A stretch of 64,000 nucleotides of DNA, taken from Christensenella massiliensis. Its GTDB lineage: Bacteria > Bacillota > Clostridia > Christensenellales > Christensenellaceae. The translations under genes were made by a program, and so were the position numbers. The notes beneath the pieces were generated by a model. That model saw only the letters and a list, made by a program, of their open reading frames with translations. It ran no database searches and was not told the DNA's origin. This document shows, in pieces, positions 1-64,000 of this stretch. Location: contig LT700187.1 of assembly GCA_900155415.1 (NCBI GenBank), forward strand, positions 2,294,001 through 2,358,000, written 5' to 3'. Numbering within the stretch: position 1 is the stretch's first letter; each line of letters begins with the position of its first letter.

Positions 1-753
1 ACGTTCTTTAAAACGCATATTTACCGTACGTCCGACCATCATAGACAATATCTCGTCCAAATCAGCATCTTTCGTATCCTTTGTTCCAATATATTCTCCG
101 TCCCGTAATACGCTGATACGGTCCGATACCTCGAATATTTCTTCAAATTTATGTGATATATAGAGAACCGAAACCCCCTTAGAGCGTAAGTCCTTAACGA
201 TCTCCATCAGGGTATTCACCTCATGCTCAGAGAGTGACGATGTGGGTTCATCCATAATAATCAGCTCTGCGTTCATGGTCAATGCGCGAGCAATTTCAAT
301 CAACTGCTGCGTCGCAACCGTGAGTGAAGATACCTGAGCAGCAGGAGAAACATTTACCTTAAGCTGTGCAAGTACCTCCTGCGTCATCCGGTTCATCTTC
401 TTCCAATCAATCAGGCCATTTGAAAAGCGCGGCTCACGCCCCAGAAAAACGTTCTCGGCAACGGAAAGGGCCGGACAAAGTGTGAGCTCCTGATAAATCG
501 TTGAAATCCCTGCCTGCTGTGCTTCCCACGGTTGACTGACATTCAGCGGCTCATCTTTCCATAATATTTCTCCCGACCAACCGCTGAGCGCACCTGTCAG
601 TATCTTGATCAAGGTGGATTTTCCCGCGCCGTTTTCTCCGACCAGCGCCAGAACCTCTCCTTTCCTGATGTCGAGCTGCACATTGTTAAGCGCTAAAACC
701 CCGGGGAATTCTTTTGTAATATCGCTTAGCTTCAGCAATACATTATTTTCCAC
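1..753 (-). CDS. Sugar ABC transporter ATP-binding protein (partial, N-terminal domain)
   Basis: First nucleotide-binding domain (251 residues visible) of a double-ATPase sugar importer of the RbsA/MglA/XylG type, which powers uptake of a pentose, hexose or related sugar. Visible are Walker A GENGAGKST (residues 39-47), the Q-loop in IYQELTL, a signature region LTVATQQLIEIARAL of the variant usual in this family's first domain, Walker B with LIIMDEPTSSL, and the H-loop YISHKF. The start is GTG at 753, six bases after a GAGGTG ribosome site. The second ATPase domain lies beyond the left edge. It follows the SDR gene by 37 bp, so the two probably form one operon controlled by the ROK gene upstream. 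The substrate cannot be told from this domain. Confidence 0.93.
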   Translation of the reverse strand, partial: MENNVLLKLSDITKEFPGVLALNNVQLDIRKGEVLALVGENGAGKSTLIKILTGALSGWSGEILWKDEPLNVSQPWEAQQAGISTIYQELTLCPALSVAENVFLGREPRFSNGLIDWKKMNRMTQEVLAQLKVNVSPAAQVSSLTVATQQLIEIARALTMNAELIIMDEPTSSLSEHEVNTLMEIVKDLRSKGVSVLYISHKFEEIFEVSDRISVLRDGEYIGTKDTKDADLDEILSMMVGRTVNMRFKER

Positions 754-790
754 TTTCTTCACCTCGCATTAAAAGTTTGTATCAAGCAGG

Positions 791-1564
791 CTACCATATC
801 ATATATCCGCCGTCTACCTGAATAATGGTACCGTGTACATAATCCGACGCATGGGAGGCAAGATAGAGCAGTGTTCCGGCTAAATCCTCCGGCTGCGCCA
901 TCTTTCCTGCCGGAATCAAGCTGAGTGCTAAATCATAAAAATCCGGATCTGCCGCAAAAAATTCTTTATTCGGATCTGTCATGAAATATCCCGGAGCAAT
1001 CGCGTTCACATTGATGTTGTAGGAGGCCCATTCAGCCGCAAGCGCTCTCGTCAAGCCGTCGATCGCTTGCTTAGATACATCATAGGAGCCTCCATGTACT
1101 CCTTTGTTGATGATTTTCCCGGAAATAGAAGACATATTGATGATCTTCCCTTTCCGGTTCTTTAGCATGATCTTTCCAACCGTCTTCGCACAAATAAAAC
1201 TGCCGTTCACATTGATGTCGATCACTTTCTCCCATTCCTTCAGCGTAGTATCCTGCGGCGTTTTATTCAGTCTGCCGATCCCGGCATTATTGACAAGAAT
1301 ATCGATCGTTCCATATTTCTCAACACATGCTGCTACGGCTGCTTCCACCTCCGGTTCATTTGTGATATCCGCATAGTAACTCATCACGTCATATCCGGCA
1401 TCTTTCATTTCCTGCTCCGTACGCAGCAGGTCCTCTTTCTCAAACGAGAGCAGGCATACCTTTGCCCCGGCCTGTGCCAACGTATTGGCAAACATTTTCC
1501 CAAGCCCCTTACTGGCTCCTGTAACGAATGCTACCTCTCCTGTCAAGTCAAAAAAATTCAACAT
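791..1564 (-). CDS. SDR-family oxidoreductase (gluconate 5-dehydrogenase / KduD-like)
   Basis: Classical short-chain dehydrogenase of 257 residues, the normal length. It has the NAD(P)-binding TGASKGLG near residue 15, the NNAG structural motif near 92, a catalytic Ser in SSIS, and the YDVSK (YxxxK) catalytic pair. The closest recognisable types are gluconate 5-dehydrogenase and 2-deoxy-D-gluconate 3-dehydrogenase, which interconvert keto- and hydroxy-sugar acids in the cytoplasm. The start has a strong AGGAGG site. It lies just ahead of a sugar ABC ATPase and downstream of a ROK regulator, which supports a role in carbohydrate or sugar-acid catabolism. The exact substrate is an inference from context. 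Confidence 0.9.
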   Translation of the reverse strand: MLNFFDLTGEVAFVTGASKGLGKMFANTLAQAGAKVCLLSFEKEDLLRTEQEMKDAGYDVMSYYADITNEPEVEAAVAACVEKYGTIDILVNNAGIGRLNKTPQDTTLKEWEKVIDINVNGSFICAKTVGKIMLKNRKGKIINMSSISGKIINKGVHGGSYDVSKQAIDGLTRALAAEWASYNINVNAIAPGYFMTDPNKEFFAADPDFYDLALSLIPAGKMAQPEDLAGTLLYLASHASDYVHGTIIQVDGGYMIW

Positions 1565-1701
1565 TAAATAAACCTCCTATCATAATATGATTTTGAGAAC
1601 ACAAACTATACTTATACAATTTACTGATCAGAACATAAATTCATTGAAGTGATTTTAAATTTCAGCACCGCACCTATAATATTGTGGCACCATCCATGCT
1701 A

Positions 1702-1718
1702 AAATTAATATTTAATTT
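1702..1718. promoter_or_regulatory. AT-rich palindrome, candidate operator of the SDR/ABC operon
   Basis: A 17-bp inverted repeat (AAATTAA-tat-TTAATTT) lies in the 203-bp gap between the ROK gene and the SDR gene, about 140 bp upstream of the SDR start. Its core TTAATATTTAA (1705-1715) recurs exactly at 3211-3221 upstream of the ROK gene. This would suit a binding site of the ROK regulator, but AT-rich palindromes arise easily by chance. I found no convincing -35/-10 pair in this gap. Confidence 0.35.
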
Positions 1719-1767
1719 TTGCTACATGAAATGATAAGCGTTCAACTCCTCTCATTCCGTTATCGAA

Positions 1768-2997
1768 TCAGCTTATAACTTCCTGAACTATAATATTGTT
1801 AAATACATAGTCTTTTAGCTCCTGTATTCCGCCAATCAACTGGGCATTTTCCCCCAGTACGCTCAGCCGTATTTCAGGTTTGAACATTCCGTCCTGCGGG
1901 ATAAATTCCTGCAGGGCACCGAGTATATATTCATTCTCCGTTGATATCCTGCCTCCCAGAACAATGACTTCAGGATTCATGATCAAATCAATATTGATTA
2001 AAATCGAAGCCCATGCCTTTAATGTCGTATCGAATATTTCTTTAACATCCTCATCTCCTGCCATCGCTGCTTTTTCAAGGCTCTCGAGCGAAACAGCTTC
2101 TTCCTCATCTTCTGCCATAATTTTCTTTAGGGTCACACATCCGCCTTTTTGCAGCGCTTTTTCAATTCGGCTATATAAAGTCTGCAGACCAGCTTCAAAC
2201 TCAAAATGACCTTTGCCATTTAAATAATCTTCGAATGAATATTCACTATTAAAACGCGTTTGGCCGATTTCTCCTGCATAATTTCTGCCGCCTTTTACCA
2301 ATCTGTTCCCTACGATGATTCCCATACCAATACCAATCGATTCTGATACATTAAAATATACAAAATCTTCTATAAACGGATAAACCGACGCTTTTTCGCC
2401 GATTGTCGCCAGTCTTGAAACATTGTTCAGGATAATCGGCACTCCTAATATTCTCTCGGCATAATCAAAAAACTTTGTGTCACTCAACAAGAAAATATCA
2501 GGTATCTTATGAATCATTCTTGCCGTCTGATTGATGACACCCGGGATGGAAAAGCCCGCCGCCAATAGTCTTAATTCTCTCTGCCCATTCGTAACGACTA
2601 AATCGTCTCTTATGATTTGAATGACATCAAGCATATCCTCCAAAGTACCCTGCGGCCGATATTTTACGCTGCATTCTTTTTCCAGGCGTCCTGTAATATC
2701 AAGCAAGTAACCTTTGATCTCTGTTGCTGTCATATAGTAATGAAGCATATATCCATAAGCCTCATTTACGCTGAAAAGCTCCGGACTCCGTCCCTTTTCT
2801 GTTTTTTCCTTTCCCAGATATTTGATCAGTTCTTTTTCCTTTAAATTCCGAAAAACCCGGCTGATCGTAGCTGCGCTGATCCCTACCTTGGAAACGATAT
2901 CCGAGGCCGATATCCTTTCATGGGAGAATACCTCTTCCAATACCTGCAACTGATTTTTGTCTTTCTCAGATAGCTTTAGCCTGTTTATATCCAACAT
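1768..2997 (-). CDS. ROK-family transcriptional regulator
   Basis: 409-residue NagC/Mlc/XylR-type repressor. Residues about 15-75 form a winged helix-turn-helix (ISAATISRVFRNLKEKELI). The remainder is the ROK sugar-kinase-like fold with the glycine-rich GIGMGIIVGNRLVKGG segment and LGGRIS near the C terminus. ROK repressors bind a sugar or sugar phosphate and release DNA. The conserved zinc motif CxCGxxGCxE, which normally follows the GE(I/L)G segment, is absent: after GEIGQTRF there are no cysteines. The protein therefore either lacks the structural zinc or is a derived subfamily. Next to the SDR/ABC genes, it is the likely local regulator. Confidence 0.92.
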   Translation of the reverse strand: MLDINRLKLSEKDKNQLQVLEEVFSHERISASDIVSKVGISAATISRVFRNLKEKELIKYLGKEKTEKGRSPELFSVNEAYGYMLHYYMTATEIKGYLLDITGRLEKECSVKYRPQGTLEDMLDVIQIIRDDLVVTNGQRELRLLAAGFSIPGVINQTARMIHKIPDIFLLSDTKFFDYAERILGVPIILNNVSRLATIGEKASVYPFIEDFVYFNVSESIGIGMGIIVGNRLVKGGRNYAGEIGQTRFNSEYSFEDYLNGKGHFEFEAGLQTLYSRIEKALQKGGCVTLKKIMAEDEEEAVSLESLEKAAMAGDEDVKEIFDTTLKAWASILINIDLIMNPEVIVLGGRISTENEYILGALQEFIPQDGMFKPEIRLSVLGENAQLIGGIQELKDYVFNNIIVQEVIS

Positions 2998-3147
2998 ACC
3001 CCGTTTGTCTCACTCCACAAAACATAATTTTGAGCATATTTTCTAAACTGTTACTGCCTATAATTTTACTGCTCTATTCAATTATAATCGCCATTGATCG
3101 TAAATGATAGTTTGAAAGATAAATCACTAACTTCTGTTTCTGTTTTT

Positions 3148-3176
3148 ATAATAATATGAAATCAGTTCAATGTCAA
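3148..3176 (-). promoter_or_regulatory. Sigma-A-type promoter of the ROK gene
   Basis: On the minus strand: TTGACA (3171-3176), a 17-bp spacer and TATTAT (3148-3153). This is a near-consensus housekeeping promoter and would give a leader of about 145 nt before the ROK start. Confidence 0.7.
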
Positions 3177-3210
3177 CAATTATTTTTATTCTGAAAATAA
3201 TTATTCTATT

Positions 3211-3270
3211 TTAATATTTAAACGCTATAAATCAGCAATATTTAGCCATTTTTATATTTAAACAATATAA
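3211..3270. repeat. Pair of similar AT-rich motifs 40 bp apart, candidate operators
   Basis: ATATTTAAACgcTATAA (3214-3230) and ATATTTAAACaaTATAA (3254-3270) differ at two positions and start exactly 40 bp apart, about four helical turns. The second is also an imperfect palindrome (TATATT-n5-AATATA). They lie upstream of the -35 of the ROK promoter. The 11-mer TTAATATTTAA at 3211-3221 also occurs in the palindrome at 1705-1715. Binding by the ROK protein itself is an inference. Confidence 0.4.
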
Positions 3271-3303
3271 TTTCTCATTAAAATTATAGAGGCATTCCAG
3301 CAT

Positions 3304-3337
3304 AAAAAACGAAGTATTCTTCAAAAAGAATACTTCG
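3304..3337 (-). terminator. Rho-independent terminator after citrate synthase
   Basis: Perfect 10-bp stem (3310-3319 with 3328-3337) with an 8-nt loop, followed on the minus strand by six T (3304-3309). It lies 30 bp beyond the citrate synthase stop. Confidence 0.88.
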
Positions 3338-3366
3338 CTGCACATCTCTTATAAGCTTGTTTTTAT

Positions 3367-4746
3367 TTACCCGCGCTCATCAAGCGGAATATAGGGCCGC
3401 TCATCCTGAATATTTCTATACGCCGGTCGGATGATCTTTCCGGCATTGGATAATTCCTCGATCCGGTGTGCGCTCCAGCCTGCTATACGCGCAATCGCAA
3501 AGATAGGCGTAAATAATTCTGTAGGCAATTTAAGCATCGTATAAACAAAGCCACTATAGAAATCTACATTTGCACTAACGCCTTTATATATTTTTCTTTC
3601 CTTAGCAATGACTTCCGGTGCGAGCTTTTCTACCAATGTATAAAGCTTGAATTCATCGGAAAGCCCTTTCGCCTCCGAAAGATTCTCTACAAACTTTTTG
3701 AAGATATCCGCGCGCGGATCAGACAGCGAATAAACAGCATGCCCCATTCCGTAAATCAATCCCGCCTTATCGAAAGCCTGCTTATTGAGCAGCTTCGTCA
3801 GATAGTCGCGCACTTCGCTTTCACTTGTCCAATCAGAAAGATTCTTTTTCATGTCCTCGACCATCTGAACGACCTTAATATTTGCGCCGCCATGCTTCGG
3901 TCCTTTCAGCGATCCCAGCGCCGCTGCAATCGTAGAATAGGTGTCCGTTCCCGACGAAGACACGACATGCGTCGTAAATGTCGAATTATTGCCGCCGCCA
4001 TGCTCGGCATGCAAAACGAGACAAACATCTAAAATCCGTGCCTCAAGCTCCGTATATTGGCTGTCCGGCCTAAGCAGGTGAAGCAGGTTCTCTGCTGTGG
4101 AAAGCTTCGGGTCCGGAACATGGATGAAAAGGCTTTGTCCGTCATGATAATGCCGGTAGGCTTGATAACCATATACCGAAAGCAAAGGAAACAATGCAAT
4201 CAGTTGGAGCGACTGTCTTAAAACATTTGGAATGGAAATATCGTTTGCTTTATCATCATAGGAGTATAGAGTAAGCACGCTCCGAGCAAGCGTATTCATC
4301 ATATCCGGGCTGGGAGCTTTCATGATAATATCGCGGACAAAACTCGTTGGCAGCGTACGGTAATGCGCCAGTAAATCTGTAAAATCTGCGAGCTGCTGTT
4401 TATCCGGCAGGCTTCCCATTAAGAGCAAATATACTACTTCTTCAAAGCCGTGCCGCTTTTCCTGCATGAAGCCGCGCACAATATCCTTGATGTTGATCCC
4501 GCGATAAAAAAGCTTTCCTTCACACGGGATACGCTCTCCATCCTTTTCAATGAAAGACTGTATATCCGATATTCTGGTCAGTCCGGCCAAAACACCTTTT
4601 CCGTTGATATCGCGCAAACCGCGCTTTACTTCATATTTTGTATATAATGCAGGATCAATGTTTCCTGTTTGATAAAGCCTGTCTGTCAATTCATAAATTT
4701 CCGGCGTAATTTCTGAAATATTTTTTGAAATATTCTGTTTCTCCAT
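3367..4746 (-). CDS. gltA: Citrate synthase
   Basis: 459-residue citrate/2-methylcitrate synthase, condensing oxaloacetate and acetyl-CoA to citrate in the cytoplasm. Catalytic regions are visible: HAEHGGGNNSTF near residue 247, GPKHGGANIKV, GMGHAVYSLSDPRA with the second catalytic His, and the Asp in SANVDFYSGFVY. It is somewhat longer than the usual 370-430 residues because of an N-terminal extension of about 50 residues. The start has an ideal AGGAGG site. It is monocistronic, with its own promoter (4918-4945) and terminator. No aconitase or isocitrate dehydrogenase is in the window, so a biosynthetic role toward glutamate is only an inference. Confidence 0.95.
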   Translation of the reverse strand: MEKQNISKNISEITPEIYELTDRLYQTGNIDPALYTKYEVKRGLRDINGKGVLAGLTRISDIQSFIEKDGERIPCEGKLFYRGINIKDIVRGFMQEKRHGFEEVVYLLLMGSLPDKQQLADFTDLLAHYRTLPTSFVRDIIMKAPSPDMMNTLARSVLTLYSYDDKANDISIPNVLRQSLQLIALFPLLSVYGYQAYRHYHDGQSLFIHVPDPKLSTAENLLHLLRPDSQYTELEARILDVCLVLHAEHGGGNNSTFTTHVVSSSGTDTYSTIAAALGSLKGPKHGGANIKVVQMVEDMKKNLSDWTSESEVRDYLTKLLNKQAFDKAGLIYGMGHAVYSLSDPRADIFKKFVENLSEAKGLSDEFKLYTLVEKLAPEVIAKERKIYKGVSANVDFYSGFVYTMLKLPTELFTPIFAIARIAGWSAHRIEELSNAGKIIRPAYRNIQDERPYIPLDERG

Positions 4747-4917
4747 ACACTTTCCTCCTGTTTTTATACTAAAAACCGCCTTGTTCCCAATATGGTAAAC
4801 TTATAAAGCCCGGCACGTAAATCCTATATTGATTTATGGTTAGCCCTGCCCCGCAGAGGGAAATGACTATAGCATCATAAACTTCTAACAAACGGGTAAC
4901 AAATTATTAATAATTGT

Positions 4918-4945
4918 ATTATACTACAAAATCGGCTTCTTGTAA
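4918..4945 (-). promoter_or_regulatory. Promoter of citrate synthase gene
   Basis: Minus strand: TTACAA (4940-4945), 16-bp spacer and a perfect TATAAT (4918-4923). It leaves a leader of about 165 nt before the start; I recognise no riboswitch in it. Confidence 0.6.
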
Positions 4946-4989
4946 CGTTTTTTTTAATTTTACACCATACATCATAGGGAAAACTACAG

Positions 4990-5029
4990 AAAAAAGCTGC
5001 TCAAAAATTTCTTTTCAAGCAGCTTTTTT
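4990..5029 (-). terminator. Terminator after malic enzyme
   Basis: A 12-bp stem (4990-5001 with 5018-5029) whose outer pairs are an A-run and a T-run, directly after the malic enzyme stop. The T-rich right arm makes it a rho-independent terminator for the minus-strand gene. Confidence 0.85.
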
Positions 5030-5030
5030 C

Positions 5031-6206
5031 TTATGGGAGCCGGTTTACATTCGTCTCTCTCGCCGCTTTGGCAACAGCCTCTGCAACAGCCGGCGCCACT
5101 CGTTCGTCAAACGGAGAGGGAATAATGTATTCCGGAGTAAGTTCGTTTTCCGGGATCAGCCCGGCAATCGCACATGCTGCGGCTATCTTCATAGCGTCGT
5201 TGATATCGCTTGCGCGAACATCCAACGCTCCGCGAAAGATGCCGGGAAAAGCCAATACATTATTGATTTGGTTCGGGAAATCACTTCTCCCTGTTCCCAC
5301 AATCGCAGCGCCTGCATGACGGGCGGCGTCCGGCATGATTTCCGGTATAGGATTGGCCATCGGAAAAAGGATGGGATCCTCCGCCATAGAACGCACCATT
5401 GCTTCACTTACTGTTCCGGGCGCCGATACGCCGATAAAAACGTCTGCTCCCTGTATGACATCCTGCAGGGAGCCTTTTTTATGTCTCTTATTCGATATTC
5501 GTGCCATTTCCTGTTTTTCTTGATTCAGATGGCTCCTGCCTTCGTAAATAGCGCCTTCCCGATCACACATAACGACATCTTCAAGTCCCATTGCCATCAG
5601 AAGCTTTATGATTGCAATTCCTGCCGCACCAGCGCCGGAAGTAACAACGCTGATATTATGGATATCCTTTTTCACAAGCTTTAAAGCATTTAAAAGCGCT
5701 GCAAGCGTTACGATCGCTGTTCCATGCTGGTCGTCATGAAAAATCGGAATATCGCACCTCTCCTTTAGCTTCTGTTCGATCTCGAAGCAGCGAGGCGCAC
5801 TGATATCCTCAAGATTGATGCCGCCGAAACTCCCTGCAAGCAGAGCGACCGTATTGACGATCTCGTCAACATCTCTGCTGCGAATACACAGCGGAAACGC
5901 ATCCACGCCTCCAAACCGTTTAAATAAAACGCATTTGCCTTCCATGACCGGCATTCCTGCCTCCGGTCCAATATCTCCAAGACCAAGGACTGCAGAGCCA
6001 TCTGTTACAACTGCCACCAGATTGTTTCTGCGCGTATATTCATAAGACAGAGAGCTGTCTTTCTGTATAGCAAGACAGGGTGCCGCGACTCCCGGTGTAT
6101 ACGCGATAGACAAATCATCCTTGCTTTGCAGCGGAACGCGGCTTTCTATCTCTATTTTTCCACGCCATTCCTTATGCATTTCCAGCGCCTTTTTTTCGTA
6201 ATCCAT
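5031..6206 (-). CDS. NAD(P)-dependent malic enzyme
   Basis: 391-residue bacterial malic enzyme, which decarboxylates malate oxidatively to pyruvate and CO2. The N-terminal domain carries SIAYTPGVAAPCLAI, the metal-binding region GLGDIGPEAGMPVMEGK, and DISAPRCFEIEQKL followed by PIFHDDQHGTAIV. The C-terminal Rossmann domain has TSGAGAAGIAI. The length fits the short bacterial form without a PTA-like extension. The start has GAGGAGG seven bases upstream. With the Na+-pump decarboxylase and citrate synthase in the same window, it belongs to the C3/C4 metabolite node of a fermenter. Cofactor preference (NAD or NADP) cannot be fixed by eye. Confidence 0.94.
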   Translation of the reverse strand: MDYEKKALEMHKEWRGKIEIESRVPLQSKDDLSIAYTPGVAAPCLAIQKDSSLSYEYTRRNNLVAVVTDGSAVLGLGDIGPEAGMPVMEGKCVLFKRFGGVDAFPLCIRSRDVDEIVNTVALLAGSFGGINLEDISAPRCFEIEQKLKERCDIPIFHDDQHGTAIVTLAALLNALKLVKKDIHNISVVTSGAGAAGIAIIKLLMAMGLEDVVMCDREGAIYEGRSHLNQEKQEMARISNKRHKKGSLQDVIQGADVFIGVSAPGTVSEAMVRSMAEDPILFPMANPIPEIMPDAARHAGAAIVGTGRSDFPNQINNVLAFPGIFRGALDVRASDINDAMKIAAACAIAGLIPENELTPEYIIPSPFDERVAPAVAEAVAKAARETNVNRLP

Positions 6207-6293
6207 ACAAAACGCCTCCTCGTTTTAATCATTGTTTCCCATTTATAAATAAACCAAAAAACTGAAAATTAAAACAAAAAGGCGTATGATATT

Positions 6294-7010
6294 TCATATA
6301 GCTGAAAAAACAGTCCCTATCTTTTCTTTGATCAAAAGATCGGCTTTTTTATCATACTGTGTTGGCGACTGATTGATCAATACCAAACGTTCTCCTGTAT
6401 AATAGTCGATCAATCCGGCAGCCGGATAAACAGCCAAAGAGGTTCCGCCGACGATCAGCATATCTGCTTCCGCGATTTTTTGGACCGCTTCTTCGATCGT
6501 CCCTGCGTTAAGCGCTTCTCCATACAATACAACGTCCGGTTTGATGATTCCGTTGCATTTTCTGCAACGCGGAACTCCCTTGACTTTCGCGACCTCCTCA
6601 ATGCTATATTTTTCTCCGCAGTCCATACAGAAATTTCGATAGACTGAGCCATGCAGCTCCAGAACATGATTCGAGCCCGCCTTTTGATGCAATCCGTCTA
6701 TATTCTGCGTAATCACTGCCGTCAGTTTTCCAATTTGTTCCAGCTCTGCCAGCTTTTTATGGGCAGCATTTGGCTTTGCATCCGCCGCAAGCATTTTTGC
6801 CCGGTAAAACTCATAGAATTCTTCCGTATGGCTCATAAAAAAATCATGACTCAAAATAACTTCCGGCGGATAGCGGTAGGTCTGGTTGTAGAGTCCGTCT
6901 GCGCTCCTAAAATCCGGGATCCCACTTTCCGTCGAAACTCCCGCTCCTCCAAAAAATACGATCCTCGAGCTTTTATCCAGCATATTTCTGAATGTTTTTA
7001 TCTCATCCAT
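6294..7010 (-). CDS. cobB: NAD-dependent protein deacylase, sirtuin (Sir2/CobB)
   Basis: 238-residue sirtuin that removes acetyl or acyl groups from protein lysines using NAD+. It shows GAGVSTESGIPDFRS (NAD site, near residue 20), TQNIDGLHQKAG, the catalytic His in ELHGS, and a Cys4 zinc site (CMDCGEKYS and CRKCNG). The absence of the Ala..Tyr..Arg acyl pocket typical of class III sirtuins was not tested. It overlaps the 3-prime end of cinA by 8 bp, so the two are translationally coupled. Counteracting acetyl-phosphate-driven acetylation in a pta-ackA organism is a reasonable inference. Confidence 0.93.
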   Translation of the reverse strand: MDEIKTFRNMLDKSSRIVFFGGAGVSTESGIPDFRSADGLYNQTYRYPPEVILSHDFFMSHTEEFYEFYRAKMLAADAKPNAAHKKLAELEQIGKLTAVITQNIDGLHQKAGSNHVLELHGSVYRNFCMDCGEKYSIEEVAKVKGVPRCRKCNGIIKPDVVLYGEALNAGTIEEAVQKIAEADMLIVGGTSLAVYPAAGLIDYYTGERLVLINQSPTQYDKKADLLIKEKIGTVFSAI

Positions 7011-8265
7011 TTTGATTTTCTTTCCCCTCCAGCGCTTTCAGCACCAATCGAAATACATTCTGCGCCGTCATGTGTCTGATGTAGTTTCTTTCATCCGCCT
7101 TATGATAGTTGATATTCAATTTCAAGACCGTTGTAAGATCATCGCTGTCGATTCCAACATAGACGAGCCCAACCGGCTTTTCCTTTGTTCCGCCGCCCGG
7201 CCCTGCAATCCCTGTCGTAGAGACGCCGATATCGGAACCTGCCAGTCTGCGGATCCCGCTCGCCATCTCGCGCGCTGTCTGCTCCGACACCGCACCATAT
7301 TTTTGAAGCGTTTCTTCCGACACTCCTAATACGCGGTGCTTTATCTCGTTCGCATAGGAACAAACTCCACATCCAAATATCCTGCTTGCTCCCGGTATTT
7401 GCGTGATGCGCTCTGATATCAGCCCGCCTGTACAGCTTTCTGCTGTCGCTATTGTAACATTATGCTCGAGCAATTTTTCCACAGCAGCCGTTTGAAGATC
7501 CGGAACATCGATCCCATAAATATATTTTCCTACAGCTTTCTTTATTTTTTCGATCGCAGGTCCGATCAATTTCTCGCATGCTTCTTTTGTATCTGCTGCA
7601 GCCGTTATGCGCAAAGTTACCTCGCCCATTTTGGCATAGGGCGCAATCGTTGGATTTGTACTGTTCTTCATCAATTCATGCAGAACCTCCTCTACGCGCG
7701 ATTCCCCCATTCCAAAAATGCGCACATTGTGCGATACCAATACCTTATCGGAAAAGCCCATTAAATAAGGCAATACTGCCGACTGGAACATAGGCTGCAT
7801 CTCCGCAGGCGGTCCGGGAAGAAGGATAGCTGTTTTTCCATTTTCAGAAACAGCAAGGCCGGGCGCCGTTCCATTGGCATTCGGAAAAATAGTCGCTCCT
7901 TCCGGCATCATTGCCTGCTTTTTATTGTTCTCCGTCATTGGTCTGCCAAGCCTCTTGAAAAATCCCTCAATGCTTTCAAGCGATGCAGCGTCCAGTTTCA
8001 TGTTCCGGTGGAAGTATTCCGCTACTGTTTCTTTTGTAAGATCGTCGTAGGTAGGCCCCAAGCCTCCAGTCATAACGACAATATCCGCGCGGGAAAACGC
8101 AAGTGCAAGTCCTTCCTTCAGCCTATTGTCGTTATCTCCGATAACAGATTGATAGTATACGTCAATACCAATGTTTGCCAACTCTTTTGCGATATATGCC
8201 GCATTGGTATTGACAATATCGCCGAGCAAAAGCTCTGTTCCTACGCATAAAATTTCAGCTTTCAT
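7003..8265 (-). CDS. cinA: CinA competence/damage-inducible protein (NMN amidohydrolase family)
   Basis: 420 residues, full length. The N-terminal half is the MoaB/MogA-like COG1058 domain (VGTELLLGDIVNTNAAYIA, TGGLGPTYDDLTKE, LLPGPPAEMQPM), associated with ADP-ribose pyrophosphatase activity. The C-terminal half is the PncC-type domain (ATAESCTGGLISERIT, STTGIAGPGGGTKEKPVG), which deamidates nicotinamide mononucleotide for NAD recycling. In many Firmicutes cinA sits between pgsA and recA. Here it has moved and pairs with the NAD-consuming sirtuin, a sensible partner for NMN/NAD salvage. It starts 14 bp after the glycosyltransferase gene. Confidence 0.95.
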   Translation of the reverse strand: MKAEILCVGTELLLGDIVNTNAAYIAKELANIGIDVYYQSVIGDNDNRLKEGLALAFSRADIVVMTGGLGPTYDDLTKETVAEYFHRNMKLDAASLESIEGFFKRLGRPMTENNKKQAMMPEGATIFPNANGTAPGLAVSENGKTAILLPGPPAEMQPMFQSAVLPYLMGFSDKVLVSHNVRIFGMGESRVEEVLHELMKNSTNPTIAPYAKMGEVTLRITAAADTKEACEKLIGPAIEKIKKAVGKYIYGIDVPDLQTAAVEKLLEHNVTIATAESCTGGLISERITQIPGASRIFGCGVCSYANEIKHRVLGVSEETLQKYGAVSEQTAREMASGIRRLAGSDIGVSTTGIAGPGGGTKEKPVGLVYVGIDSDDLTTVLKLNINYHKADERNYIRHMTAQNVFRLVLKALEGKENQNG

Positions 8266-8279
8266 TCCATTATACTTCC

Positions 8280-9197
8280 TTATCCGTAAATAATTTGTCC
8301 AATTTTGCGGTAAAGCCCGCTTTTATATAGCTTATATTTTGAAAGAATACGCATCCTTTTCCATATCCCATATCTATCAAGGCCGGCGAATGCGCAGATC
8401 ATCTCTTTTTGTTCGTCGTTTAACATATCGTCATAGGCATCTAAAAAAGCAGCAGCCTGCCGGTACGTCTTTTGAATAGATTTTTTTATTTGTCCTGTGT
8501 CCGATAGCTTTCCCTTCACATAGGAAACGCTTTTCACATCCTTTGCTCCCACCTCATTGGTTTGATGCTGCCTATAGTGGATGCGGTTAGGCGCTATTAG
8601 GATGCCGCCAAACGCTGCGGCAACGAGGCCGATCCACCAATCATGCATTAATGCGCCTTCATTCGGGCGAATTATATCTGCCAATGCGCGGTTTATCATG
8701 ACCGTGCAGCCTGTAATATTATTTTGTGAAAGAAGTTGATTGAGCCGCTGCCGTTCAGGGTCTAATTTTTGTAGTGCAAACATCGATGAATGGAGAATTC
8801 TGTCCTCTTCATCTACTACAGTAAGGTCTGAATGTGCCAGCAGGGGAACCCCGTTCTGCTTTCGTTCTGCTTCCCGAAGAACGGAGAGCGTACTCTCCAC
8901 CTTATCCGGCATCCAAATATCATCCTGATCGGCAAACATGATATATTCGCTTCGCGCATTCGAAAGGAGAGAAAAAAAATTATCGCGCGCAGAACCTTTC
9001 CTCCGTCCGTCTCTCAGTACTGTAATTTTATCCGGATATGCCCGGCAAAATCCGTCCAAAATAGCAGGTGTTCCATCCGTTGACCTATCATCCCGTGCAT
9101 AAATATGAAATTCATGGTAAGTCTGTCCGAGCAGGGAATCCAACATTTCTTTCAGATAACGTTCCCCATTATAGGTTGCGAGCAATATATCGACCAT
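8280..9197 (-). CDS. Family 2 glycosyltransferase (rhamnosyltransferase-like)
   Basis: 305-residue GT-A fold enzyme. It begins with VDILLATYNGERYL and has ARDDRSTDGT for nucleotide-sugar binding and FADQDDIWMPDK, a signature typical of dTDP-rhamnosyl and related transferases of cell-surface polysaccharides. LMHDWWIGLVAAAFGG is also typical of that group. No membrane segment is obvious, so it is probably a cytoplasmic, membrane-associated enzyme. It stands alone, without other polysaccharide genes, directly upstream of cinA. Donor and acceptor are unknown. Confidence 0.88.
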   Translation of the reverse strand: MVDILLATYNGERYLKEMLDSLLGQTYHEFHIYARDDRSTDGTPAILDGFCRAYPDKITVLRDGRRKGSARDNFFSLLSNARSEYIMFADQDDIWMPDKVESTLSVLREAERKQNGVPLLAHSDLTVVDEEDRILHSSMFALQKLDPERQRLNQLLSQNNITGCTVMINRALADIIRPNEGALMHDWWIGLVAAAFGGILIAPNRIHYRQHQTNEVGAKDVKSVSYVKGKLSDTGQIKKSIQKTYRQAAAFLDAYDDMLNDEQKEMICAFAGLDRYGIWKRMRILSKYKLYKSGLYRKIGQIIYG

Positions 9198-9273
9198 CTG
9201 TTTCTCCCGTTTGAAAATCCTATCTTTAATTTATCACGATTGCACATAAAAAAAAAGAGCATTAGCCCAATCA

Positions 9274-9315
9274 TCATAAAAAAGCGGAGGATAAATATCC
9301 TCCGCTTTTTTATGA
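9274..9315 (-). terminator. Terminator after rubrerythrin (symmetrical)
   Basis: Perfect 20-bp inverted repeat (9274-9293 with 9296-9315) with flanking A and T runs, so it could act in both directions. It is placed to terminate the rubrerythrin transcript on the minus strand. Confidence 0.88.
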
Positions 9316-9321
9316 TCAGCC

Positions 9322-9867
9322 TCAATAGTTGTCTTCCTTCAACTGGAAGTATGCCTTTGGATGCTGGCATACCGGACATTTCTCCGGAGCAGCCTTAGAT
9401 TTCTGGATGTGACCGCAGTTGATGCATTGCCACAACACTTCTGTATCCCGTTCAAATACTTTTCCGTCCGTCAGATTATCCGCCAACTTGCGGTATCTGT
9501 TTTCGTGCTCCTGCTCAACAGCTCCCGCTCCTCTGAACTGGCGGGCAATTTCCGTGAATCCTTCCTCTTCAGCAATCTTTGCAAAGGAAGGATACATTTC
9601 AGACGTTTCATAGTGTTCCCCTGCCGCCGCATCTTTTAGATTTGTGATCGTGTCCGGAATCTTGTTATCCGGATGCAGCCACTTAAACCATAATTTTGCA
9701 TGCTCCTTTTCGTTTGCTGAGGTCTCGGCAAAGATATTGGATATCTGAACATAGCCATCCTTTTTGGCCTGCGAAGAATAATAAAGATATTTCATGTGAG
9801 CCATCGATTCTCCCGCGAAAGCGTCCTGCAGACATTTCTCTGTTTTCGTTCCCTTTAAATCTTTCAT
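9322..9867 (-). CDS. rbr: Rubrerythrin
   Basis: 181-residue non-haem iron peroxidase that reduces hydrogen peroxide in anaerobes. The N-terminal ferritin-like four-helix domain carries the diiron Glu residues (AFAGESMAHMKY, ETSANEKEHAKLW, GAVEQEHENRY). The C-terminal rubredoxin domain binds one Fe through CINCGHIQ and CPVC. I start at ATG 9867 (MKDLKGTKTEK), the usual rubrerythrin N terminus. The ATG at 9876 has its GGAG only one base away and is unlikely to be used. It points to an anaerobic lifestyle with occasional oxygen stress. Confidence 0.95.
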   Translation of the reverse strand: MKDLKGTKTEKCLQDAFAGESMAHMKYLYYSSQAKKDGYVQISNIFAETSANEKEHAKLWFKWLHPDNKIPDTITNLKDAAAGEHYETSEMYPSFAKIAEEEGFTEIARQFRGAGAVEQEHENRYRKLADNLTDGKVFERDTEVLWQCINCGHIQKSKAAPEKCPVCQHPKAYFQLKEDNY

Positions 9868-9948
9868 AAGATACATACTCCTTTTCTCAAGTTAAAATAA
9901 ATGAATAACATATCTTATAATTAAACCGCTAAGACTGATTTAAACAAT

Positions 9949-11376
9949 TTATACGTTGATTTCTCCCTGCATAGTTAGATCTGAATAATTTGCGAGAATC
10001 GGATCTGCAACTTCACGCACAAAATCCTCTGTCTGCACATCTGCAAGCCCAATAAAATTATGTGGCTCCATCAGCGCGTCGATTTCCGCAGGCTCCATAC
10101 GAAAATCTGCATCCGCCTTGATCCGCTCTATCAAATCATTCTCTTTTCCCTCCACTTTTACGCGCGTACCGGCTTCCATAGAATATTTCCGTATCCGCTC
10201 ATGAAGTTCCTGTCTGTCGCCCCCGCGTTTTACTGCATCCATCAAAATCGTTTCTGTAGCCATAAACGGCAATTCTTCACGAATCCTCTTCCCGATCACC
10301 TTAGGGTAAACGACCATGCCGCTTGAAACATTCAAATAAATATTCAGCACTGCGTCCAAAGCCATAAATGCCTGCGGGATGACCAGCCGCTTATTCGCAC
10401 TATCGTCAAGCGTACGTTCAAACCATTGGGTCGACGCGGTGATAGCCGGACTTGAAGCAAGGCTTATGATATACCGGGCAAGAGAGCAAATTCTCTCGGA
10501 GCGCATCGGATTCCGCTTATATGCCATAGCTGATGAACCGATCTGATTTTTTTCAAACGGTTCTTCTACTTCCTTTAAATTCTGCAGCAGGCGGAGATCG
10601 TTTGCAAACTTATATGCGCTCTGTGCGACCGAAGAGAGAAAATCGACCACAAGGCTGTCAAATTTTCTCGGATAAGTTTGTCCCGTCACCGCAAATACCT
10701 TTTCATAGCCCAATTTTTGCGCTACCTTTTTCTCGAGCTCCTTCACTTTCTGAGCGTCTCCCTCAAAAAGCGTTAAAAAGCTCGCCTGTGTTCCTGTCGT
10801 TCCTTTCACGCCGCGCAGCCTGACTTGGGATTTTACAAACATGAGCTGTTCATAATCCAGCACAAGGTCCTGCATCCACAGAGTGGCGCGCTTTCCGACC
10901 GTAGTGAGCTGCGCCGGCTGATAGTGCGTGAAGCCAAGCGTCGGCAGGTCTTTATATTTCAGCGCAAATTCTTTTAGCCGTGCAATCACATTGACGAGCT
11001 TTTTTTCAATAATAGCGAGAGCTCTATCCATCACGATAACATCTGTGTTATCGCCTACATAACAGCTTGTCGCACCCAAATGAATGACTCCCTTTGCTTT
11101 AGGGCATTGCACGCCGTATGCATAAACATGCGACATAACGTCATGACGCACCTCGCGTTCTCTCGCTTGTGCAACATCATAGTTGATGTCCTCCGCATGT
11201 ACCTTTAATTCATCGATCTGCTCCCTTGAAACCGGGAGCCCCATTTCATGCTCTGCTTCTGCAAGAGCGATCCACAGCTTTCTCCATGTTTTAAATTTAA
11301 CATCGTCAGAGAACGTATGCGCCATTTCCCTGCTTGCATATCGTGTGATCAATGGATTTTCGTAAACATCTTTCAT
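9949..11376 (-). CDS. purB: Adenylosuccinate lyase
   Basis: 475 residues. It catalyses two steps of purine synthesis: SAICAR to AICAR, and adenylosuccinate to AMP, each releasing fumarate. The fumarase/aspartase-superfamily signature SSAMAYKRNPMRSER is visible near residue 285. HLGATSCYVGDNTD and GFTHYQPAQLTTVGKR hold the active-site His residues. The gene is monocistronic with its own consensus-like promoter at 11414-11442, away from the other pur genes. Confidence 0.96.
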   Translation of the reverse strand: MKDVYENPLITRYASREMAHTFSDDVKFKTWRKLWIALAEAEHEMGLPVSREQIDELKVHAEDINYDVAQAREREVRHDVMSHVYAYGVQCPKAKGVIHLGATSCYVGDNTDVIVMDRALAIIEKKLVNVIARLKEFALKYKDLPTLGFTHYQPAQLTTVGKRATLWMQDLVLDYEQLMFVKSQVRLRGVKGTTGTQASFLTLFEGDAQKVKELEKKVAQKLGYEKVFAVTGQTYPRKFDSLVVDFLSSVAQSAYKFANDLRLLQNLKEVEEPFEKNQIGSSAMAYKRNPMRSERICSLARYIISLASSPAITASTQWFERTLDDSANKRLVIPQAFMALDAVLNIYLNVSSGMVVYPKVIGKRIREELPFMATETILMDAVKRGGDRQELHERIRKYSMEAGTRVKVEGKENDLIERIKADADFRMEPAEIDALMEPHNFIGLADVQTEDFVREVADPILANYSDLTMQGEINV

Positions 11377-11413
11377 GAAAAAACTACCGCCTTTAGTTTG
11401 ATATTCTTTTTTT

Positions 11414-11442
11414 ATTGTAACGGGTTTACCGCTCTATTTCAA
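11414..11442 (-). promoter_or_regulatory. Promoter of purB
   Basis: Minus strand: TTGAAA (11437-11442), 17-bp spacer and TACAAT (11414-11419), about 40 bp before the purB start. Confidence 0.7.
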
Positions 11443-11582
11443 GCTATCACATGGAAAGAATACTTCCCTTTGAGTTATATGCAAACGAGCGTTCTCTCGG
11501 ATGACCAGCCTTTGTTTTTCTCCGTGTTATTATGTCTGCCATCCGCTTTCTGCAATATTGCTCTCCCGCATGCATGTTACAT

Positions 11583-11612
11583 AAAAAAGGAACGGTATAA
11601 AACCGTTCCTTT
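11583..11612 (-). terminator. Terminator after rny
   Basis: 11-bp stem (11586-11596 with 11602-11612) with a 5-nt loop and a T-run on the minus strand (complement of 11583-11588), directly after the rny stop. Confidence 0.88.
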
Positions 11613-11615
11613 TAT

Positions 11616-13157
11616 TTATTTTGCATAATCTGTCGTTCTCGTTTCCCGAATCACATTGACTTTGATTTGCCCCGGGTAGTCGAGTTCGTCCTCGATCTTT
11701 TTCACGATATCTCGTGCCAGCAAAGTTGTTCCTGCGTCGTCGATCTCATCAGGCTTTACAATGATTCTGATCTCTCGACCAGCCTGAATTGCATAAGATT
11801 TATCAACGCCTGCAAATGAATTTGCAATTCCTTCAAGGTTTTCAAGACGTTTGATATAGTTTTCCAAAGATTCTCTTCTGGCTCCCGGCCTTGCAGCGGA
11901 AACAGCGTCAGCAGCCTGCACCAAGACAGCTTCTATGGTCTTGGGCTCCACATCTCCATGATGTGCAGCTATCGCATTGATGACGTCTGCATTCTCTTTA
12001 TATTTCTTCGCGAGGTCAGCGCCAATCTGGATATGCGGACCTTCCACTTCATGGTCGACCGCCTTTCCGATATCATGCAAAAGTCCCGCACGCTTCGCGA
12101 GCTTTGCATTCGCTCCGATCTCCGATGCCATCAGGGAAGCTAAATGTGCAACTTCGATCGAATGCTTCAATACATTTTGTCCATAACTGGTACGATATTT
12201 CAATCTGCCCAGTAGTCTTACAAGTTCAGGATGCAGGGAATGGATCCCTACGTCAAAGACTGCATGTTCTCCGGCCTCCCGAATTTGTGTATCGACTTCT
12301 TTCTGTGCTTTATGCACCATTTCCTCAATACGCGCGGGATGAATACGCCCGTCAACGATCAGTTTTTCAAGCGCGATCCGTGCGACTTCCCGCCTGACCG
12401 GATCGAAGCCGGAAAGGATGACAGCCTCAGGAGTATCATCTATGATCAAATCAATTCCTGTAGCCGTTTCCAATGTCCGGATATTTCTTCCTTCTCTTCC
12501 GATGATCCTGCCTTTCATTTCATCGTTAGGCAGGTTGACAACGGATACCGTGCTTTCTGCAACATGGTCCGCCGCGCATTTCTGGATTGCCAGCGAAAGG
12601 ATATTGCGGGCCTTTTTATCCGCCTCGTCTTTTGCTTTCTGTTCAATATCCCGAAGCATTACGGCCATATCATGCCGCGCCTCATGCTCCACTTTCTCAA
12701 GGAGCAGGCCTTTTGCTTCATCAATGGTCATTCCCGAAATGTGCTCGAGCTGCTCAAGCTGCTGCGCATGGACATGCGCAAGATCTTCCTTAGCCTTTGC
12801 GATCTCTTTGGTTTTTCGGTTGATTTGCTCTTCTTTCTGCTCTATGCTGTCTAATTTCTTATCCAGCACTTCTTCCCTTTGTACAAGTCTTTTTTCGATC
12901 TTTGTAATTTCATTCCGTCTTTCTCTTGATTCCTTGTCAAATTCGCTACGCAGTTTATGAACTTCTTCCTGAGCCTCCAGAACCGTCTCTTTCTTGATCA
13001 CCTCAGCACGCTTTTGCGCTTCGTCGATCAACTTCTTAACGGAATCCTCCGCGCGGCCGATTTTAGATTCCGCAATATTGCGTCTGTAAAAATAGCCGAT
13101 AATAAGACCCGCTACCAGACATCCCGCGCCTATGAGGATAGGAATCAGCACATCCAC
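11616..13157 (-). CDS. rny: Ribonuclease Y
   Basis: 513-residue membrane-anchored endoribonuclease that initiates mRNA decay in Firmicutes. In order: one N-terminal membrane helix (about residues 3-24), a long charged coiled coil (to about 200), a KH RNA-binding domain ([15 protein letters not shown]), and an HD hydrolase domain with [15 protein letters not shown] and AHHGDVEP. The start is GTG at 13157, with GGAGG about 12 bases upstream. The promoter at 13246-13274 overlaps the stop codon of the preceding gene. In many relatives rny follows recA; here it stands alone. Confidence 0.96.
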
Positions 13158-13245
13158 TTAGCAAATTCACCTCCCATTCTTCCATATTCTGTTTTCAAAA
13201 TTCAATTCGGCAAGTTTGTAATAATAACAAATATAACCAATATAT

Positions 13246-13274
13246 ATTGTATCTTTATTTTAGGATAATGTCAA
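13246..13274 (-). promoter_or_regulatory. Promoter of rny
   Basis: Minus strand: TTGACA (13269-13274), 17-bp spacer and TACAAT (13246-13251). The -35 box overlaps the stop codon of the upstream flavoprotein gene. Confidence 0.78.
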
Positions 13275-14500
13275 TCAAATACGCTCGTTCCCGCCAGAAA
13301 TCCGGTGGAAAATGCGATTTGAAGATTAAAACCGCCTGTTTTTGCGTCTACATCTATTACTTCGCCCGCAAAATAAAGATTATGCACCAATTTGGATTCC
13401 ATAGTGGAGGGATCGATCTCGCGGACACATACGCCGCCAGATGTAACAATTCCCTCTTCGATCGGGCGTGTGTCGGCAATCGAAATCGAAAAAGCTTTCA
13501 ACTGCCTGCAGAGCGATTCGCGTTCCTTCTTTGTAATACTGTGGACCGGTTTATCCGGTTCTATTCCCGTTTCCGTCAGAAATGGATAAATCATTTTTCC
13601 CGGCATAAGACTGGCCATGACCGTTTTTATCCGCTTATTTTGGGAAGAGGTAAATTCCCGCAGGATCCGCGCTTCCAGTTTTTCGGCACTTAAAGCCGGC
13701 TTTAAATCTATCTCTGCACGCAGAGACAGCGGCTGCTTTTGATGGTCTATAAAACTGCTTGCGGAAAGGACGACCGGACCGGAAAGTCCAAAGTGGGTGA
13801 AGATCAGCTCCCCTTGTTCGCCATAGATACGCTTTTCATTTTGGAATAGTGTAAAATAAATATTTTTGAGGGTCAGCCCCTGCATTTTAGGACAAATGTG
13901 ATGGACATCTTCCAAGGGCACAAGCGCCGGATGCAGCGGTCGCACCGTATGTCCCAACTCCTTTGCAAACCGGTAGCCCTCTCCGGTGGAGCCTGTAAGC
14001 GGATAAGATTTTCCGCCTGTTGCAATCAAAATGGCATCTGCTTCTAATGTCTGGCCGTTCCGCAGGAAAAGAACAAACTTGTCTTGATTTCGTTCTATCC
14101 TGCACACCTCTGAATTCAAGCGTATCCTCGCGCCTGCCCGTTCCGTCATGGACCGCAACGTGCGGATCACATCGCTCGAATGGTCGCTTTGAGGGAATAT
14201 GCGCCCTCCGCGTTCCACTTTAGTCGGGAGACCATTTTGGTTGAGCAATTCGATCAAATCTCTGTTGCTGAAAGAATAAAGCGCGCTCATCAAAAACTTT
14301 TCATTATGTACGACCTGTGGGAAAAAATCGCTGATATCACAATCATTGGTGATATTGCAGCGACCCTTTCCTGTAATAAACAGCTTTTTTCCTACTTTTT
14401 CATTTTTTTCCAGAACGATCGTCCGTATCCCCCGCGACGCAGCCGCATAGGCAGCCATCATCCCCGCAGCGCCCGCACCGATAATAATCAGCTTATTCAT
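13271..14500 (-). CDS. HI0933/BaiN-family FAD-dependent oxidoreductase
   Basis: 409-residue flavoprotein of the YhiN/HI0933 family, related to BaiN. The N-terminal dinucleotide fold is IIIGAGAAGMMAAYAAA, followed by GKGRCNITND, LIATGGKSYPLTGSTGEGY, and a C-terminal FAD-contact segment NLYFAGEVIDVDAKTGGFNLQ (split here by description only). The physiological substrate of most family members is unknown; BaiN reduces bile-acid intermediates, which is not implied here. I choose ATG 14500 because GAGG lies seven bases before it; the ATG at 14512 has no site. It overlaps the RpiR gene end by 8 bp, so the two are co-translated. Confidence 0.9.
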   Translation of the reverse strand: MNKLIIIGAGAAGMMAAYAAASRGIRTIVLEKNEKVGKKLFITGKGRCNITNDCDISDFFPQVVHNEKFLMSALYSFSNRDLIELLNQNGLPTKVERGGRIFPQSDHSSDVIRTLRSMTERAGARIRLNSEVCRIERNQDKFVLFLRNGQTLEADAILIATGGKSYPLTGSTGEGYRFAKELGHTVRPLHPALVPLEDVHHICPKMQGLTLKNIYFTLFQNEKRIYGEQGELIFTHFGLSGPVVLSASSFIDHQKQPLSLRAEIDLKPALSAEKLEARILREFTSSQNKRIKTVMASLMPGKMIYPFLTETGIEPDKPVHSITKKERESLCRQLKAFSISIADTRPIEEGIVTSGGVCVREIDPSTMESKLVHNLYFAGEVIDVDAKTGGFNLQIAFSTGFLAGTSVFD

Positions 14501-15383
14501 AGATATCCTCATCTGTTATTTGGGCATCCAGTTCTTTTGTTGCATACACATCATTTGTCTGCCATAGTTCTTCCAGCCGATTGAAATTCGCAAATAATAT
14601 ATCTTTTTTCCGCAGGCCCAGCATAATGATCAGAAGGTTGATAACGGCCAAAGGAGCAACGAAAGAATCTACAAATGAATTCATATAGCTTTTTGCCGTC
14701 AGCGTATAGTCAGCAATTTGAGCAGGAGGCGAGGTTTCGTTGTCCGTTATGGCGACCACCTTGCAGCCGCAGTTTTTCAGATAGGTCATCCCCTCTATCG
14801 TACGCATCGAATAACGCGGAAAGCTGATCGCGATCGCAACGTCTTTTTCATTCGCCGTAAGGATCTGACTGAATATATCGCTCCCGTCAAAGCGGATCAG
14901 CCGGATATTTTCCGTCATATAGTTCATATAATAACGCAGAAATTCCGCCAGAGGGCCGCTGGAACGGGTCCCTAAAATATAGATATTTCTTGCCTTATCG
15001 ATACTGTCTACAATCTTTTCAAGATTTTCCGTCTCAATATGCTCACGTGTTACCCGCAAATTATTGATATCCGTTTTAAATGATGCGTTTACGACCTCGT
15101 CCGAACTAAGCCCTTCCATCATATTAAGGCGTTGTGCGGTCGTCAATTTTGTCTGGATCACCTCTTGAAGGTTTTTTTGCAGCTTCGGATAGCCGTCATA
15201 TCCTAATGCATAAGCAAACCGCACTACAGTCGATTCACTAACGCCTACAAGCTTGCTGAGTGTCGCTGCAGTCATGAACGCCGCTTTGTCGTATTCTTTT
15301 AAAATATAGTCGGCGATCAGCTTCTGTCCTTTCGACATTTTTGCATATTCTGTATTGATACGGTCGATCACATTCCCGAACAT
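14493..15383 (-). CDS. MurR/RpiR-family transcriptional regulator
   Basis: 296 residues: an N-terminal RpiR helix-turn-helix (TAATLSKLVGVSESTVVRFA, about residues 35-60) and a C-terminal SIS phosphosugar-binding domain (NIYILGTRSSGPLAEFL, AISFPRYSMRTIEG). Such proteins regulate sugar-phosphate or amino-sugar genes in response to a bound phosphosugar. The start is ATG 15383, preceded by GGAGGAAAC; the ATG at 15395 lies upstream of that site. It is co-transcribed with the flavoprotein gene. The target genes are not evident, as no sugar gene adjoins it. Confidence 0.92.
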   Translation of the reverse strand: MFGNVIDRINTEYAKMSKGQKLIADYILKEYDKAAFMTAATLSKLVGVSESTVVRFAYALGYDGYPKLQKNLQEVIQTKLTTAQRLNMMEGLSSDEVVNASFKTDINNLRVTREHIETENLEKIVDSIDKARNIYILGTRSSGPLAEFLRYYMNYMTENIRLIRFDGSDIFSQILTANEKDVAIAISFPRYSMRTIEGMTYLKNCGCKVVAITDNETSPPAQIADYTLTAKSYMNSFVDSFVAPLAVINLLIIMLGLRKKDILFANFNRLEELWQTNDVYATKELDAQITDEDIYE

Positions 15384-15421
15384 CGTTTCCTCCATAAGCC
15401 ATTGACTTTCATATCTGTTTT

Positions 15422-15450
15422 ATTATAGCAAAACAAATTCAAAAATGCAA
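15422..15450 (-). promoter_or_regulatory. Promoter of the RpiR-flavoprotein operon
   Basis: Minus strand: TTGCAT (15445-15450), 17-bp spacer ending in TGC, and a perfect TATAAT (15422-15427), i.e. an extended -10. It overlaps the end of surE. Confidence 0.68.
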
Positions 15451-16233
15451 TTTTATCTGTTCAATCTTGCATTTCGAGCGTGCCAATTCTGTTTCTACCG
15501 TTTGATTCCAGCGCAGCGGCGTAATGGAGATATATCCCTCCCTGCACCATTTGACATCCGTTTGATGCGATTCGTTATAGCTATGCCCGATCATTTGTCC
15601 GCTGATCCAATAATAGTCTCTGCCAAACGGATCGACCCTTTTGTCGTATGCTTCATCGTATGCACTGATTCCCTGTTCACACATTTTGATCCCTTGAATA
15701 GCTTCCTGCGGGACAGCCGGAAAATTAACATTATATATATAATCCTTCATCGCTTGTATCTCAAAATGCCGAATCAATTCCATAGAAAGGGCTGCTGCAT
15801 TTTTCAGATAGAGATCTATATTCTCTCTGCTCCGTCTGCTTAAAGCCTGTGAAAAAGCAATTGCGGGCACGCCAAGCATATTTGCCTCAAGTGCGGCGTT
15901 TACAGTACCCGAATATACGATATCCGACCCAAGATTAGCTCCGATATTGATGCCGGAAAGCACAATATCCGGCTGCTTATCTTTCAGCAGATGTGTCAAG
16001 CCTACTTTAACACAGTCTGCCGGAGTGCCGGATACGGAATAGGCTTCCTCCGCGATCCCATCTATTCTTTTTATTGTAAGCGGCATATCCATTGTGAGCG
16101 CATGCCCGCATGCACTCTTTTCCCGGTCCGGCGCTATAACTGTGACATGATGCCCCGCACGTACGGCGGCATCTGCAAGCACGCGTATCCCCAGCGCATG
16201 GAACCCGTCATCGTTTGTAATCAAAATATTCAT
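15439..16233 (-). CDS. surE: 5'/3'-nucleotidase SurE
   Basis: 264-residue SurE phosphatase, which hydrolyses nucleoside 5'- and 3'-monophosphates and short polyphosphate with a divalent metal. The metal-binding start ILITNDDGFHALGI (Asp8-Asp9) is visible, as are SGTPADCVKVGL and SGINIGANLGSDIVYSGTV. The length is normal. It has its own AGGAGG site and is flanked by the oadA terminator upstream and the RpiR promoter downstream. Confidence 0.95.
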   Translation of the reverse strand: MNILITNDDGFHALGIRVLADAAVRAGHHVTVIAPDREKSACGHALTMDMPLTIKRIDGIAEEAYSVSGTPADCVKVGLTHLLKDKQPDIVLSGINIGANLGSDIVYSGTVNAALEANMLGVPAIAFSQALSRRSRENIDLYLKNAAALSMELIRHFEIQAMKDYIYNVNFPAVPQEAIQGIKMCEQGISAYDEAYDKRVDPFGRDYYWISGQMIGHSYNESHQTDVKWCREGYISITPLRWNQTVETELARSKCKIEQIKLHF

Positions 16234-16282
16234 GGTATTTTTCCTCCTTCTTATCGGTCATTATATAATAATTTAAAAAAAT

Positions 16283-16315
16283 AAAAAAGCCGCATACATA
16301 TTAGATGTATGCGGC
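16283..16315 (-). terminator. Terminator of the Na+-pump decarboxylase operon
   Basis: 11-bp stem (16289-16299 with 16305-16315) with a 5-nt loop and six T on the minus strand, 14 bp after the oadA stop. Confidence 0.9.
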
Positions 16316-16328
16316 TCTCTGATTTTTG

Positions 16329-17726
16329 TCAGACAGGGTGAATCATATTCTCTTTATCCAACATATCGGAATCAACTTTATATTTGTTCGCTCTCCGGAA
16401 CTCAAAGAATTTAGGTGCGACCTGCGGGAACATCGCATAGGTCACGATATCTTCTTCCTGCTCCATCCACCCCTTGACCTCTTCTTTATATTTATCGAGC
16501 TCAGGAGGAAGCAGATCTGCCGGCCGTACTGTGATGACCTCTTCATCTCCAATACATTTCTTACGTACTTCTTCATTGACCGGAGCCGGTAATCTGCCAT
16601 ATTCTCCGCGCAGCATCGCCTTTGACTCCTTTGTGACCATCTTATATCGCTCACCGGAAAGCACATTCAGCACAGCCTGTGTACCGACGATTTGACTGGT
16701 GGGCGTAACGAGCGGCGGATATCCAAAATCTTCGCGGACGCGCGGTACTTCGGCAAGCACATCCATCAGCTTATCTTCAGCTCCGGATTGTTTTAACTGG
16801 CTGATAAGGTTCGAAAGCATACCACCCGGAACCTGATACAGAAGCGTATTGATATCGATCCCCAGAACTTTCGGGTCCAGAAAACCATCCGCTTTTAATC
16901 TGTCGGCCACCTTGGTAAAATATTTTGCTGCTTCCGTCAATTTTTTGAGATCAAGACCCGTATCATATTCCGTACCAGCAAGTGTGGCAACGATCGATTC
17001 CGTTGCAGGCTGGGAGGTTCCATTCCCAAGTGGTGAAAGAGCAGTATCAATAATATCTACTCCTGCTTCGATCGCCTTTAGATAGGTCATATCGCCCACT
17101 CCACTTGTATTATGCGTATGCAGATGGATCGGGACTTTAACATGCTTTTTCATTGCCGAGACGAGATTATAAGCCTCATAGGGCAAGAGCAGATTTGCCA
17201 TGTCCTTAATACAGATGGATTTTGCTCCCATTTTCTCAAGTTCCTGCGAAAGCTCCACGAAATAATCGAATGTGTGAACAGGGCTTGTGGTGTATGAAAG
17301 CGCTACCTCCGGCCAACCGCCGTAACGATTGGTCGATTCGATAGACTGGCGCAAATTTCTCGTATCGTTGAGCGCATCAAAGATACGAATCACATCAATA
17401 CCGTTTTTGCAGGCCATTTTGATGAAAAAGTCGACCACATCGTCCGCATAGTGCTTATATCCGAGCAGATTTTGTCCACGCAGCAGCATTTGCAGCTTTG
17501 TATTCGGCATTGCCTTTCTCAGCTTACGCAGACGTTCCCACGGATCCTCGTTCAGAAAACGAAGACATGCATCAAATGTAGCGCCGCCCCAGCATTCGAT
17601 CGACCAATAACCGATGCTGTCAAGCAAGGGGGCGATTGGAAGCATCTCTTCCGTAGTCATGCGCGTCGCAGCCTGCGACTGATGCGCATCCCTTAAAATC
17701 GTATCCATTATATTTACTTTAGCCAT
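16329..17726 (-). CDS. oadA: Oxaloacetate decarboxylase alpha subunit / transcarboxylase 5S-like (no biotin domain)
   Basis: 465-residue carboxyltransferase that moves CO2 between oxaloacetate/pyruvate and biotin. It has the DAHQS motif (RDAHQSQAATRM, near residue 12), the metal-binding HLHTHNTSGVGDMTY, and the carbamylated-lysine motif SICIKDMANLL near 170. Klebsiella-type OadA is about 590 residues with a C-terminal biotinyl domain. This protein ends before that domain, and the biotin is carried by the separate protein encoded at 18955-19374. It is the last gene of the operon. Pyruvate carboxylase subunit B is an alternative name, but the adjacent Na+ pump favours decarboxylation. Confidence 0.93.
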   Translation of the reverse strand: MAKVNIMDTILRDAHQSQAATRMTTEEMLPIAPLLDSIGYWSIECWGGATFDACLRFLNEDPWERLRKLRKAMPNTKLQMLLRGQNLLGYKHYADDVVDFFIKMACKNGIDVIRIFDALNDTRNLRQSIESTNRYGGWPEVALSYTTSPVHTFDYFVELSQELEKMGAKSICIKDMANLLLPYEAYNLVSAMKKHVKVPIHLHTHNTSGVGDMTYLKAIEAGVDIIDTALSPLGNGTSQPATESIVATLAGTEYDTGLDLKKLTEAAKYFTKVADRLKADGFLDPKVLGIDINTLLYQVPGGMLSNLISQLKQSGAEDKLMDVLAEVPRVREDFGYPPLVTPTSQIVGTQAVLNVLSGERYKMVTKESKAMLRGEYGRLPAPVNEEVRKKCIGDEEVITVRPADLLPPELDKYKEEVKGWMEQEEDIVTYAMFPQVAPKFFEFRRANKYKVDSDMLDKENMIHPV

Positions 17727-17750
17727 ATTATCTGTTTCTCCTTCAGTTCA

Positions 17751-18923
17751 TTAGCCGAACAGCGAAAGCAGCACGCCTGCCGCTACCGCTGAACCGATCA
17801 CGCCCGCAACGTTCGGCCCCATTGCATGCATCAGCAGGAAGTTTGATGGGTTCTCCGCCTGCCCTACTTTCTGAGACACACGCGCAGCCATGGGAACTGC
17901 GGAAACGCCCGCAGAACCAATCAGCGGATTTACTTTTCCGCCAGTAAGCTTGCACATGAGTTTTCCAAGCAACACGCCTCCCAGCGTACCGCCGGAGAAT
18001 GCAATAACGCCAAGCACGATGATTCCCACCGTCGTTGCGGAAAGGAATACGGAACCGTTTGTTGTTGCACCGACCGAAACGCCGAGAAAAATCGTTACAA
18101 TATTCATCAACTCGTTCTGTGCCGTATTGGAAAGGCGGTCGCATACTCCCGATTCACGCAGCAGATTACCAAGCATCAGCATACCCACAAGCGGCGTCGC
18201 CGACGGAACAAGCAGCGATACGAAAATCGTAACTGCAATCGGGAATATGATCTTTTCGCGCTTCGATACGTGCCGAAGCTGCTCCATCTTGATCGAGCGT
18301 TCCTTTTTCGTCGTGCACAGCTTCATGATTGGCGGCTGTATGACCGGTACAAGCGCCATATAGGTATAGGCCGCTACAGCAATCGGCCCTAAATATTCCG
18401 GCGCAAGCTTTGACGTCACATAAATCGCCGTCGGGCCGTCCGCACCGCCGATAATGCCGATAGACGCAGCTACATTTGGTGCGAAGCCAATCAAAAGCGC
18501 CAAAATCAGAGCAATAAAAATGCCGAGCTGTGCCGCCGCCCCCAAAAGTAAGCTTTTAGGATTTGCAATCAGCGGCCCAAAATCCGTCATAGCGCCAACA
18601 CCAAGGAAGATGAGCGGCGGATAAATACCAAGCTTTACGCCGAGGTATAGATAATCCAACAGACCTGCTGAATTCTGGAAATTAGCCCAGTCTACATGCC
18701 CGCCCGCAAAGAGTTCTGTATGATACATCTCCGCGATCGGTAAATTTGTCAGCAACATGCCGAAAGCAATCGGCAAAAGCAGCAACGGTTCGAATTTTTT
18801 AACAATAGCAAGGTACAGCAGTATACACGCAATACCTATCATTACCCACTGCTGCCAGTCGGTAGCATTAAAAAACCCGGTCGATTGCATGAAATTGGAT
18901 AATGTCTCTCCAAAATTTTCCAA
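17751..18923 (-). CDS. oadB: Na+-transporting decarboxylase beta subunit
   Basis: 390-residue integral membrane protein with about nine hydrophobic segments. It decarboxylates carboxybiotin and exports Na+. Family hallmarks are visible: [40 protein letters not shown] with the Na+-binding Asp, and a C-terminal [19 protein letters not shown]. OadB, MmdB and GcdB cannot be separated by sequence alone. It lies between the biotin carrier and the OadA-like subunit, so decarboxylation would be coupled directly to a sodium gradient. Confidence 0.95.
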
Positions 18924-18954
18924 AATGAATCAACCTCCTTAATTGTCCAGCCGT

Positions 18955-19374
18955 TTAACCAATTACCACAAGAAGGTCGCCGGTTTCTACAGTAGCTCCT
19001 TTTGCAACAGAAATCGTCTTAACAGTTCCCGCATGAGGCGCCATGATCTCATTTTCCATTTTCATTGCTTCAAGAATAACAAGCACATCTCCCTCCGCGA
19101 CTTGCTGCCCAACAGATACCTGCACATCAAGAATGTTCCCCGGCATCGGCGATGTAACTTTCGTTCCATCGGCCGGAGCCGCAGCAACAGGTGCCGAAGC
19201 CGATGCAGGTGCTGCGGCCGGGGCAGCCTGCGGCTGAGGCGCCGGAGCTTCCGCAGCGGGTGCAGCAACAGGCGCTGCGGATGCTGGAGCTGCCGTTGGT
19301 ACGGCAGATGCCCCTATTTCCTCTACATCGACTGTATAAGAATTTCCATTCACATTGATCATAAATCTACGCAT
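18955..19374 (-). CDS. Biotin carboxyl carrier protein of the decarboxylase
   Basis: 139 residues. A short N-terminal segment (MRRFMINVNGNSYTVDVEEI) leads into an Ala/Pro-rich flexible linker (about residues 25-70) and then a biotinyl domain with the EAMKMEN motif, whose Lys is biotinylated, near residue 104. It shuttles the carboxyl group between the carboxyltransferase(s) and the membrane beta subunit. The layout matches GcdC/MmdC and the 1.3S subunit of transcarboxylase. The linker's alanine bias makes the DNA locally GC-rich. Confidence 0.94.
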   Translation of the reverse strand: MRRFMINVNGNSYTVDVEEIGASAVPTAAPASAAPVAAPAAEAPAPQPQAAPAAAPASASAPVAAAPADGTKVTSPMPGNILDVQVSVGQQVAEGDVLVILEAMKMENEIMAPHAGTVKTISVAKGATVETGDLLVVIG

Positions 19375-19401
19375 ATTTGATTACCTCCGAAATAAATTTG
19401 A

Positions 19402-19776
19402 TTACCAGTTCGTAATTTGCGAGTCCCGTCCGGCATGTCTCCATGCTTTCGCTCCAACCGTTCTTTTATAGGATCGGATCACAAATGGCGTCCTACCGCC
19501 CTCTTGTTCCATTGCTGCTGCAACAGCCGCTGTCAGCACGGCCAGAAGCTCATCGTCCTGTACTTGTACTGTGACCGGCTGCGGTACCGGCTTCTCAACG
19601 ATTTTTTCGATCGTCGGTTCTTTTTCCGCATTCTTTTTTCGTTCCTTCAAAACAACGGATAGAATCGTAATAACAACAATCAGCAAAACCAGACAGGCAA
19701 ACACCACTACAAGCCCCAGTGCTGTTGTCTCTCCTGCAATCGATAACTTTTCAGCTAAGCTAAGTCCACTATTCAT
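19402..19776 (-). CDS. OadG-family small membrane subunit
   Basis: 124 residues with one strong membrane helix near the N terminus (LGLVVVFACLVLLIVVITIL), then a Lys/Glu/Pro-rich cytoplasmic linker and a conserved C-terminal stretch (LLAVLTAAVAAAMEQ, TPFVIRSYKRTVGAKAWRHAG). This is the usual plan of OadG/MmdD gamma-delta subunits, which stabilise the complex and join alpha to beta. No His-rich zinc-binding tail is evident. It lies between the carboxyltransferase and the biotin carrier genes. Confidence 0.85.
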   Translation of the reverse strand: MNSGLSLAEKLSIAGETTALGLVVVFACLVLLIVVITILSVVLKERKKNAEKEPTIEKIVEKPVPQPVTVQVQDDELLAVLTAAVAAAMEQEGGRTPFVIRSYKRTVGAKAWRHAGRDSQITNW

Positions 19777-19791
19777 GACGTTTTCCCCTCC

Positions 19792-21297
19792 TTAAAGCGG
19801 TAATACGCCGTGCTTCTTGGGCAGCCTATTCTCACGCTTGGTAAGCGTCATTTCAAGTGCGGCCGCAAGGATCTGGCGGGTATGTGCCGGTTCTATCACA
19901 TCGTCAACCACACCCTGTGCAGCAGCTTGCCATGGGTTTGCATATTCTTCAATATATTTTTCTTTCATCTGCTCCTTGGCAGCGATGCCATCTTCTGCCG
20001 CTTTGATCTCATCTTCATATAAAATAATAGCACCCGCTTCCGGAGGCATAGAAGAGATTTCTGCACTTGGCCATGCATAAACCAAATCTGCTCCAAGGGC
20101 CTTGGGGCACATGACCGCAAATCCGTCGCCGACTGCCTTTCCTGTTACCAGCGTCAGCTTTGCAATTCCTGCCTGTGCATAGGCGGAAAGCAGACGCGCA
20201 GCATCTGTGATCAAAGAATCTTGCTCTGCATCGATGTCGATCTCGGTGCCGCCGCAATTGACAAGAGTTACTGCCGGGATACTGAACGCATCAAGCAATC
20301 CAACAAATCTTGCCGCCTTTTTGGCTCCTGCCGCCGTCAATTCTGCCTTTGCATTGGCAATGATGCCGCATACATTTCCGTTGATCCTGCCAAATGCAAG
20401 AAAGATGTCCGGAGCAAAAGCAGCCTGAATTTCAAAAATATCACTATTATCGCAAATAGAAGCAGCAACTGCCCGCGCATCAAACTCTTCCTCGCCCGTA
20501 AAAGGCAGCTGCCGGTTAAGATCATCCGCAGAAGCTTCATACGGCGCCTCATCTAAATTATTGGAAGGCAGGAATGACAGGAGCTTTTTCACCCCCTGCG
20601 CGCATTCCTCCTCATTTGCATAGGCAAATTGTGCGATCCCTGTCTTTTCCGCATGATTTTTAGCGCCGAAAAGCTCGGTTCCTTTCAAGCTCTTCCCAGA
20701 TGCCGAAGCATAGATTTGCGGTCCGTGAAGTGCAACTTCAGATATTCCGTCTGTCATAAACGTAAAATCCGAAACTGCTGCAATATAAGCGGCAGTTCCA
20801 ATACAAGGCCCTGCAACGACGGTCAAAGTGGGAACGACCCCCGATAGCTCGCTATATTTATTTAGAATTGCGGCCGTGCTTCCAATTGCCGCAACCCCTT
20901 CAGATATCCGCGCTCCGCCTGAATCCAATATTCCGATGACTGGAACGCCATTTTTTGCCGCCATATCCATTACTTTTATGATTTTGGATGCATGCGCAGC
21001 AGAAAGAGAGCCTGAGAGAACCGTATAGTCCTGTGCATATACAAAAACTGCACGCTCTCCAATCGTTCCATAGCCGCATACAACGCCTTCCCCTGCTTCG
21101 CTTGCCGCCTCGAATCCCGGAGTTGCGAACGTGCGTTTCACAAATTTCTCGATTTCAACAAAGCTGCCTTTATCAAGCAGGCTGTCTAATCTCTCCCTCG
21201 CGGTTTTCTTGCCGGCAGCATGCTGCGCCTGAACGTTTTGCCCGTTTCCTGTAAGAATCGCCGCATTCTTTTGCCTGAGCTCTTCCAGTTTGCCCAT
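19792..21297 (-). CDS. Divergent acyl-CoA carboxyltransferase (MmdA / 12S-like)
   Basis: 501-residue crotonase-fold carboxyltransferase resembling the methylmalonyl-CoA decarboxylase alpha subunit. The biotin-site half shows ERLDSLLDKGSFVEI, DSGGARISEG and VAGPCIGTAAY. The CoA-site half shows AKKAARFVGLLDAFSIPAVTLVNCGG. It departs from canonical MmdA/PccB: the PGF.PG loop after AFSIP is replaced by NCGGTEID, and GPCAGGAVY reads GPCIGTAAY. The substrate is therefore uncertain. I start at ATG 21297 (MGKLEEL), seven bases after GGAGG; the adjacent ATG at 21300 is also possible. First gene of the operon, preceded by the structured leader at 21338-21430. Confidence 0.88.
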   Translation of the reverse strand: MGKLEELRQKNAAILTGNGQNVQAQHAAGKKTARERLDSLLDKGSFVEIEKFVKRTFATPGFEAASEAGEGVVCGYGTIGERAVFVYAQDYTVLSGSLSAAHASKIIKVMDMAAKNGVPVIGILDSGGARISEGVAAIGSTAAILNKYSELSGVVPTLTVVAGPCIGTAAYIAAVSDFTFMTDGISEVALHGPQIYASASGKSLKGTELFGAKNHAEKTGIAQFAYANEEECAQGVKKLLSFLPSNNLDEAPYEASADDLNRQLPFTGEEEFDARAVAASICDNSDIFEIQAAFAPDIFLAFGRINGNVCGIIANAKAELTAAGAKKAARFVGLLDAFSIPAVTLVNCGGTEIDIDAEQDSLITDAARLLSAYAQAGIAKLTLVTGKAVGDGFAVMCPKALGADLVYAWPSAEISSMPPEAGAIILYEDEIKAAEDGIAAKEQMKEKYIEEYANPWQAAAQGVVDDVIEPAHTRQILAAALEMTLTKRENRLPKKHGVLPL

Positions 21298-21337
21298 CAT
21301 GATACCTCCACATAAAAAATTTAAAATAAAAAACATG

Positions 21338-21430
21338 ATTACACGCATCTGTATTTACTACAGACTACCCTGCGCACTGCTCCGTATTGGGAGCGATTGA
21401 GCAATTATCAGCGGTATCAAACCGTGTAAT
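21338..21430 (-). promoter_or_regulatory. Structured 5' leader of the decarboxylase operon, candidate riboswitch or cis-regulatory RNA
   Basis: In the 200-bp gap upstream of the operon, a 93-nt segment is closed by a perfect 8-bp helix (ATTACACG at 21338-21345 with CGTGTAAT at 21423-21430). It contains two inner hairpins: TCTGTA/TACAGA (21348-21353 with 21359-21364, 5-nt loop) and GCTCC/GGAGC (21379-21383 with 21390-21394). A competing short pairing, CGGT/ACCG (21412-21415 with 21421-21424), overlaps the closing helix and could serve as a switch. I do not recognise a known riboswitch consensus, and no clear promoter is visible upstream. Its function is unknown. Confidence 0.45.
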
Positions 21431-21497
21431 TAAAAACTTATCCTACTTATATAAATTCAACATTTATCCTTTATATCCTGCCTGAAAAATATTTTTT

Positions 21498-22217
21498 TCA
21501 CAAACAAATAAATTTCTTCAAATAGTCCGTTTCTTCTTTTGTAAGCATTCTGTAAGAGCCCTTTTTTAAATTTCCCAATTTGATGTCGCCGATCGCTACA
21601 CGCTTCAAATAGCGCACGTTTTTATCGATCGCCTGAAACATCCTGCGTATCTGTCGGTTTTTGCCCTCGGATATTACGCACAAAACTTCGCTTCGCGCCG
21701 CAGAGGCCGAAAGAAGCTTAAGTACACACGGTGCTGTCTTATAGCCGTCGTCAAGAACGACCCCTTTTGCCAGCTTTTCCAATTCCTGTTCCGTTATTTC
21801 CGTATCCAAAACCGCCAAATATTTCTTGGGAACGTTATGCTTAGGGTGCGTGAGCGCATTGGTGAGCGCGCCGTCATTCGTCATTAAAAGAAGCCCTTCC
21901 GTTGTAAAATCCAACCTGCCGACCGGATATAGCCGTTCTTTGATATCTCCCACATATTGCATAACTGTTTTGCGTCCACTCTCGTCGTGACAAGTGGAGA
22001 CACAGCCGGCTGGCTTATTCAGCATCAAATATATCCTTTTGGCGGAAGGTTTTACGATTCGGTTCAAATACTTAACCTCATCTTTTTGAGGATCTACGAG
22101 ATATCCCATTTCACGTACGGTTTTTCCATTTACTTCGACTCTTCCCGCAGCAATCAGTTCTTCTGCCTTTCTGCGCGAAGCAATTCCCGCATCGGCTAAA
22201 AATTTTTGCAGTCTCAT
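21498..22217 (-). CDS. rluB: Ribosomal large-subunit pseudouridine synthase (RsuA/RluB family)
   Basis: 239 residues. An N-terminal S4 RNA-binding domain (MRLQKFLADAGIASRRKAEELI) is followed by the pseudouridine synthase domain with catalytic Asp in VGRLDFTTEGLLLMTNDG, LNKPAGCVST, and the RsuA-family GKNRQIRRMF. It modifies uridine in the decoding or peptidyl-transferase region of rRNA. In Firmicutes it typically follows scpA-scpB, as here, but a terminator hairpin overlapping the scpB stop separates them. Confidence 0.94.
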   Translation of the reverse strand: MRLQKFLADAGIASRRKAEELIAAGRVEVNGKTVREMGYLVDPQKDEVKYLNRIVKPSAKRIYLMLNKPAGCVSTCHDESGRKTVMQYVGDIKERLYPVGRLDFTTEGLLLMTNDGALTNALTHPKHNVPKKYLAVLDTEITEQELEKLAKGVVLDDGYKTAPCVLKLLSASAARSEVLCVISEGKNRQIRRMFQAIDKNVRYLKRVAIGDIKLGNLKKGSYRMLTKEETDYLKKFICL

Positions 22218-22233
22218 TTGTGTTATCCCCCAT

Positions 22234-22260
22234 AAAAAACAGCCTTACACAAGGCTGTTT
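22234..22260 (-). terminator. Terminator overlapping the scpB stop codon
   Basis: 10-bp stem (22237-22246 with 22251-22260) with a 4-nt loop and a T-run on the minus strand (complement of 22234-22239). The scpB stop codon (22245-22247) lies at the tip of this hairpin, so the terminator shares sequence with the last codons of scpB. Confidence 0.82.
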
Positions 22261-22781
22261 TTTTCTATTTCTTCAAAATCAATTTCCGGAAGCTCGGCAA
22301 TAGATGAAATTCCGAAATGTCTTAAAAACTCATCTGTCGTTGCAAAAAGCAGCGGGTGTCCGAGTACATCTTTTTTCCCGACCGCGCGTATCAGTCCTTT
22401 TTCAACAAGAGTAGCCACCGCATAATTGGAGCGCACCCCGCGTATCTCATCAATTTCGGCTCTGGTGACCGGCTGTTTATAGGCAACGATGCTTAAGGTC
22501 TCAAGAACCGATTTTGATAAAGAAGTATGCTCATCCGGCGCGAGAAGCGCACGTATCTTCTCCGCGTATTTAGCGTTCGTACAAAGCTGCACCTTATCTC
22601 CGACCCGCGTCAAAAGCAGGCCGTCTCCCAGATTCTCTTTCTCCTCAATCAGCTCCTGCAGTATTTTGTCGAGCTCGTCGCGATCTATTTCAAGCAATTG
22701 TGCAAATGCGGATATCTCTATTGCGTCTCCTGCTACAAATAAAGCCGCTGTTATGATCCCCGCGATCTCATTTTTCGTCAA
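22245..22781 (-). CDS. scpB: Segregation and condensation protein B
   Basis: 178-residue winged-helix kleisin partner. Two ScpB domains bind ScpA and help SMC condense and separate chromosomes. Typical segments are LFVAGDAIEISAFAQLL at the start, LSIVAYKQPVTRAEIDEIRGV near residue 95, and ATTDEFLRHFGISSIAELPEI. Its start overlaps the scpA stop by 4 bp. Its last codons double as one arm of a rho-independent terminator. Confidence 0.96.
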   Translation of the reverse strand: MTKNEIAGIITAALFVAGDAIEISAFAQLLEIDRDELDKILQELIEEKENLGDGLLLTRVGDKVQLCTNAKYAEKIRALLAPDEHTSLSKSVLETLSIVAYKQPVTRAEIDEIRGVRSNYAVATLVEKGLIRAVGKKDVLGHPLLFATTDEFLRHFGISSIAELPEIDFEEIEKNSLV

Positions 22782-23524
22782 TCTTTTTCTGCACCTCCTC
22801 GGTATACAAGTGCAATATCCGAAAACGCTTTTTTTTGCCGGACAGCAAGTTCACCAATGTGCCAAAGCTCCAAAAGCGCTATGAAAGTTACCGCGATCTC
22901 CATACGAGACGCCTGCTCATCAAACAAAGACGAAAACGCGATCTCTTTTTCCTGCCTAAGCCGTCTCAATATCTTTCTCTTCTGTATCCGTATGCTAAAT
23001 GTATCCTGCTTGATCTCAACGCGACGAGGCGCTTCTTCCGTCTCACTGTTCCGCCGCCTCAGCAGCTCTAAAAATGCCCGGTATAAGTCGTCGGCATCGC
23101 TGCCATCAATAATGATCTCCTGCTCTACATCTATAAGCTCTTCCGGAAGCTTATAGTAAACATCCTTTGCCCGTTCCTCCAGCTTTGCCAAACGCTCTCC
23201 TGCTTCTTTATAAAGCTTATAGGCACGCAGACGCTCGATCAGTTCTTCCTCCGGGTCTATAAAATCCTCGTCCTCCGTTTCCTCGCGTTTAGCAGGCAGC
23301 AAGGCTCTCGATTTTATATAGAGAAGCGTAGCCGCCATATTCAAAAACTCGCTGGCCCGCTCCATATCCAGCTCTTCTATCTGCTCCATATAAGATAAAT
23401 ATTGTTCCGTGATTTCCGAAACAAAAATATCCTGCAGGTCGATCTTTGCTTTACTGATCAGATGAAGCAGAAGATCAAGCGGCCCTTCAAACTGTGCAAG
23501 CTTAAAAAGAATAGGCGAAGACAT
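22778..23524 (-). CDS. scpA: Segregation and condensation protein A (kleisin)
   Basis: 248-residue kleisin of the SMC-ScpAB condensin. It starts with FEGPLDLLLHLISKAKIDLQDI, the hallmark ScpA N terminus that binds the SMC neck. An acidic linker (about 85-150) follows, then a C-terminal winged helix (SSLFDEQASRMEIAVTFIALLEL) that binds the SMC head. It overlaps scpB by 4 bp and the upstream M50 protease gene by 23 bp, so all three are co-expressed. Confidence 0.96.
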   Translation of the reverse strand: MSSPILFKLAQFEGPLDLLLHLISKAKIDLQDIFVSEITEQYLSYMEQIEELDMERASEFLNMAATLLYIKSRALLPAKREETEDEDFIDPEEELIERLRAYKLYKEAGERLAKLEERAKDVYYKLPEELIDVEQEIIIDGSDADDLYRAFLELLRRRNSETEEAPRRVEIKQDTFSIRIQKRKILRRLRQEKEIAFSSLFDEQASRMEIAVTFIALLELWHIGELAVRQKKAFSDIALVYRGGAEKD

Positions 23525-24191
23525 ACGATACCTGCAAAATCCCTTTCATTCCGGGAGCAAATAAGCTGAAGAACGAATCATAAACGCCAATCAGCCAAAT
23601 AGTGAAATTCCCGAGGAGCCACCCCGTAAATCCGCTAATGATCAAAACCAATAGAATGATAAATCCGTAGCGATACAGCACATTAATGACCGCCGTCGCT
23701 TTCCTCGTTAAGAAGCTGTTCAAGAACTGAAAGCCATCAAGCGGCGGTATTGGGATCAGGTTGAATATCCCAAGCGTAATATTCAGTGTAATTACGGGAA
23801 CCATGATATGGATAAATATTTCGTTGACGAATCCAAGCCCCAGTGCAACAAAAAGAATCGCAGCTGAAATAAACGAGAGGATAAAGTTCGCAATGATTCC
23901 CGAAAGCGAGACAATAATATTATCTTTCCTCGGATGCTTGAAATTTCGCGAGTTGATCGGAACCGGCTTAGCCCATCCGAAACGAAATAAAAGGAGGCAT
24001 ATCAGCCCTATCGGGTCAAGATGCTTCACCGGATCAAGACTCATCCGCCCAAGATTCCTCGCCGTTGGGTCCCCACACCTATAGGCTGAATATGCATGAG
24101 CATACTCATGTATGGAAAGTGCCAGTAATACCGCCGGTATACTGTATAAAAGTCCCATCCAATAATTAGGATTTGAAAAATAACTGAACAT
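23502..24191 (-). CDS. Site-2 protease family (M50) membrane metallopeptidase
   Basis: 229 residues with about six hydrophobic segments. The zinc site HEYAH (HExxH) lies in the first third (ALSIHEYAHAYSAYRCGD), and the third zinc ligand sits in NLIPIPPLDGFQ. This is the short YdhP-type M50 protein common beside scpA in Firmicutes; substrates are mostly unknown. It lacks the PDZ domain of RseP. The gene overlaps scpA by 23 bp. Confidence 0.93.
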   Translation of the reverse strand: MFSYFSNPNYWMGLLYSIPAVLLALSIHEYAHAYSAYRCGDPTARNLGRMSLDPVKHLDPIGLICLLLFRFGWAKPVPINSRNFKHPRKDNIIVSLSGIIANFILSFISAAILFVALGLGFVNEIFIHIMVPVITLNITLGIFNLIPIPPLDGFQFLNSFLTRKATAVINVLYRYGFIILLVLIISGFTGWLLGNFTIWLIGVYDSFFSLFAPGMKGILQVSYVFAYSF

Positions 24192-24274
24192 ATCTTAGCT
24201 ACCTCACCTGCTGATCCATCCGTACACTATAAAACACATGAATCCATTCTAACATGTTTTGCCGCGTTAAGCCA

Positions 24275-25090
24275 TCATATTTTTTCAAGGAAGCCATCCA
24301 CAAGAGCACACATCTTAGAAGCTACGGCTTTGCCCGCTTCCAATACCTCTTCCATTGTAAGAGCATGCTGCGCAACTCCAGCTGCGAGATTGCTGATGCA
24401 GGAAACCGCCGCCGTTTCCGCTCCTGCATGAGATGCGGCAACGACCTCATGCACAGTAGACATTCCAACGGCGTCGGCGCCGAGCACGCGCAGGGCGCGT
24501 ATCTCCGCTGGTGTTTCATAGGATGGTCCCACCATATATCCATAGACTCCATGCCGGAGAGAGATTCCCTTTTCCTCTGCAACTTCGTCTAACAATCTGT
24601 TCAAGCGCTTGGAATATGCGAAAGACATATCCGGAAACCGCGGACCAAGTTCCTCGATATTCGGCCCTGTCAGCGCATTATGTGCAGAAAAGTTGATATG
24701 ATCGGTAATCACCATGAGATCACCCGCCTGAAAATCCATATTGATCCCTCCTGCAGCATTTGTAAGTATGACAAAATTTGCTCCGAGCATCAATAAGGTC
24801 CTCAGCGGTACGACCGTTTCTGCCGCCTGATATCCTTCATAGCAATGGAACCGGCCCGAAAGAAGGGCGATCCGTTTGTCTTTTTTATATCCGAAAGTCA
24901 GCTTACCCGCATGCCCCGGCGCAGTAGAGACCGGAAAGCCGGGAATTTCCGAATAGGAAAATTCCGCTGCGACACTTTCTATCGTATTTCCATAATCCCC
25001 CAGTCCAGAGCCGAGTACAATGATCACTTCCGGCTTAAACTCCGTTTTAGATTCGATATAATTTTTTGCAATTGTAATCCGTTCTTTCAT
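24275..25090 (-). CDS. punA: Purine nucleoside phosphorylase
   Basis: 271-residue trimeric-type (family 2) purine nucleoside phosphorylase, which splits inosine and guanosine to base and ribose-1-phosphate in purine salvage. It shows VIIVLGSGLGDYGNTIE (phosphate site), PGHAGKLTFG, LSGRFHCYEGY, ILTNAAGGIN and the purine-site GMSTVHEVVAA. I start at ATG 25090, nine bases after AAAGG, which matches family N termini. A GTG at 25120 overlapping the spo0A stop is a longer alternative. Last gene of the nadK-argR-recN-spo0A-punA operon. Confidence 0.95.
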   Translation of the reverse strand: MKERITIAKNYIESKTEFKPEVIIVLGSGLGDYGNTIESVAAEFSYSEIPGFPVSTAPGHAGKLTFGYKKDKRIALLSGRFHCYEGYQAAETVVPLRTLLMLGANFVILTNAAGGINMDFQAGDLMVITDHINFSAHNALTGPNIEELGPRFPDMSFAYSKRLNRLLDEVAEEKGISLRHGVYGYMVGPSYETPAEIRALRVLGADAVGMSTVHEVVAASHAGAETAAVSCISNLAAGVAQHALTMEEVLEAGKAVASKMCALVDGFLEKI

Positions 25091-25116
25091 TCCCGTTTTC
25101 CTTTCAGATTTTTGTA

Positions 25117-25854
25117 TCACGAGATCATCTTTTCGGCAAGCGCGGCAATAAATTCTGCGTTTGTGGGCTTTCCCTTTTCCGAGCTGATCGAATAACCAAA
25201 ATATTCATAAAACGCATCCGTATCGCCACGTGTTGCCGCGGTTTCTATGGCGTGCCGTATATTGCGTTCCACGCATTTTACAGTAGAGCCATACTTTTGC
25301 GCAAGTGGCATATAAACATTCCGATTAAGAGGCCGCATCTTTGCCGAATCGGTACATACTGCCATCAACGCCTCTCGCAGCAGCTTATACCCCTTTATGC
25401 TCATCGGTATACCTAACCGTTTCAGGGCTACCGAAATTCTGCTGTCAAGCAATTGATCGCTTTCCGCAAAAGCCTGCCGGCGGCCCTCCTGCATTTTGGC
25501 AGCCTCCAAAACGCGTCGGATAAAATACTTTTTCACGTAAGGCTTGACGATAACATAACCTGCTTCCAGCTCAAACGCCTTTTTCACAATGAGCTCTTGA
25601 TTCGCAGCAGCCAAAACGATCTTTGTTACATGCTTATCCGGCAAAATATGTTCCATCAATGCAAACCCGTCATATCCCGGCAAAATAGCCTCTGCCAACA
25701 CTAAATCCGGCTGAAAGCTGTCATAAAGCTTCAGAGCCTCTTCCCCGTCGGTCGTAGCTAAAAAGGAATCCGACTCTTCAGCGAGCATTTCCTTTACTTG
25801 TCTGATATAATCGTTATTTTGTTCGACGATCAACGTACGCCTGAATCTTGCCAA
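25117..25854 (-). CDS. spo0A: Spo0A-like response regulator with degenerate receiver
   Basis: 245 residues. The C-terminal half (about 130-245) is a clear Spo0A DNA-binding domain: IKGYKLLREALMAV, the recognition-helix region VKCVERNIRHAIETAATRGD, and KPTNAEFIAALAEKM. The N-terminal receiver aligns with B. subtilis Spo0A, but the key residues are changed. The acidic pair DD is E11-Q12, the phosphoacceptor Asp is Glu55 (PDLVLAEAILP), and the conserved Thr is Ala (VLAAANQE). Only the Lys (VKPY) is kept. Normal phosphorelay activation is therefore unlikely. Directly downstream of recN; the usual intervening spoIVB is missing. Confidence 0.93.
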   Translation of the reverse strand: MARFRRTLIVEQNNDYIRQVKEMLAEESDSFLATTDGEEALKLYDSFQPDLVLAEAILPGYDGFALMEHILPDKHVTKIVLAAANQELIVKKAFELEAGYVIVKPYVKKYFIRRVLEAAKMQEGRRQAFAESDQLLDSRISVALKRLGIPMSIKGYKLLREALMAVCTDSAKMRPLNRNVYMPLAQKYGSTVKCVERNIRHAIETAATRGDTDAFYEYFGYSISSEKGKPTNAEFIAALAEKMIS

Positions 25855-25866
25855 GGCCGCCCTCCT

Positions 25867-27576
25867 CTACCCATCCAGCGCTTTCTTGATCTCCCGTGCG
25901 TTTCGACGTAAATCGCCGGCGTATTTTCTTGAGCTCGCCGTTTCTATTCCGCCTGCCAAACGTGCGATCTCATCTGTTGCCTCCTCTTCCGTAAGCCGCG
26001 CTACCGTAGTATGAGTCGCTCCTTCCTCCACGTATTTGCGAATCAAAAAATTTGCATCTGCCATCGCTGCGATCTGCGGAAGATGTGTCACGCAAATAAC
26101 TTGGCGCAGTCTCGCGATAGATGCCATTTTTTCAGAAACGACCAATGCCATTTTGCCGCTGATCCCCGTATCGATTTCGTCAAAAATCAAAGTAGAAATA
26201 TCATCCAGCCCCGCCGATATATTTTTGAATGCCAGCATAACGCGTGAAATTTCTCCTCCTGACGCGATCTTGGAAAGCGGCCTTAGCGGTTCTCCCTCAT
26301 TTGTAGAAAGATAAAATTCCACTTCGTCTATTCCGCTTTTTTTCCACGGCGAAGCTTCTCTTCCCGGCAGCGGAGCAAAACGCGCTTCAAAATCTGCTCC
26401 CGGCATTCCTAAATCCGCAAGCTCTTTTCGGACCTGCCGTTCTAATTTTTCAGCAGCTTTTCTCCGCGCTTCTGAAAGTGTCGTATATTCCGTGTATAAG
26501 GCGTCCTGAAGCTTTTGGATCTCCGCCGTCAGCCTATCTGCTTCTTCCTCCGCATTTTGCAGTCGTTCCAGTCTTTCCCGCGCTTTCTCACAAAACGCAA
26601 GAACTTCCTCTTCCGTGTTTCCATATTTCCTTTTTAAGGCGCCAATCTGTTCGATCCGCTCCTCGATCTCTATTTGCCGTTGCTCATCAAAAAAGACATT
26701 CTCCGAAAAATCCCGCAGGTCATGCGCGCATTCTTCCAAAATAAAAGCGCTTTCTTGAATCCGCTCCAACAGCTTTCCGTAAGCTTCGTCATACATAGAC
26801 ACCTGCGATAGCTGCCGGATCACATCTTGAATCAGAGAAAGCGCGCTGCCGCCTTCATCTCCGCCCATATAGAGTTCTGCATATCCGGCGGAAAGCGCCT
26901 GCATGATTGCCTGCGCGTGATTTAATTTTTCTCTTTCCTCCCGCAAGGCGTCTTCTTCCCCTTTGGAGAGCTGTGCCTCTTCGATTTCCTGTACTTGAAA
27001 AGCAAGAAGCTCTGCATCTCTGGCGCGCTCTTTTTCGTCTCCGCCTATTCCGGCAAGCAACTTCTGCTTCGATATAAGCGATTCATAAAGCTCTGATATG
27101 CGTAAAACAAGCGTCTTTATCTTCTCTCCGCCATAGTTATCGATAAATGAAAGATGATTTTTTGCATAAAGAAGCGACTGATGCTCGTGCTGCCCGTGAA
27201 GATCCACAATTCTATCCATCAATGCTTTTAATGTTGACAGACTGACTACCACGCCATTCACTCTGCATACATTCTTTCCGGTGATAGAAAGGTCTCTCGA
27301 AATAATCAATTCATCATCGGCATCCAATTCATTTTCCATAAAAAAATCTGAAAACGCATTGGAATCGATATAGAGCTCCGCCTCAACATGCGCCTTTTCC
27401 TGCCCGCTCCTGATCAACTCCCTGTCAGCACGTTCTCCTAACAGAAGGTTCATGGAATCTACTATGATTGATTTTCCGGCGCCGGTTTCGCCCGAAAGTA
27501 CATTGAGTCCCTTCACAAAATCGATATTCAGTTCATCGATCAACGCAATGTTTCTGACCGTCAGACTCTGTATCAT
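25867..27576 (-). CDS. recN: DNA repair protein RecN
   Basis: 569-residue SMC-like ATPase of double-strand-break repair. Walker A is in VLSGETGAGKSIIVDSMNLLLGERA (cited as GETGAGKS, near residue 30), coiled-coil arms span about 155-370, the signature LSKIASGGEISRVMLAFK follows, and Walker B is in TLIFDEIDTGISG. The length is typical. It lies between argR and spo0A in the conserved Firmicutes order and has 12 bp to spo0A, leaving no room for spoIVB. Confidence 0.96.
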   Translation of the reverse strand: MIQSLTVRNIALIDELNIDFVKGLNVLSGETGAGKSIIVDSMNLLLGERADRELIRSGQEKAHVEAELYIDSNAFSDFFMENELDADDELIISRDLSITGKNVCRVNGVVVSLSTLKALMDRIVDLHGQHEHQSLLYAKNHLSFIDNYGGEKIKTLVLRISELYESLISKQKLLAGIGGDEKERARDAELLAFQVQEIEEAQLSKGEEDALREEREKLNHAQAIMQALSAGYAELYMGGDEGGSALSLIQDVIRQLSQVSMYDEAYGKLLERIQESAFILEECAHDLRDFSENVFFDEQRQIEIEERIEQIGALKRKYGNTEEEVLAFCEKARERLERLQNAEEEADRLTAEIQKLQDALYTEYTTLSEARRKAAEKLERQVRKELADLGMPGADFEARFAPLPGREASPWKKSGIDEVEFYLSTNEGEPLRPLSKIASGGEISRVMLAFKNISAGLDDISTLIFDEIDTGISGKMALVVSEKMASIARLRQVICVTHLPQIAAMADANFLIRKYVEEGATHTTVARLTEEEATDEIARLAGGIETASSRKYAGDLRRNAREIKKALDG

Positions 27577-27592
27577 TATGTGTCACTTTCTT

Positions 27593-28045
27593 TTATCTGT
27601 TTATCATCTTTGCAAAACGTTCTGCGATATCATCCGCCGCCTGCTCTGATGTCGTTGCGATAAAAATCGTATTATCCCCTGCCAGAGTTCCCAATATGCC
27701 GTTGTAATGGAAACTGTCCACGACTTCCGCAGCTGCATTGGCGCTGCCTGTAAGCGTCTTGATCACAACAAGATTCATGGCGCTGTCGATCGATAAAACG
27801 GTATCCCTGAATATCCGCATCAGCACGTCCATGTCGTTGCCTCTGTTTTTTTTATTATCTGCATATTTATACGCACCCGATGAAGATTGTACCTTGATAA
27901 GATGAAGCTCCTTAATATCACGCGAAATAGTCGCCTGCGTTACTTTATAACCGGCTTCATTCAGCAGAGCCACAAGCTCTTCCTGCGTCTCCACTTCATT
28001 ATTTTCAATAATTTCAATAATTTTATTTTGTCTTTTGGATTTCAT
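27593..28045 (-). CDS. argR: Arginine repressor
   Basis: 150-residue ArgR/AhrC. The N-terminal winged helix includes QEELVALLNEAGYKVTQATI and SRDIKELHLIKV. The C-terminal domain binds arginine and forms hexamers (VIKTLTGSANAAAEVVDSF, LGTLAGDNTIFIAT). It represses arginine synthesis and activates catabolism. It sits in the conserved tlyA-nadK-argR-recN neighbourhood. No arg genes are in the window. Confidence 0.96.
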   Translation of the reverse strand: MKSKRQNKIIEIIENNEVETQEELVALLNEAGYKVTQATISRDIKELHLIKVQSSSGAYKYADNKKNRGNDMDVLMRIFRDTVLSIDSAMNLVVIKTLTGSANAAAEVVDSFHYNGILGTLAGDNTIFIATTSEQAADDIAERFAKMINR

Positions 28046-28057
28046 ATAATACGGCTC

Positions 28058-28900
28058 CTATTTTTTCGGTACGCTCCACTGCGCAAGCTTATCTTTCAGC
28101 TGCGGAAAAAATGTATCATTTGTAAAACGCAAAAATCTTGCCTTGATATCCGACCTGCGTATCATGACCTTGTCGGCTTCGCTCAAATACTGCAATTCCT
28201 GTCCGTCCGCAGAAAAGGTTACATTTTCTTCTCCGGCATGAGGCCGCACCATGATCGTATCGCTGAATTTCGTCACGATACTGCGCGCATATAGAGAATG
28301 CGGACACATCGGCGTAATCAAAATGCAATTTACATTGGGAGCAATGATCGGACCGCCGGCGGACAAAGAATAGGCTGTAGAGCCGGTCGGCGTCGCTACG
28401 ATAAGCCCGTCCCCGTTATAAAACTCCGCAAGCGTTCCATTTACATAAAGGTCAAGCTTCACCATTCGGGTACGGTTGATTTTGGTAATAATAAAATCAT
28501 TGAGTGCCAAAAGCTTCGAACACTTTCCGTTGATACTCGCTTCAAGCATCATGCGCTCGTCGATCACATAATCACACTCTTTAATATGACGAATCATCTT
28601 ATCAATATCCGAAAGGTTTATCTCACTCATAAATCCTAAATGCCCGATATTGATCCCTACAAGCGGCAGTCCATAAGAAACATACTTGCGCGCAGCACGC
28701 AGGATCGTTCCATCGCCGCCTAAAATAAAGAGCGCATCTGCTTTCGCCGCATCCCGATACCTTTCCAGCCCCAAAAGCGCCGCTGTTTCCGCATCGTAGC
28801 AGATACTGCAGTCTGCCATTTCCAGCGCTTCAATCACTTTTCGGGTCGCATGCAGGCCCGGATCCTTATCTTTATTTGTATACACCCCAATGTTCAGCAT
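28058..28900 (-). CDS. nadK: NAD kinase
   Basis: 280-residue NAD kinase, making NADP from NAD. The conserved LGGDGTILRAAR (GGDG) is near residue 78, with VGINIGHLGFMSEI, VATPTGSTAYSLSAGGPI and TPMCPHSL following. It is the first gene after the promoter at 28937-28965 and leads argR-recN-spo0A-punA. Confidence 0.96.
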   Translation of the reverse strand: MLNIGVYTNKDKDPGLHATRKVIEALEMADCSICYDAETAALLGLERYRDAAKADALFILGGDGTILRAARKYVSYGLPLVGINIGHLGFMSEINLSDIDKMIRHIKECDYVIDERMMLEASINGKCSKLLALNDFIITKINRTRMVKLDLYVNGTLAEFYNGDGLIVATPTGSTAYSLSAGGPIIAPNVNCILITPMCPHSLYARSIVTKFSDTIMVRPHAGEENVTFSADGQELQYLSEADKVMIRRSDIKARFLRFTNDTFFPQLKDKLAQWSVPKK

Positions 28901-28936
28901 ACTGGGCCTCGCTTTTCCTATATCGATTCAAAGTAT

Positions 28937-28965
28937 ATTATACATAAAAATGCATAGATATACAA
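28937..28965 (-). promoter_or_regulatory. Promoter of the nadK-argR-recN-spo0A-punA operon
   Basis: Minus strand: TTGTAT (28960-28965), 17-bp spacer and a perfect TATAAT (28937-28942). It lies right after the tlyA stop, which separates this operon from ftsK-to-tlyA upstream. Confidence 0.65.
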
Positions 28966-28966
28966 G

Positions 28967-29761
28967 TTAATTTAACGCTTTATGCGCCGCCTGTACAACC
29001 GTGCCAACATCTATGTTTTCCTGAGCTTCCGTTGAAGACGAAGTGGAAAAAAACGCCAGATACTCGATATTTCCATTTGGTCCTTTTATTGGAGAATACG
29101 TAAGCCCACGCAAAAACAGCCCATATTCCTGCGCGCTTCGTATAACATTTTCAATCACGGTCTCATGCACGCCCGCATCACGCACTACCCCTTTTTTCCC
29201 TACGTGCTCTTTTCCGGCTTCAAACTGCGGCTTGATCAGGGTGACGATTTGCGCCGCCTGTCCAACAAGGCGTAGGATAGCCGGAAAAATCAGTTTCAGC
29301 GAGATGAATGAAACGTCCACGCTTACAAATTCAACAGTCTTATCCTGCCTTTCAAGATATCGGGCGTTGGTTCTTTCCATCAGCTGAATCCGTTTATCGT
29401 TTCTCAGTTTCCAGTCAAACTGCCCATAGCCTACGTCTACCGCATAAACAAACGCTGCACCGTTTTGCAGCATACAGTCCGTAAATCCCCCCGTAGACGC
29501 TCCAATATCCATGCATGTTTTGTTCTCCAAACAGATCCTGAATTCCCGAATCGCCTTTTCGAGTTTCAGGCCGCCCCTGCTTACATAGGGACATACATGG
29601 CCTGTCACTTCTATCTCTATATCCGTTTCATATTGCTCGGATGGACTTTTTACTATATGCCCGGCGGCCTTTACCTGTCCGGCTATAATGAGCGTTTTGG
29701 CTTTTTCCCTGCTCGGTGCCAATCCGTTTTCAAAAACCAATACGTCGATCCTTTTCTTCAT
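28967..29761 (-). CDS. tlyA: TlyA-family rRNA 2'-O-methyltransferase
   Basis: 264 residues. The N-terminal S4 domain (RIDVLVFENGLAPSREKAKT) is followed by an FtsJ-like SAM methyltransferase with MDIGASTGGFTDCML and a KDKE-type catalytic set (LIKPQFEAGKEHVG). Members methylate cytidines in 16S and/or 23S rRNA; some are annotated as hemolysins. It overlaps oapA by 4 bp. In other OLE-bearing genomes this gene also adjoins the OLE/oapA locus. Confidence 0.94.
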   Translation of the reverse strand: MKKRIDVLVFENGLAPSREKAKTLIIAGQVKAAGHIVKSPSEQYETDIEIEVTGHVCPYVSRGGLKLEKAIREFRICLENKTCMDIGASTGGFTDCMLQNGAAFVYAVDVGYGQFDWKLRNDKRIQLMERTNARYLERQDKTVEFVSVDVSFISLKLIFPAILRLVGQAAQIVTLIKPQFEAGKEHVGKKGVVRDAGVHETVIENVIRSAQEYGLFLRGLTYSPIKGPNGNIEYLAFFSTSSSTEAQENIDVGTVVQAAHKALN

Positions 29762-30294
29762 CCTTTATCCTTTCCTCCGGAAAAAAAATTGGCAATAGAT
29801 CCAATCGCAAGCACGATATCCTTATTTCTTTTTAAGGCGATCGTTTTTCCCCACGCTTTACCCGCTACTGTCGCCGCTGCGATCAGTGCCGATATCGCAA
29901 TGGAAACGACAAGATCGGGAAACGGGAAATCGAACACCAAGGCTTTCAGCGTGATCGAGGCCCCGGCCGCACCGCTGACGATCCCGCAAATATCTCCTAT
30001 CACATCATTACAGAAGTTCGAAACCACATCTGCATTTTTCAGCATTTTGAGTGCAGAATGAGCCTTTTTATTTTTTTTTGCAGACATCGCGATAAACGGC
30101 GCTTGATCGCAGCTTGCAAAAGCAACGCCGACAATATCAAACACCACGCCAACAGCGATCAAGGCTGCCAAAATGCCTATCGATGCCAAAAGCGATAGAT
30201 TGGAAATAAAATATTCCGCAGCGACGGAGACACCTGCGGAAATAAAAAGGGTCATAAAAAAAATTTTGATCGTCCAGTGTTTGATTACCTTCAT
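29758..30294 (-). CDS. oapA: OLE-associated membrane protein OapA
   Basis: 178 residues, strongly hydrophobic, with about four membrane segments: near 10-25, 33-60 (LLASIGILAALIAVGVVFDIVGVAF), 98-118 and 125-150. It has the conserved central stretch VVSNFCNDVIGDICGIVSG with Asp89 and Asp97 forming a D-x7-D pair. OapA is known to dimerise and bring OLE RNA to the cell membrane. Identification rests on size, topology, the Asp motif and its place immediately downstream of the OLE-like RNA and upstream of tlyA. I start at ATG 30294, six bases after GAGG; the ATG at 30324 has no ribosome site and falls next to the RNA's 3' end. Confidence 0.85.
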   Translation of the reverse strand: MKVIKHWTIKIFFMTLFISAGVSVAAEYFISNLSLLASIGILAALIAVGVVFDIVGVAFASCDQAPFIAMSAKKNKKAHSALKMLKNADVVSNFCNDVIGDICGIVSGAAGASITLKALVFDFPFPDLVVSIAISALIAAATVAGKAWGKTIALKRNKDIVLAIGSIANFFSGGKDKG

Positions 30295-30331
30295 GGTTTT
30301 CCTCTGTCTATCAAACAAACTCATTCATATA

Positions 30332-30914
30332 TGGTGGCGGCAATAAGGGTAGACCTTGCAGTATATGGTCCGGTAGGATTTCCCCACAGACTACTTCCCG
30401 TCGCCGAAAGAAGCGGTTTCCCTTAAAAGCCTGTGATGCGGCGTTGCCGCGCGCATGACCAGATTGCCTGTTCAAACCACACTATAATCCCCTTATTGCC
30501 TGAATACAACAGTCTAGGAGCTTTCCTCAACAGCACAAGTTCCGGTTCCTAGTCTCTTTTGCCAGCATGGTTTTTTACGGTCGTGCTTCCGCTGCCCGTA
30601 CGCTGCAAACGGTTCGCAGTTTATCCCGCATTTTCCACCAAGCCAACTCAAGGCAGGCTACTCTGTACACAGCTTAATACCGCATAGCAGGTTTTTCCCT
30701 GTCCAGTAATCATGCTTACCACCGAAACAGGTCTCCGCGAAAGCTGGGTCAACGCCCATATGCCCTTATGGATCGCCCTTCTTTCTTAACTCCCAGCATC
30801 AGCCCCCGACGGGGCGTCAGCAGCCAACACCAGAAACTTCATCGATGTGCCCTATAACGGATTTTTAGGCCCGTCTTCGGAACCGGCAGTACCGACTAGA
30901 ATACTGCGCCACCA
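30332..30914 (-). ncRNA. ole: OLE RNA (ornate, large, extremophilic RNA)
   Basis: A 583-nt gene-free block between recA and oapA. On the minus strand its ends form a perfect 8-bp helix, TGGTGGCG (5' end, complement of 30907-30914) with CGCCACCA (3' end, complement of 30332-30339). The inside is rich in GC stems, such as GCCCC/GGGGC at 30802-30815, and has no long ORF. OLE RNAs are about 600 nt, highly structured, occur in anaerobic and extremophilic Firmicutes, and are encoded directly upstream of oapA near tlyA, argR and recN; all of this fits. OLE forms a membrane ribonucleoprotein affecting tolerance to cold, alcohol and Mg2+ and carbon-source use. The ends are taken from the terminal helix, not measured. 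Confidence 0.85.
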
Positions 30915-30955
30915 AAACTTAATTCCTTATTCTATGTGCAAGGTTCACAAAGGAC

Positions 30956-31990
30956 TTATTTTTCTTTGCCGTTTTCTCCCTGCAGCTCCATATCCTTATA
31001 TTTCCCCAACCCATAGGTCTTGAGCACTTGCTGCTTTACTTCTTCCATTATGTCAGGATTCGCCATCAAATATTGCCGTGCATTGTCTCTGCCCTGTCCG
31101 ATATGCTCCCCATTATAAGAGAACCACGCACCGGACTTTGTGATCAGTCCGAGCTGCGTTCCCAAATTGAGTACGCTCGCCGGTTCACTGATCCCCTCTC
31201 CGTAATAGATTTCAAACTCTGCTGTTTTAAACGGCGGAGCCACTTTATTTTTAACGACTTTGATCCGCGTCCTGTTTCCGATCATCTGGTCGCCTGCCTT
31301 AATGGTTTCGATCCTCCGCACATCAAGACGTATCGATGCATAGAATTTAAGCGCTTTTCCGCCGGTCGTTGTCTCTGGATTTCCAAACATAACACCTATT
31401 TTTTCGCGCAGCTGATTGATAAAAACAACAACTGTATTCGTTTTATTGATCGCACCCGCGAGCTTGCGCAATGCCTGTGACATCAGGCGCGCCTGTACGC
31501 CCACGGAAGAATCTCCCATCAAGCCTTCTATCTCTGATTTCGGAACCAATGCCGCGACCGAGTCTACTACAACGATATCGATCGCTCCGCTTCTCGTCAA
31601 CATATCAGCAATTTCAAGCGCTTCTTCGCCGGTGCTCGGCTGCGATACATATAGATTATCGATATCGACTCCCAAATTTTTTGCATAGACCGGGTCGAGC
31701 GCATGTTCGGCATCAATGAAAGCCGCTGCCCCTCCAAGCTTCTGCGCCTCTGCGATCATATGCAGCGCTACAGTCGTTTTACCGGAAGATTCCGGACCAT
31801 ATACCTCTATGATCCTTCCCCGCGGAACTCCGCCGATCCCCAGTGCAATATCGAGTTCCAAGCAGCCTGTTGGTATCGCCTCGATATTCATATTTTTGGA
31901 CGCATCACCTAATTTCATGACCGCGCCCTTTCCGAATTGTTTTTCAATCTGTGCCAAAGCCGCATCTAAAGCTTTTTCTTTGTTATCCAT
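30956..31990 (-). CDS. recA: Recombinase RecA
   Basis: 344 residues, the usual length. Walker A is GPESSGKTT near residue 66, Walker [10 protein letters not shown], the L1/L2 DNA-binding region [42 protein letters not shown] (described by its ends MSQALRK and PETTTGG), and the family signature ALKFYASIR. It drives homologous recombination and the SOS response. It starts 18 bp after pgsA, with no promoter or LexA-type box in the gap, so it is read from the upstream ftsK operon. No terminator separates it from the OLE RNA. Confidence 0.97.
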
Positions 31991-32008
31991 ACTATTTCCT
32001 TTCCACCA

Positions 32009-32551
32009 TCAATCTGTAAATACGCTGCGGTTTTTAACAAAATATTCAATACACGAATAAACCGACAATACAACGCTTATCCAAATCAAGATCGTTCCAA
32101 CTGACACGGGAACAAACATAAACGGCCAATCGTTCAGCAAAAGAAGAATGATCGCAATGAACTGCACCACCGTCTTTAACTTTCCCGACTTATCCGCCGC
32201 GATAACAACCCCCTTAGAGGCTGCTACCGACCGCATACCGCCAATCAGAAGCTCGCGCGCCTCTAAAATCAGCACAGCGATAAAGCCGACCTTTCCCCAA
32301 TCCATCAGCAGCAGCAGCGCTGCAAGCACCAAAAGCTTATCTGCGATCGGATCCCACAGCTTTCCAAAATTTGAGACCTGATTATTCTTGCGGGCCAGAT
32401 AACCGTCGAGCCAATCCGTTACCGCAGCTACAATAAATATTATAGCAGCCCATATGTTCCAATGCGGTAAACCCGAAAAATAAAACAGTACAAAAAATGG
32501 GATCAATATGATCCGTATGACTGTCAGTATATTTGGCGCATTCCATTTCAT
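32009..32551 (-). CDS. pgsA: CDP-diacylglycerol-glycerol-3-phosphate 3-phosphatidyltransferase
   Basis: 180-residue membrane enzyme making phosphatidylglycerol phosphate. The CDP-alcohol phosphotransferase motif is complete: DWLDGYLARKNNQVSNFG followed by LWDPIADK. About five or six hydrophobic segments. It overlaps rimO by 4 bp and precedes recA by 18 bp; pgsA-recA adjacency is widespread in Firmicutes, usually with cinA between them. Confidence 0.95.
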   Translation of the reverse strand: MKWNAPNILTVIRIILIPFFVLFYFSGLPHWNIWAAIIFIVAAVTDWLDGYLARKNNQVSNFGKLWDPIADKLLVLAALLLLMDWGKVGFIAVLILEARELLIGGMRSVAASKGVVIAADKSGKLKTVVQFIAIILLLLNDWPFMFVPVSVGTILIWISVVLSVYSCIEYFVKNRSVFTD

Positions 32552-33873
32552 CTTTCCAACTCTCCTATGCAGTCATAGCTATAAGCCATCGTTATTTTAA
32601 CAGGATAATACCGCCCCGTTTCAAGCGGCTCCTGCGTTTTGATGAATATTTTTCCATCCACGTCCGGCGCTTCGGCATAAGACCTTCCATAGTAGAGGCC
32701 GGAATGTTCGTCAAAGCCTTCTACCAGGACATCGTAAACCTTATCCACACGCGCCTGATTCCGGTCTAAAGAAATAGACGACTGAGTATTCAATACAGAA
32801 TCGCGCCGAAACTCTTTCTCTTCGTCATCGATTTGGCCATCCATTTCAGCAGCCGGCGTTCCCTCTTCCTGCGAATAAGAAAATACTCCTAACCGGTCAA
32901 ACTGATATTTTTTTAAAGTCTGATATAAATGAATCACATTTTCGCGTTTTTCCCCCGGGAAGCCTACGATCACCGTAGAACGAATGATAAAATCATCCGA
33001 GGCATTTCGTATTTTGTTCACGACCTCCTCAGTCAGCTTCCATGTGTTGCGTCTATGCATCTTTTGCAGGATTTCGTCATCCGTATGTTGGATGGGGATA
33101 TCGAGATATTTTACGATGTTATCGTGTCTGCACATGACCTCTAACAATTCATCCGTTATCCCATTCGGATAGCTATATAATACCCGCAGCCACTTTACTC
33201 CGGGAATTTGCGCCGCACGATCCAAAAGCTTGGCAAGATCGATATCTTCCTCCAAATCTTTTCCATATCCTGTAGTGTCCTGTGCAATTAAAATAATCTC
33301 GCTGTATCCATCTCTTGCGAGTGAAGCGATCTCCTCCAGAATATATTCCGGTTTTCTGCTCTGATATTTTCCGCGGATATCAGGAATGACGCAATAGCTG
33401 CAGCGATTATCGCAGCCCTCTGCGATCTTCACGTAGGCCGTCGGCGGCACCGTTGTAAGAACTCTTTTTGAAAACGTCTCATCGATCGTTTGATCTGGAT
33501 AACTGCTGAAAGAGCCTCCCGCAACAACAGCCTCGATCGCCTTTCGGATATCCTTATATGCCGCCGTACCAAGAAAGGCATCCACACGCGGCACCATCTG
33601 CTTCAATCTTTCACGATACCGCTCCGGAAGACAGCCTGTTACGATAATGCCTTTCAGTTTGCCAAATTTTTTTTGCTGCTCTGCTTCAAGAATCGTATTG
33701 ATGGATTCTTCTTTCGCATCATTGATAAATGCACAGGTATTGATCAGCATGATATCCGCATCCTGCATATCCTGCACAAATTCAAAATCCCCTTGCAGCT
33801 CGGCAAGCATTTCCTCCGTATCGACCCTGTTTTTTACACAGCCGAGTGAGATCACACCAATCTTTACCGCCAT
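32548..33873 (-). CDS. rimO: Ribosomal protein S12 methylthiotransferase RimO
   Basis: 441-residue radical-SAM methylthiotransferase for S12 Asp. The N-terminal UPF0004 domain (SLGCVKNRVDTEEML, INTCAFINDAKEES) provides one Fe-S cluster. The radical-SAM CxxxCxxC is in CDNRCSYCVIP near residue 152. The C terminus is a TRAM domain. The gene lies between ftsK (1-bp gap) and pgsA (4-bp overlap). Confidence 0.96.
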   Translation of the reverse strand: MAVKIGVISLGCVKNRVDTEEMLAELQGDFEFVQDMQDADIMLINTCAFINDAKEESINTILEAEQQKKFGKLKGIIVTGCLPERYRERLKQMVPRVDAFLGTAAYKDIRKAIEAVVAGGSFSSYPDQTIDETFSKRVLTTVPPTAYVKIAEGCDNRCSYCVIPDIRGKYQSRKPEYILEEIASLARDGYSEIILIAQDTTGYGKDLEEDIDLAKLLDRAAQIPGVKWLRVLYSYPNGITDELLEVMCRHDNIVKYLDIPIQHTDDEILQKMHRRNTWKLTEEVVNKIRNASDDFIIRSTVIVGFPGEKRENVIHLYQTLKKYQFDRLGVFSYSQEEGTPAAEMDGQIDDEEKEFRRDSVLNTQSSISLDRNQARVDKVYDVLVEGFDEHSGLYYGRSYAEAPDVDGKIFIKTQEPLETGRYYPVKITMAYSYDCIGELER

Positions 33874-33874
33874 T

Positions 33875-36280
33875 TTATTCTCCCTCTTCCTGCGGATTCA
33901 TCATTTTTTGCAGCTCTTCCTTTGTGACCAGCACCTGCCGTCCTTTGCTGCCATCCATCGGCGAAATATAGCCGTGCTCTTCAAGCTGGTCGATCAACCG
34001 GGCAGCCCTTGCATATCCGATCCGCAGCCTTCTCTGCAGCATAGAAGTCGAGGCTTGATCATATTCTATGATCGTTTCAAGCGCGCGTATGAAAAGCTCA
34101 TCTGTTTCCGCCTGCCCTGCGATCGGGTTCGCGCTATCCTTTGCGATTCCGTCTATGACCTTTGCGTCATATTCAGATGAAAGCCGTTCTTTCAAGAACT
34201 TCGCTACTGCATCCACTTCGCGGTCTGATATGAAACATCCCTGAAGGCGCATAGGCTTTGGTGCCCCGGAAGGATAAAAGAGCATATCGCCCTGCCCAAG
34301 AAGCTTTTCAGCTCCCGCCATATCAAGGATAGTCCGTGAGTCCACCTGAGATGAAACTGCAAACGCGACTCTGGAGGGGATATTTGCTTTTATAATTCCT
34401 GTAATGACATCGACAGACGGCCGCTGTGTTGCAATGACAAGATGGATCCCGCTGGCACGTCCAAGCTGTGCGATCCGGCAGATCGCATCCTCTACATCGC
34501 CCGGCGCCACCATCATAAGGTCGGCAAGCTCGTCTATAATAACAAGAATATGCGGAAGCTCTTTCCCGTCTTCCTCCGCCTGCATCAGCTCATTATACTT
34601 TTTCAAGTCCTTTGCGCCTTTTGCCGCAAACATACGGTAGCGCATCGTCATTTCATTGACGGCCCAATTCAGTGCAGACGCCGCTTTTTTCGGGTCTGTG
34701 ACCACCGGTATCAGGAGGTGGGGAATATCATTGAATACATTGAGCTCTACCACCTTCGGATCAACCATGATCATTTTTACTTCTTCCGGAGAAGCATGAT
34801 ATAGAATGCTCACAATCAGAGAATTGATGCAGACGCTCTTCCCTGAGCCTGTTGCTCCTGCAATCAACATATGCGGCATTTTCGCAATATCTGCATAAAC
34901 GTTTGCACCTGCAATATCTTTTCCAAGCGCAAAGGCAAGAGGGCTTTTAAGATTTTTAAATTCTTCGCTGCCCACCAATTCCCGCAGCCCGACCGAGCTT
35001 GTTTCTGAATTTGGTATTTCGATGCCTACGACTGGCTTGCCCGGCACTGGAGCTTCGATCCGTACGTCCCTTGCCGCAAGATTCATGGCAATATCATCGG
35101 CAAGATTTACGATCTTGCTTACTTTGATCCCCGGTGCCGGCTGTACCTCGTACCGTGTCACGACCGGTCCCCTGCTGACATTTACCACCTTCGCGCTTAC
35201 ATTAAAGCTGGCCAGTGTATTTTCCAATACATCAACATTTTTCTTTAGATCCGCTGAAGAAGTTCTCGCGCTTTTGGCCGGCTGTGAAAGAAGATTGAGC
35301 GGCGGCTTAATATATTTTTTGTCTCCTCCTAAATTCCCCTGCACGCTTATGGGAGCAAATTCTTCTGTTTTCTGCGTTACCTTAGGCTGCTTGTCCGTTA
35401 CTTGAGATACGCCTATCTTACGCGGCCCCTTTGTTTCCGCCGGAAGCTCATCATCAAATTCTATATCTGTATCTGAAAATACTTTCCGGTATTCCTCCGG
35501 GTCATAATCCGCGAATTCTTCCGGTATTTCCGAACCATATACTTCGTCCGTCAACTCCGGCTCTTCCACATGCAGATTAAATTCACTTTCCTCTTCTCCG
35601 CGCATGCGCGCGGCCTCTTCCTGCCGCCGGCGCATTTCCTCTTCCTTATCGAGGTCAAGGCTCTCTATATAAAGGCGTTTTTTTTCCCTCCTCTGCTCCG
35701 CGCGAACCTTGTATTCATCATATGTTGTTTTGACAGCCGCTCCGATATCCTTACTTACTTTTTTGATGGAAAGATTCGTAAGCGCAAGAATACATGCTGC
35801 GATCCCTGTGATGAAAACGATATAGCTGCCAACCGCACCCAAATAGCGATAGGTCCAGTAGGTTAAAAGCGCGCCTAAGGCCCCTCCTCCTGCAAGTTCC
35901 GACATTCCATATTCAAAAGAATTCCGGATAAATGCACCATATTCGCCGCCTTCCGCATAAATAGCATTGATCGGAAAAAGATGCGCAAGAGAAAAAACAA
36001 AAAAAACTGCCAGTGCGAGTAAAATCAATTTTCCTGCATTCGTCGATTTTTTTCTTGAGGCGATGAATAAAACACCGATCATCCCTATAATGACAGGAAC
36101 GATATAACCAAGCGCTCCGCATGTTCCAAAAACAGCACCCGCGATCATACGGCCAAATACGCTGTCAATATTCATATAGATTGTAATCGCAACAAAAATA
36201 GCCAGTCCTATAATAATAATACCGGCGATCTCATTTTTTTTATTGGTATTTTTTCTTCTACGTTTCTTCCTCGCTGCCAT
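33875..36280 (-). CDS. ftsK: DNA translocase FtsK/SpoIIIE
   Basis: 801 residues. Four or five N-terminal membrane helices (about 18-160) anchor it at the septum. A charged linker (about 180-320) follows, then the RecA-like motor with Walker A GATGSGKSVCINSL and Walker B ILVIIDELADLMMVA. A C-terminal gamma winged helix (ASTSMLQRRLRIGYARAARL) reads chromosome-orientation sequences. It moves chromosome ends through the closing septum. First gene of the operon that runs through recA to the OLE RNA; promoter at 36317-36345. Confidence 0.96.
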   Translation of the reverse strand: MAARKKRRRKNTNKKNEIAGIIIIGLAIFVAITIYMNIDSVFGRMIAGAVFGTCGALGYIVPVIIGMIGVLFIASRKKSTNAGKLILLALAVFFVFSLAHLFPINAIYAEGGEYGAFIRNSFEYGMSELAGGGALGALLTYWTYRYLGAVGSYIVFITGIAACILALTNLSIKKVSKDIGAAVKTTYDEYKVRAEQRREKKRLYIESLDLDKEEEMRRRQEEAARMRGEEESEFNLHVEEPELTDEVYGSEIPEEFADYDPEEYRKVFSDTDIEFDDELPAETKGPRKIGVSQVTDKQPKVTQKTEEFAPISVQGNLGGDKKYIKPPLNLLSQPAKSARTSSADLKKNVDVLENTLASFNVSAKVVNVSRGPVVTRYEVQPAPGIKVSKIVNLADDIAMNLAARDVRIEAPVPGKPVVGIEIPNSETSSVGLRELVGSEEFKNLKSPLAFALGKDIAGANVYADIAKMPHMLIAGATGSGKSVCINSLIVSILYHASPEEVKMIMVDPKVVELNVFNDIPHLLIPVVTDPKKAASALNWAVNEMTMRYRMFAAKGAKDLKKYNELMQAEEDGKELPHILVIIDELADLMMVAPGDVEDAICRIAQLGRASGIHLVIATQRPSVDVITGIIKANIPSRVAFAVSSQVDSRTILDMAGAEKLLGQGDMLFYPSGAPKPMRLQGCFISDREVDAVAKFLKERLSSEYDAKVIDGIAKDSANPIAGQAETDELFIRALETIIEYDQASTSMLQRRLRIGYARAARLIDQLEEHGYISPMDGSKGRQVLVTKEELQKMMNPQEEGE

Positions 36281-36316
36281 AAAAATCCCTTCGCATCCAG
36301 ACTTACAATCTTTTAT

Positions 36317-36345
36317 ATTATAGCATCAAACGCCATATATTTCAA
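36317..36345 (-). promoter_or_regulatory. Promoter of the ftsK-rimO-pgsA-recA-OLE-oapA-tlyA operon
   Basis: Minus strand: TTGAAA (36340-36345), 17-bp spacer and a perfect TATAAT (36317-36322), with a leader of about 30 nt before ftsK. It is the only strong promoter I can see ahead of recA and the OLE RNA. Confidence 0.75.
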
Positions 36346-36376
36346 TCGCCCTGCCGTTCGGGTCATCCCCTCAAAT

Positions 36377-36414
36377 AAATATAGCGGCATTATGTTATAT
36401 ATGCCGCTATATTT
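36377..36414 (-). terminator. Hairpin terminator after the M16 peptidase
   Basis: Perfect 14-bp stem (36377-36390 with 36401-36414), 10-nt loop, 20 bp after the peptidase stop. The T-run that follows on the minus strand is interrupted (ATTTATTTG), so termination may be incomplete. Confidence 0.65.
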
Positions 36415-36434
36415 ATATCATTGAGCATATTCTC

Positions 36435-37712
36435 TTAAAAAACGACCCGCCGCAGTTCTCCGCTCTCCGGCACTTTCCCTACACACGTTACTGTCATACG
36501 GTCAAAATCAAGGCAAGCGTCTATGATGTCCTGCGTTTCTTCGTATCGTACTTCTTCCATCAGCCGAAGCACTTCTTCATCTGAATAAACGTTTCCGGTA
36601 AGGATCATTGCCTTTCCTATAGAACTCATTTTAGAGGAAGTGCTCTCAAGAGATAAAATTAAATTTCCCCGGGATTGTTCTTTGCTCTGAATGAATTCAT
36701 CCTTTGTGATCCCTTCCTTTTTAACGTTTCTCAGTTCTTTTAATATCGTTTCCGCGACCTGCAGCGTATTGCTTGCCATCGTCCCGGCATAGACACCATA
36801 CATACCGCTGCCAGCATAAAGAGCCGGATAAGTAAATACGGAATATGCCATTCCCATTTCCTCGCGTATCCTTTGGAAAAGACGCGAGCTCATTGAGCCT
36901 CCGATCACATTGTTTACGATATTCAACGCATATTTTCGTTTGTCATCGAGCCGTATCCCCGGGAAGCCCATACACAAGTGTACTTGTTCGATGTCCCTAT
37001 CGATTTTTGCAAAATTATCTTTTTGCGGCTCAAATCCCCGGCACCCTGCGAATTCCGGAACAGTAAGCTGCTTTTGGTTGACCTTTTTCAGCAGCATATT
37101 CAAGCAATCCCGAAGCTCCTGCGCATCAAAATTTCCCGCTACTGCAACGACGATATTTTCCGCCGTATAATACCGTTTCATATAACTGACCAAATCCTGC
37201 CGCCCAAAGCGGCGAATATTATCCGCCGGGCCAAGAATCGTCTTTTCAAGAGAACAGCCATGGAAATAGGTGCTTGCGATCAGATCCATTGCCAAATCTT
37301 CCGGATTATCGTTGCTCATGGCGATCTCCTCCAGAACAACGTTTCTTTCTTTATCCAGTTCCTCTGTAGGTAACGTCGCATTGCAAAAAAGATCTGTCAG
37401 TATTTCAAGTCCTGCGGCAAGCTTTTCATCGATTACCTTAATATAATAACAGGTACATTCTTTAGAAGTAAATGCATTGATCTGTCCTCCAATATTATCG
37501 ACGTCGACCGCGATTTGCTTTGCCGTACGCTTTTCCGTTCCTTTGAACAGCATATGCTCGATCAGGTGCGATATCCCATTTTCTTCCGGAGTTTCTGTCA
37601 CGGAGCCTGCACCTACCCATATACCTGCTGTTACCGAGTGGAAATTCGGCAATTTTTCGGCAATCAGACGCGCGCCGCATTCCAGCTTCTCATTAATAAA
37701 TGTTCCGTCCAT
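36435..37712 (-). CDS. M16-family zinc peptidase (processing-peptidase-like)
   Basis: 425-residue inverzincin-type metallopeptidase, the MlpA/YmxG type often found after pnp. The zinc motif is HLIEH (HxxEH) near residue 47 in ISHLIEHMLFKGTEKRTA, with the distal Glu in the ERNVVLEEIAMSNDNPED region. The C-terminal domain shows NNVIGGSMSSRLFQRIREE and AYSVFTYPALY. In Firmicutes it follows pnp as here. A terminator (37738-37793) stands in the short gap, so it depends on read-through or a promoter inside pnp. Confidence 0.94.
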   Translation of the reverse strand: MDGTFINEKLECGARLIAEKLPNFHSVTAGIWVGAGSVTETPEENGISHLIEHMLFKGTEKRTAKQIAVDVDNIGGQINAFTSKECTCYYIKVIDEKLAAGLEILTDLFCNATLPTEELDKERNVVLEEIAMSNDNPEDLAMDLIASTYFHGCSLEKTILGPADNIRRFGRQDLVSYMKRYYTAENIVVAVAGNFDAQELRDCLNMLLKKVNQKQLTVPEFAGCRGFEPQKDNFAKIDRDIEQVHLCMGFPGIRLDDKRKYALNIVNNVIGGSMSSRLFQRIREEMGMAYSVFTYPALYAGSGMYGVYAGTMASNTLQVAETILKELRNVKKEGITKDEFIQSKEQSRGNLILSLESTSSKMSSIGKAMILTGNVYSDEEVLRLMEEVRYEETQDIIDACLDFDRMTVTCVGKVPESGELRRVVF

Positions 37713-37737
37713 TTATCGTTCCTTTCCTGAATGATAG

Positions 37738-37793
37738 AAAAAAGCCGACGCAGGAAGCGCGCAAAGACCGCGCATACTCAAAGTCGGCTTTTT
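37738..37793 (-). terminator. Terminator after pnp
   Basis: Two-tier hairpin: an outer stem AAAAAGCCGAC/GTCGGCTTTTT (from 37738 to 37793) encloses an inner GCGCG/CGCGC hairpin. The T-run on the minus strand is the complement of 37738-37743. It ends 26 bp before the M16 peptidase start. Confidence 0.82.
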
Positions 37794-37803
37794 AAACTGC
37801 ACT

Positions 37804-39909
37804 TTAGTCCAATTCTTCCGGTTTTACACCTTTATGCGTAAGGTTGATCCTGCCCTGCTTATCGATCTCGATCACCTTAACGAGCAATGTATCTCCAATA
37901 TTGCACACATCTTCCACTTTTTTTACATACTCTTTGGAAAGATTCGAAATGCGGCACATCCCTTCCTTACCGGGTGCAAGCTCTACAAAAGCGCCGAAGT
38001 TCATGATACGCGTTACTTTTCCGTTGTATACTTCGCCGACCTTGACGTCCTTGACGATCGTTTCAATGATCTTCCGTGCTTTGGCAGCGGCTTCATCGTC
38101 AGGAGTCAGAATCGCAACGCGCCCATCGTCCTCGATGTCGATCTTTACTCCCGTATCATCAATAATCTTATTGATGACCTTTCCACCCGAACCGATCACC
38201 TCACGAATTTTATCCGGGTCGATCATAAACTGTACGATCTTCGGCGCATAGGGCGAAAGATGTTCGCGCGGCTGTGCAAGCACTTCATTCATTTTATCAA
38301 GAATATATAATCTTCCACGCAATGCCTGTGCCAAGGCGCGCTCCAATATCTCCTTATCGATACCCTTGATTTTAATATCCATTTGAATTGCCGTAATGCC
38401 ATCTTTGGTGCCCGCTACCTTGAAGTCCATATCTCCCATGAAGTCTTCAAGCCCCTGAATATCTGTAAGAACCACGACTTTTCCGGTATCAGGATCTTTG
38501 ATCAGTCCCATAGCGCAGCCTGCCACCGGCTTTTTCAGCGGAACACCGGCATCCATCAATGCCAGCGAGCTTGCACATACGCTTGCCTGCGAAGTCGAAC
38601 CATTCGAGCTGATGACTTCAGACACCGCACGAATTGCGTATGGGAATTCATCCTCCGAGGGGAGCATCGGCTCGATCGCCCGTTCCGCAAGCGCCCCATG
38701 TCCGATCTCGCGCCGGGAAGCGCTGCGCATCATTTTCGCCTCGCCCGTCGAGAAAGGCGGCATATTGTAATGATGCATATAGCGCTTGAAATCTTCGTCT
38801 GTGATGCCGTCCAAATTCTGTCCTTCCCGTAGGCCGCCCAACGTAACGATATTCATGACCTGCGTCAATCCGCGTGTAAATACCGCACTTCCGTGCGTCC
38901 TTTTGAAAAGGCCCGTTTCGCACCAGATCGGACGGATATCTTCATATCCGCGGCCGTCCGGACGAACGCCGTCATTCATGATCTTGCTGCGAAGCACCTC
39001 TTTCGTCATTGCATACAAAACATCGCCGATATCTCCGGCGCTGTCCGGGAATTGTTCCGCAAAATGCTCGGTCGTCTCCTGTTTCACCTGTTCTTCACGC
39101 GCTTCACGCTCATCCCGCTCAAACGTATCGAGGCTCCACACGACCTTTTCTGCTGCAAACTCACGCACTGCTTTCTCGATCTCTTCCGAAGGCTTATGGA
39201 TCTCCACTTCCTGCTCGGGTTTCCCAATCTCATCCTTGATATTCTGAATAAATGCGCAAATCCGCTTGATCTCCTCGTGCGCGAATAGGATAGCATCCAG
39301 CATTTCTGCTTCGGTCACCTCTTTGGCGCCTGCTTCCACCATCATGACCGCATCTTTTGTGCCGGATACGGTAAGATTCAAGCGGCTTTTTTCGCGCTGC
39401 TCACTGTTCGGATTGATGATATATTCTCCGTCTACCATACCGACCGCAACCGAGCCCGTCGGCCCTGCAAACGGAAGCCCCGAAATGCAAAGCGCCGCAG
39501 AAGACCCGATCATCGCCAATACTTCCGGCGGATTGTCGAGATCAACGGACATCACCGTCGCAACGACCTGAACGTCCTTATAGTATCCTTTCGGGAAAAG
39601 CGGACGAATCGGGCGGTCGATCAAGCGGGCCGCCAAAATAGCCGACGTTGCCGGCCTGCCTTCTCTCTTGATAAAACCGCCCGGTATTTTCCCGGCGGCA
39701 TACATTTTTTCTTCATACTCCACACTCAGCGGGAAAAAGTCGATGCCTTCCCGTTCCGTTTTCGAGCCGGTCGCATTCACCATAACGGCCGTGTCTCCGC
39801 ATCTGACGATCACAGAGCCCCCTGCCTGAAAAGCATATTTGCCGCTTTCTATGGAAAGAGTACGGCCGCCGAGCTCCATCTCGTACACATGATTCTGTAC
39901 TTGCTGCAT
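37804..39909 (-). CDS. pnp: Polyribonucleotide nucleotidyltransferase (PNPase)
   Basis: 701 residues, full length. It degrades RNA 3' to 5' using phosphate. Two RNase PH cores (about 10-220 and 310-540, with GREGRPATSAILAARLIDRP and the catalytic GDMDFKVAGTKDGITAIQMD region) flank an alpha-helical domain. Then come a KH domain (IREVIGSGGKVINKII) and an S1 domain (GEVYNGKVTRIMNFGAFVEL). The start has an AGGAGG site. The leader carries a stem-loop at 39964-40006, the sort of place where pnp autoregulation is known in other bacteria. Confidence 0.97.
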   Translation of the reverse strand: MQQVQNHVYEMELGGRTLSIESGKYAFQAGGSVIVRCGDTAVMVNATGSKTEREGIDFFPLSVEYEEKMYAAGKIPGGFIKREGRPATSAILAARLIDRPIRPLFPKGYYKDVQVVATVMSVDLDNPPEVLAMIGSSAALCISGLPFAGPTGSVAVGMVDGEYIINPNSEQREKSRLNLTVSGTKDAVMMVEAGAKEVTEAEMLDAILFAHEEIKRICAFIQNIKDEIGKPEQEVEIHKPSEEIEKAVREFAAEKVVWSLDTFERDEREAREEQVKQETTEHFAEQFPDSAGDIGDVLYAMTKEVLRSKIMNDGVRPDGRGYEDIRPIWCETGLFKRTHGSAVFTRGLTQVMNIVTLGGLREGQNLDGITDEDFKRYMHHYNMPPFSTGEAKMMRSASRREIGHGALAERAIEPMLPSEDEFPYAIRAVSEVISSNGSTSQASVCASSLALMDAGVPLKKPVAGCAMGLIKDPDTGKVVVLTDIQGLEDFMGDMDFKVAGTKDGITAIQMDIKIKGIDKEILERALAQALRGRLYILDKMNEVLAQPREHLSPYAPKIVQFMIDPDKIREVIGSGGKVINKIIDDTGVKIDIEDDGRVAILTPDDEAAAKARKIIETIVKDVKVGEVYNGKVTRIMNFGAFVELAPGKEGMCRISNLSKEYVKKVEDVCNIGDTLLVKVIEIDKQGRINLTHKGVKPEELD

Positions 39910-39963
39910 AGTTTCCTCCTATGTTCTTCTTTATATTCCTCAATTGGTAACAAAACGGATAAA

Positions 39964-40006
39964 ACCGGAACGCCATATAGGGCTCTCCGCCCGCCTGCGT
40001 TCCGGT
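39964..40006 (-). promoter_or_regulatory. Stem-loop in the rpsO-pnp gap
   Basis: Perfect 10-bp stem (39964-39973 with 39997-40006) with a 23-nt GC-rich loop, followed on the minus strand by four T. It stands between the rpsO terminator and pnp. It may be a second, backup terminator for rpsO or a leader stem for control of pnp; the sequence alone does not decide. Confidence 0.5.
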
Positions 40007-40016
40007 GACATGCAAT

Positions 40017-40046
40017 AAAAAGAGCGAGAAAAACCCGCTCCTTTTT
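40017..40046 (-). terminator. Terminator after rpsO
   Basis: GAGCG/CGCTC stem extended by A/T pairs, with five T on the minus strand, directly after the rpsO stop (40049). Confidence 0.75.
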
Positions 40047-40048
40047 GC

Positions 40049-40312
40049 TTACTTTCTTAAATTCAGGCTGCTGATCAGGCTTCTGTACCGCTCGATATCC
40101 TTTTCCTTCAGATAGTTGAGCAGGCCGCGTCTTTTACCAACCATTTTCAGCAAACCGCGCCGCGAATGTGCGTCTTTTTTAAACTGCTTCAAATGTTCGT
40201 TCAGATGATTGATCCTATACGTGAGAAGTGCAATCTGCACTTCCGGAGAGCCTGTATCCCCTTCCTTTTGAGCGTACTTCTGAATGATTTCTGTCTTTAC
40301 TGCCTTTTCCAT
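40049..40312 (-). CDS. rpsO: 30S ribosomal protein S15
   Basis: 87-residue S15, which binds 16S rRNA early in small-subunit assembly. It has the typical [11 protein letters not shown]-like stretch ([20 protein letters not shown]), [20 protein letters not shown], and the C terminus [13 protein letters not shown]. It lies between ribF and pnp in the classic order. Confidence 0.98.
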
Positions 40313-40405
40313 GGTTTTCCCTCCATTTTTTTAGAACTCGTGATGCTACGGTGCCGCCGGAGTTGTCGTACATCGGAGCATACGATTGATTAATCAACGT
40401 ATTTC

Positions 40406-40434
40406 AGTTTACCACACGATATTACGTTTGTAAA
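40406..40434 (-). promoter_or_regulatory. Probable promoter of rpsO
   Basis: Minus strand: TTTACA (40429-40434), 17-bp spacer and TAAACT (40406-40411). The -35 overlaps the end of ribF. It gives a leader of about 90 nt, in which S15 autoregulation would be plausible though not shown. Confidence 0.5.
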
Positions 40435-41344
40435 CCTCTAAATCCTCCAGCATTTTCTGCGCCGCCCGGGCATCGCTTGCAATCTGCCGCCGAAGTGCGT
40501 CTACATCCGGGAACGTTGTCTCTCCTCTGATAAAAGATACGAAACTTACACGTATCTCTTCGTTGTAAACATCCCCCGAAAAATGGAAAATAAAAGTCTC
40601 GATATTTGGAATGCCCGAATTCGATACGGTGGGCTTTATGCCGACATTCGTTACCGCGGGATAACATTTCCCGTCTATCTGAACGATCGTCGCATAGACG
40701 CCGTATTTCGGCAAAAGCTTTTCAGTAGATATGTTAGCGGTGGGAAAGCCTATCGACGAGCCTAAATGCTTCCCTTTTTCTATCTTTCCATCTATAAAAT
40801 AGAAGCGCCCGAGCAGATCTGTGACCCGCTCCATTTCTCCCCGTTCAATATGCTTTCTGATCAGCGTACTGCTCACTTTTCCTTCACAGCACTTGACCTC
40901 CGGTACGACGTGCACCGTATATCCAAAGCGTTCTGCCTGCGTACGTAAATATTCAGCCGTTCCTTCTGCATTTTTCCCGAAACGGAAATCGAATCCTACC
41001 GTGATATGCTTTGCATTCAGCTTTCGTACGACCCATTCCAAAAAAGCCTCTTTCGAGGTGTTGGAAAATTCCGGCGTAAAAGGCTGCCGATAGAGCATAT
41101 CTATGCCAAGTGAAGAAAAAATGGCTTGTTTCTCCTCATCTGTATAAATATTTTTATAAAACGTATGATTTGGCTTCGTATCAAATGTGTAGACCAATGA
41201 CCGCATATCTTTCCGGCCTTTGATATCATCTATCAGCGCTATATGCCCCTCGTGTATTCCGTCAAACAAGCCGATCGCTACCGCTGTTCTATCTGTCAGC
41301 GGCAAATCATTTGGTGTCAGCAGTTTTAGTTTCACCTGAAGCAC
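40409..41344 (-). CDS. ribF: Bifunctional riboflavin kinase / FAD synthetase
   Basis: 311 residues. The N-terminal FAD synthetase (adenylyltransferase) domain has AIGLFDGIHEGHIALI. The C-terminal riboflavin kinase domain has GKHLGSSIGFPTANI near residue 195. It makes FMN and FAD from riboflavin. It overlaps truB by 38 bp. Confidence 0.96.
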   Translation of the reverse strand: MLQVKLKLLTPNDLPLTDRTAVAIGLFDGIHEGHIALIDDIKGRKDMRSLVYTFDTKPNHTFYKNIYTDEEKQAIFSSLGIDMLYRQPFTPEFSNTSKEAFLEWVVRKLNAKHITVGFDFRFGKNAEGTAEYLRTQAERFGYTVHVVPEVKCCEGKVSSTLIRKHIERGEMERVTDLLGRFYFIDGKIEKGKHLGSSIGFPTANISTEKLLPKYGVYATIVQIDGKCYPAVTNVGIKPTVSNSGIPNIETFIFHFSGDVYNEEIRVSFVSFIRGETTFPDVDALRRQIASDARAAQKMLEDLEVYKRNIVW

Positions 41345-42230
41345 CCCCCAGTTCTTTCAGCATCGATATTATTTTCAGCTTATCGCCTATTTTTTTCCCT
41401 ATCCCTATCAGCTCGCCGCCGCAAAAAACTGCATAATCGACATCCGGCTGCAATTCAAGTTTCGTTTTGGTAAGATCGATCGGCGTTCCTGTTGTCAGAA
41501 AAGGATAAAGCCGCTTCTCGCAGTGGAGCGATTTCAGAAAGGACAGAGCTTCCTCCATGGAATACAATGCGGAAGCCAGCGTTCCCATTTGCACCATCAT
41601 TTCGATCTCCGGTAAGGTATATGCGTCCTCGACTAAAAAGCCGCATGTTTCTGTTCTCAGCAAAAACGAGGTGTAAGCACAGCAATGGAGCGCTTCGCCC
41701 ATATCTGCACAAAGCGTACGGATATAAGTTCCCTTTGAGCACCTGATTTTCAGCAGGAATTTATTGATCTGTCCGCCAAGTATATCGATCTGGCGGATAT
41801 AGACTTCGCGCGGAGGTTTTTCAATCGTGATTCCTTTCCGCGCCAACTGATAAAGCTTTTTCCCTTCATGCTTCACAGCCGAATACATCGGCGGTTTTTG
41901 AAATAATTTTCCGGTAAATTCCGGCAAAACCGTCTCGACAGCTTGCCGCGTAATATTACATTCGCATCTGCGAAGAGACGTTCCATAGCTGTCCTGTGTA
42001 TCCGTTTCGATTCCAAACGTGATCTCCGCGATATATTCCTTATCGCCCCGCATGATATAATCTGCGATTTTTGTCGCACGTCCTACACATATCGGAAGTA
42101 CGCCGGCAGCCCCGGGGTCAAGTGTTCCGGTATGTCCTATTTTCTTTTGCCCCAATATTCTCCGCAGGTGCGAAACAACGTCGCTTGAAGTCATCGCAGG
42201 CGGCTTCAATATATTCAATACACCGTTCAC
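41307..42230 (-). CDS. truB: tRNA pseudouridine-55 synthase
   Basis: 307 residues. The catalytic Asp is in HTGTLDPGAAGVLPI near residue 38. MTSSDVVSHLRRILG, MYSAVKHEGKKLYQLAR and YIRTLCADMGEAL are family segments. It makes pseudouridine 55 in the T-loop of tRNAs. The start overlaps the nrnA stop by 4 bp. Confidence 0.96.
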   Translation of the reverse strand: MNGVLNILKPPAMTSSDVVSHLRRILGQKKIGHTGTLDPGAAGVLPICVGRATKIADYIMRGDKEYIAEITFGIETDTQDSYGTSLRRCECNITRQAVETVLPEFTGKLFQKPPMYSAVKHEGKKLYQLARKGITIEKPPREVYIRQIDILGGQINKFLLKIRCSKGTYIRTLCADMGEALHCCAYTSFLLRTETCGFLVEDAYTLPEIEMMVQMGTLASALYSMEEALSFLKSLHCEKRLYPFLTTGTPIDLTKTKLELQPDVDYAVFCGGELIGIGKKIGDKLKIISMLKELGGASGETKTADTK

Positions 42231-43177
42231 TTCAAATAATTCCTTGCCGATTTGATAAGAGTCTCTGTCACATCATAGATATTTCCCCGCAGCATGCAGC
42301 CTGCTGCTTTCGCATGTCCGCCCCCGTCAAATTCCCCCGCCAACGCGCCTACATCCGCATAGCTGTTTGCGCGCAGACTGATTTTATAGGTATCCTTCTT
42401 CATCTCGCGGATAAACGCCGCGATTTCCACCCCGTCTATCTCCCGTGCGTAATCGATCAATATCTCGCTATCCGACACATCTGCGCCGCACTGCGCAATA
42501 TCGTCCAATAGAATGACCGATATCGCAAGAGAATCATTTTCATACAGCCTGATATTGTCGATAAAACGTGCAATCAGCTTAGTTGCCCCCAGCGAACGTT
42601 TGTTGAAAATCTGCGCCGCCATCTGAGCAAGAGGCAGTCCCTCCGCGACTAAGCGGGAAAACAGCAGAAGTGTGGACTCCTGTGTGTTGGAATACATAAA
42701 GCTTCCGGTATCAGTCGAAATCGCCATATATGTTGCCATACGCACCGTCTCGTCCGCTTTCGCTCCCAACTGTTCCGCGATCCGCCAAATAAGCTCTCCC
42801 GTTGCCGCCACATTCTCCACATAATTTACCTGCGCATATTCGGTATTGGAAATATGATGGTCGATATTGCAATTCGGCAGACTCCGGAAAAACTCCTGCG
42901 CGGAAGACAAACGCCCTATCGTGGCACAATCTACTGCCACCGCAGCATCATAACTGCACTTTCCCGTTTCCTCTAAAAGCCGATATAAGGAATCAAACTG
43001 ACTAAACCGATATTTGGAGGGCGGTTCACATAATAAAATAACCTCGGCAGACTTGCCAAGATTATTCAAGCTCCGTGCAAGCGCATAAGCGCTCCCAAGC
43101 GCGTCGCCATCAGGATTCAGATGAGTGAGCACCGCAAATTTGCGGTGCTTCTCCAAAAATTCAATTACCCTTTTCAT
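42227..43177 (-). CDS. nrnA: DHH/DHHA1 phosphoesterase (NrnA-like nanoRNase)
   Basis: 316 residues. DHH domain motifs are HLNPDGDALGSAYAL, the DCAT segment near residue 78 and NIDHHISN; the C-terminal DHHA1 has GGGHAKAAGCML. It degrades short oligoribonucleotides and pAp. It lies between rbfA and truB, overlapping each by 4 bp, as in many Firmicutes. Confidence 0.94.
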   Translation of the reverse strand: MKRVIEFLEKHRKFAVLTHLNPDGDALGSAYALARSLNNLGKSAEVILLCEPPSKYRFSQFDSLYRLLEETGKCSYDAAVAVDCATIGRLSSAQEFFRSLPNCNIDHHISNTEYAQVNYVENVAATGELIWRIAEQLGAKADETVRMATYMAISTDTGSFMYSNTQESTLLLFSRLVAEGLPLAQMAAQIFNKRSLGATKLIARFIDNIRLYENDSLAISVILLDDIAQCGADVSDSEILIDYAREIDGVEIAAFIREMKKDTYKISLRANSYADVGALAGEFDGGGHAKAAGCMLRGNIYDVTETLIKSARNYLK

Positions 43178-43530
43178 GACTCTTCCTTGCCTTTTACATC
43201 ATCGATCAGCTTGGAAATCTTTATGCTGTACTCGATCGAATCGTCCAATACAAAGGTAAGCTCGGGAACGCGCCTGATATCCACGGCTTTTGCCAATTTG
43301 GTACGGATAAAAGCAGCGCCATGATTAAGGGCATCAATAGACGCATACTTTTTCTTCTCCGTATCATACACGCTGATATACACTTTCCCAAATTTCAGAT
43401 CCGGCGTGATTTCCACCCTTGTTACAGTTGCCATCACAGACAATCTGTCGTCCTTTACATCATTCCGAATGATCTCTGCAAGAGCGCGTTTCACCTCTTC
43501 GTCGATCCGGCTCAATCGGTTTGTCGCCAT
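43174..43530 (-). CDS. rbfA: Ribosome-binding factor A
   Basis: 118-residue KH-fold factor that binds helix 1 of 16S rRNA during 30S maturation. Family features are RLSRIDEEVKRALAEII at the start, VEITPDLKFGKVYISVY, and ELTFVLDDSIEYSIKISKLID at the end. It starts 12 bp after infB and overlaps nrnA by 4 bp. Confidence 0.96.
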   Translation of the reverse strand: MATNRLSRIDEEVKRALAEIIRNDVKDDRLSVMATVTRVEITPDLKFGKVYISVYDTEKKKYASIDALNHGAAFIRTKLAKAVDIRRVPELTFVLDDSIEYSIKISKLIDDVKGKEES

Positions 43531-43542
43531 AATTGTTTCTCC

Positions 43543-46023
43543 TTAGCGCGCGATTTCATGCATCTCGAAACACTCGATCACATCGCCTTCCTTGATATCA
43601 TCAAAGCGTTCCAGCGAAAGACCGCATTCATACCCCTGCGCCACTTCCTTGGCATCATCCTTAAAGCGTTTCAGAGAGCTGAGCGCTCCTTCATAGATAA
43701 CCACATTATCGCGCAGCAAACGCGCCTGTGCATTCCTCCGGATCATTCCATCAGTAACGTAACAGCCGGCGATCGTTCCCACAGAGGAAACTTTGAACGT
43801 CTGTCTGACCTCTGCATGGCCGATGACCAGTTCTTCAAACTCAGGCTCCAGCATTCCCTTCATGGCAGCCGTTATATCCTCGATCGCCTTATAAATGATA
43901 CGGTAGAGACGAATATCGACCTTTTCGCGCTCTGCAGCCGTCTGCGCCATATTGTCCGGCCGCACATTGAACCCAATAATGATTGCATTTGCTGCCGAAG
44001 CAAGCATAACGTCCGTTTCTGTGATCGCGCCGACGCCGCAATGGATCGCACGAACGCGCACTTCGTCATTCGAAAGCTTTTCAAGCGACTGCCTTACCGC
44101 TTCTACCGAGCCCTGAACGTCAGCTTTGATAACGATATTCAAATCTTTGATTTGCCCTTCTGCGATCTGATTGAACAGGTCGTCAAGCGAGACTTTCGTC
44201 ATTTTCTTTAGGATCTCAGCTTTCTGCTTGTCCTTTCTTTCCTCAGCCACCTGCTTAGACAGCTTGTCTGCAGGAGTCGCATGCAAAATATCTCCAGCTA
44301 CCGGCACCTCAGAGAAGCCAATTACCTCAACCGGCTGGGAGGGCAACGCTTCGCTTACGTTCTGTCCGATATCGTTTACCATCGCCCGCACCCGGCCATA
44401 CGCCGTTCCCGCAATGATCGTATCTCCTGTCCGCAGCGTTCCTGTTTCCACCAAAACAGTCGCAACTGGGCCGCGGCCTTTATCGAGCTGCGCTTCAATA
44501 ATTGTTCCTTTTGCCAGCCGGTCCGGATTTGCCTTGAGCTCCTGAACCTCCGCAACCAGAAGAATCATTTCAAGAAGTTTATCGATCCCCTCGCCTGTCT
44601 TTGCGGAGACCGGAACCACGATCGTCTCTCCTCCCCATTCTTCGGGCAGCAGGTCATGCTCGGTAAGCTCCTGCATGATTTTTTGCACATTCGCATTCGG
44701 ACGGTCTATCTTGTTGACAGCAACGATGATTGGTACATCTGCTGACTTTGCATGGTTGATTGCTTCTACTGTCTGCGGCATGATACCGTCGTCCGCCGCA
44801 ACCACGATGATCGCAATATCCGTTACCTGTGCTCCGCGGGCGCGCATCGCCGTAAATGCCTCGTGCCCCGGCGTATCGATAAAAGTGATTTTCTCCCCGT
44901 TCAGCTCGACCTGATAAGCGCCAATATGCTGCGTGATTCCGCCGGCTTCTCCCTCAGTCACTTTAGACTGCCGTATCTTATCGAGCAGAGATGTTTTACC
45001 GTGGTCAACATGCCCCATGATCGTAACGATCGGCGGGCGCTTTTGCAGCTGCTCCTCAAGATCCGGCGCTTCCTCGATCAGGATATCTTCCGCTGTCTTT
45101 TCTATCTTTTGTTCAAGCTCGATCCCGAACTCACCTGCCACCAGTGAAGCCGTATCGAAATCGATCTGCGAATTGATCGTGGACATCATCCCTAAAAGCA
45201 ATAGCTTTTTCAGTATTTCAGAAACCGGTTTTCCTATTTTTTCCGAAAATAACTTGACGGAAATCGTCTCTTCCGTAATAACCGCTTTCTCGATCTTGAT
45301 GGGTTCGATCACTGTTTTAGGCTGCTGCTTTTTATTGCTGCGGCGCTTACGGGAGCCTCTCGGGAAATCATCGTCATCGATACTAAATACGCGCTCCTTG
45401 ATTTTTGGCCGCTTTCCACGGTCTTCTTCCATTTGCTTCTTCGATTTCTTACCGTGTTCAAAACCACCCGGTTTCGCATTTTGATTCGCAAATTTTTTGG
45501 CCGGCTTGGCTTCGTTCTTTTCAGGCTTCTTAGCTGTCTCCCGTTTCTGCTTCGGAGCAGCTTCTGCTATCACTTCTTTGCCCATGGGCTTCTCCGTCTC
45601 TTCTGCTTTCGGCCGTTTAGAGCCCGTCTCTGTTTTGGGGGCAACAGAAACCTTCTCTTCGATAACGGTCTCTTTCGGAACCGGAACTTTTTCCTTGGGT
45701 CTCTCTTCCTTTGGCTGGGTGTTCTCCGGTACTTTTGCTTCTTCCTGCCGTTTCCGGGCTTCTTCTTCAGCTGCCGCTTTTTCCTCCGCGGCTTTCTGCT
45801 GAGCCAATTTCTTCGCTTCTTCCTCAGCGCGCTGCTGCTCTTCCTTCTCTTGTCGCGCTTTTTCATTTCTGAGCTTTTCTATATCAAGAATCTTAGCCTC
45901 TATGGCCTTGATATCACGAAGCTGGCTGTCTGCTTCCGTCTGCATCTCCAAAATACGGTTAAAAATACCCTGTGCATTCGTAAGAAGAGATTTGTTTGTT
46001 TCTAAAATTTTAATCTTGCTCAA
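43543..46023 (-). CDS. infB: Translation initiation factor IF-2
   Basis: 826 residues. It places fMet-tRNA on the 30S subunit and promotes subunit joining. A long Lys/Glu/Ala-rich N-terminal region (about 45-230) precedes the IF2 N domain, then the G domain ([33 protein letters not shown]) and C-terminal domains. I start at TTG 46023, giving (M)[13 protein letters not shown], which matches the usual IF-2 N terminus and has GGGGGTG six bases upstream. An ATG further upstream would add 17 atypical residues. The start lies inside the end of ylxQ (14-bp overlap). Confidence 0.96.
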
Positions 46024-46348
46024 TAGTTTCACCCCCGGAATTAGCGTAATATTTGTCCATCGCACTCTGCGCAAACTGCGGACACACTATTCCTATGACT
46101 TTATTATTTGGTTTATGGAAGCTTGCCTCCAAAATACCGCGCTCTTCAAGAATGACGAGCCGTATACGATAATAAGTGCAAGCATCCATGATTGCTTTTT
46201 TTGTATTTTCGGAAGCGCTGCCGTCTAATATCACAAGCTTCGCTTTCCCCTTTTTTACCGCCTGTTCTACGGCCTGCATACCATACACGATTTTTCTTGC
46301 ACGCGCAGCAAGTCCTAAAAATTTAAAAAAACTCTCATGCGTTGCCAT
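46010..46348 (-). CDS. ylxQ: L7Ae-family RNA-binding protein YlxQ
   Basis: 112-residue ribosomal L7Ae/L30e/S12e-family protein, a kink-turn RNA binder of the nusA-infB operon. It has [18 protein letters not shown] at the start and the [19 protein letters not shown] stretch near residue 35. The exact target of YlxQ is unsettled. It overlaps ylxR by 14 bp and infB by 14 bp. Because OLE RNA is known to bind an L7Ae-type kink-turn protein (OapC), this small protein is of extra interest here, though it is normal for this operon even in species without OLE. Confidence 0.93.
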
Positions 46349-46601
46349 GCTCGTCTGCCAATTCTATAAGCATATGATACGCCGCTTCATCCATCTCGCA
46401 GTGCATCACTTTAGGAAATATCCTTTTTGCCTTTTCAATGCATTCCCTATTCCTGCATACATAAGCGCCCCGTCCCTGTGCCTTACCCGTTCTGTCAACC
46501 AAAAGCTGTCCTTCCTTCGTACGCACGAGCCGTATCAATTCGCCCTTCAACTTTCCGCTGCGGCAGGCAATACACATTCTTACCGGCTGCTTCTTATTCA
46601 A
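46335..46601 (-). CDS. ylxR: YlxR-family protein (DUF448)
   Basis: 88 residues with the family start PVRMCIACRSGKLKGELIRLVR and GRGAYVCRNRECIEKA. It is a nucleic-acid-binding fold; in Bacillus and Clostridioides YlxR-type proteins affect transcription and RNase P activity. It lies 12 bp after nusA and overlaps ylxQ, the standard arrangement. Confidence 0.94.
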   Translation of the reverse strand: MNKKQPVRMCIACRSGKLKGELIRLVRTKEGQLLVDRTGKAQGRGAYVCRNRECIEKAKRIFPKVMHCEMDEAAYHMLIELADEHGNA

Positions 46602-46613
46602 TCCGTTTCACCC

Positions 46614-47819
46614 TTACTCGTCTGTTTTAGCCGCATCGTCCTTTTCCTGCTCCGCGGCTTCAAGAATATCCTGTTCCGCTTCTTCCTCTGCGGCCTCCTC
46701 GTTCAGCCGTCCGACCATTCCAAATGTCTCCGCAAGCGAATCGAAACTCGTATCTGCGTTTGCAAATTCTTCTCCGAAAACTTCCTGTTCTGTCTGCGAC
46801 TGACTCTTGATATCGATCTTCCATCCCGTAAGCTTAGCTGCAAGGCGGGCATTCTGTCCTTCCTTGCCAATCGCAAGAGAGAGCTGATAGTCTGGAACAA
46901 TGACCTTTGCAGCCTTTTCATCCTCGTTGATCTGCACCATAACAACTTTTGCGGGGCGCAGTGCATTCGCTATAAATTCAATTGGGTCCGAGCTCCACGG
47001 AACTACATCTATCTTTTCACCGCCCAGTTCTTCTACCACTTTCTCGATACGCGTTCCTTTGTGTCCAACGCATGCGCCGACGGGATCGACGTCCTTTTCA
47101 TCGCTCCACACCGCAATCTTCGTGCGTCCGCCCGCTTCGCGCGCTATGCTCTTGATCTGCACAACGTTCTGCCGGATCTCCGGGACCTCGATCTCAAATA
47201 AACGTTTGATCAATGCAGGATGGGTACGGGATACAATGATCTGCGGTCCTTTATTCGTTTTCTTCACTTCGAGCACGTAAACCTTCAGTCTGTCGTTGAT
47301 ATTATATTGTTCGGAATACACCGTTTCGCTCACCGGTATGATTCCCTCCGCGCGGCCAAGCTCTACATAAACGTTTCCGCGTTCTATTCTGTGCACGATC
47401 GCCGTTAATACTTCATTTTCCTTTTCTGAATATTGATCGTAAATAATACCGCGTTCCGCCTCACGGATTCGCTGTACAACGACCTGTTTTGCCGTCTGCG
47501 CTGCAATACGTCCAAAATCGCGCGGGGTCACTTCTGTTTCCAGCACATCTCCCGCCTCATATTTCGGATTAATGGCCCGCGCATCTTCTACCGATATTTC
47601 CGACTCTTCATCTTCCACTTCATCCACAACATTTTTGACAGCGAATACCTTAATCTCGCCGGTATCTCCATCGATTTCAACACGCGCATTCTGATCTGTG
47701 CCAAAATGCCTTTTGTAAGCAGAAATCAGCGCCGTCTCAATCGCTTCCAGCAAAATATCTTTTTTGATTCCCTTATCATGCTCTAAATCTGATAAAGCTT
47801 CCATAAATTCCGTATTCAT
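46614..47819 (-). CDS. nusA: Transcription termination/antitermination protein NusA
   Basis: 401 residues. The N-terminal RNAP-binding domain starts MNTEFMEALSDLEHDKGI, followed by an S1 domain (GNVYVELGRAEGIIP) and two KH domains (VDPVGACVGHKGTRIEKVV, LAIGKEGQNARLAAKLTGW). An acidic tail follows, rich in Glu and Ala. ATG 47819 is chosen for its AAGGAG site; the ORF extends 42 residues further upstream without any family resemblance. It modulates pausing and termination. Confidence 0.97.
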   Translation of the reverse strand: MNTEFMEALSDLEHDKGIKKDILLEAIETALISAYKRHFGTDQNARVEIDGDTGEIKVFAVKNVVDEVEDEESEISVEDARAINPKYEAGDVLETEVTPRDFGRIAAQTAKQVVVQRIREAERGIIYDQYSEKENEVLTAIVHRIERGNVYVELGRAEGIIPVSETVYSEQYNINDRLKVYVLEVKKTNKGPQIIVSRTHPALIKRLFEIEVPEIRQNVVQIKSIAREAGGRTKIAVWSDEKDVDPVGACVGHKGTRIEKVVEELGGEKIDVVPWSSDPIEFIANALRPAKVVMVQINEDEKAAKVIVPDYQLSLAIGKEGQNARLAAKLTGWKIDIKSQSQTEQEVFGEEFANADTSFDSLAETFGMVGRLNEEAAEEEAEQDILEAAEQEKDDAAKTDE

Positions 47820-47835
47820 AACCTTTGTCTCCTTA

Positions 47836-48294
47836 TCAAAAATCCAAGTGAAGGCATATTTTTGCGGTTTCTTTACAATCGAAAATGATCTCGCTTTCAT
47901 CTGTTTCGATCGTGATACTGGACGGCGTATACGCCGAAAGCACACCGGTATATTCTTTTTGACCCTGAAATGCCTGATAGAGCTTTACATCTACTATCTG
48001 TCCAAGGCAGCGCGCAAAATCGCGTTCATTTTTCAGAGGTCTGTCTAATCCCGGAGAAGACACACATAGAATGTAGCTTTCCGAAATAGGATCTTTTTCA
48101 TCGAGGGCCGCTTCTACTGCACGGCTTACCGTCTCGCAATCCTCAAGAAGTACTCCGCCCTCTCTATCGATATAAATCGTAAGCAGCCAATCTTGCCCCT
48201 GCTTCGCATATTCTGTATCGACATATTGGAAGCCGCAGCTTTTTACGATCGGTTCTGCGATCTCTTCAACGACTGCTCGTGTATTTCTTGCCAT
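47836..48294 (-). CDS. rimP: Ribosome maturation factor RimP
   Basis: 152-residue RimP, needed for 30S maturation. It has the typical N-terminal domain (VEEIAEPIVKSCGFQYVDTEYA, DWLLTIYIDREGGV), the linker LCVSSPGLDRPLKNERDF, and the C-terminal Sm-like domain. First gene of the nusA-infB operon; 16 bp before nusA. Confidence 0.96.
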   Translation of the reverse strand: MARNTRAVVEEIAEPIVKSCGFQYVDTEYAKQGQDWLLTIYIDREGGVLLEDCETVSRAVEAALDEKDPISESYILCVSSPGLDRPLKNERDFARCLGQIVDVKLYQAFQGQKEYTGVLSAYTPSSITIETDESEIIFDCKETAKICLHLDF

Positions 48295-48323
48295 AACAAC
48301 TCCATAAAAGCATTCATAATGCG

Positions 48324-48351
48324 AAAGAGTGGGGTTTTATTCCCACTCTTT
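48324..48351 (-). promoter_or_regulatory. Leader hairpin of the rimP-nusA operon
   Basis: Perfect 10-bp stem AAAGAGTGGG/CCCACTCTTT (48324-48333 with 48342-48351), 8-nt loop, between the promoter at 48377-48405 and the rimP start. The T-run after it on the minus strand is short and broken, so it is at best a weak attenuator or an RNA-processing site. Confidence 0.45.
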
Positions 48352-48376
48352 AGTCAAGCATTTATTAACCTACTCC

Positions 48377-48405
48377 AGAATACCATAACAGCGCCTTTTA
48401 TGCAA
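48377..48405 (-). promoter_or_regulatory. Promoter of the rimP-nusA-infB operon
   Basis: Minus strand: TTGCAT (48400-48405), 17-bp spacer ending in TGG, and TATTCT (48377-48382), an extended -10. It lies just after the plsY stop. Confidence 0.6.
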
Positions 48406-48412
48406 GCCTTTT

Positions 48413-49018
48413 TTACTTTTTGGAGAGGCTTAATTTTCGTTCGTTTCCATGGATCAGCCGTTCTATATTTTCCCGGTGGCTCCATATTCCAAGCGCCGCT
48501 ATGATGAGCAGCGCAATATCCTGATACGGATCTCCCGGCGCAACGATAAACGCCGCTGCCGCACTTAAAATCAGCCCAATAATAGAACCGATGCTCATGA
48601 TTTTTGTGGATATCACAATAATGATCGCAATCGTAAAGATAATAAGCGTCGGTACTGTCTGTATGATGAGCAATACGCCAATCGTCGCCGCGATCCCCTT
48701 GCCGCCTTTGAAATTGAGAAAACAAGAATAATTATGCCCAATGATCGCAAAAACCCCCGCTACGCACATCCCGATCTCTCCGCCGAAATGCAGACCGATC
48801 AACGCTGCAAACAGGCCTTTCAGTACGTCTCCCGCAAACACGGCGAGGCCCATGCCCCATCCATAGCTGCGCAGAACATTCGTCGTCCCCGCATTTCCGC
48901 TGCCCTTTTCGCGGATATCCTCATGTCTTATCTTCTTCGTAAAAATGTAGGAAAACGAGATAGACCCCAACAGATAGGCAATCGCCGCACATAAAATCAG
49001 TATCAAAATCCCGTTCAT
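48413..49018 (-). CDS. plsY: Acyl-phosphate:glycerol-3-phosphate acyltransferase
   Basis: 201-residue polytopic membrane enzyme that makes lysophosphatidate from the acyl-phosphate supplied by PlsX, also in this window. It has AYLLGSISFSYIFTK, the catalytic REKGSGNAGTTNVLRSYG, GHNYSCFLNFKGGKGIAATIG and a third glycine motif. It starts 3 bp after der, so they are co-translated. Confidence 0.95.
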   Translation of the reverse strand: MNGILILILCAAIAYLLGSISFSYIFTKKIRHEDIREKGSGNAGTTNVLRSYGWGMGLAVFAGDVLKGLFAALIGLHFGGEIGMCVAGVFAIIGHNYSCFLNFKGGKGIAATIGVLLIIQTVPTLIIFTIAIIIVISTKIMSIGSIIGLILSAAAAFIVAPGDPYQDIALLIIAALGIWSHRENIERLIHGNERKLSLSKK

Positions 49019-49021
49019 GGC

Positions 49022-50353
49022 CTACTCCCCTTTCTCGTCACTTTTCTGTCTTACTATTATTTTAATCGGTGTGCCCGTAAAGTCAAATGTTTTGCGCAAA
49101 TAATTTTCAAGATAACGCTGATAGGAAAAATGCATCAGCGCCGTATCATTCACGAATAAAACAAACGTAGGCGGTTTGACGCTTACCTGTGTTGCATAAT
49201 AGATCTTAAGCCTTCTGCCGTTCGTCGAAGGAGGCTCCGCCGCTGTGACAGCCTCCTGCAGGCAGTCGTTCAGCACTCCCGTCGGAATGCGCCGAATATT
49301 GTTTTCATAAGCCTCATGTAGCATGGAAAACAATCTGTCGACGCGCAGCCCCGTCTGTGCGGAAATATAAATACGTTGAGCATAAGGCATAAACGCAAGA
49401 TCTGCAGCTATTTTTTTATTATATTTCTCAATCGTATAGGTGTCTTTTTCTACGGCATCCCATTTATTGACGGCGATCACACACGGCTTGCCCTCTGAAT
49501 CCACATAGCCCGCCACTTTCACATCCTGTTCAGTGATCCCTTCTGTCGCATCGATCATGACTGCCACTACATCAGCCCGGCGTACCGCACCCAGAGAACG
49601 GATCACACTGTACCGTTCGATCGATTTGTCGTCAATACGGCCCTTTTTCCGCATCCCCGCCGTATCGATGATCGTATATTTTTGACCATCCCGTTCAAAC
49701 ACGGAGTCGATCGCATCGCGCGTCGTTCCCGGGATATCGCTTACAATGACTCGTTCATAACCTAATATCTTGTTGGTCAGAGAGGATTTCCCCACATTCG
49801 GCTTCCCGACCAGCGCGATCTTTAGGGTATTATCCTCCTGCTCTTCCGTTTCATACTCGCCCAGCTCGCCGGTCACCTCATCCAAAAGGTCTCCGATCCC
49901 AAGCCCCTGTGCAGAGGATATTCCCATCACATTGCCAAGGCCAAGCTCATAGAAATCAAAGATATTTTGTTCGTCCGTTTTATTGTCTGTCTTGTTGACT
50001 ACAACGATGACCGGCTTTCCGGATTTCCGCAGCATTTTTGCTACCTCGTAGTCCTCCGATGTGATTCCCGTTTTCCCGTCTACGAAAAACAAAATCAGAC
50101 GGGCTGCATCGATGGCGAGTTCTGCCTGAATCCTCATCTGTTTTAGAATGACGTCGTCTGTATTCATGTCCACGCCGCCCGTGTCGATCAGGGTGAATTC
50201 TTTCCCCAGCCATTCTGCATCCGCATAGATCCTGTCTCGCGTCACACCGGGCGTATCTTCGATAATCGCCAATTTTGTTCCTGTTATCCGGTTAAAAAAT
50301 GTGGACTTTCCAACATTGGGGCGACCTACGATCGCAACCAAAGGTTTTGCCAT
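49022..50353 (-). CDS. der: GTPase Der (EngA)
   Basis: 443 residues with two GTPase domains in tandem (VGRPNVGKSTFFNRI near residue 8 and VGKPNVGKSSLTNKILG near 183) and a C-terminal KH-like domain. It is essential for 50S assembly. ATG 50353 gives the standard MAKPLVAIVGRPN start. A GTG at 50368, overlapping the stop of the DUF512 gene, is less likely. Confidence 0.97.
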   Translation of the reverse strand: MAKPLVAIVGRPNVGKSTFFNRITGTKLAIIEDTPGVTRDRIYADAEWLGKEFTLIDTGGVDMNTDDVILKQMRIQAELAIDAARLILFFVDGKTGITSEDYEVAKMLRKSGKPVIVVVNKTDNKTDEQNIFDFYELGLGNVMGISSAQGLGIGDLLDEVTGELGEYETEEQEDNTLKIALVGKPNVGKSSLTNKILGYERVIVSDIPGTTRDAIDSVFERDGQKYTIIDTAGMRKKGRIDDKSIERYSVIRSLGAVRRADVVAVMIDATEGITEQDVKVAGYVDSEGKPCVIAVNKWDAVEKDTYTIEKYNKKIAADLAFMPYAQRIYISAQTGLRVDRLFSMLHEAYENNIRRIPTGVLNDCLQEAVTAAEPPSTNGRRLKIYYATQVSVKPPTFVLFVNDTALMHFSYQRYLENYLRKTFDFTGTPIKIIVRQKSDEKGE

Positions 50354-50364
50354 AAAATTATTCC

Positions 50365-51663
50365 TCACTCTTCCAGCAGCATTTCTATCACTTCATATCC
50401 GTCTCCGCTCGCTTTATAGCAAGGCGTATTCAACGCACCGCTCAATTCTTCCAGCGTTACATCATCAAGCATCCTGTCCTCGTTTTCCTTAAAGCAGCAA
50501 CGGCTTAAGAACAACGCTTCTTCCTCCTGCGTCTTTACCTGTCCGATGATATCCCGGCCTGTCAGCAGGCCTGCGACCGTAACACTCTTTCCGAAAAAAC
50601 GGTTCTCTATCCGATAGACATTCACCTGCAGGCGAAAGGAATCCTGAATCTGCAGGGCAAGCCTCTTAAGAAAGGGATAAAAATCTTCTCCTGTAATAAA
50701 CCCTATTTTTCGGTATCGCACTTTCCTGCCGCGAAAAGCCTCCAGCGCTTCTTCCGCTTCTGTCAGAAACATGCGCACCAGACCAACTCCATTTTCGATC
50801 TGTACGAAATCTTCATAGCTCTCAAAAGACGGAAGCGGCATTCCTGCACGAATATACATTTCGTCTGATGCAAATACGAATCTTGTTTCATTATTCTGCT
50901 CTAAAAAACGTTTTTGACCGCTTTCTATCATTTGAATCGTTTCTTCCGCCGCCTTCCTGCTGACCGGTGAAAGCGGATAAAGACCCTTCCGATAGCGTGT
51001 AAGCCCTACTGGTACGACCGCGACCGACTGTACGGCCGGGAAAAGGCCATATAACGCTTCTATCGTCTGTTCTAAAACGGCTCCGCTGTTGAGCCCCTCA
51101 CACATCACGACCTGTGTATGCATGTGAAGCCCGTTGGCCGCAAAACGGCGAAGCAGCCCAAAAGTCCGTTCTGCATCCTTGTTTCCGAAGAGCTTCTGCC
51201 TGACTGCATCGTCGTATGCGTGAACGGAGATATAAAGCGGTGATATTCTCTGCTCAATGATACGGGCGGCTTCTTCGTCCGAAAGATTAGTAAGCGTGAC
51301 ATAGCTTCCCATAAGGAAAGACATACGCCAGTCGTCATCCTTCACATACAACGTCCGCCGCATCCCCTTCGGCATTTGGTCTACAAAGCAAAAAAGACAT
51401 TTATTCCGGCAGTATATCTTTTTGCCGAAGCCGTCGTTTTCAAAGACGATCCCCAATTCTTCATCCGGTTCTTTTTCGATCTCGATTTCTTCGACTGTTC
51501 CGTCAATTTTCTGAACGGCAAGAACAATTTCAGATTCCGCAAGCCCATAGATATAATCGATATAATCCCTCAATTCGCGTCCGTTGATCGACAGCAAAGC
51601 ATCGCCGGCAGAAATCTCACATTCTTCAGCGATGCTCCCGGCATCTACTTGTTTTACAATCAT
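50365..51663 (-). CDS. DUF512 radical-SAM-like protein
   Basis: 432 residues. It starts with a PDZ-like fold (about 1-60), then a radical-SAM-type cluster motif at Cys85, Cys89 and Cys92 (CRNKCLFC), GMRRTLYVKDDDWRMSF and VTLTNLSDEEAARI. The C-terminal DUF512 domain ends with a Cys-free GEDFYPFL segment. The family is widespread in Clostridia next to der, plsY and glpA-type genes; its biochemical role is not established. It may serve as an Fe-S enzyme in ribosome or cofactor maturation, but that is a guess. Confidence 0.9.
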   Translation of the reverse strand: MIVKQVDAGSIAEECEISAGDALLSINGRELRDYIDYIYGLAESEIVLAVQKIDGTVEEIEIEKEPDEELGIVFENDGFGKKIYCRNKCLFCFVDQMPKGMRRTLYVKDDDWRMSFLMGSYVTLTNLSDEEAARIIEQRISPLYISVHAYDDAVRQKLFGNKDAERTFGLLRRFAANGLHMHTQVVMCEGLNSGAVLEQTIEALYGLFPAVQSVAVVPVGLTRYRKGLYPLSPVSRKAAEETIQMIESGQKRFLEQNNETRFVFASDEMYIRAGMPLPSFESYEDFVQIENGVGLVRMFLTEAEEALEAFRGRKVRYRKIGFITGEDFYPFLKRLALQIQDSFRLQVNVYRIENRFFGKSVTVAGLLTGRDIIGQVKTQEEEALFLSRCCFKENEDRMLDDVTLEELSGALNTPCYKASGDGYEVIEMLLEE

Positions 51664-51675
51664 CCGCGCTTCCTC

Positions 51676-51705
51676 AAAATCGGGCGGAATATATCTCCGC
51701 CCGAT
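51676..51705 (-). terminator. Terminator after glyA
   Basis: Perfect 10-bp GC-rich stem (51679-51688 with 51696-51705) with a 7-nt loop and four T on the minus strand, 14 bp after the glyA stop. Confidence 0.75.
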
Positions 51706-51718
51706 CTAAATATTGCCT

Positions 51719-52957
51719 TTATTTATACAGCGGAAATGCTTCGCATAGCTCTGCAACGCTCTTCTTTACTTTTTCCGACGCCGCCTCTCCGTTCAGGATC
51801 ATATCTGCAATCAAGGCGCCGATCGTTTCCATTTCCTTTTCTTTCATTCCTCTTGTGGTCACGGATGGCGTTCCGATCCTGATGCCGCTCGTAACAAACG
51901 GGCTTAATGTTTCAAAAGGAATGGTATTCTTGTTTACCGTAATATTTACCGTGTCCAGCAAAGCTTCCACTTCTTTTCCCGTTTTTTCTTTTTTGCCTAC
52001 GTCCACCAGCATCAGATGGTTATCCGTTCCGCCGGAAACGAGCCTCAGCCCGTTATCCATAAGCGTTTTTGCGAGCGCCGCGGCATTCTTCACAATCTGC
52101 TTCTGGTATTCCTTGAATTCCGGCTGCATCGCCTCATGGAAAGAAACCGCCTTCGCCGCAATCACATGCATGAGCGGTCCTCCCTGCGTTCCCGGGAAGA
52201 TCGCCTTATCCACAATTTTCGCATATTCCTCAGAGCAAAGTATCATTCCTCCGCGCGGTCCGCGCAGCGTTTTGTGCGTCGTTGTCGTCGTAAAATGCGC
52301 ATACGGAACCGGATTCGGGTGAAGCCCCGCCGCAACGAGCCCCGCAATGTGAGCCATATCTACCATCAAATACGCGCCTACAGAATCCGCGATCTCACGA
52401 AATTTTGCAAAATCGATCGTACGCGGATATGCACTTGCGCCCGCAACGATCATTTTCGGCTTATGTTCCTGCGCAAGATCATACAGTTTGTCATAATCGA
52501 TTTTTTCATCCGCCTCGCTCACACCATAGGGTACGATGTTAAAATATTTTCCCGAGAGATTCACCGGACTTCCATGCGTCAGATGTCCGCCATGCGAAAG
52601 GTTCATTCCGAGAATCGTATCGCCCGGCTTGAGCACACCGAAATAGACCGCCGTATTGGCCTGCGCCCCCGAATGCGGCTGAACGTTGGCATGCTCCGCT
52701 CCAAACAGCTTCTTCGCCCTTTCCCGCGCAAGCTCCTCTGCCTCGTCTACAAATTGACAGCCTCCGTAATAACGCTTCCCCGGATATCCCTCTGCATATT
52801 TATTCGTCAAATGCGAGCCCATCGCCTGCATAACGGCAGGCGACACAAAATTCTCCGAAGCAATCAATTCTATATTATGTTCCTGACGCCCAAGCTCGCG
52901 CATCATAGAATCATAAATTTCCCTGTCCGTATTCTTTACCGCTTCAAATTCAAACAT
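51719..52957 (-). CDS. glyA: Serine hydroxymethyltransferase
   Basis: 412-residue PLP enzyme that interconverts serine and glycine with tetrahydrofolate. The PLP lysine lies in the [16 protein letters not shown] stretch near residue 225. Other marks are [32 protein letters not shown] and NTAVYFG. I start at ATG 52957, giving the familiar short N terminus, with AAGGAG upstream; GTG 52960 is an alternative. The ORF runs 32 residues further without family likeness. It follows rnc by 7 bp. Confidence 0.96.
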
Positions 52958-52964
52958 CACATTT

Positions 52965-53645
52965 TTACTCCTTATAAATTTTCTTAAAATCCGCGATCGC
53001 AGATTTAGCTGCATTTTGTTCCGCTTCTTTTTTCGAGCTCCCCGTTCCTTCACATAACGCTTTTCCGCCTAAAAAAAGGCCTACATGGAATACTGAATCA
53101 TGCGGCGGTCCCTCCTGCCGAAGCACCCGGTAGGCGATCTCCTGTTTGACTGTCCGTTGGACAAGCTCTTGAAACTGCGACTTATAATCATAATCTCTTC
53201 TACGCTCTACGGCATCCTGCACCGCATCAGCAAACAAGCGGCGCACCACCCGCTGCGCTTCCTGAAAGCCGCCGTCCAGATAAACAGCTCCCATGACTGC
53301 CTCCATCACATTTTCAAGGATCGACGTCTTTTTCCGCCCGCCGGACTCTTCTTCGCCTTTTCCCAAAAAAATATATTCCCCAAGGTCAATAGACCTTGCG
53401 ATCCGTGCAAGCGACTTAGAGCAAACGATATCTGCCCTCCGCTGTGTCAGCATGCCTTCGGAAAGCTCCTGATATCCCCGAAACAGATCATCGCTGATAA
53501 TGAGCTCTATCACTGCATCTCCCAAAAATTCAAGCCGTTCGTAATTCGGAGCATTTCCGCAAGACGGGTGCGTCAATGCATGCCGCAAAAGCTCCCGGTT
53601 GCGGAAAGAATATCCAAGTCTGCTCTCAAGCTTCTGTTCCGTCAT
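52965..53645 (-). CDS. rnc: Ribonuclease III
   Basis: 226 residues. The RNase III domain has the signature [19 protein letters not shown] near residue 37, and the double-stranded-RNA-binding domain covers the last 70 residues ([36 protein letters not shown]). It cuts structured RNA, rRNA precursors and RNA duplexes. ATG 53645 overlaps the plsX end by 20 bp. Upstream GTG 53684 would add 13 atypical residues. Confidence 0.95.
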
Positions 53646-54645
53646 CTTCAACCGCCAATTTCGATATTTCCTGCCCGATCGCACCTACAACGTCGCCTGC
53701 GATAAATTTGCGCGCCGCGGCGATCGCATGAAAAATCGCCTGCCTATCCGAACTTCCGTGTGCTTTCATCACACCGCCGTTCAGCCCCAAAAGCAACGCG
53801 CCTCCATACTCCTTATAATCCATCTTTTGTTTCAGCCTGCTAAACGCGCCTTTCATGAATAAATAGCCGAACTTCGCACTTCCGCTTTCTTTGACATAGA
53901 CTTTCAGCATACCCAATATCGTCTTGGCGCATCCCTCCAAAAATTTTAAAACGATATTCCCGGTAAAGCCATCGCATACAAGCACGTCAAAATCACCGGA
54001 AAGAAGCTCGCGTCCCTCTGCATTCCCAACAAAGTGGATCGGCGCTCGTTTCAGAAGCTGGTAAGCCTTTTTCGTAAGTTCGCTCCCTTTTTCTTCCTCC
54101 GCGCCATTATTGACCAAGGCGACCCGCGGAGCTGCCAAACCAAACACCTTTTGCATATAAATGCTTCCCATCACGCCAAACTGCTGCAGATATTGTGGCT
54201 TGCAGTCTGCGTTTGCGCCGCCGTCGATCAGAAGGACCTCCCCCGTCTGGGTCGGAAGCACCGGTGCGAGCGCCGGACGCTTGATCCCCGGAAGCCGTTT
54301 TACAATCAAAGTAGAACCCGCTACAAGAGCGCCTGTACATCCGGCCGATATCAGCATTTCGCCTTTTTTTTCCGCCAACAGATTCAAGGCAACCACCATG
54401 GAAGAATCTTTTTTCTCCTTCAGCGCCTTGACCGGCGAATCGTCCATTTCAATCACCTGCGTCGTGGGAACGATCTCCATTCGGGCAGAATCATATTTCT
54501 GTCCCCCGAGCAAAGCCCGGATTTTATCTTCATCTCCCGTCAGCAGGAATGAAGTGTCTTCAAATTTTTCCATTGCAGCCAAAACACCTGCAACGATCTC
54601 CTGCGGTGCATGATCTCCGCCCATCGCATCAATAATAATCCTCAT
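53626..54645 (-). CDS. plsX: Phosphate acyltransferase PlsX
   Basis: 339 residues. It converts acyl-ACP to acyl-phosphate for PlsY. Family marks are RIIIDAMGGDHAPQEIV at the start, SAGCTGALVAGSTLIVKRL, LIDGGANADCKPQYL and CDGFTGNIVLKFLEG. ATG 54645 follows GGGAGA by four bases. The promoter at 54679-54706 drives plsX-rnc-glyA. There is no fapR upstream, unlike in Bacillus, and no fabD follows. Confidence 0.96.
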   Translation of the reverse strand: MRIIIDAMGGDHAPQEIVAGVLAAMEKFEDTSFLLTGDEDKIRALLGGQKYDSARMEIVPTTQVIEMDDSPVKALKEKKDSSMVVALNLLAEKKGEMLISAGCTGALVAGSTLIVKRLPGIKRPALAPVLPTQTGEVLLIDGGANADCKPQYLQQFGVMGSIYMQKVFGLAAPRVALVNNGAEEEKGSELTKKAYQLLKRAPIHFVGNAEGRELLSGDFDVLVCDGFTGNIVLKFLEGCAKTILGMLKVYVKESGSAKFGYLFMKGAFSRLKQKMDYKEYGGALLLGLNGGVMKAHGSSDRQAIFHAIAAARKFIAGDVVGAIGQEISKLAVEDDGTEA

Positions 54646-54678
54646 GCCGTCTCCCTCAAAACGATATACAATAGATAC

Positions 54679-54706
54679 AGTATACACGAAAAAAGGCCTT
54701 TTTCAA
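54679..54706 (-). promoter_or_regulatory. Promoter of plsX-rnc-glyA
   Basis: Minus strand: TTGAAA (54701-54706), 16-bp spacer and TATACT (54679-54684), 33 bp ahead of the plsX start and just past the rpmF terminator. Confidence 0.65.
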
Positions 54707-54717
54707 AGAGAGAAAAC

Positions 54718-54748
54718 AAAAAAGGTTTGCTATCTGCAAACCTTTTTT
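54718..54748 (-). terminator. Terminator after rpmF
   Basis: 13-bp stem (54718-54730 with 54736-54748) whose outer pairs are A and T runs, 7 bp after the rpmF stop. It could work in both directions. Confidence 0.87.
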
Positions 54749-54754
54749 AACATT

Positions 54755-54943
54755 TTATTTTGCCGCTTCTTTCGGCGCAACTGCCAATCTGCCGTTATAA
54801 TAACCGCAGTTTGGACAAACTCTGTGAGCCAGTTTCGGCTGATGGCACTGCGGACACTGAGATACGGCCGGAGCCGTCAGTTTCCAATGTGCTCTTCTCG
54901 TATGTTTACGCTGCTTCGACGTTCTATTCTTTGGTACTGCCAC
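54755..54943 (-). CDS. rpmF: 50S ribosomal protein L32
   Basis: 62-residue L32 with a zinc-ribbon: CPQC and CPNC, the four cysteines in the middle of the chain. It starts at GTG 54943 (MAVPKNRTSKQRKHTRR), which matches the family and sits nine bases after GGGAGG. A GTG at 54949 is nearer and would add two residues. Follows DUF177 by 23 bp in the usual order. Confidence 0.96.
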   Translation of the reverse strand: MAVPKNRTSKQRKHTRRAHWKLTAPAVSQCPQCHQPKLAHRVCPNCGYYNGRLAVAPKEAAK

Positions 54944-54966
54944 TTTCACACACCTCCCTTAAGGTT

Positions 54967-55452
54967 TCAGAACAATCCCTTTAATTTTGCAAACGGATTC
55001 GTCTCATCCGTATCTTCCTGCTTACAGTTGCATTTTTTGCGATTCAAGTTTTGTCCGCATTGCGGGCAAAGTCCTTTGCATTCTTCGCTGCACAATAATT
55101 GAGGCGGCAAATTAAGAATGATCGCATCATACACCAGCTTATCGAGTGACAGCGCATCATCCCGATAGGCATATTCCTCTTCCTCCTGCGTTCCGTCCGG
55201 AGAAAACGTTTCGTCGAAATAACAGGAAACTTCTGTCTCCATTTCATCCAAGCACCGGTCGCAAACAGTATGCAATACGGTCTCAAACGTTCCTCTTACC
55301 GACACTTTCCGTTTCAGCACACTATATTCCGCCTCTAATATAAGCGGCTTTGCAAAGCTTATATCCTCGCCCAAATCGGGAATCCCCTCATAATGGAACG
55401 TATAAGCAACGCCTTCGTTTTTCAGTGCCTCCCGGATATCCAATTCTATCAT
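54967..55452 (-). CDS. DUF177 / YceD-family protein
   Basis: 161 residues. A beta-rich body with a redox-like pair in LHTVCDRCLDEMETEVSCYF is followed by a C-terminal zinc-like motif CSEECKGLCPQCGQNLNRKKC. YceD proteins are co-conserved with rpmF and are thought to act in 23S rRNA or large-subunit assembly. It precedes rpmF and has a perfect-consensus promoter at 55488-55516. Confidence 0.92.
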   Translation of the reverse strand: MIELDIREALKNEGVAYTFHYEGIPDLGEDISFAKPLILEAEYSVLKRKVSVRGTFETVLHTVCDRCLDEMETEVSCYFDETFSPDGTQEEEEYAYRDDALSLDKLVYDAIILNLPPQLLCSEECKGLCPQCGQNLNRKKCNCKQEDTDETNPFAKLKGLF

Positions 55453-55487
55453 CGCTCTTCTCCACGCAAGAAAACGAGTACCACTAC

Positions 55488-55516
55488 ATTATATTTTTAT
55501 GCGGCGCTCTTGTCAA
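55488..55516 (-). promoter_or_regulatory. Consensus promoter of DUF177-rpmF
   Basis: Minus strand: exact TTGACA (55511-55516), 17-bp spacer, exact TATAAT (55488-55493). It is the strongest promoter in the window by eye, as expected for a ribosomal protein gene. Confidence 0.88.
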
Positions 55517-55550
55517 CTGTTTTTTCCGTTAAGCTATTGAGAAACGTTCC

Positions 55551-56753
55551 TTACTTACAGCAGATATCGTAGGTGTCTTTTGCGATCGTCATCTCTTCGT
55601 CCGTCGGAACTACGAGGATCTTTACCTTGGAATCTGCCGCGGATATTTCCGCTTCTTCTCCGCGCAGGCCGTCATTTTTCTCTTTATCGAGCTTAATTCC
55701 CATAAATTCAAGCCCCTCAAGCGCATGAAGTCTCACGTCCCAATCGTTTTCTCCTACGCCTCCTGCAAACGTGATCACATCGACTCCGCCCATCGCCGCT
55801 GCATACGCGCCGATAAACTTTTTAAGACGGTAATTGAATACGTCAAGAGCCAGCTTCGCACGCTCATTCCCTTTTTCTTCTTCGGCCCAGAGGTCGCGGA
55901 AATCACTGGAAACACCAGATATCCCCCAGACGCCCGATTCTTTATTCAGATAGTTGATTGCCTGATTGACGTCCATATCCATCTTGTCCATAAGATAAGG
56001 AACGATCGCCGCGTCAAGATCGCCGGAACGCGTTCCCATCACGAGACCTTCCAAAGGCGTGAAGCCCATAGAGGTATCTACCGATACGCCGCCGTCCACT
56101 GCGGCAACGGACGAACCGTTCCCAAGATGGCAGGTAATGATCTTGAGGTCTTTTATATCTTTCCCGAGCATTTCTGCGGCACGGTGGGAAACATATTTAT
56201 GCGATGTTCCGTGGAAACCGTATCTCCTAACTTTATAATCCGTATACGCCGTATAGGGAATGCCGTACAAAAATGCCTTTTTCGGCATATTCGCATGAAA
56301 GGCAGTATCAAAAACACCGACCATGGGCACATCAGGCATCAGCGCGCGGCACGCGTCGATCCCCATCAGATTTGCCGGATTGTGCAGCGGAGCCAGCTCA
56401 ATGTTCTCCTTGATCGCCTCAATCACTTCATCTGTGATGAGCACTGACTCACTGAACTTTTCACCGCCATGTACGATCCTGTGCCCGACTGCACATATTC
56501 CCGAGAGATCGGAAACCACGCCGTGAACCGGATCTGTCAGCGCTGCGATCACCTGTTTCATTGCATCGTTGTGGTCTTTCATCGGCGTTGCGATCTCTAC
56601 TTTATCCTTGCCCGCCGGTTTGTGCTTGATTACAGAACCATCGATCCCGATCCTTTCAACAAGTCCTTTCGCGATGACGTCCGCGTTTTCCATATCGATC
56701 AACTGATATTTCAGGGAAGAGCTTCCCGCATTGATTACCAGAACATTTTTCAT
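55551..56753 (-). CDS. ackA: Acetate kinase
   Basis: 400 residues. It converts acetyl-phosphate and ADP to acetate and ATP. It shows [18 protein letters not shown] at the start, [11 protein letters not shown], the catalytic [25 protein letters not shown] and [11 protein letters not shown]. It lies 19 bp after pta and forms a two-gene operon for fermentative ATP formation. Confidence 0.97.
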
Positions 56754-56772
56754 TTTACTATACCCCTTTTGA

Positions 56773-57771
56773 TTAAAAAGACTGAGCCTGTACTGCCGTG
56801 ATCGCTACAACGGAAACGATATCTTCTACGCTGCATCCGCGCGAAAGATCATTTACAGGACGCGCAAGCCCCTGACAAATCGGCCCGATGGCTTCTGCTC
56901 CGCCCAGCCTCTGCACTAATTTATATCCAATATTTCCCGCCTGAATATCAGGGAAAATCAGAACGTTTGCATGCCCCGCAACCTTGCTGCCCGGGCTCTT
57001 CAGCTGGCCAACCGCTTCGATCAATGCCGCGTCCGCCTGCAGCTCGCCGTCTATATTAAGCTCCGGCGCCATTTCTTTTGCAAGCTTTGTCGCTTCGATC
57101 ACTTTATCGACCTTTTCGTGCTTCGCACTGTTTTTGGTAGAGAATGAAAGCATCGCGATCTTCGGATCCGCGATCCCTGCAAGGTCTTTCGCCGAATCCG
57201 CAGACGCAACAGCGATTGCCGCAAGCTCTTCCGCATTCGGATCAATATTGACTGCGCAGTCCGCGAACACCATTACACCGTCCTGTCCCCACTTGCTGTC
57301 CGGGTGCTCCATAATGAAGCAGCTTGAAACGATCGGTACGCCCGGTTTCGTTTTGATGACCTGCAGAGCCGGACGAAGCGTATCGCCGGTGGAATGGATC
57401 GCTCCGGACACCATACCGTCCGCATCGTTTGCCTTGATCATCAATACTGCGTAATACAGCGGATCTTTTGTCGTTTCCAGAGCCTGCTCCGGCGTGATCC
57501 CTTTCTTCTTGCGCATTTCATAGAACATATCCGCATATTCCTGAAGCTTCGGCGATGTAGCAGGGTCGATGATCACCGCGCCCGAAAGATCGACGTTCTT
57601 CACGTTCGCTTTTTTAATCTCTTCCTCATTTCCCAGCAGGATCACATTTGCAATTCCCTGCTCGATGATCTTCGCGGCCGCTTCGATCGTACGCGGTTCG
57701 CTCCCCTCAGGTAAGACGATGTTCTTCCTGACCGACTTTGCTTTGTCCTTGATTTTGTCCATTAACGACAT
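56773..57771 (-). CDS. pta: Phosphate acetyltransferase
   Basis: 332-residue single-domain Pta, which makes acetyl-phosphate from acetyl-CoA. It shows [39 protein letters not shown] and [20 protein letters not shown], with [18 protein letters not shown] at the end. The start ATG 57771 follows GAGGTG by seven bases. It lacks the N-terminal regulatory part of the enterobacterial enzyme. The promoter at 57844-57872 is strong. Confidence 0.97.
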
Positions 57772-57804
57772 TTTTCTGCACCTCACGATTTTTATAAAAT
57801 GAAT

Positions 57805-57832
57805 TTTAAAATTTCGATTTCTCTGCTATAAT
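57805..57832 (+). promoter_or_regulatory. Possible promoter of the tmcAL-like gene
   Basis: Plus strand: TTTAAA (57805-57810), 16-bp spacer and a perfect TATAAT (57827-57832), about 50 bp before the start. It overlaps the pta-ackA promoter region in the opposite direction. Confidence 0.45.
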
Positions 57833-57843
57833 AACACTCATAT

Positions 57844-57872
57844 ATTATAGAGTAAAAAGCGTTGCTTTGCAA
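57844..57872 (-). promoter_or_regulatory. Promoter of pta-ackA
   Basis: Minus strand: TTGCAA (57867-57872), 17-bp spacer and a perfect TATAAT (57844-57849). It overlaps the leader and ribosome site of the divergent tmcAL-like gene, so the two may interfere. Confidence 0.72.
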
Positions 57873-57881
57873 AGGTATTTT

Positions 57882-59054
57882 ATGAAAATTGCCGGAATCG
57901 TCGCAGAATATAACCCGTTTCATACCGGGCATGCCTATCACGTTGAAACCACATGTGAAAAATGCGGTGCAAATCACATCATTTGTGTGATGAGCGGGAA
58001 TTTTACACAACGCGGGGAGCCGGCGATATGGGATAAATGGACCAGAGCGCGGGAAGCGCTGCTGCACGGAGTCAGTCTTGTACTTGAGCTTCCTTTTATT
58101 TTTGCTACGCAAAGCGCAGAAGGCTTCGCGCAGGGCGCTGTTTCGCTCCTCAACGCTTTAGATTGCGTAGACGTGCTTTCCTTCGGTACGGAAGAGGCCG
58201 CCTTTCCAAGTCTTCTGGATGCCTCTCATATATTGGCGGAGGAACCTTCGGCTTTCAAAGCGCTCCTAAAAAAAGCGCTTATGTCGGGCGCTTCTTTCCC
58301 TGTCGCACGGGCAAAAGCAGTTTCCGCCCTTCTGCCGGAAGCGGAACCTTCCATATGGGAAAAGCCGAATAACATTCTTGCGCTTGAATATTTAAAAGCA
58401 CTTTCCCGCATAAAAAGCAGGATAGTGCCTTTGCCTATCGATCGGCTTGGCAGCGGATATTCCGACATCTCCCTCGGTCCGCTCTACTCAAGTGCCCGCG
58501 CGATCCGCGAAGCGCTCAAAACAGGAAGCTCTGCGTGCAGGCAATATCTCTTCAGGGACATAGATGCTTTTCCGCCCGCGGTGTTTCCTGAAGCTCTGTT
58601 CCCGTTTCTCCTGTTTCAGCTCCGCCGCATGACGACAGATGACATCGGCCGGGTCTACGGCGTTTCCGAAGGTCTTGAATACCGTATTTTCAAAGAAGCA
58701 AAAAATGCGGAAAGCTACGAAGCCCTTGTCCGTTCTGTTTCCAGCAAACGCTATCCGCATTCCCGCATACGGCGCATTCTTCTTTACTGTCTTTTTGGCG
58801 TCACTGCCGAGCGTATGGCGGATTATGAGCATCACCCGCTCTATGCACGCGTTCTGGGCGTTCGCAGAGATGCGCTCGGCCTCCTTTCTTATCTTGCAAA
58901 GAAATCCTCTGTTCCAATTATAACCAAAGCGGCTTCTTTTCCAAATAACCCCCTTTTTGAAATGGATATTCAGGCTACCGAGGTTTATTCTCTTCTGACA
59001 AAAAAAATCGCGCCCGGTAAGCGCGATTTTACACAAAAATTATTAATCGTTTAA
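57882..59054 (+). CDS. tmcAL: tRNA(Met) cytidine acetate ligase (TmcAL/YlbM family)
   Basis: 390 residues; the only plus-strand gene of the window. The nucleotidylyl-transferase core has IVAEYNPFHTGHAYH (HIGH-like) at the start and MSGNFTQRGEPAIWDKWTRA near residue 47. It uses acetate and ATP to make N4-acetylcytidine at the wobble base of elongator tRNA-Met; next to pta-ackA this shares acetate as substrate. ATG 57882 follows AAAGG by six bases. Its 3' end overlaps the convergent patatin-like gene by 12 bp and contains that gene's terminator. Confidence 0.93.
   Translation: MKIAGIVAEYNPFHTGHAYHVETTCEKCGANHIICVMSGNFTQRGEPAIWDKWTRAREALLHGVSLVLELPFIFATQSAEGFAQGAVSLLNALDCVDVLSFGTEEAAFPSLLDASHILAEEPSAFKALLKKALMSGASFPVARAKAVSALLPEAEPSIWEKPNNILALEYLKALSRIKSRIVPLPIDRLGSGYSDISLGPLYSSARAIREALKTGSSACRQYLFRDIDAFPPAVFPEALFPFLLFQLRRMTTDDIGRVYGVSEGLEYRIFKEAKNAESYEALVRSVSSKRYPHSRIRRILLYCLFGVTAERMADYEHHPLYARVLGVRRDALGLLSYLAKKSSVPIITKAASFPNNPLFEMDIQATEVYSLLTKKIAPGKRDFTQKLLIV
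59000..59030 (-). terminator. Terminator of the patatin-like gene, inside the tmcAL coding end
   Basis: 10-bp GC-rich stem (59004-59013 with 59021-59030), 7-nt loop, and eight T on the minus strand (complement of 59000-59007), 13 bp after the patatin-like stop. The whole element lies within the last codons of the plus-strand tmcAL-like gene. Confidence 0.82.
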
Positions 59055-59819
59055 TAAATTCACGATTTCCGGGAGCGCCTCATGCGCGGCCTGTTCCCCC
59101 CGTGCAATGATGTTTTGAATATCTTTATATTGGCTCCCGTCTATTCCGCTCACGTCTGGAAAAATGCACAGGCTTGCTTTAGGAAGATTCACCTGCGCGA
59201 GATGCCAATCTGCAATCGTAAAGGCCGTTTGCGCCAATCCAATCACACTCTTAGGGGGAGTGATCTTTTCTCCTTTATATCCAACGTCTACGGCAATCAC
59301 GATATCCGGCTCCATATCCCATGCCGCATCGATCGCTGTGCGATCGATCACCCCGCCGTCAACGTAGGTTTTCCCGTCGATCTCGTGCGGCGTAAACATG
59401 CCGGGAATAGAGATGCTGGCACGCACCGCTTCATGGATCGGGCCTTTTGTAAAGCGTGTCAGGCGCGCATCCTCAAGGCAGGTAGCAATACAACAAAATG
59501 GGATCCTCGCTTTTTCGATGGAAATATTTTTTGTCATGAGCTTGATGAGCTCCTGAACCTTATTTCCTTTCACATATCCTTTGGAAGATAGGGTGAGGTC
59601 AAAATATTTCTTAAAATCAAATACGCCTGCAAAATCTTCCAATGTTTCAAGGTTTGCATCCGATGCATATATGCCCCCGATCAAAGACCCCATGCTGCAG
59701 CCAGCTATCATACTGACCGGAATATTATTTTCAAGCATGACGCGCAGTACGCCGATATGTGCAAATCCACGGGCAGAACCACCGCCAAGCGCAAACGCTA
59801 CCTTTTTCATTTTCCCCAT
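59043..59819 (-). CDS. Patatin-like phospholipase family protein
   Basis: 258 residues of the RssA/YchK type. It has the oxyanion stretch ALGGGSARGFAHIGVL (near residue 9), the nucleophile motif GCSMG (GxSxG) near residue 40, and the catalytic Asp in YVDGGVIDRTAID. It probably hydrolyses a phospholipid or acyl ester in the cytoplasm; the substrate is unknown. ATG 59819 follows AGGAG by nine bases; a TTG six bases upstream is less likely. Convergent with tmcAL. Confidence 0.9.
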   Translation of the reverse strand: MGKMKKVAFALGGGSARGFAHIGVLRVMLENNIPVSMIAGCSMGSLIGGIYASDANLETLEDFAGVFDFKKYFDLTLSSKGYVKGNKVQELIKLMTKNISIEKARIPFCCIATCLEDARLTRFTKGPIHEAVRASISIPGMFTPHEIDGKTYVDGGVIDRTAIDAAWDMEPDIVIAVDVGYKGEKITPPKSVIGLAQTAFTIADWHLAQVNLPKASLCIFPDVSGIDGSQYKDIQNIIARGEQAAHEALPEIVNLLND

Positions 59820-59835
59820 ATACAATTGCTCCTAC

Positions 59836-59879
59836 AAAAAAATCCTTGCATCTGCTCTTCAGGACGCAAAGATTTTTTT
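59836..59879 (-). terminator. Terminator after the coiled-coil gene
   Basis: A stem of AAAAAAATC...GC paired to GC...GATTTTTTT (59836-59849 with 59866-59879, one G-T wobble) between the coiled-coil gene and the patatin-like gene, T-run on the minus strand. Confidence 0.78.
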
Positions 59880-59882
59880 GGT

Positions 59883-60353
59883 TTACTCAAATTCCGCCTG
59901 ATCTTTGTTCTTTTTATTGATAAAATTAGACTGATTTTCTTTTATGATATCCATATACTCTTTCATATAGGACGAAAGGTCTTCCAGCACATTTACTGCA
60001 TAATCATTTGCATTCACCCGAATTTCATACGCTTGTTTCTGAGCCGTATCGATCACACGGTTCGCTTTCTCATAAGCAAGCTGCGTTACCTTGTGCTCTT
60101 CGATCAGCTCAGAGAGCCTCGTATCTACTCCATCGAGAATATTTTTAGCTTTTGCCTGTGCCGAATCGATGATCTCACGTTTATGATCCAGAACCTCCTG
60201 TGCATATACGATCTCGTCCGGCAATGCTGTTTTGATTTCCTCTAATATTTCAAGAACGAATTCTACATCGATCGTCTTTTTATTTCCAAAGAGAGATTTA
60301 CGGCTGTTGTCTACTTCTTCTATGATCTCATTCAGCAAATCAAAGATTTTCAT
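59883..60353 (-). CDS. Conserved coiled-coil protein (ATPase-subunit-like), function unknown
   Basis: 156 residues, largely helical and charged, with heptad-like patterns over about 35-145 (EVLDHKREIIDSAQAKAKNI, THK-type Glu/Lys/Ala periodicity). It resembles DivIVA-like or V-ATPase subunit E/H-like coiled coils that sit beside coaD in many Clostridia. There is no signal peptide and no membrane segment, so it is cytoplasmic. It starts 5 nt inside the coaD stop region (14-bp overlap), so it is co-translated with coaD. I cannot name a function. Confidence 0.75.
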   Translation of the reverse strand: MKIFDLLNEIIEEVDNSRKSLFGNKKTIDVEFVLEILEEIKTALPDEIVYAQEVLDHKREIIDSAQAKAKNILDGVDTRLSELIEEHKVTQLAYEKANRVIDTAQKQAYEIRVNANDYAVNVLEDLSSYMKEYMDIIKENQSNFINKKNKDQAEFE

Positions 60354-60828
60354 TTTTTATTCCTCCGTTTATCATATCCGCTACCTCTCTTGGAACATAG
60401 CCGGATATATCTGCATGAAATTCAATCAGTTCCCGCACTGCGCTTGAACTGATAAAATAGGTCTCCGGTTTTGCCAGCAGCGCAACCGTTTCTGCCCCCG
60501 GAAGAAGTTGTCTGTTGATTACAGAGAGCTGCTGTTCAAGCTCAAGATCCGCACCTGTCCGCAGTCCGCGGATAATGATTCTGCAGGAGAGCCTTTCCAT
60601 GAGATCGACCAGCAACCCCTCAAAGGACACGGCTTCCACTCCATCCATTCCGCCTGTCGCCCTGCGGATCATCTCTACACGTTCTTCCACCGAAAACAGA
60701 TTCCGCTTGGCAGTATTGTTTAATACGCCGACATAAACTTTCGGAAAAATATTGCGCGCCCGGCATATAATATCTATATGCCCGTTTGTAATGGGATCAA
60801 AGCTTCCCGGATAAATACACGCGTTCAT
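60340..60828 (-). CDS. coaD: Phosphopantetheine adenylyltransferase
   Basis: 162 residues. It transfers AMP to 4'-phosphopantetheine in the second-last step of CoA synthesis. The HIGH-type motif is in ACIYPGSFDPITNGHIDII, with GLRTGADLELEQQLSVINRQ, and SSSAVREL near the C terminus. ATG 60828 has GAGAGG six bases upstream. It overlaps the rsmD stop by 4 bp. Confidence 0.97.
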   Translation of the reverse strand: MNACIYPGSFDPITNGHIDIICRARNIFPKVYVGVLNNTAKRNLFSVEERVEMIRRATGGMDGVEAVSFEGLLVDLMERLSCRIIIRGLRTGADLELEQQLSVINRQLLPGAETVALLAKPETYFISSSAVRELIEFHADISGYVPREVADMINGGIKNENL

Positions 60829-61379
60829 TGCTTTCCTCTCCAACGGAAAAACATCAAATAAACTTTTCCATATTTTTTTTGTTTTTCCAAAACAAGATTC
60901 TCCGTGAAAAACTCGATTGGCCTATCACTTTCCGCTACGACAGCGGCATGCTCCGCCAACAATCCATATTCCACCAATCCGTTTAAAGCCGTCTCATAAA
61001 AATCGCTGCTTCGGTAAGGCGGGTCTATCAATACTATATCAAACTTCCTGCTGTTTTGAAATAGTTTCAACGCATTCCTAAAATCATTTTTTATAAACTG
61101 TGCGCGCCGCTGCATTCCTGCCGCCGCAATATTCTTTTTGATTATCTCTCCGGCCTGCTCGTCGCAGTCAACTAAAACCGCCTCTTGCGCACCCCTTGAG
61201 AGAGCCTCCAGCCCCAAGGCTCCGCTTCCCGCAAAAAGATCCAGCACACATTTTCCGCTGATTTCAAATTGCAGCCTGCCAAACAGCGCTTCCTTTACTC
61301 TGTCAAGCGTCGGCCTTGTTTCCGCTCCATCCTTTGCCGCGAGCTTAAGGCCTCTCTTTTCTCCTGCGATGATCCTCAT
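60825..61379 (-). CDS. rsmD: 16S rRNA (guanine-966-N2)-methyltransferase
   Basis: 184 residues. It starts with MRIIAGEKRGLKL and shows VLDLFAGSGALGLEALSRGA (SAM motif) and the catalytic DPPY in IVLIDPPYRSSDF. It methylates G966 of 16S rRNA. rsmD-coaD is the standard order. It overlaps the 5-FCL gene by 4 bp. Confidence 0.96.
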   Translation of the reverse strand: MRIIAGEKRGLKLAAKDGAETRPTLDRVKEALFGRLQFEISGKCVLDLFAGSGALGLEALSRGAQEAVLVDCDEQAGEIIKKNIAAAGMQRRAQFIKNDFRNALKLFQNSRKFDIVLIDPPYRSSDFYETALNGLVEYGLLAEHAAVVAESDRPIEFFTENLVLEKQKKYGKVYLMFFRWRGKQ

Positions 61380-61927
61380 CTGATCCTTCCATCCGGCGTA
61401 ATGATGATATCTACCGGGATATCGTGCGTTTCCTCCGGTATAAAGTCCACGATTTGAAAATCGTATGCCAATGCGATCTTCTTCGCCTTCGTCGCCCTTT
61501 TCAGGAATCGGTCATAATACCCGCAGCCAAACCCTATTCGCCTCCCGCCCCTGTCAAATGCAATACCCGGAACAATGACGACATCAAGCTCCTCGGGCAA
61601 CACAAAAGAAGCTTCTTCATATTTGGGTTGTGCAATCCCGAACCGGCTGAGTTCCAGCACCGCACTTTTGATATCTGCCGCAAACATCTCTTTCTGATAG
61701 ACGCATGGAAGGCAGAGACGTATTCCATGGAACATAAGCCATCCTGTCAGCATCGCAGTTTTTACTTCGTTGTCAAAATCGCTGTATGAAAGGACCTGTT
61801 TTGCTCCGTCAAAGAGTCCGCTGTCCATCAGATGCTCATATATTTTAGCTGACTCATCTTCGATATATTTTGAAGTAAGGCTTCGGCGCATATCGAGGAC
61901 CTTCTCGCGTATTTCCTGTTTTGTCAT
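61376..61927 (-). CDS. 5-formyltetrahydrofolate cyclo-ligase
   Basis: 183 residues of the 5-FCL/MTHFS family, which recycles 5-formyl-THF with ATP. It shows RRSLTSKYIEDESAKI at the start and the substrate-binding GGRRIGFGCGYYDRFL near residue 128. It starts 8 bp after alr. Confidence 0.94.
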   Translation of the reverse strand: MTKQEIREKVLDMRRSLTSKYIEDESAKIYEHLMDSGLFDGAKQVLSYSDFDNEVKTAMLTGWLMFHGIRLCLPCVYQKEMFAADIKSAVLELSRFGIAQPKYEEASFVLPEELDVVIVPGIAFDRGGRRIGFGCGYYDRFLKRATKAKKIALAYDFQIVDFIPEETHDIPVDIIITPDGRIR

Positions 61928-61935
61928 TCTTTCTC

Positions 61936-63099
61936 CTATGGTGTGGCCGGCTTTGTTTCAAAGCTATCGTCAGTATAGACCCTCGGTATCCGTTCATTAA
62001 AATCCAGCAGCACTTCATAGCTGATCGTTCCGCAAATTTTCGCAATATCGTCCGCCGTTATCGATTTCCCTTCTTTTTCGCCAAGCACGGTCACAATATC
62101 ACCTGTATATATTTCTCCGTCTATATCGGTGATATCCAGCATCGTCTGGTCCATACACACTCGTCCTATGATCGGAGCATACCAAGAGCCGGATTCAGTC
62201 GTTACGATCATACTGCCCTTGTTTGAGAGCAAACGGTTATAGCCGTCTCCGTATCCGATCTGTACCGTCGCAACTTTCGTCGCGCGGGCAGCCGTAAACG
62301 TACTGCCGTACCCTACGCTTTCTCCCGCCTCTATCGTCTTTATATGCGAAATTTCCGCAAAAACCTCCATAACAGGTCTGAGCCGAACTGCCTGCTTATC
62401 CACTTCGTCTGACGGATAATATCCATACATTGATATACCGAAGCGTACCATGTCGTGTGAGAACTGCGGAAGATCGATCGTTCCGGCGCTATTGTCGGCA
62501 TGTACGACCGGATGGAAGCCGCGCGCATTTAAAATCTCAATATAGTGCAGAAATTTTTGATGCTGCAAACAGGTGTCTGCTTTGTTCCGTGCATCGCTGT
62601 TCGCAAAATGCGTAAACACCCCCGCCAGATGTACATTGGGGCACGCGGAAAGTGTTTTGATACATTCTTCCAATTCTGAGTTGCTGCGTATCCCGATTCG
62701 GCACATTCCCGTATCGAATTTTAAATGAATGTCTATCGTTTTCCCTGATTTTTTACAGATCCTTTGAAGAAACAAGATATCATCCGGTGTAAAAACACAG
62801 GGCTGGAGCCCAATTTCCGCAGCCAAAGAAAGCTGCTCGTGATTGGAACGCCCGATGATCATAATCGGAATGTCCTTATCCGCCTCGCGCAAAGGCAGCG
62901 CTTCCTCCGCCAAGGCGACCGCAAGCATGCATGCACCCGCCTGCTTTGCCGCGCGGGCGCATGCGACCGCTCCATGTCCGTATGCGTTTGCTTTCACGAC
63001 CGCTACGATCCCGCACCCATGCGGCAAATTCGCCGCTGCATTCTTTATATTTTGCTTCAAATTCCAAAGGTTGATTTGAGCGTATGTCTTTCTGTACAA
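61936..63099 (-). CDS. alr: Alanine racemase
   Basis: 387 residues. It makes D-alanine for peptidoglycan. The PLP lysine is in AVVKANAYGHGA near residue 36, and the catalytic Tyr and phosphate contacts lie in SVGYGSTFTA and GYGDGYNRLLSNKG. VCMDQTMLDIT is typical. It stands between the ACT gene (11 bp upstream) and 5-FCL. Confidence 0.96.
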   Translation of the reverse strand: MYRKTYAQINLWNLKQNIKNAAANLPHGCGIVAVVKANAYGHGAVACARAAKQAGACMLAVALAEEALPLREADKDIPIMIIGRSNHEQLSLAAEIGLQPCVFTPDDILFLQRICKKSGKTIDIHLKFDTGMCRIGIRSNSELEECIKTLSACPNVHLAGVFTHFANSDARNKADTCLQHQKFLHYIEILNARGFHPVVHADNSAGTIDLPQFSHDMVRFGISMYGYYPSDEVDKQAVRLRPVMEVFAEISHIKTIEAGESVGYGSTFTAARATKVATVQIGYGDGYNRLLSNKGSMIVTTESGSWYAPIIGRVCMDQTMLDITDIDGEIYTGDIVTVLGEKEGKSITADDIAKICGTISYEVLLDFNERIPRVYTDDSFETKPATP

Positions 63100-63110
63100 A
63101 ACTCTTCCTC

Positions 63111-63539
63111 TTAAATATTATAGACCATCTCTTCCGTAAGCATTTTTAACCCCGAGCCTTTCAATGCTTCAAATGCTTTTTCCGTTTCCTTCACATGGAA
63201 GATCACGATCGCATTTTCGCTCATCGTACCTACGAAAGAATATAAGTACTCAACGCTGATCTCGTTTTCGTGCAGCACCTGCAAAACTTGGGCCAGACCG
63301 CCCGGGGTGTCCTCCACCTCTATCCCGAGTACTTTTGTCATAGAGGCCGTAAAGCCTGCGTCTCTCAATATTTTAAGCGCTTCGTCGGGCTTGTTGACGA
63401 TACAGCGCAATATCCCAAATTCCGAGGTGTCCGCGATGCTCAGGGCTTTTAAGTCGATACCATGATCGGCAAGCGCCCGGGTCAGGCTGTACAGCCTCCC
63501 TTTTTTATTTTCCACAAAAACCGATATTTGCCTGATCAA
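63111..63539 (-). CDS. ACT-domain protein (two ACT repeats)
   Basis: 142 residues with two ACT-like halves: QISVFVENKKGRLYSLTRALADHG (about 4-70) and EVEDTPGGLAQVLQVLHENE (about 72-140). They bind amino acids and act as regulatory subunits. The family is often found beside indolepyruvate oxidoreductase or phenylacetate-CoA ligase, as here next to iorB. I start at TTG 63539, which gives the family-typical N terminus and sits eight bases after GAGGAGG; the ORF runs 12 residues further upstream. Confidence 0.88.
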   Translation of the reverse strand: MIRQISVFVENKKGRLYSLTRALADHGIDLKALSIADTSEFGILRCIVNKPDEALKILRDAGFTASMTKVLGIEVEDTPGGLAQVLQVLHENEISVEYLYSFVGTMSENAIVIFHVKETEKAFEALKGSGLKMLTEEMVYNI

Positions 63540-63593
63540 TGTATTTGCCTCCTCTTTCGCCAATTGCCGCCGCAAGTTGCTTACAGCGTTCTT

Positions 63594-64000
63594 TTATAGT
63601 GCATATCCAAGCTCAAATGCAGTCTCGTTCAAATCAATAAATTTTGGTTTGACTACAGCGCGTATCGCATCTTTCCATACTGTTTTTTCAATGTCCATGT
63701 TTCTTGCAAGAACACCAAGCAGAACCGTATTCACAGCTTTCACACTTCCCGCCTGATTGGCCAAGGCAAGCGCGTCAACAAAAACCGCATCCGGAAAATG
63801 TTCCCTGATTTTTTCAGGAATATTCTCCGGATATACTTCTGCACCCGTAATAACAGGCATAGGCAAAATTTGCTGCGTATTACAGTAGATCTTTCCTCCC
63901 TGCGGATTAAGGTATGGCAGCCAGCGCAGCCCTTCCAGTTCTTCGAACGCAAGCAGAATATCTGCCCCGCATTCGTCTATCACGGGAGAATATACCTTTT
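63594..64000 (-). CDS. iorB: Indolepyruvate:ferredoxin oxidoreductase beta subunit (partial)
   Basis: The C-terminal part, about 135 residues, of the beta subunit of indolepyruvate ferredoxin oxidoreductase, which oxidises aryl pyruvates to aryl-CoA plus CO2. Visible: KVYSPVIDECGADILLAFE, an IorB-typical stretch, and ALALANQAGSVKAVNTVLLGVLA. The reading frame stays open to position 64000, so the start lies beyond the right edge. A GTG within (63983) is not the start. It heads toward the ACT gene 54 bp away and supports amino-acid fermentation. Confidence 0.9.
   Translation of the reverse strand, partial: KVYSPVIDECGADILLAFEELEGLRWLPYLNPQGGKIYCNTQQILPMPVITGAEVYPENIPEKIREHFPDAVFVDALALANQAGSVKAVNTVLLGVLARNMDIEKTVWKDAIRAVVKPKFIDLNETAFELGYAL

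Follow-up and report, generated by a model that had tools for sequence, protein, structure and literature searches.

The window analysed here, the whole 64,000-nucleotide stretch of Christensenella massiliensis DNA, carries on its minus strand the genes ftsK, rimO, pgsA, recA, OLE, oapA, tlyA, nadK, argR and recN in this order (Table 1). A sequence-only reading of the same DNA had placed an OLE RNA between recA and oapA and had proposed a search with the Rfam OLE model, RF01071. That covariance-model search gave a highly significant match in this place (436.5 bits, E ~1e-125; the gathering score is 50), and the 611-nt match covers all model positions from 1 to 616, so that the RNA is full length with its conserved blocks intact. 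No other Rfam family passes its threshold in this stretch, and OLE is present in one copy in the 2.56-Mb single-contig genome (99.9% complete). The interval given earlier for the RNA, 30332-30914, indeed holds no ORF of at least 60 aa; it marks the right element but trims it to the terminal helix, and the Rfam match is wider at both ends. The coding strand, which the earlier note did not give, is minus. The spacing between 30332 and the oapA start is 37 nt rather than the 38 nt reported before, and 27 nt separate the recA stop from the OLE match. The locus is thus a genuine and ordinary full-length OLE; the individual locus is new, and the class is well described. Among the papers searched none names both Christensenella and OLE RNA, and the Christensenella copy was very probably already caught by a published GTDB-wide survey (PMC11332333).

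Table 1. Positions in the window of the OLE gene, its structural elements and its neighbours, with the OapA homologues of relatives that have no detectable OLE
Feature	Position, locus or genome	Strand	Evidence or remark
OLE RNA gene (ole), full length	30318..30928	minus	RF01071, 436.5 bits; single genomic copy
Terminal helix, 5' arm	30907..30914	minus	exact complement of 30332-30339
Terminal helix, 3' arm	30332..30339	minus	exact complement of 30907-30914
Palindrome CGUACG in the apical loop L9.3 (predicted kissing site of the homodimer)	30597..30602	minus	invariant in six Christensenella OLEs
recA, immediately upstream of OLE	30956..31990	minus	TIGR02012, 558.5 bits
oapA, 178-aa membrane protein, OLE partner	29758..30294	minus	homologues, invariant residues, weak CNNM match, fold
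tlyA	28967..29761	minus	TIGR00478, 262.6 bits
nadK, usual OLE neighbour	28058..28900	minus	Pfam NAD kinase domains
argR, usual OLE neighbour	27593..28045	minus	NF001680 above cut-off
recN-like ORF, 569 aa, usual OLE neighbour	25867..27576	minus	sequence recognition and conserved position
OapA homologues without detectable OLE	L047-L058, L061		f6, f8, f29, G148

The two arms of the terminal helix (TGGTGGCG at the low-coordinate end and CGCCACCA at the high-coordinate end) are exact reverse complements over 8 bp, and among the six Christensenella OLEs this helix has undergone two compensatory changes, U-A to A-U in G005 and U-A to C-G in the window. The perfect terminal helix of the sequence-only reading is therefore upheld by exact pairing and by two compensatory pairs among six congeners. 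Its description of the region as rich in stems also stands: the minimum free energy (MFE) of the minus strand has a z-score of -2.16 (2 of 100 shuffles are as good) versus -0.48 for the plus strand, so that only the minus strand is more structured than expected by chance, and both sides have changed at 26 of the 200 pairs of the consensus fold of the six Christensenella OLEs. In size, whole secondary structure and conserved blocks the RNA is the same as the full-length OLEs of H. halodurans and C. acetobutylicum, and it most likely adopts the known OLE structure.

The oapA gene lies immediately downstream of OLE on the same strand. OapA homologues were found in 92 of 151 related genomes and adjoin OLE in dozens of them; the best named relative of the window protein is that of Christensenella intestinihominis, and identity is 83-91% within the genus and about 30-60% outside the family. 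Asp53, Asp97, Gly100, Asp101, Gly108, Lys146 and Lys150 are invariant in the aligned set, the three aspartates in 62 of 62 alignment rows (the window protein accounts for two of these rows). The D-x7-D pair (Asp89, Asp97) that had been picked out as a motif is not conserved as such, since position 89 is Asp in 25 and Glu in 26 of the 62 rows; the invariant pair is Asp97/Asp101. In the published OapA mutant PM1 the residues D100 and D104 are changed (PMC9723947), and this spacing of four is that of D97/D101 in the Christensenella protein and does not fit D89/D97.

A longer, 188-aa reading of OapA has no Pfam or NCBIfam match at 1e-3, and the 178-aa protein matches CNNM with E = 6e-4 and 19.9 bits, below the Pfam cut-off of 28.4. 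No domain other than this weak CNNM was matched in it, so the protein does not have the combination of CNNM, CBS and CorC_HlyC that marks the CNNM/MpfA family; 18 of 24 aligned OapA homologues have a CNNM match with E of at most 1. A sequence search against the PDB returned nothing useful. The AlphaFold model (pLDDT 82, pTM 0.70), however, has CNNM/CorC Mg2+ transporters as all of its top six Foldseek matches in the PDB (7m1t, 7m1u, 7cff and 7cfg among them), with probabilities of 0.89-1.00, TM-scores of 0.44-0.58 by query length and weak Foldseek E-values of 0.014-0.65, and it has no other credible PDB match. OapA thus shares a predicted transmembrane fold and weak sequence similarity with the CNNM/CorC/MpfA Mg2+ transporters, and differs from them in its size of 178 aa, its lack of any further domain and its score below the Pfam cut-off. 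Homologues beside OLE, the CNNM match and the CNNM-like predicted fold all confirm the earlier naming of the adjacent membrane protein as OapA, and we regard it, as judged from sequence and model, as an ordinary OapA orthologue with a predicted CNNM-like fold. The sequence-only reading had named two outcomes that would refute it, the lack of a significant covariance-model hit and a neighbouring membrane protein other than OapA; both were checked, and neither occurred.

Downstream of oapA, whose end tlyA overlaps by 4 nt, tlyA, nadK, argR and the recN-like ORF follow in order, in keeping with the earlier statement that OLE genes lie near tlyA-argR-recN. The H. halodurans / C. acetobutylicum type of OLE shares both the downstream oapA and this tlyA-nadK-argR-recN neighbourhood. 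The Christensenella OLE lies directly behind recA, whereas the setting differs in other families of the order, where oapA is found between ispA-type and dxs-type ORFs (judged by size and position). Neither a promoter-like nor a terminator-like site was found at the recA-OLE junction on the minus strand, which makes co-transcription of recA and OLE likely, and OLE would then be transcribed from the minus strand, probably as part of one operon recA-ole-oapA-tlyA-nadK-argR-recN. The region immediately precedes oapA and has the same orientation, and no terminator-like site was found between them on the minus strand; could it then be a long structured cis leader that regulates oapA in a riboswitch-like manner, and not a free-standing RNA? 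We consider this quite improbable, because the region is a full-length match to a class that in H. halodurans is a separate, abundant RNA of ~630 nt (PMC9723947), and because OLE and oapA are on different contigs in relatives such as G030, G047, G078 and G129, whose assemblies are fragmented.

A free-standing Christensenella OLE would most likely pair with a second copy of itself by a kissing loop at L9.3, where the palindrome CGUACG is present in 6/6 OLEs of the genus and replaces the GGCC that is common in OLE. We take this palindrome to be bridge B3 of the cryo-EM structure. In that structure, from C. acetobutylicum, L9.3 forms a symmetric kissing loop, and relatives have GAUC or AGCU in place of its GGCC (PMC12286853). 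The L9.3 palindromes of other OLEs in our set are GGCC, AGCU or GUAC, and GUAC occurs also in a different family (L030). Palindromic 4-mers are present in 81 of 96 L9.3 loops versus a shuffled mean of 42, a contrast that is inflated by related sequences, so that the count is not an independent-sample test; exceptions include L011, L031, L041 and L113. The MFE fold of the window's own RNA has another palindrome (UGCA) in the L9.3 loop, and the genus-like fold with CGUACG in the loop is 0.7 kcal/mol above it.

Genes for further OLE partners were looked for in the whole genome. An 82-aa L7Ae-type protein (the oapC-type gene) is encoded directly before rpsL, which is also where ybxF (OapC) lies in B. 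subtilis, and S21 (rpsU; bS21) is encoded as well (E = 2.5e-23), so that, judged by homology and position, the OapC and bS21 partner genes are present. The only KOW matches in the genome are L24, in a ribosomal-protein cluster, and NusG; OapB therefore appears to be absent, in which Christensenella differs from the H. halodurans / C. acetobutylicum type. OapB is present in about 60% of OLE genomes and is thus optional (PMC11332333). A second L7Ae-type protein is encoded in the window (46103-46321, minus strand) between YlxR-like and IF-2-like ORFs.

A full-length CNNM transporter (462-aa frame) is encoded in the same genome outside the window (G000:C1:1848832-1849416), and 6/6 Christensenella genomes have such a transporter and thus possess a protein of CNNM type besides OapA. 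Christensenella thereby keeps OLE and a CNNM transporter together against a general anticorrelation of the two, which has been published (PMC11332333) and which is also seen in the order (transporters in 24 of the 77 genomes with OLE versus 62 of the 74 others; naive Fisher p = 5e-11, relatedness ignored).

We put at about 85% the joint probability that a full-length OLE RNA is encoded here, that it has OapA, OapC and bS21 as partners, that it forms a dimer and that it has a role in ion handling and stress. Points that weigh against this reading are the failure to find OapB, the full-length CNNM transporter in all six genomes of the genus, the weak Foldseek E-values, and the lack of a promoter-like or terminator-like site at the recA-OLE junction. 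OLE family membership, covariation, the identity and fold class of OapA, and the oapC-type and rpsU genes were all found here directly. By analogy with the published Halalkalibacterium and Clostridium OLE work, RNP assembly, membrane location, dimerization and a stress function may be expected as follows: OapA, a short CNNM-type relative of Mg2+ exporters, would tether OLE to the membrane, OapC and bS21 would join as further partners, and the assembly would most likely modulate growth under stress and the handling of divalent ions that depends on OapA.

The host belongs to a genus of human-gut anaerobes (Clostridia, Christensenellales) that is mesophilic and not extremophilic, so the earlier statement that OLE belongs to extremophilic and anaerobic Firmicutes applies here as regards anaerobes but not as regards extremophiles. 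A mesophilic gut genus with a CNNM transporter also contrasts with the H. halodurans / C. acetobutylicum type of OLE host. Such a host, the absence of ole-oapA from sister genera and the failure to find OapB in the genome might point to a decayed, non-functional relic of OLE, but the match to the model is full length, the conserved blocks are intact, compensatory changes have occurred within the genus, and oapA is intact with all of its invariant residues; a relic is hardly credible. Few structured bacterial RNAs that lack a known biochemical function are, to our knowledge, as large as OLE. Christensenella can be cultured and, as a genus of the human gut, offers a non-extremophile OLE system.

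The RF01071 search found OLE in 77 of the 151 relatives and in 6/6 genomes of the genus Christensenella, and the sister genera are without ole-oapA. Christensenellaceae that have no OLE show an empty ole-oapA site, with tlyA as the next gene after recA (L151, L152 and L156), and in G006 the recA stop even overlaps the tlyA start. Since recA runs straight into tlyA where OLE is missing, in this family the pair is present or absent between recA and tlyA as a unit, whether by gain or by loss. Presence or absence at one clean site within one family could serve to separate the role of the protein from that of the RNA.

Near-perfect co-occurrence of OLE and OapA has been published, and is the RNA in fact found wherever the protein is? 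The first search left 15 genomes in which an OapA homologue (E below 1e-19) was found and OLE was not: six of the seven genomes sampled from f6, two of f8, four of f29, and G114, G118 and G148. G114 and G118 were not counted as orphans, their oapA genes being on short contigs of fragmented assemblies; the 789-nt OLE and interrupted oapA of G009 were likewise ruled out as insertions, as they contain runs of N in the assembly. A permissive-filter cmscan of the oapA regions of the OLE-less genomes found no OLE, and a whole-genome OLE search to E = 10 found nothing in any covered genome, while the same query matches the 77 relatives above. In f6, f8 and G148 the gap between oapA and the ORF before it is 31-91 nt, which leaves no room for an adjacent OLE. 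The invariant residues are kept in the orphan OapA proteins. These lineages look like exceptions to the published co-occurrence, unless their RNA has diverged beyond the model.

Compatible with the identity of the Christensenella RNA as OLE, then, is a more tentative account in which OapA alone is the ion-handling unit and OLE a supplementary regulator, lost in several lineages. OapA might on this account be a stand-alone divalent-ion protein and OLE its detachable dimeric regulator, with oapA possibly kept in its original operon position after loss of the RNA; Christensenella would, just as tentatively, be a genus that keeps both, and that in addition has a CNNM transporter and a dimer loop of altered sequence. 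The orphan genes of f6, f8, f29 and G148 speak for it, as do the residues that they retain and an OapA tree that needs about four changes. On the other hand, many branches of that tree are weak, the Rfam model could miss an OLE that has diverged strongly, and in H. halodurans deletion of OLE and deletion of OapA have phenotypes in common (PMC9723947), so that we think it possible and favour the joint OLE-OapA assembly described above. The locus itself is routine, and attention is due above all to the exceptions to OLE-OapA co-occurrence; lineages with oapA and no OLE could likewise part the function of OapA from the contribution of OLE. G068 and G149 have two OapA copies each. The first adjoins OLE and the second (L062 and L063) an L20-leader-like element, and it is with these second copies that the f29 orphan OapAs group in the tree.
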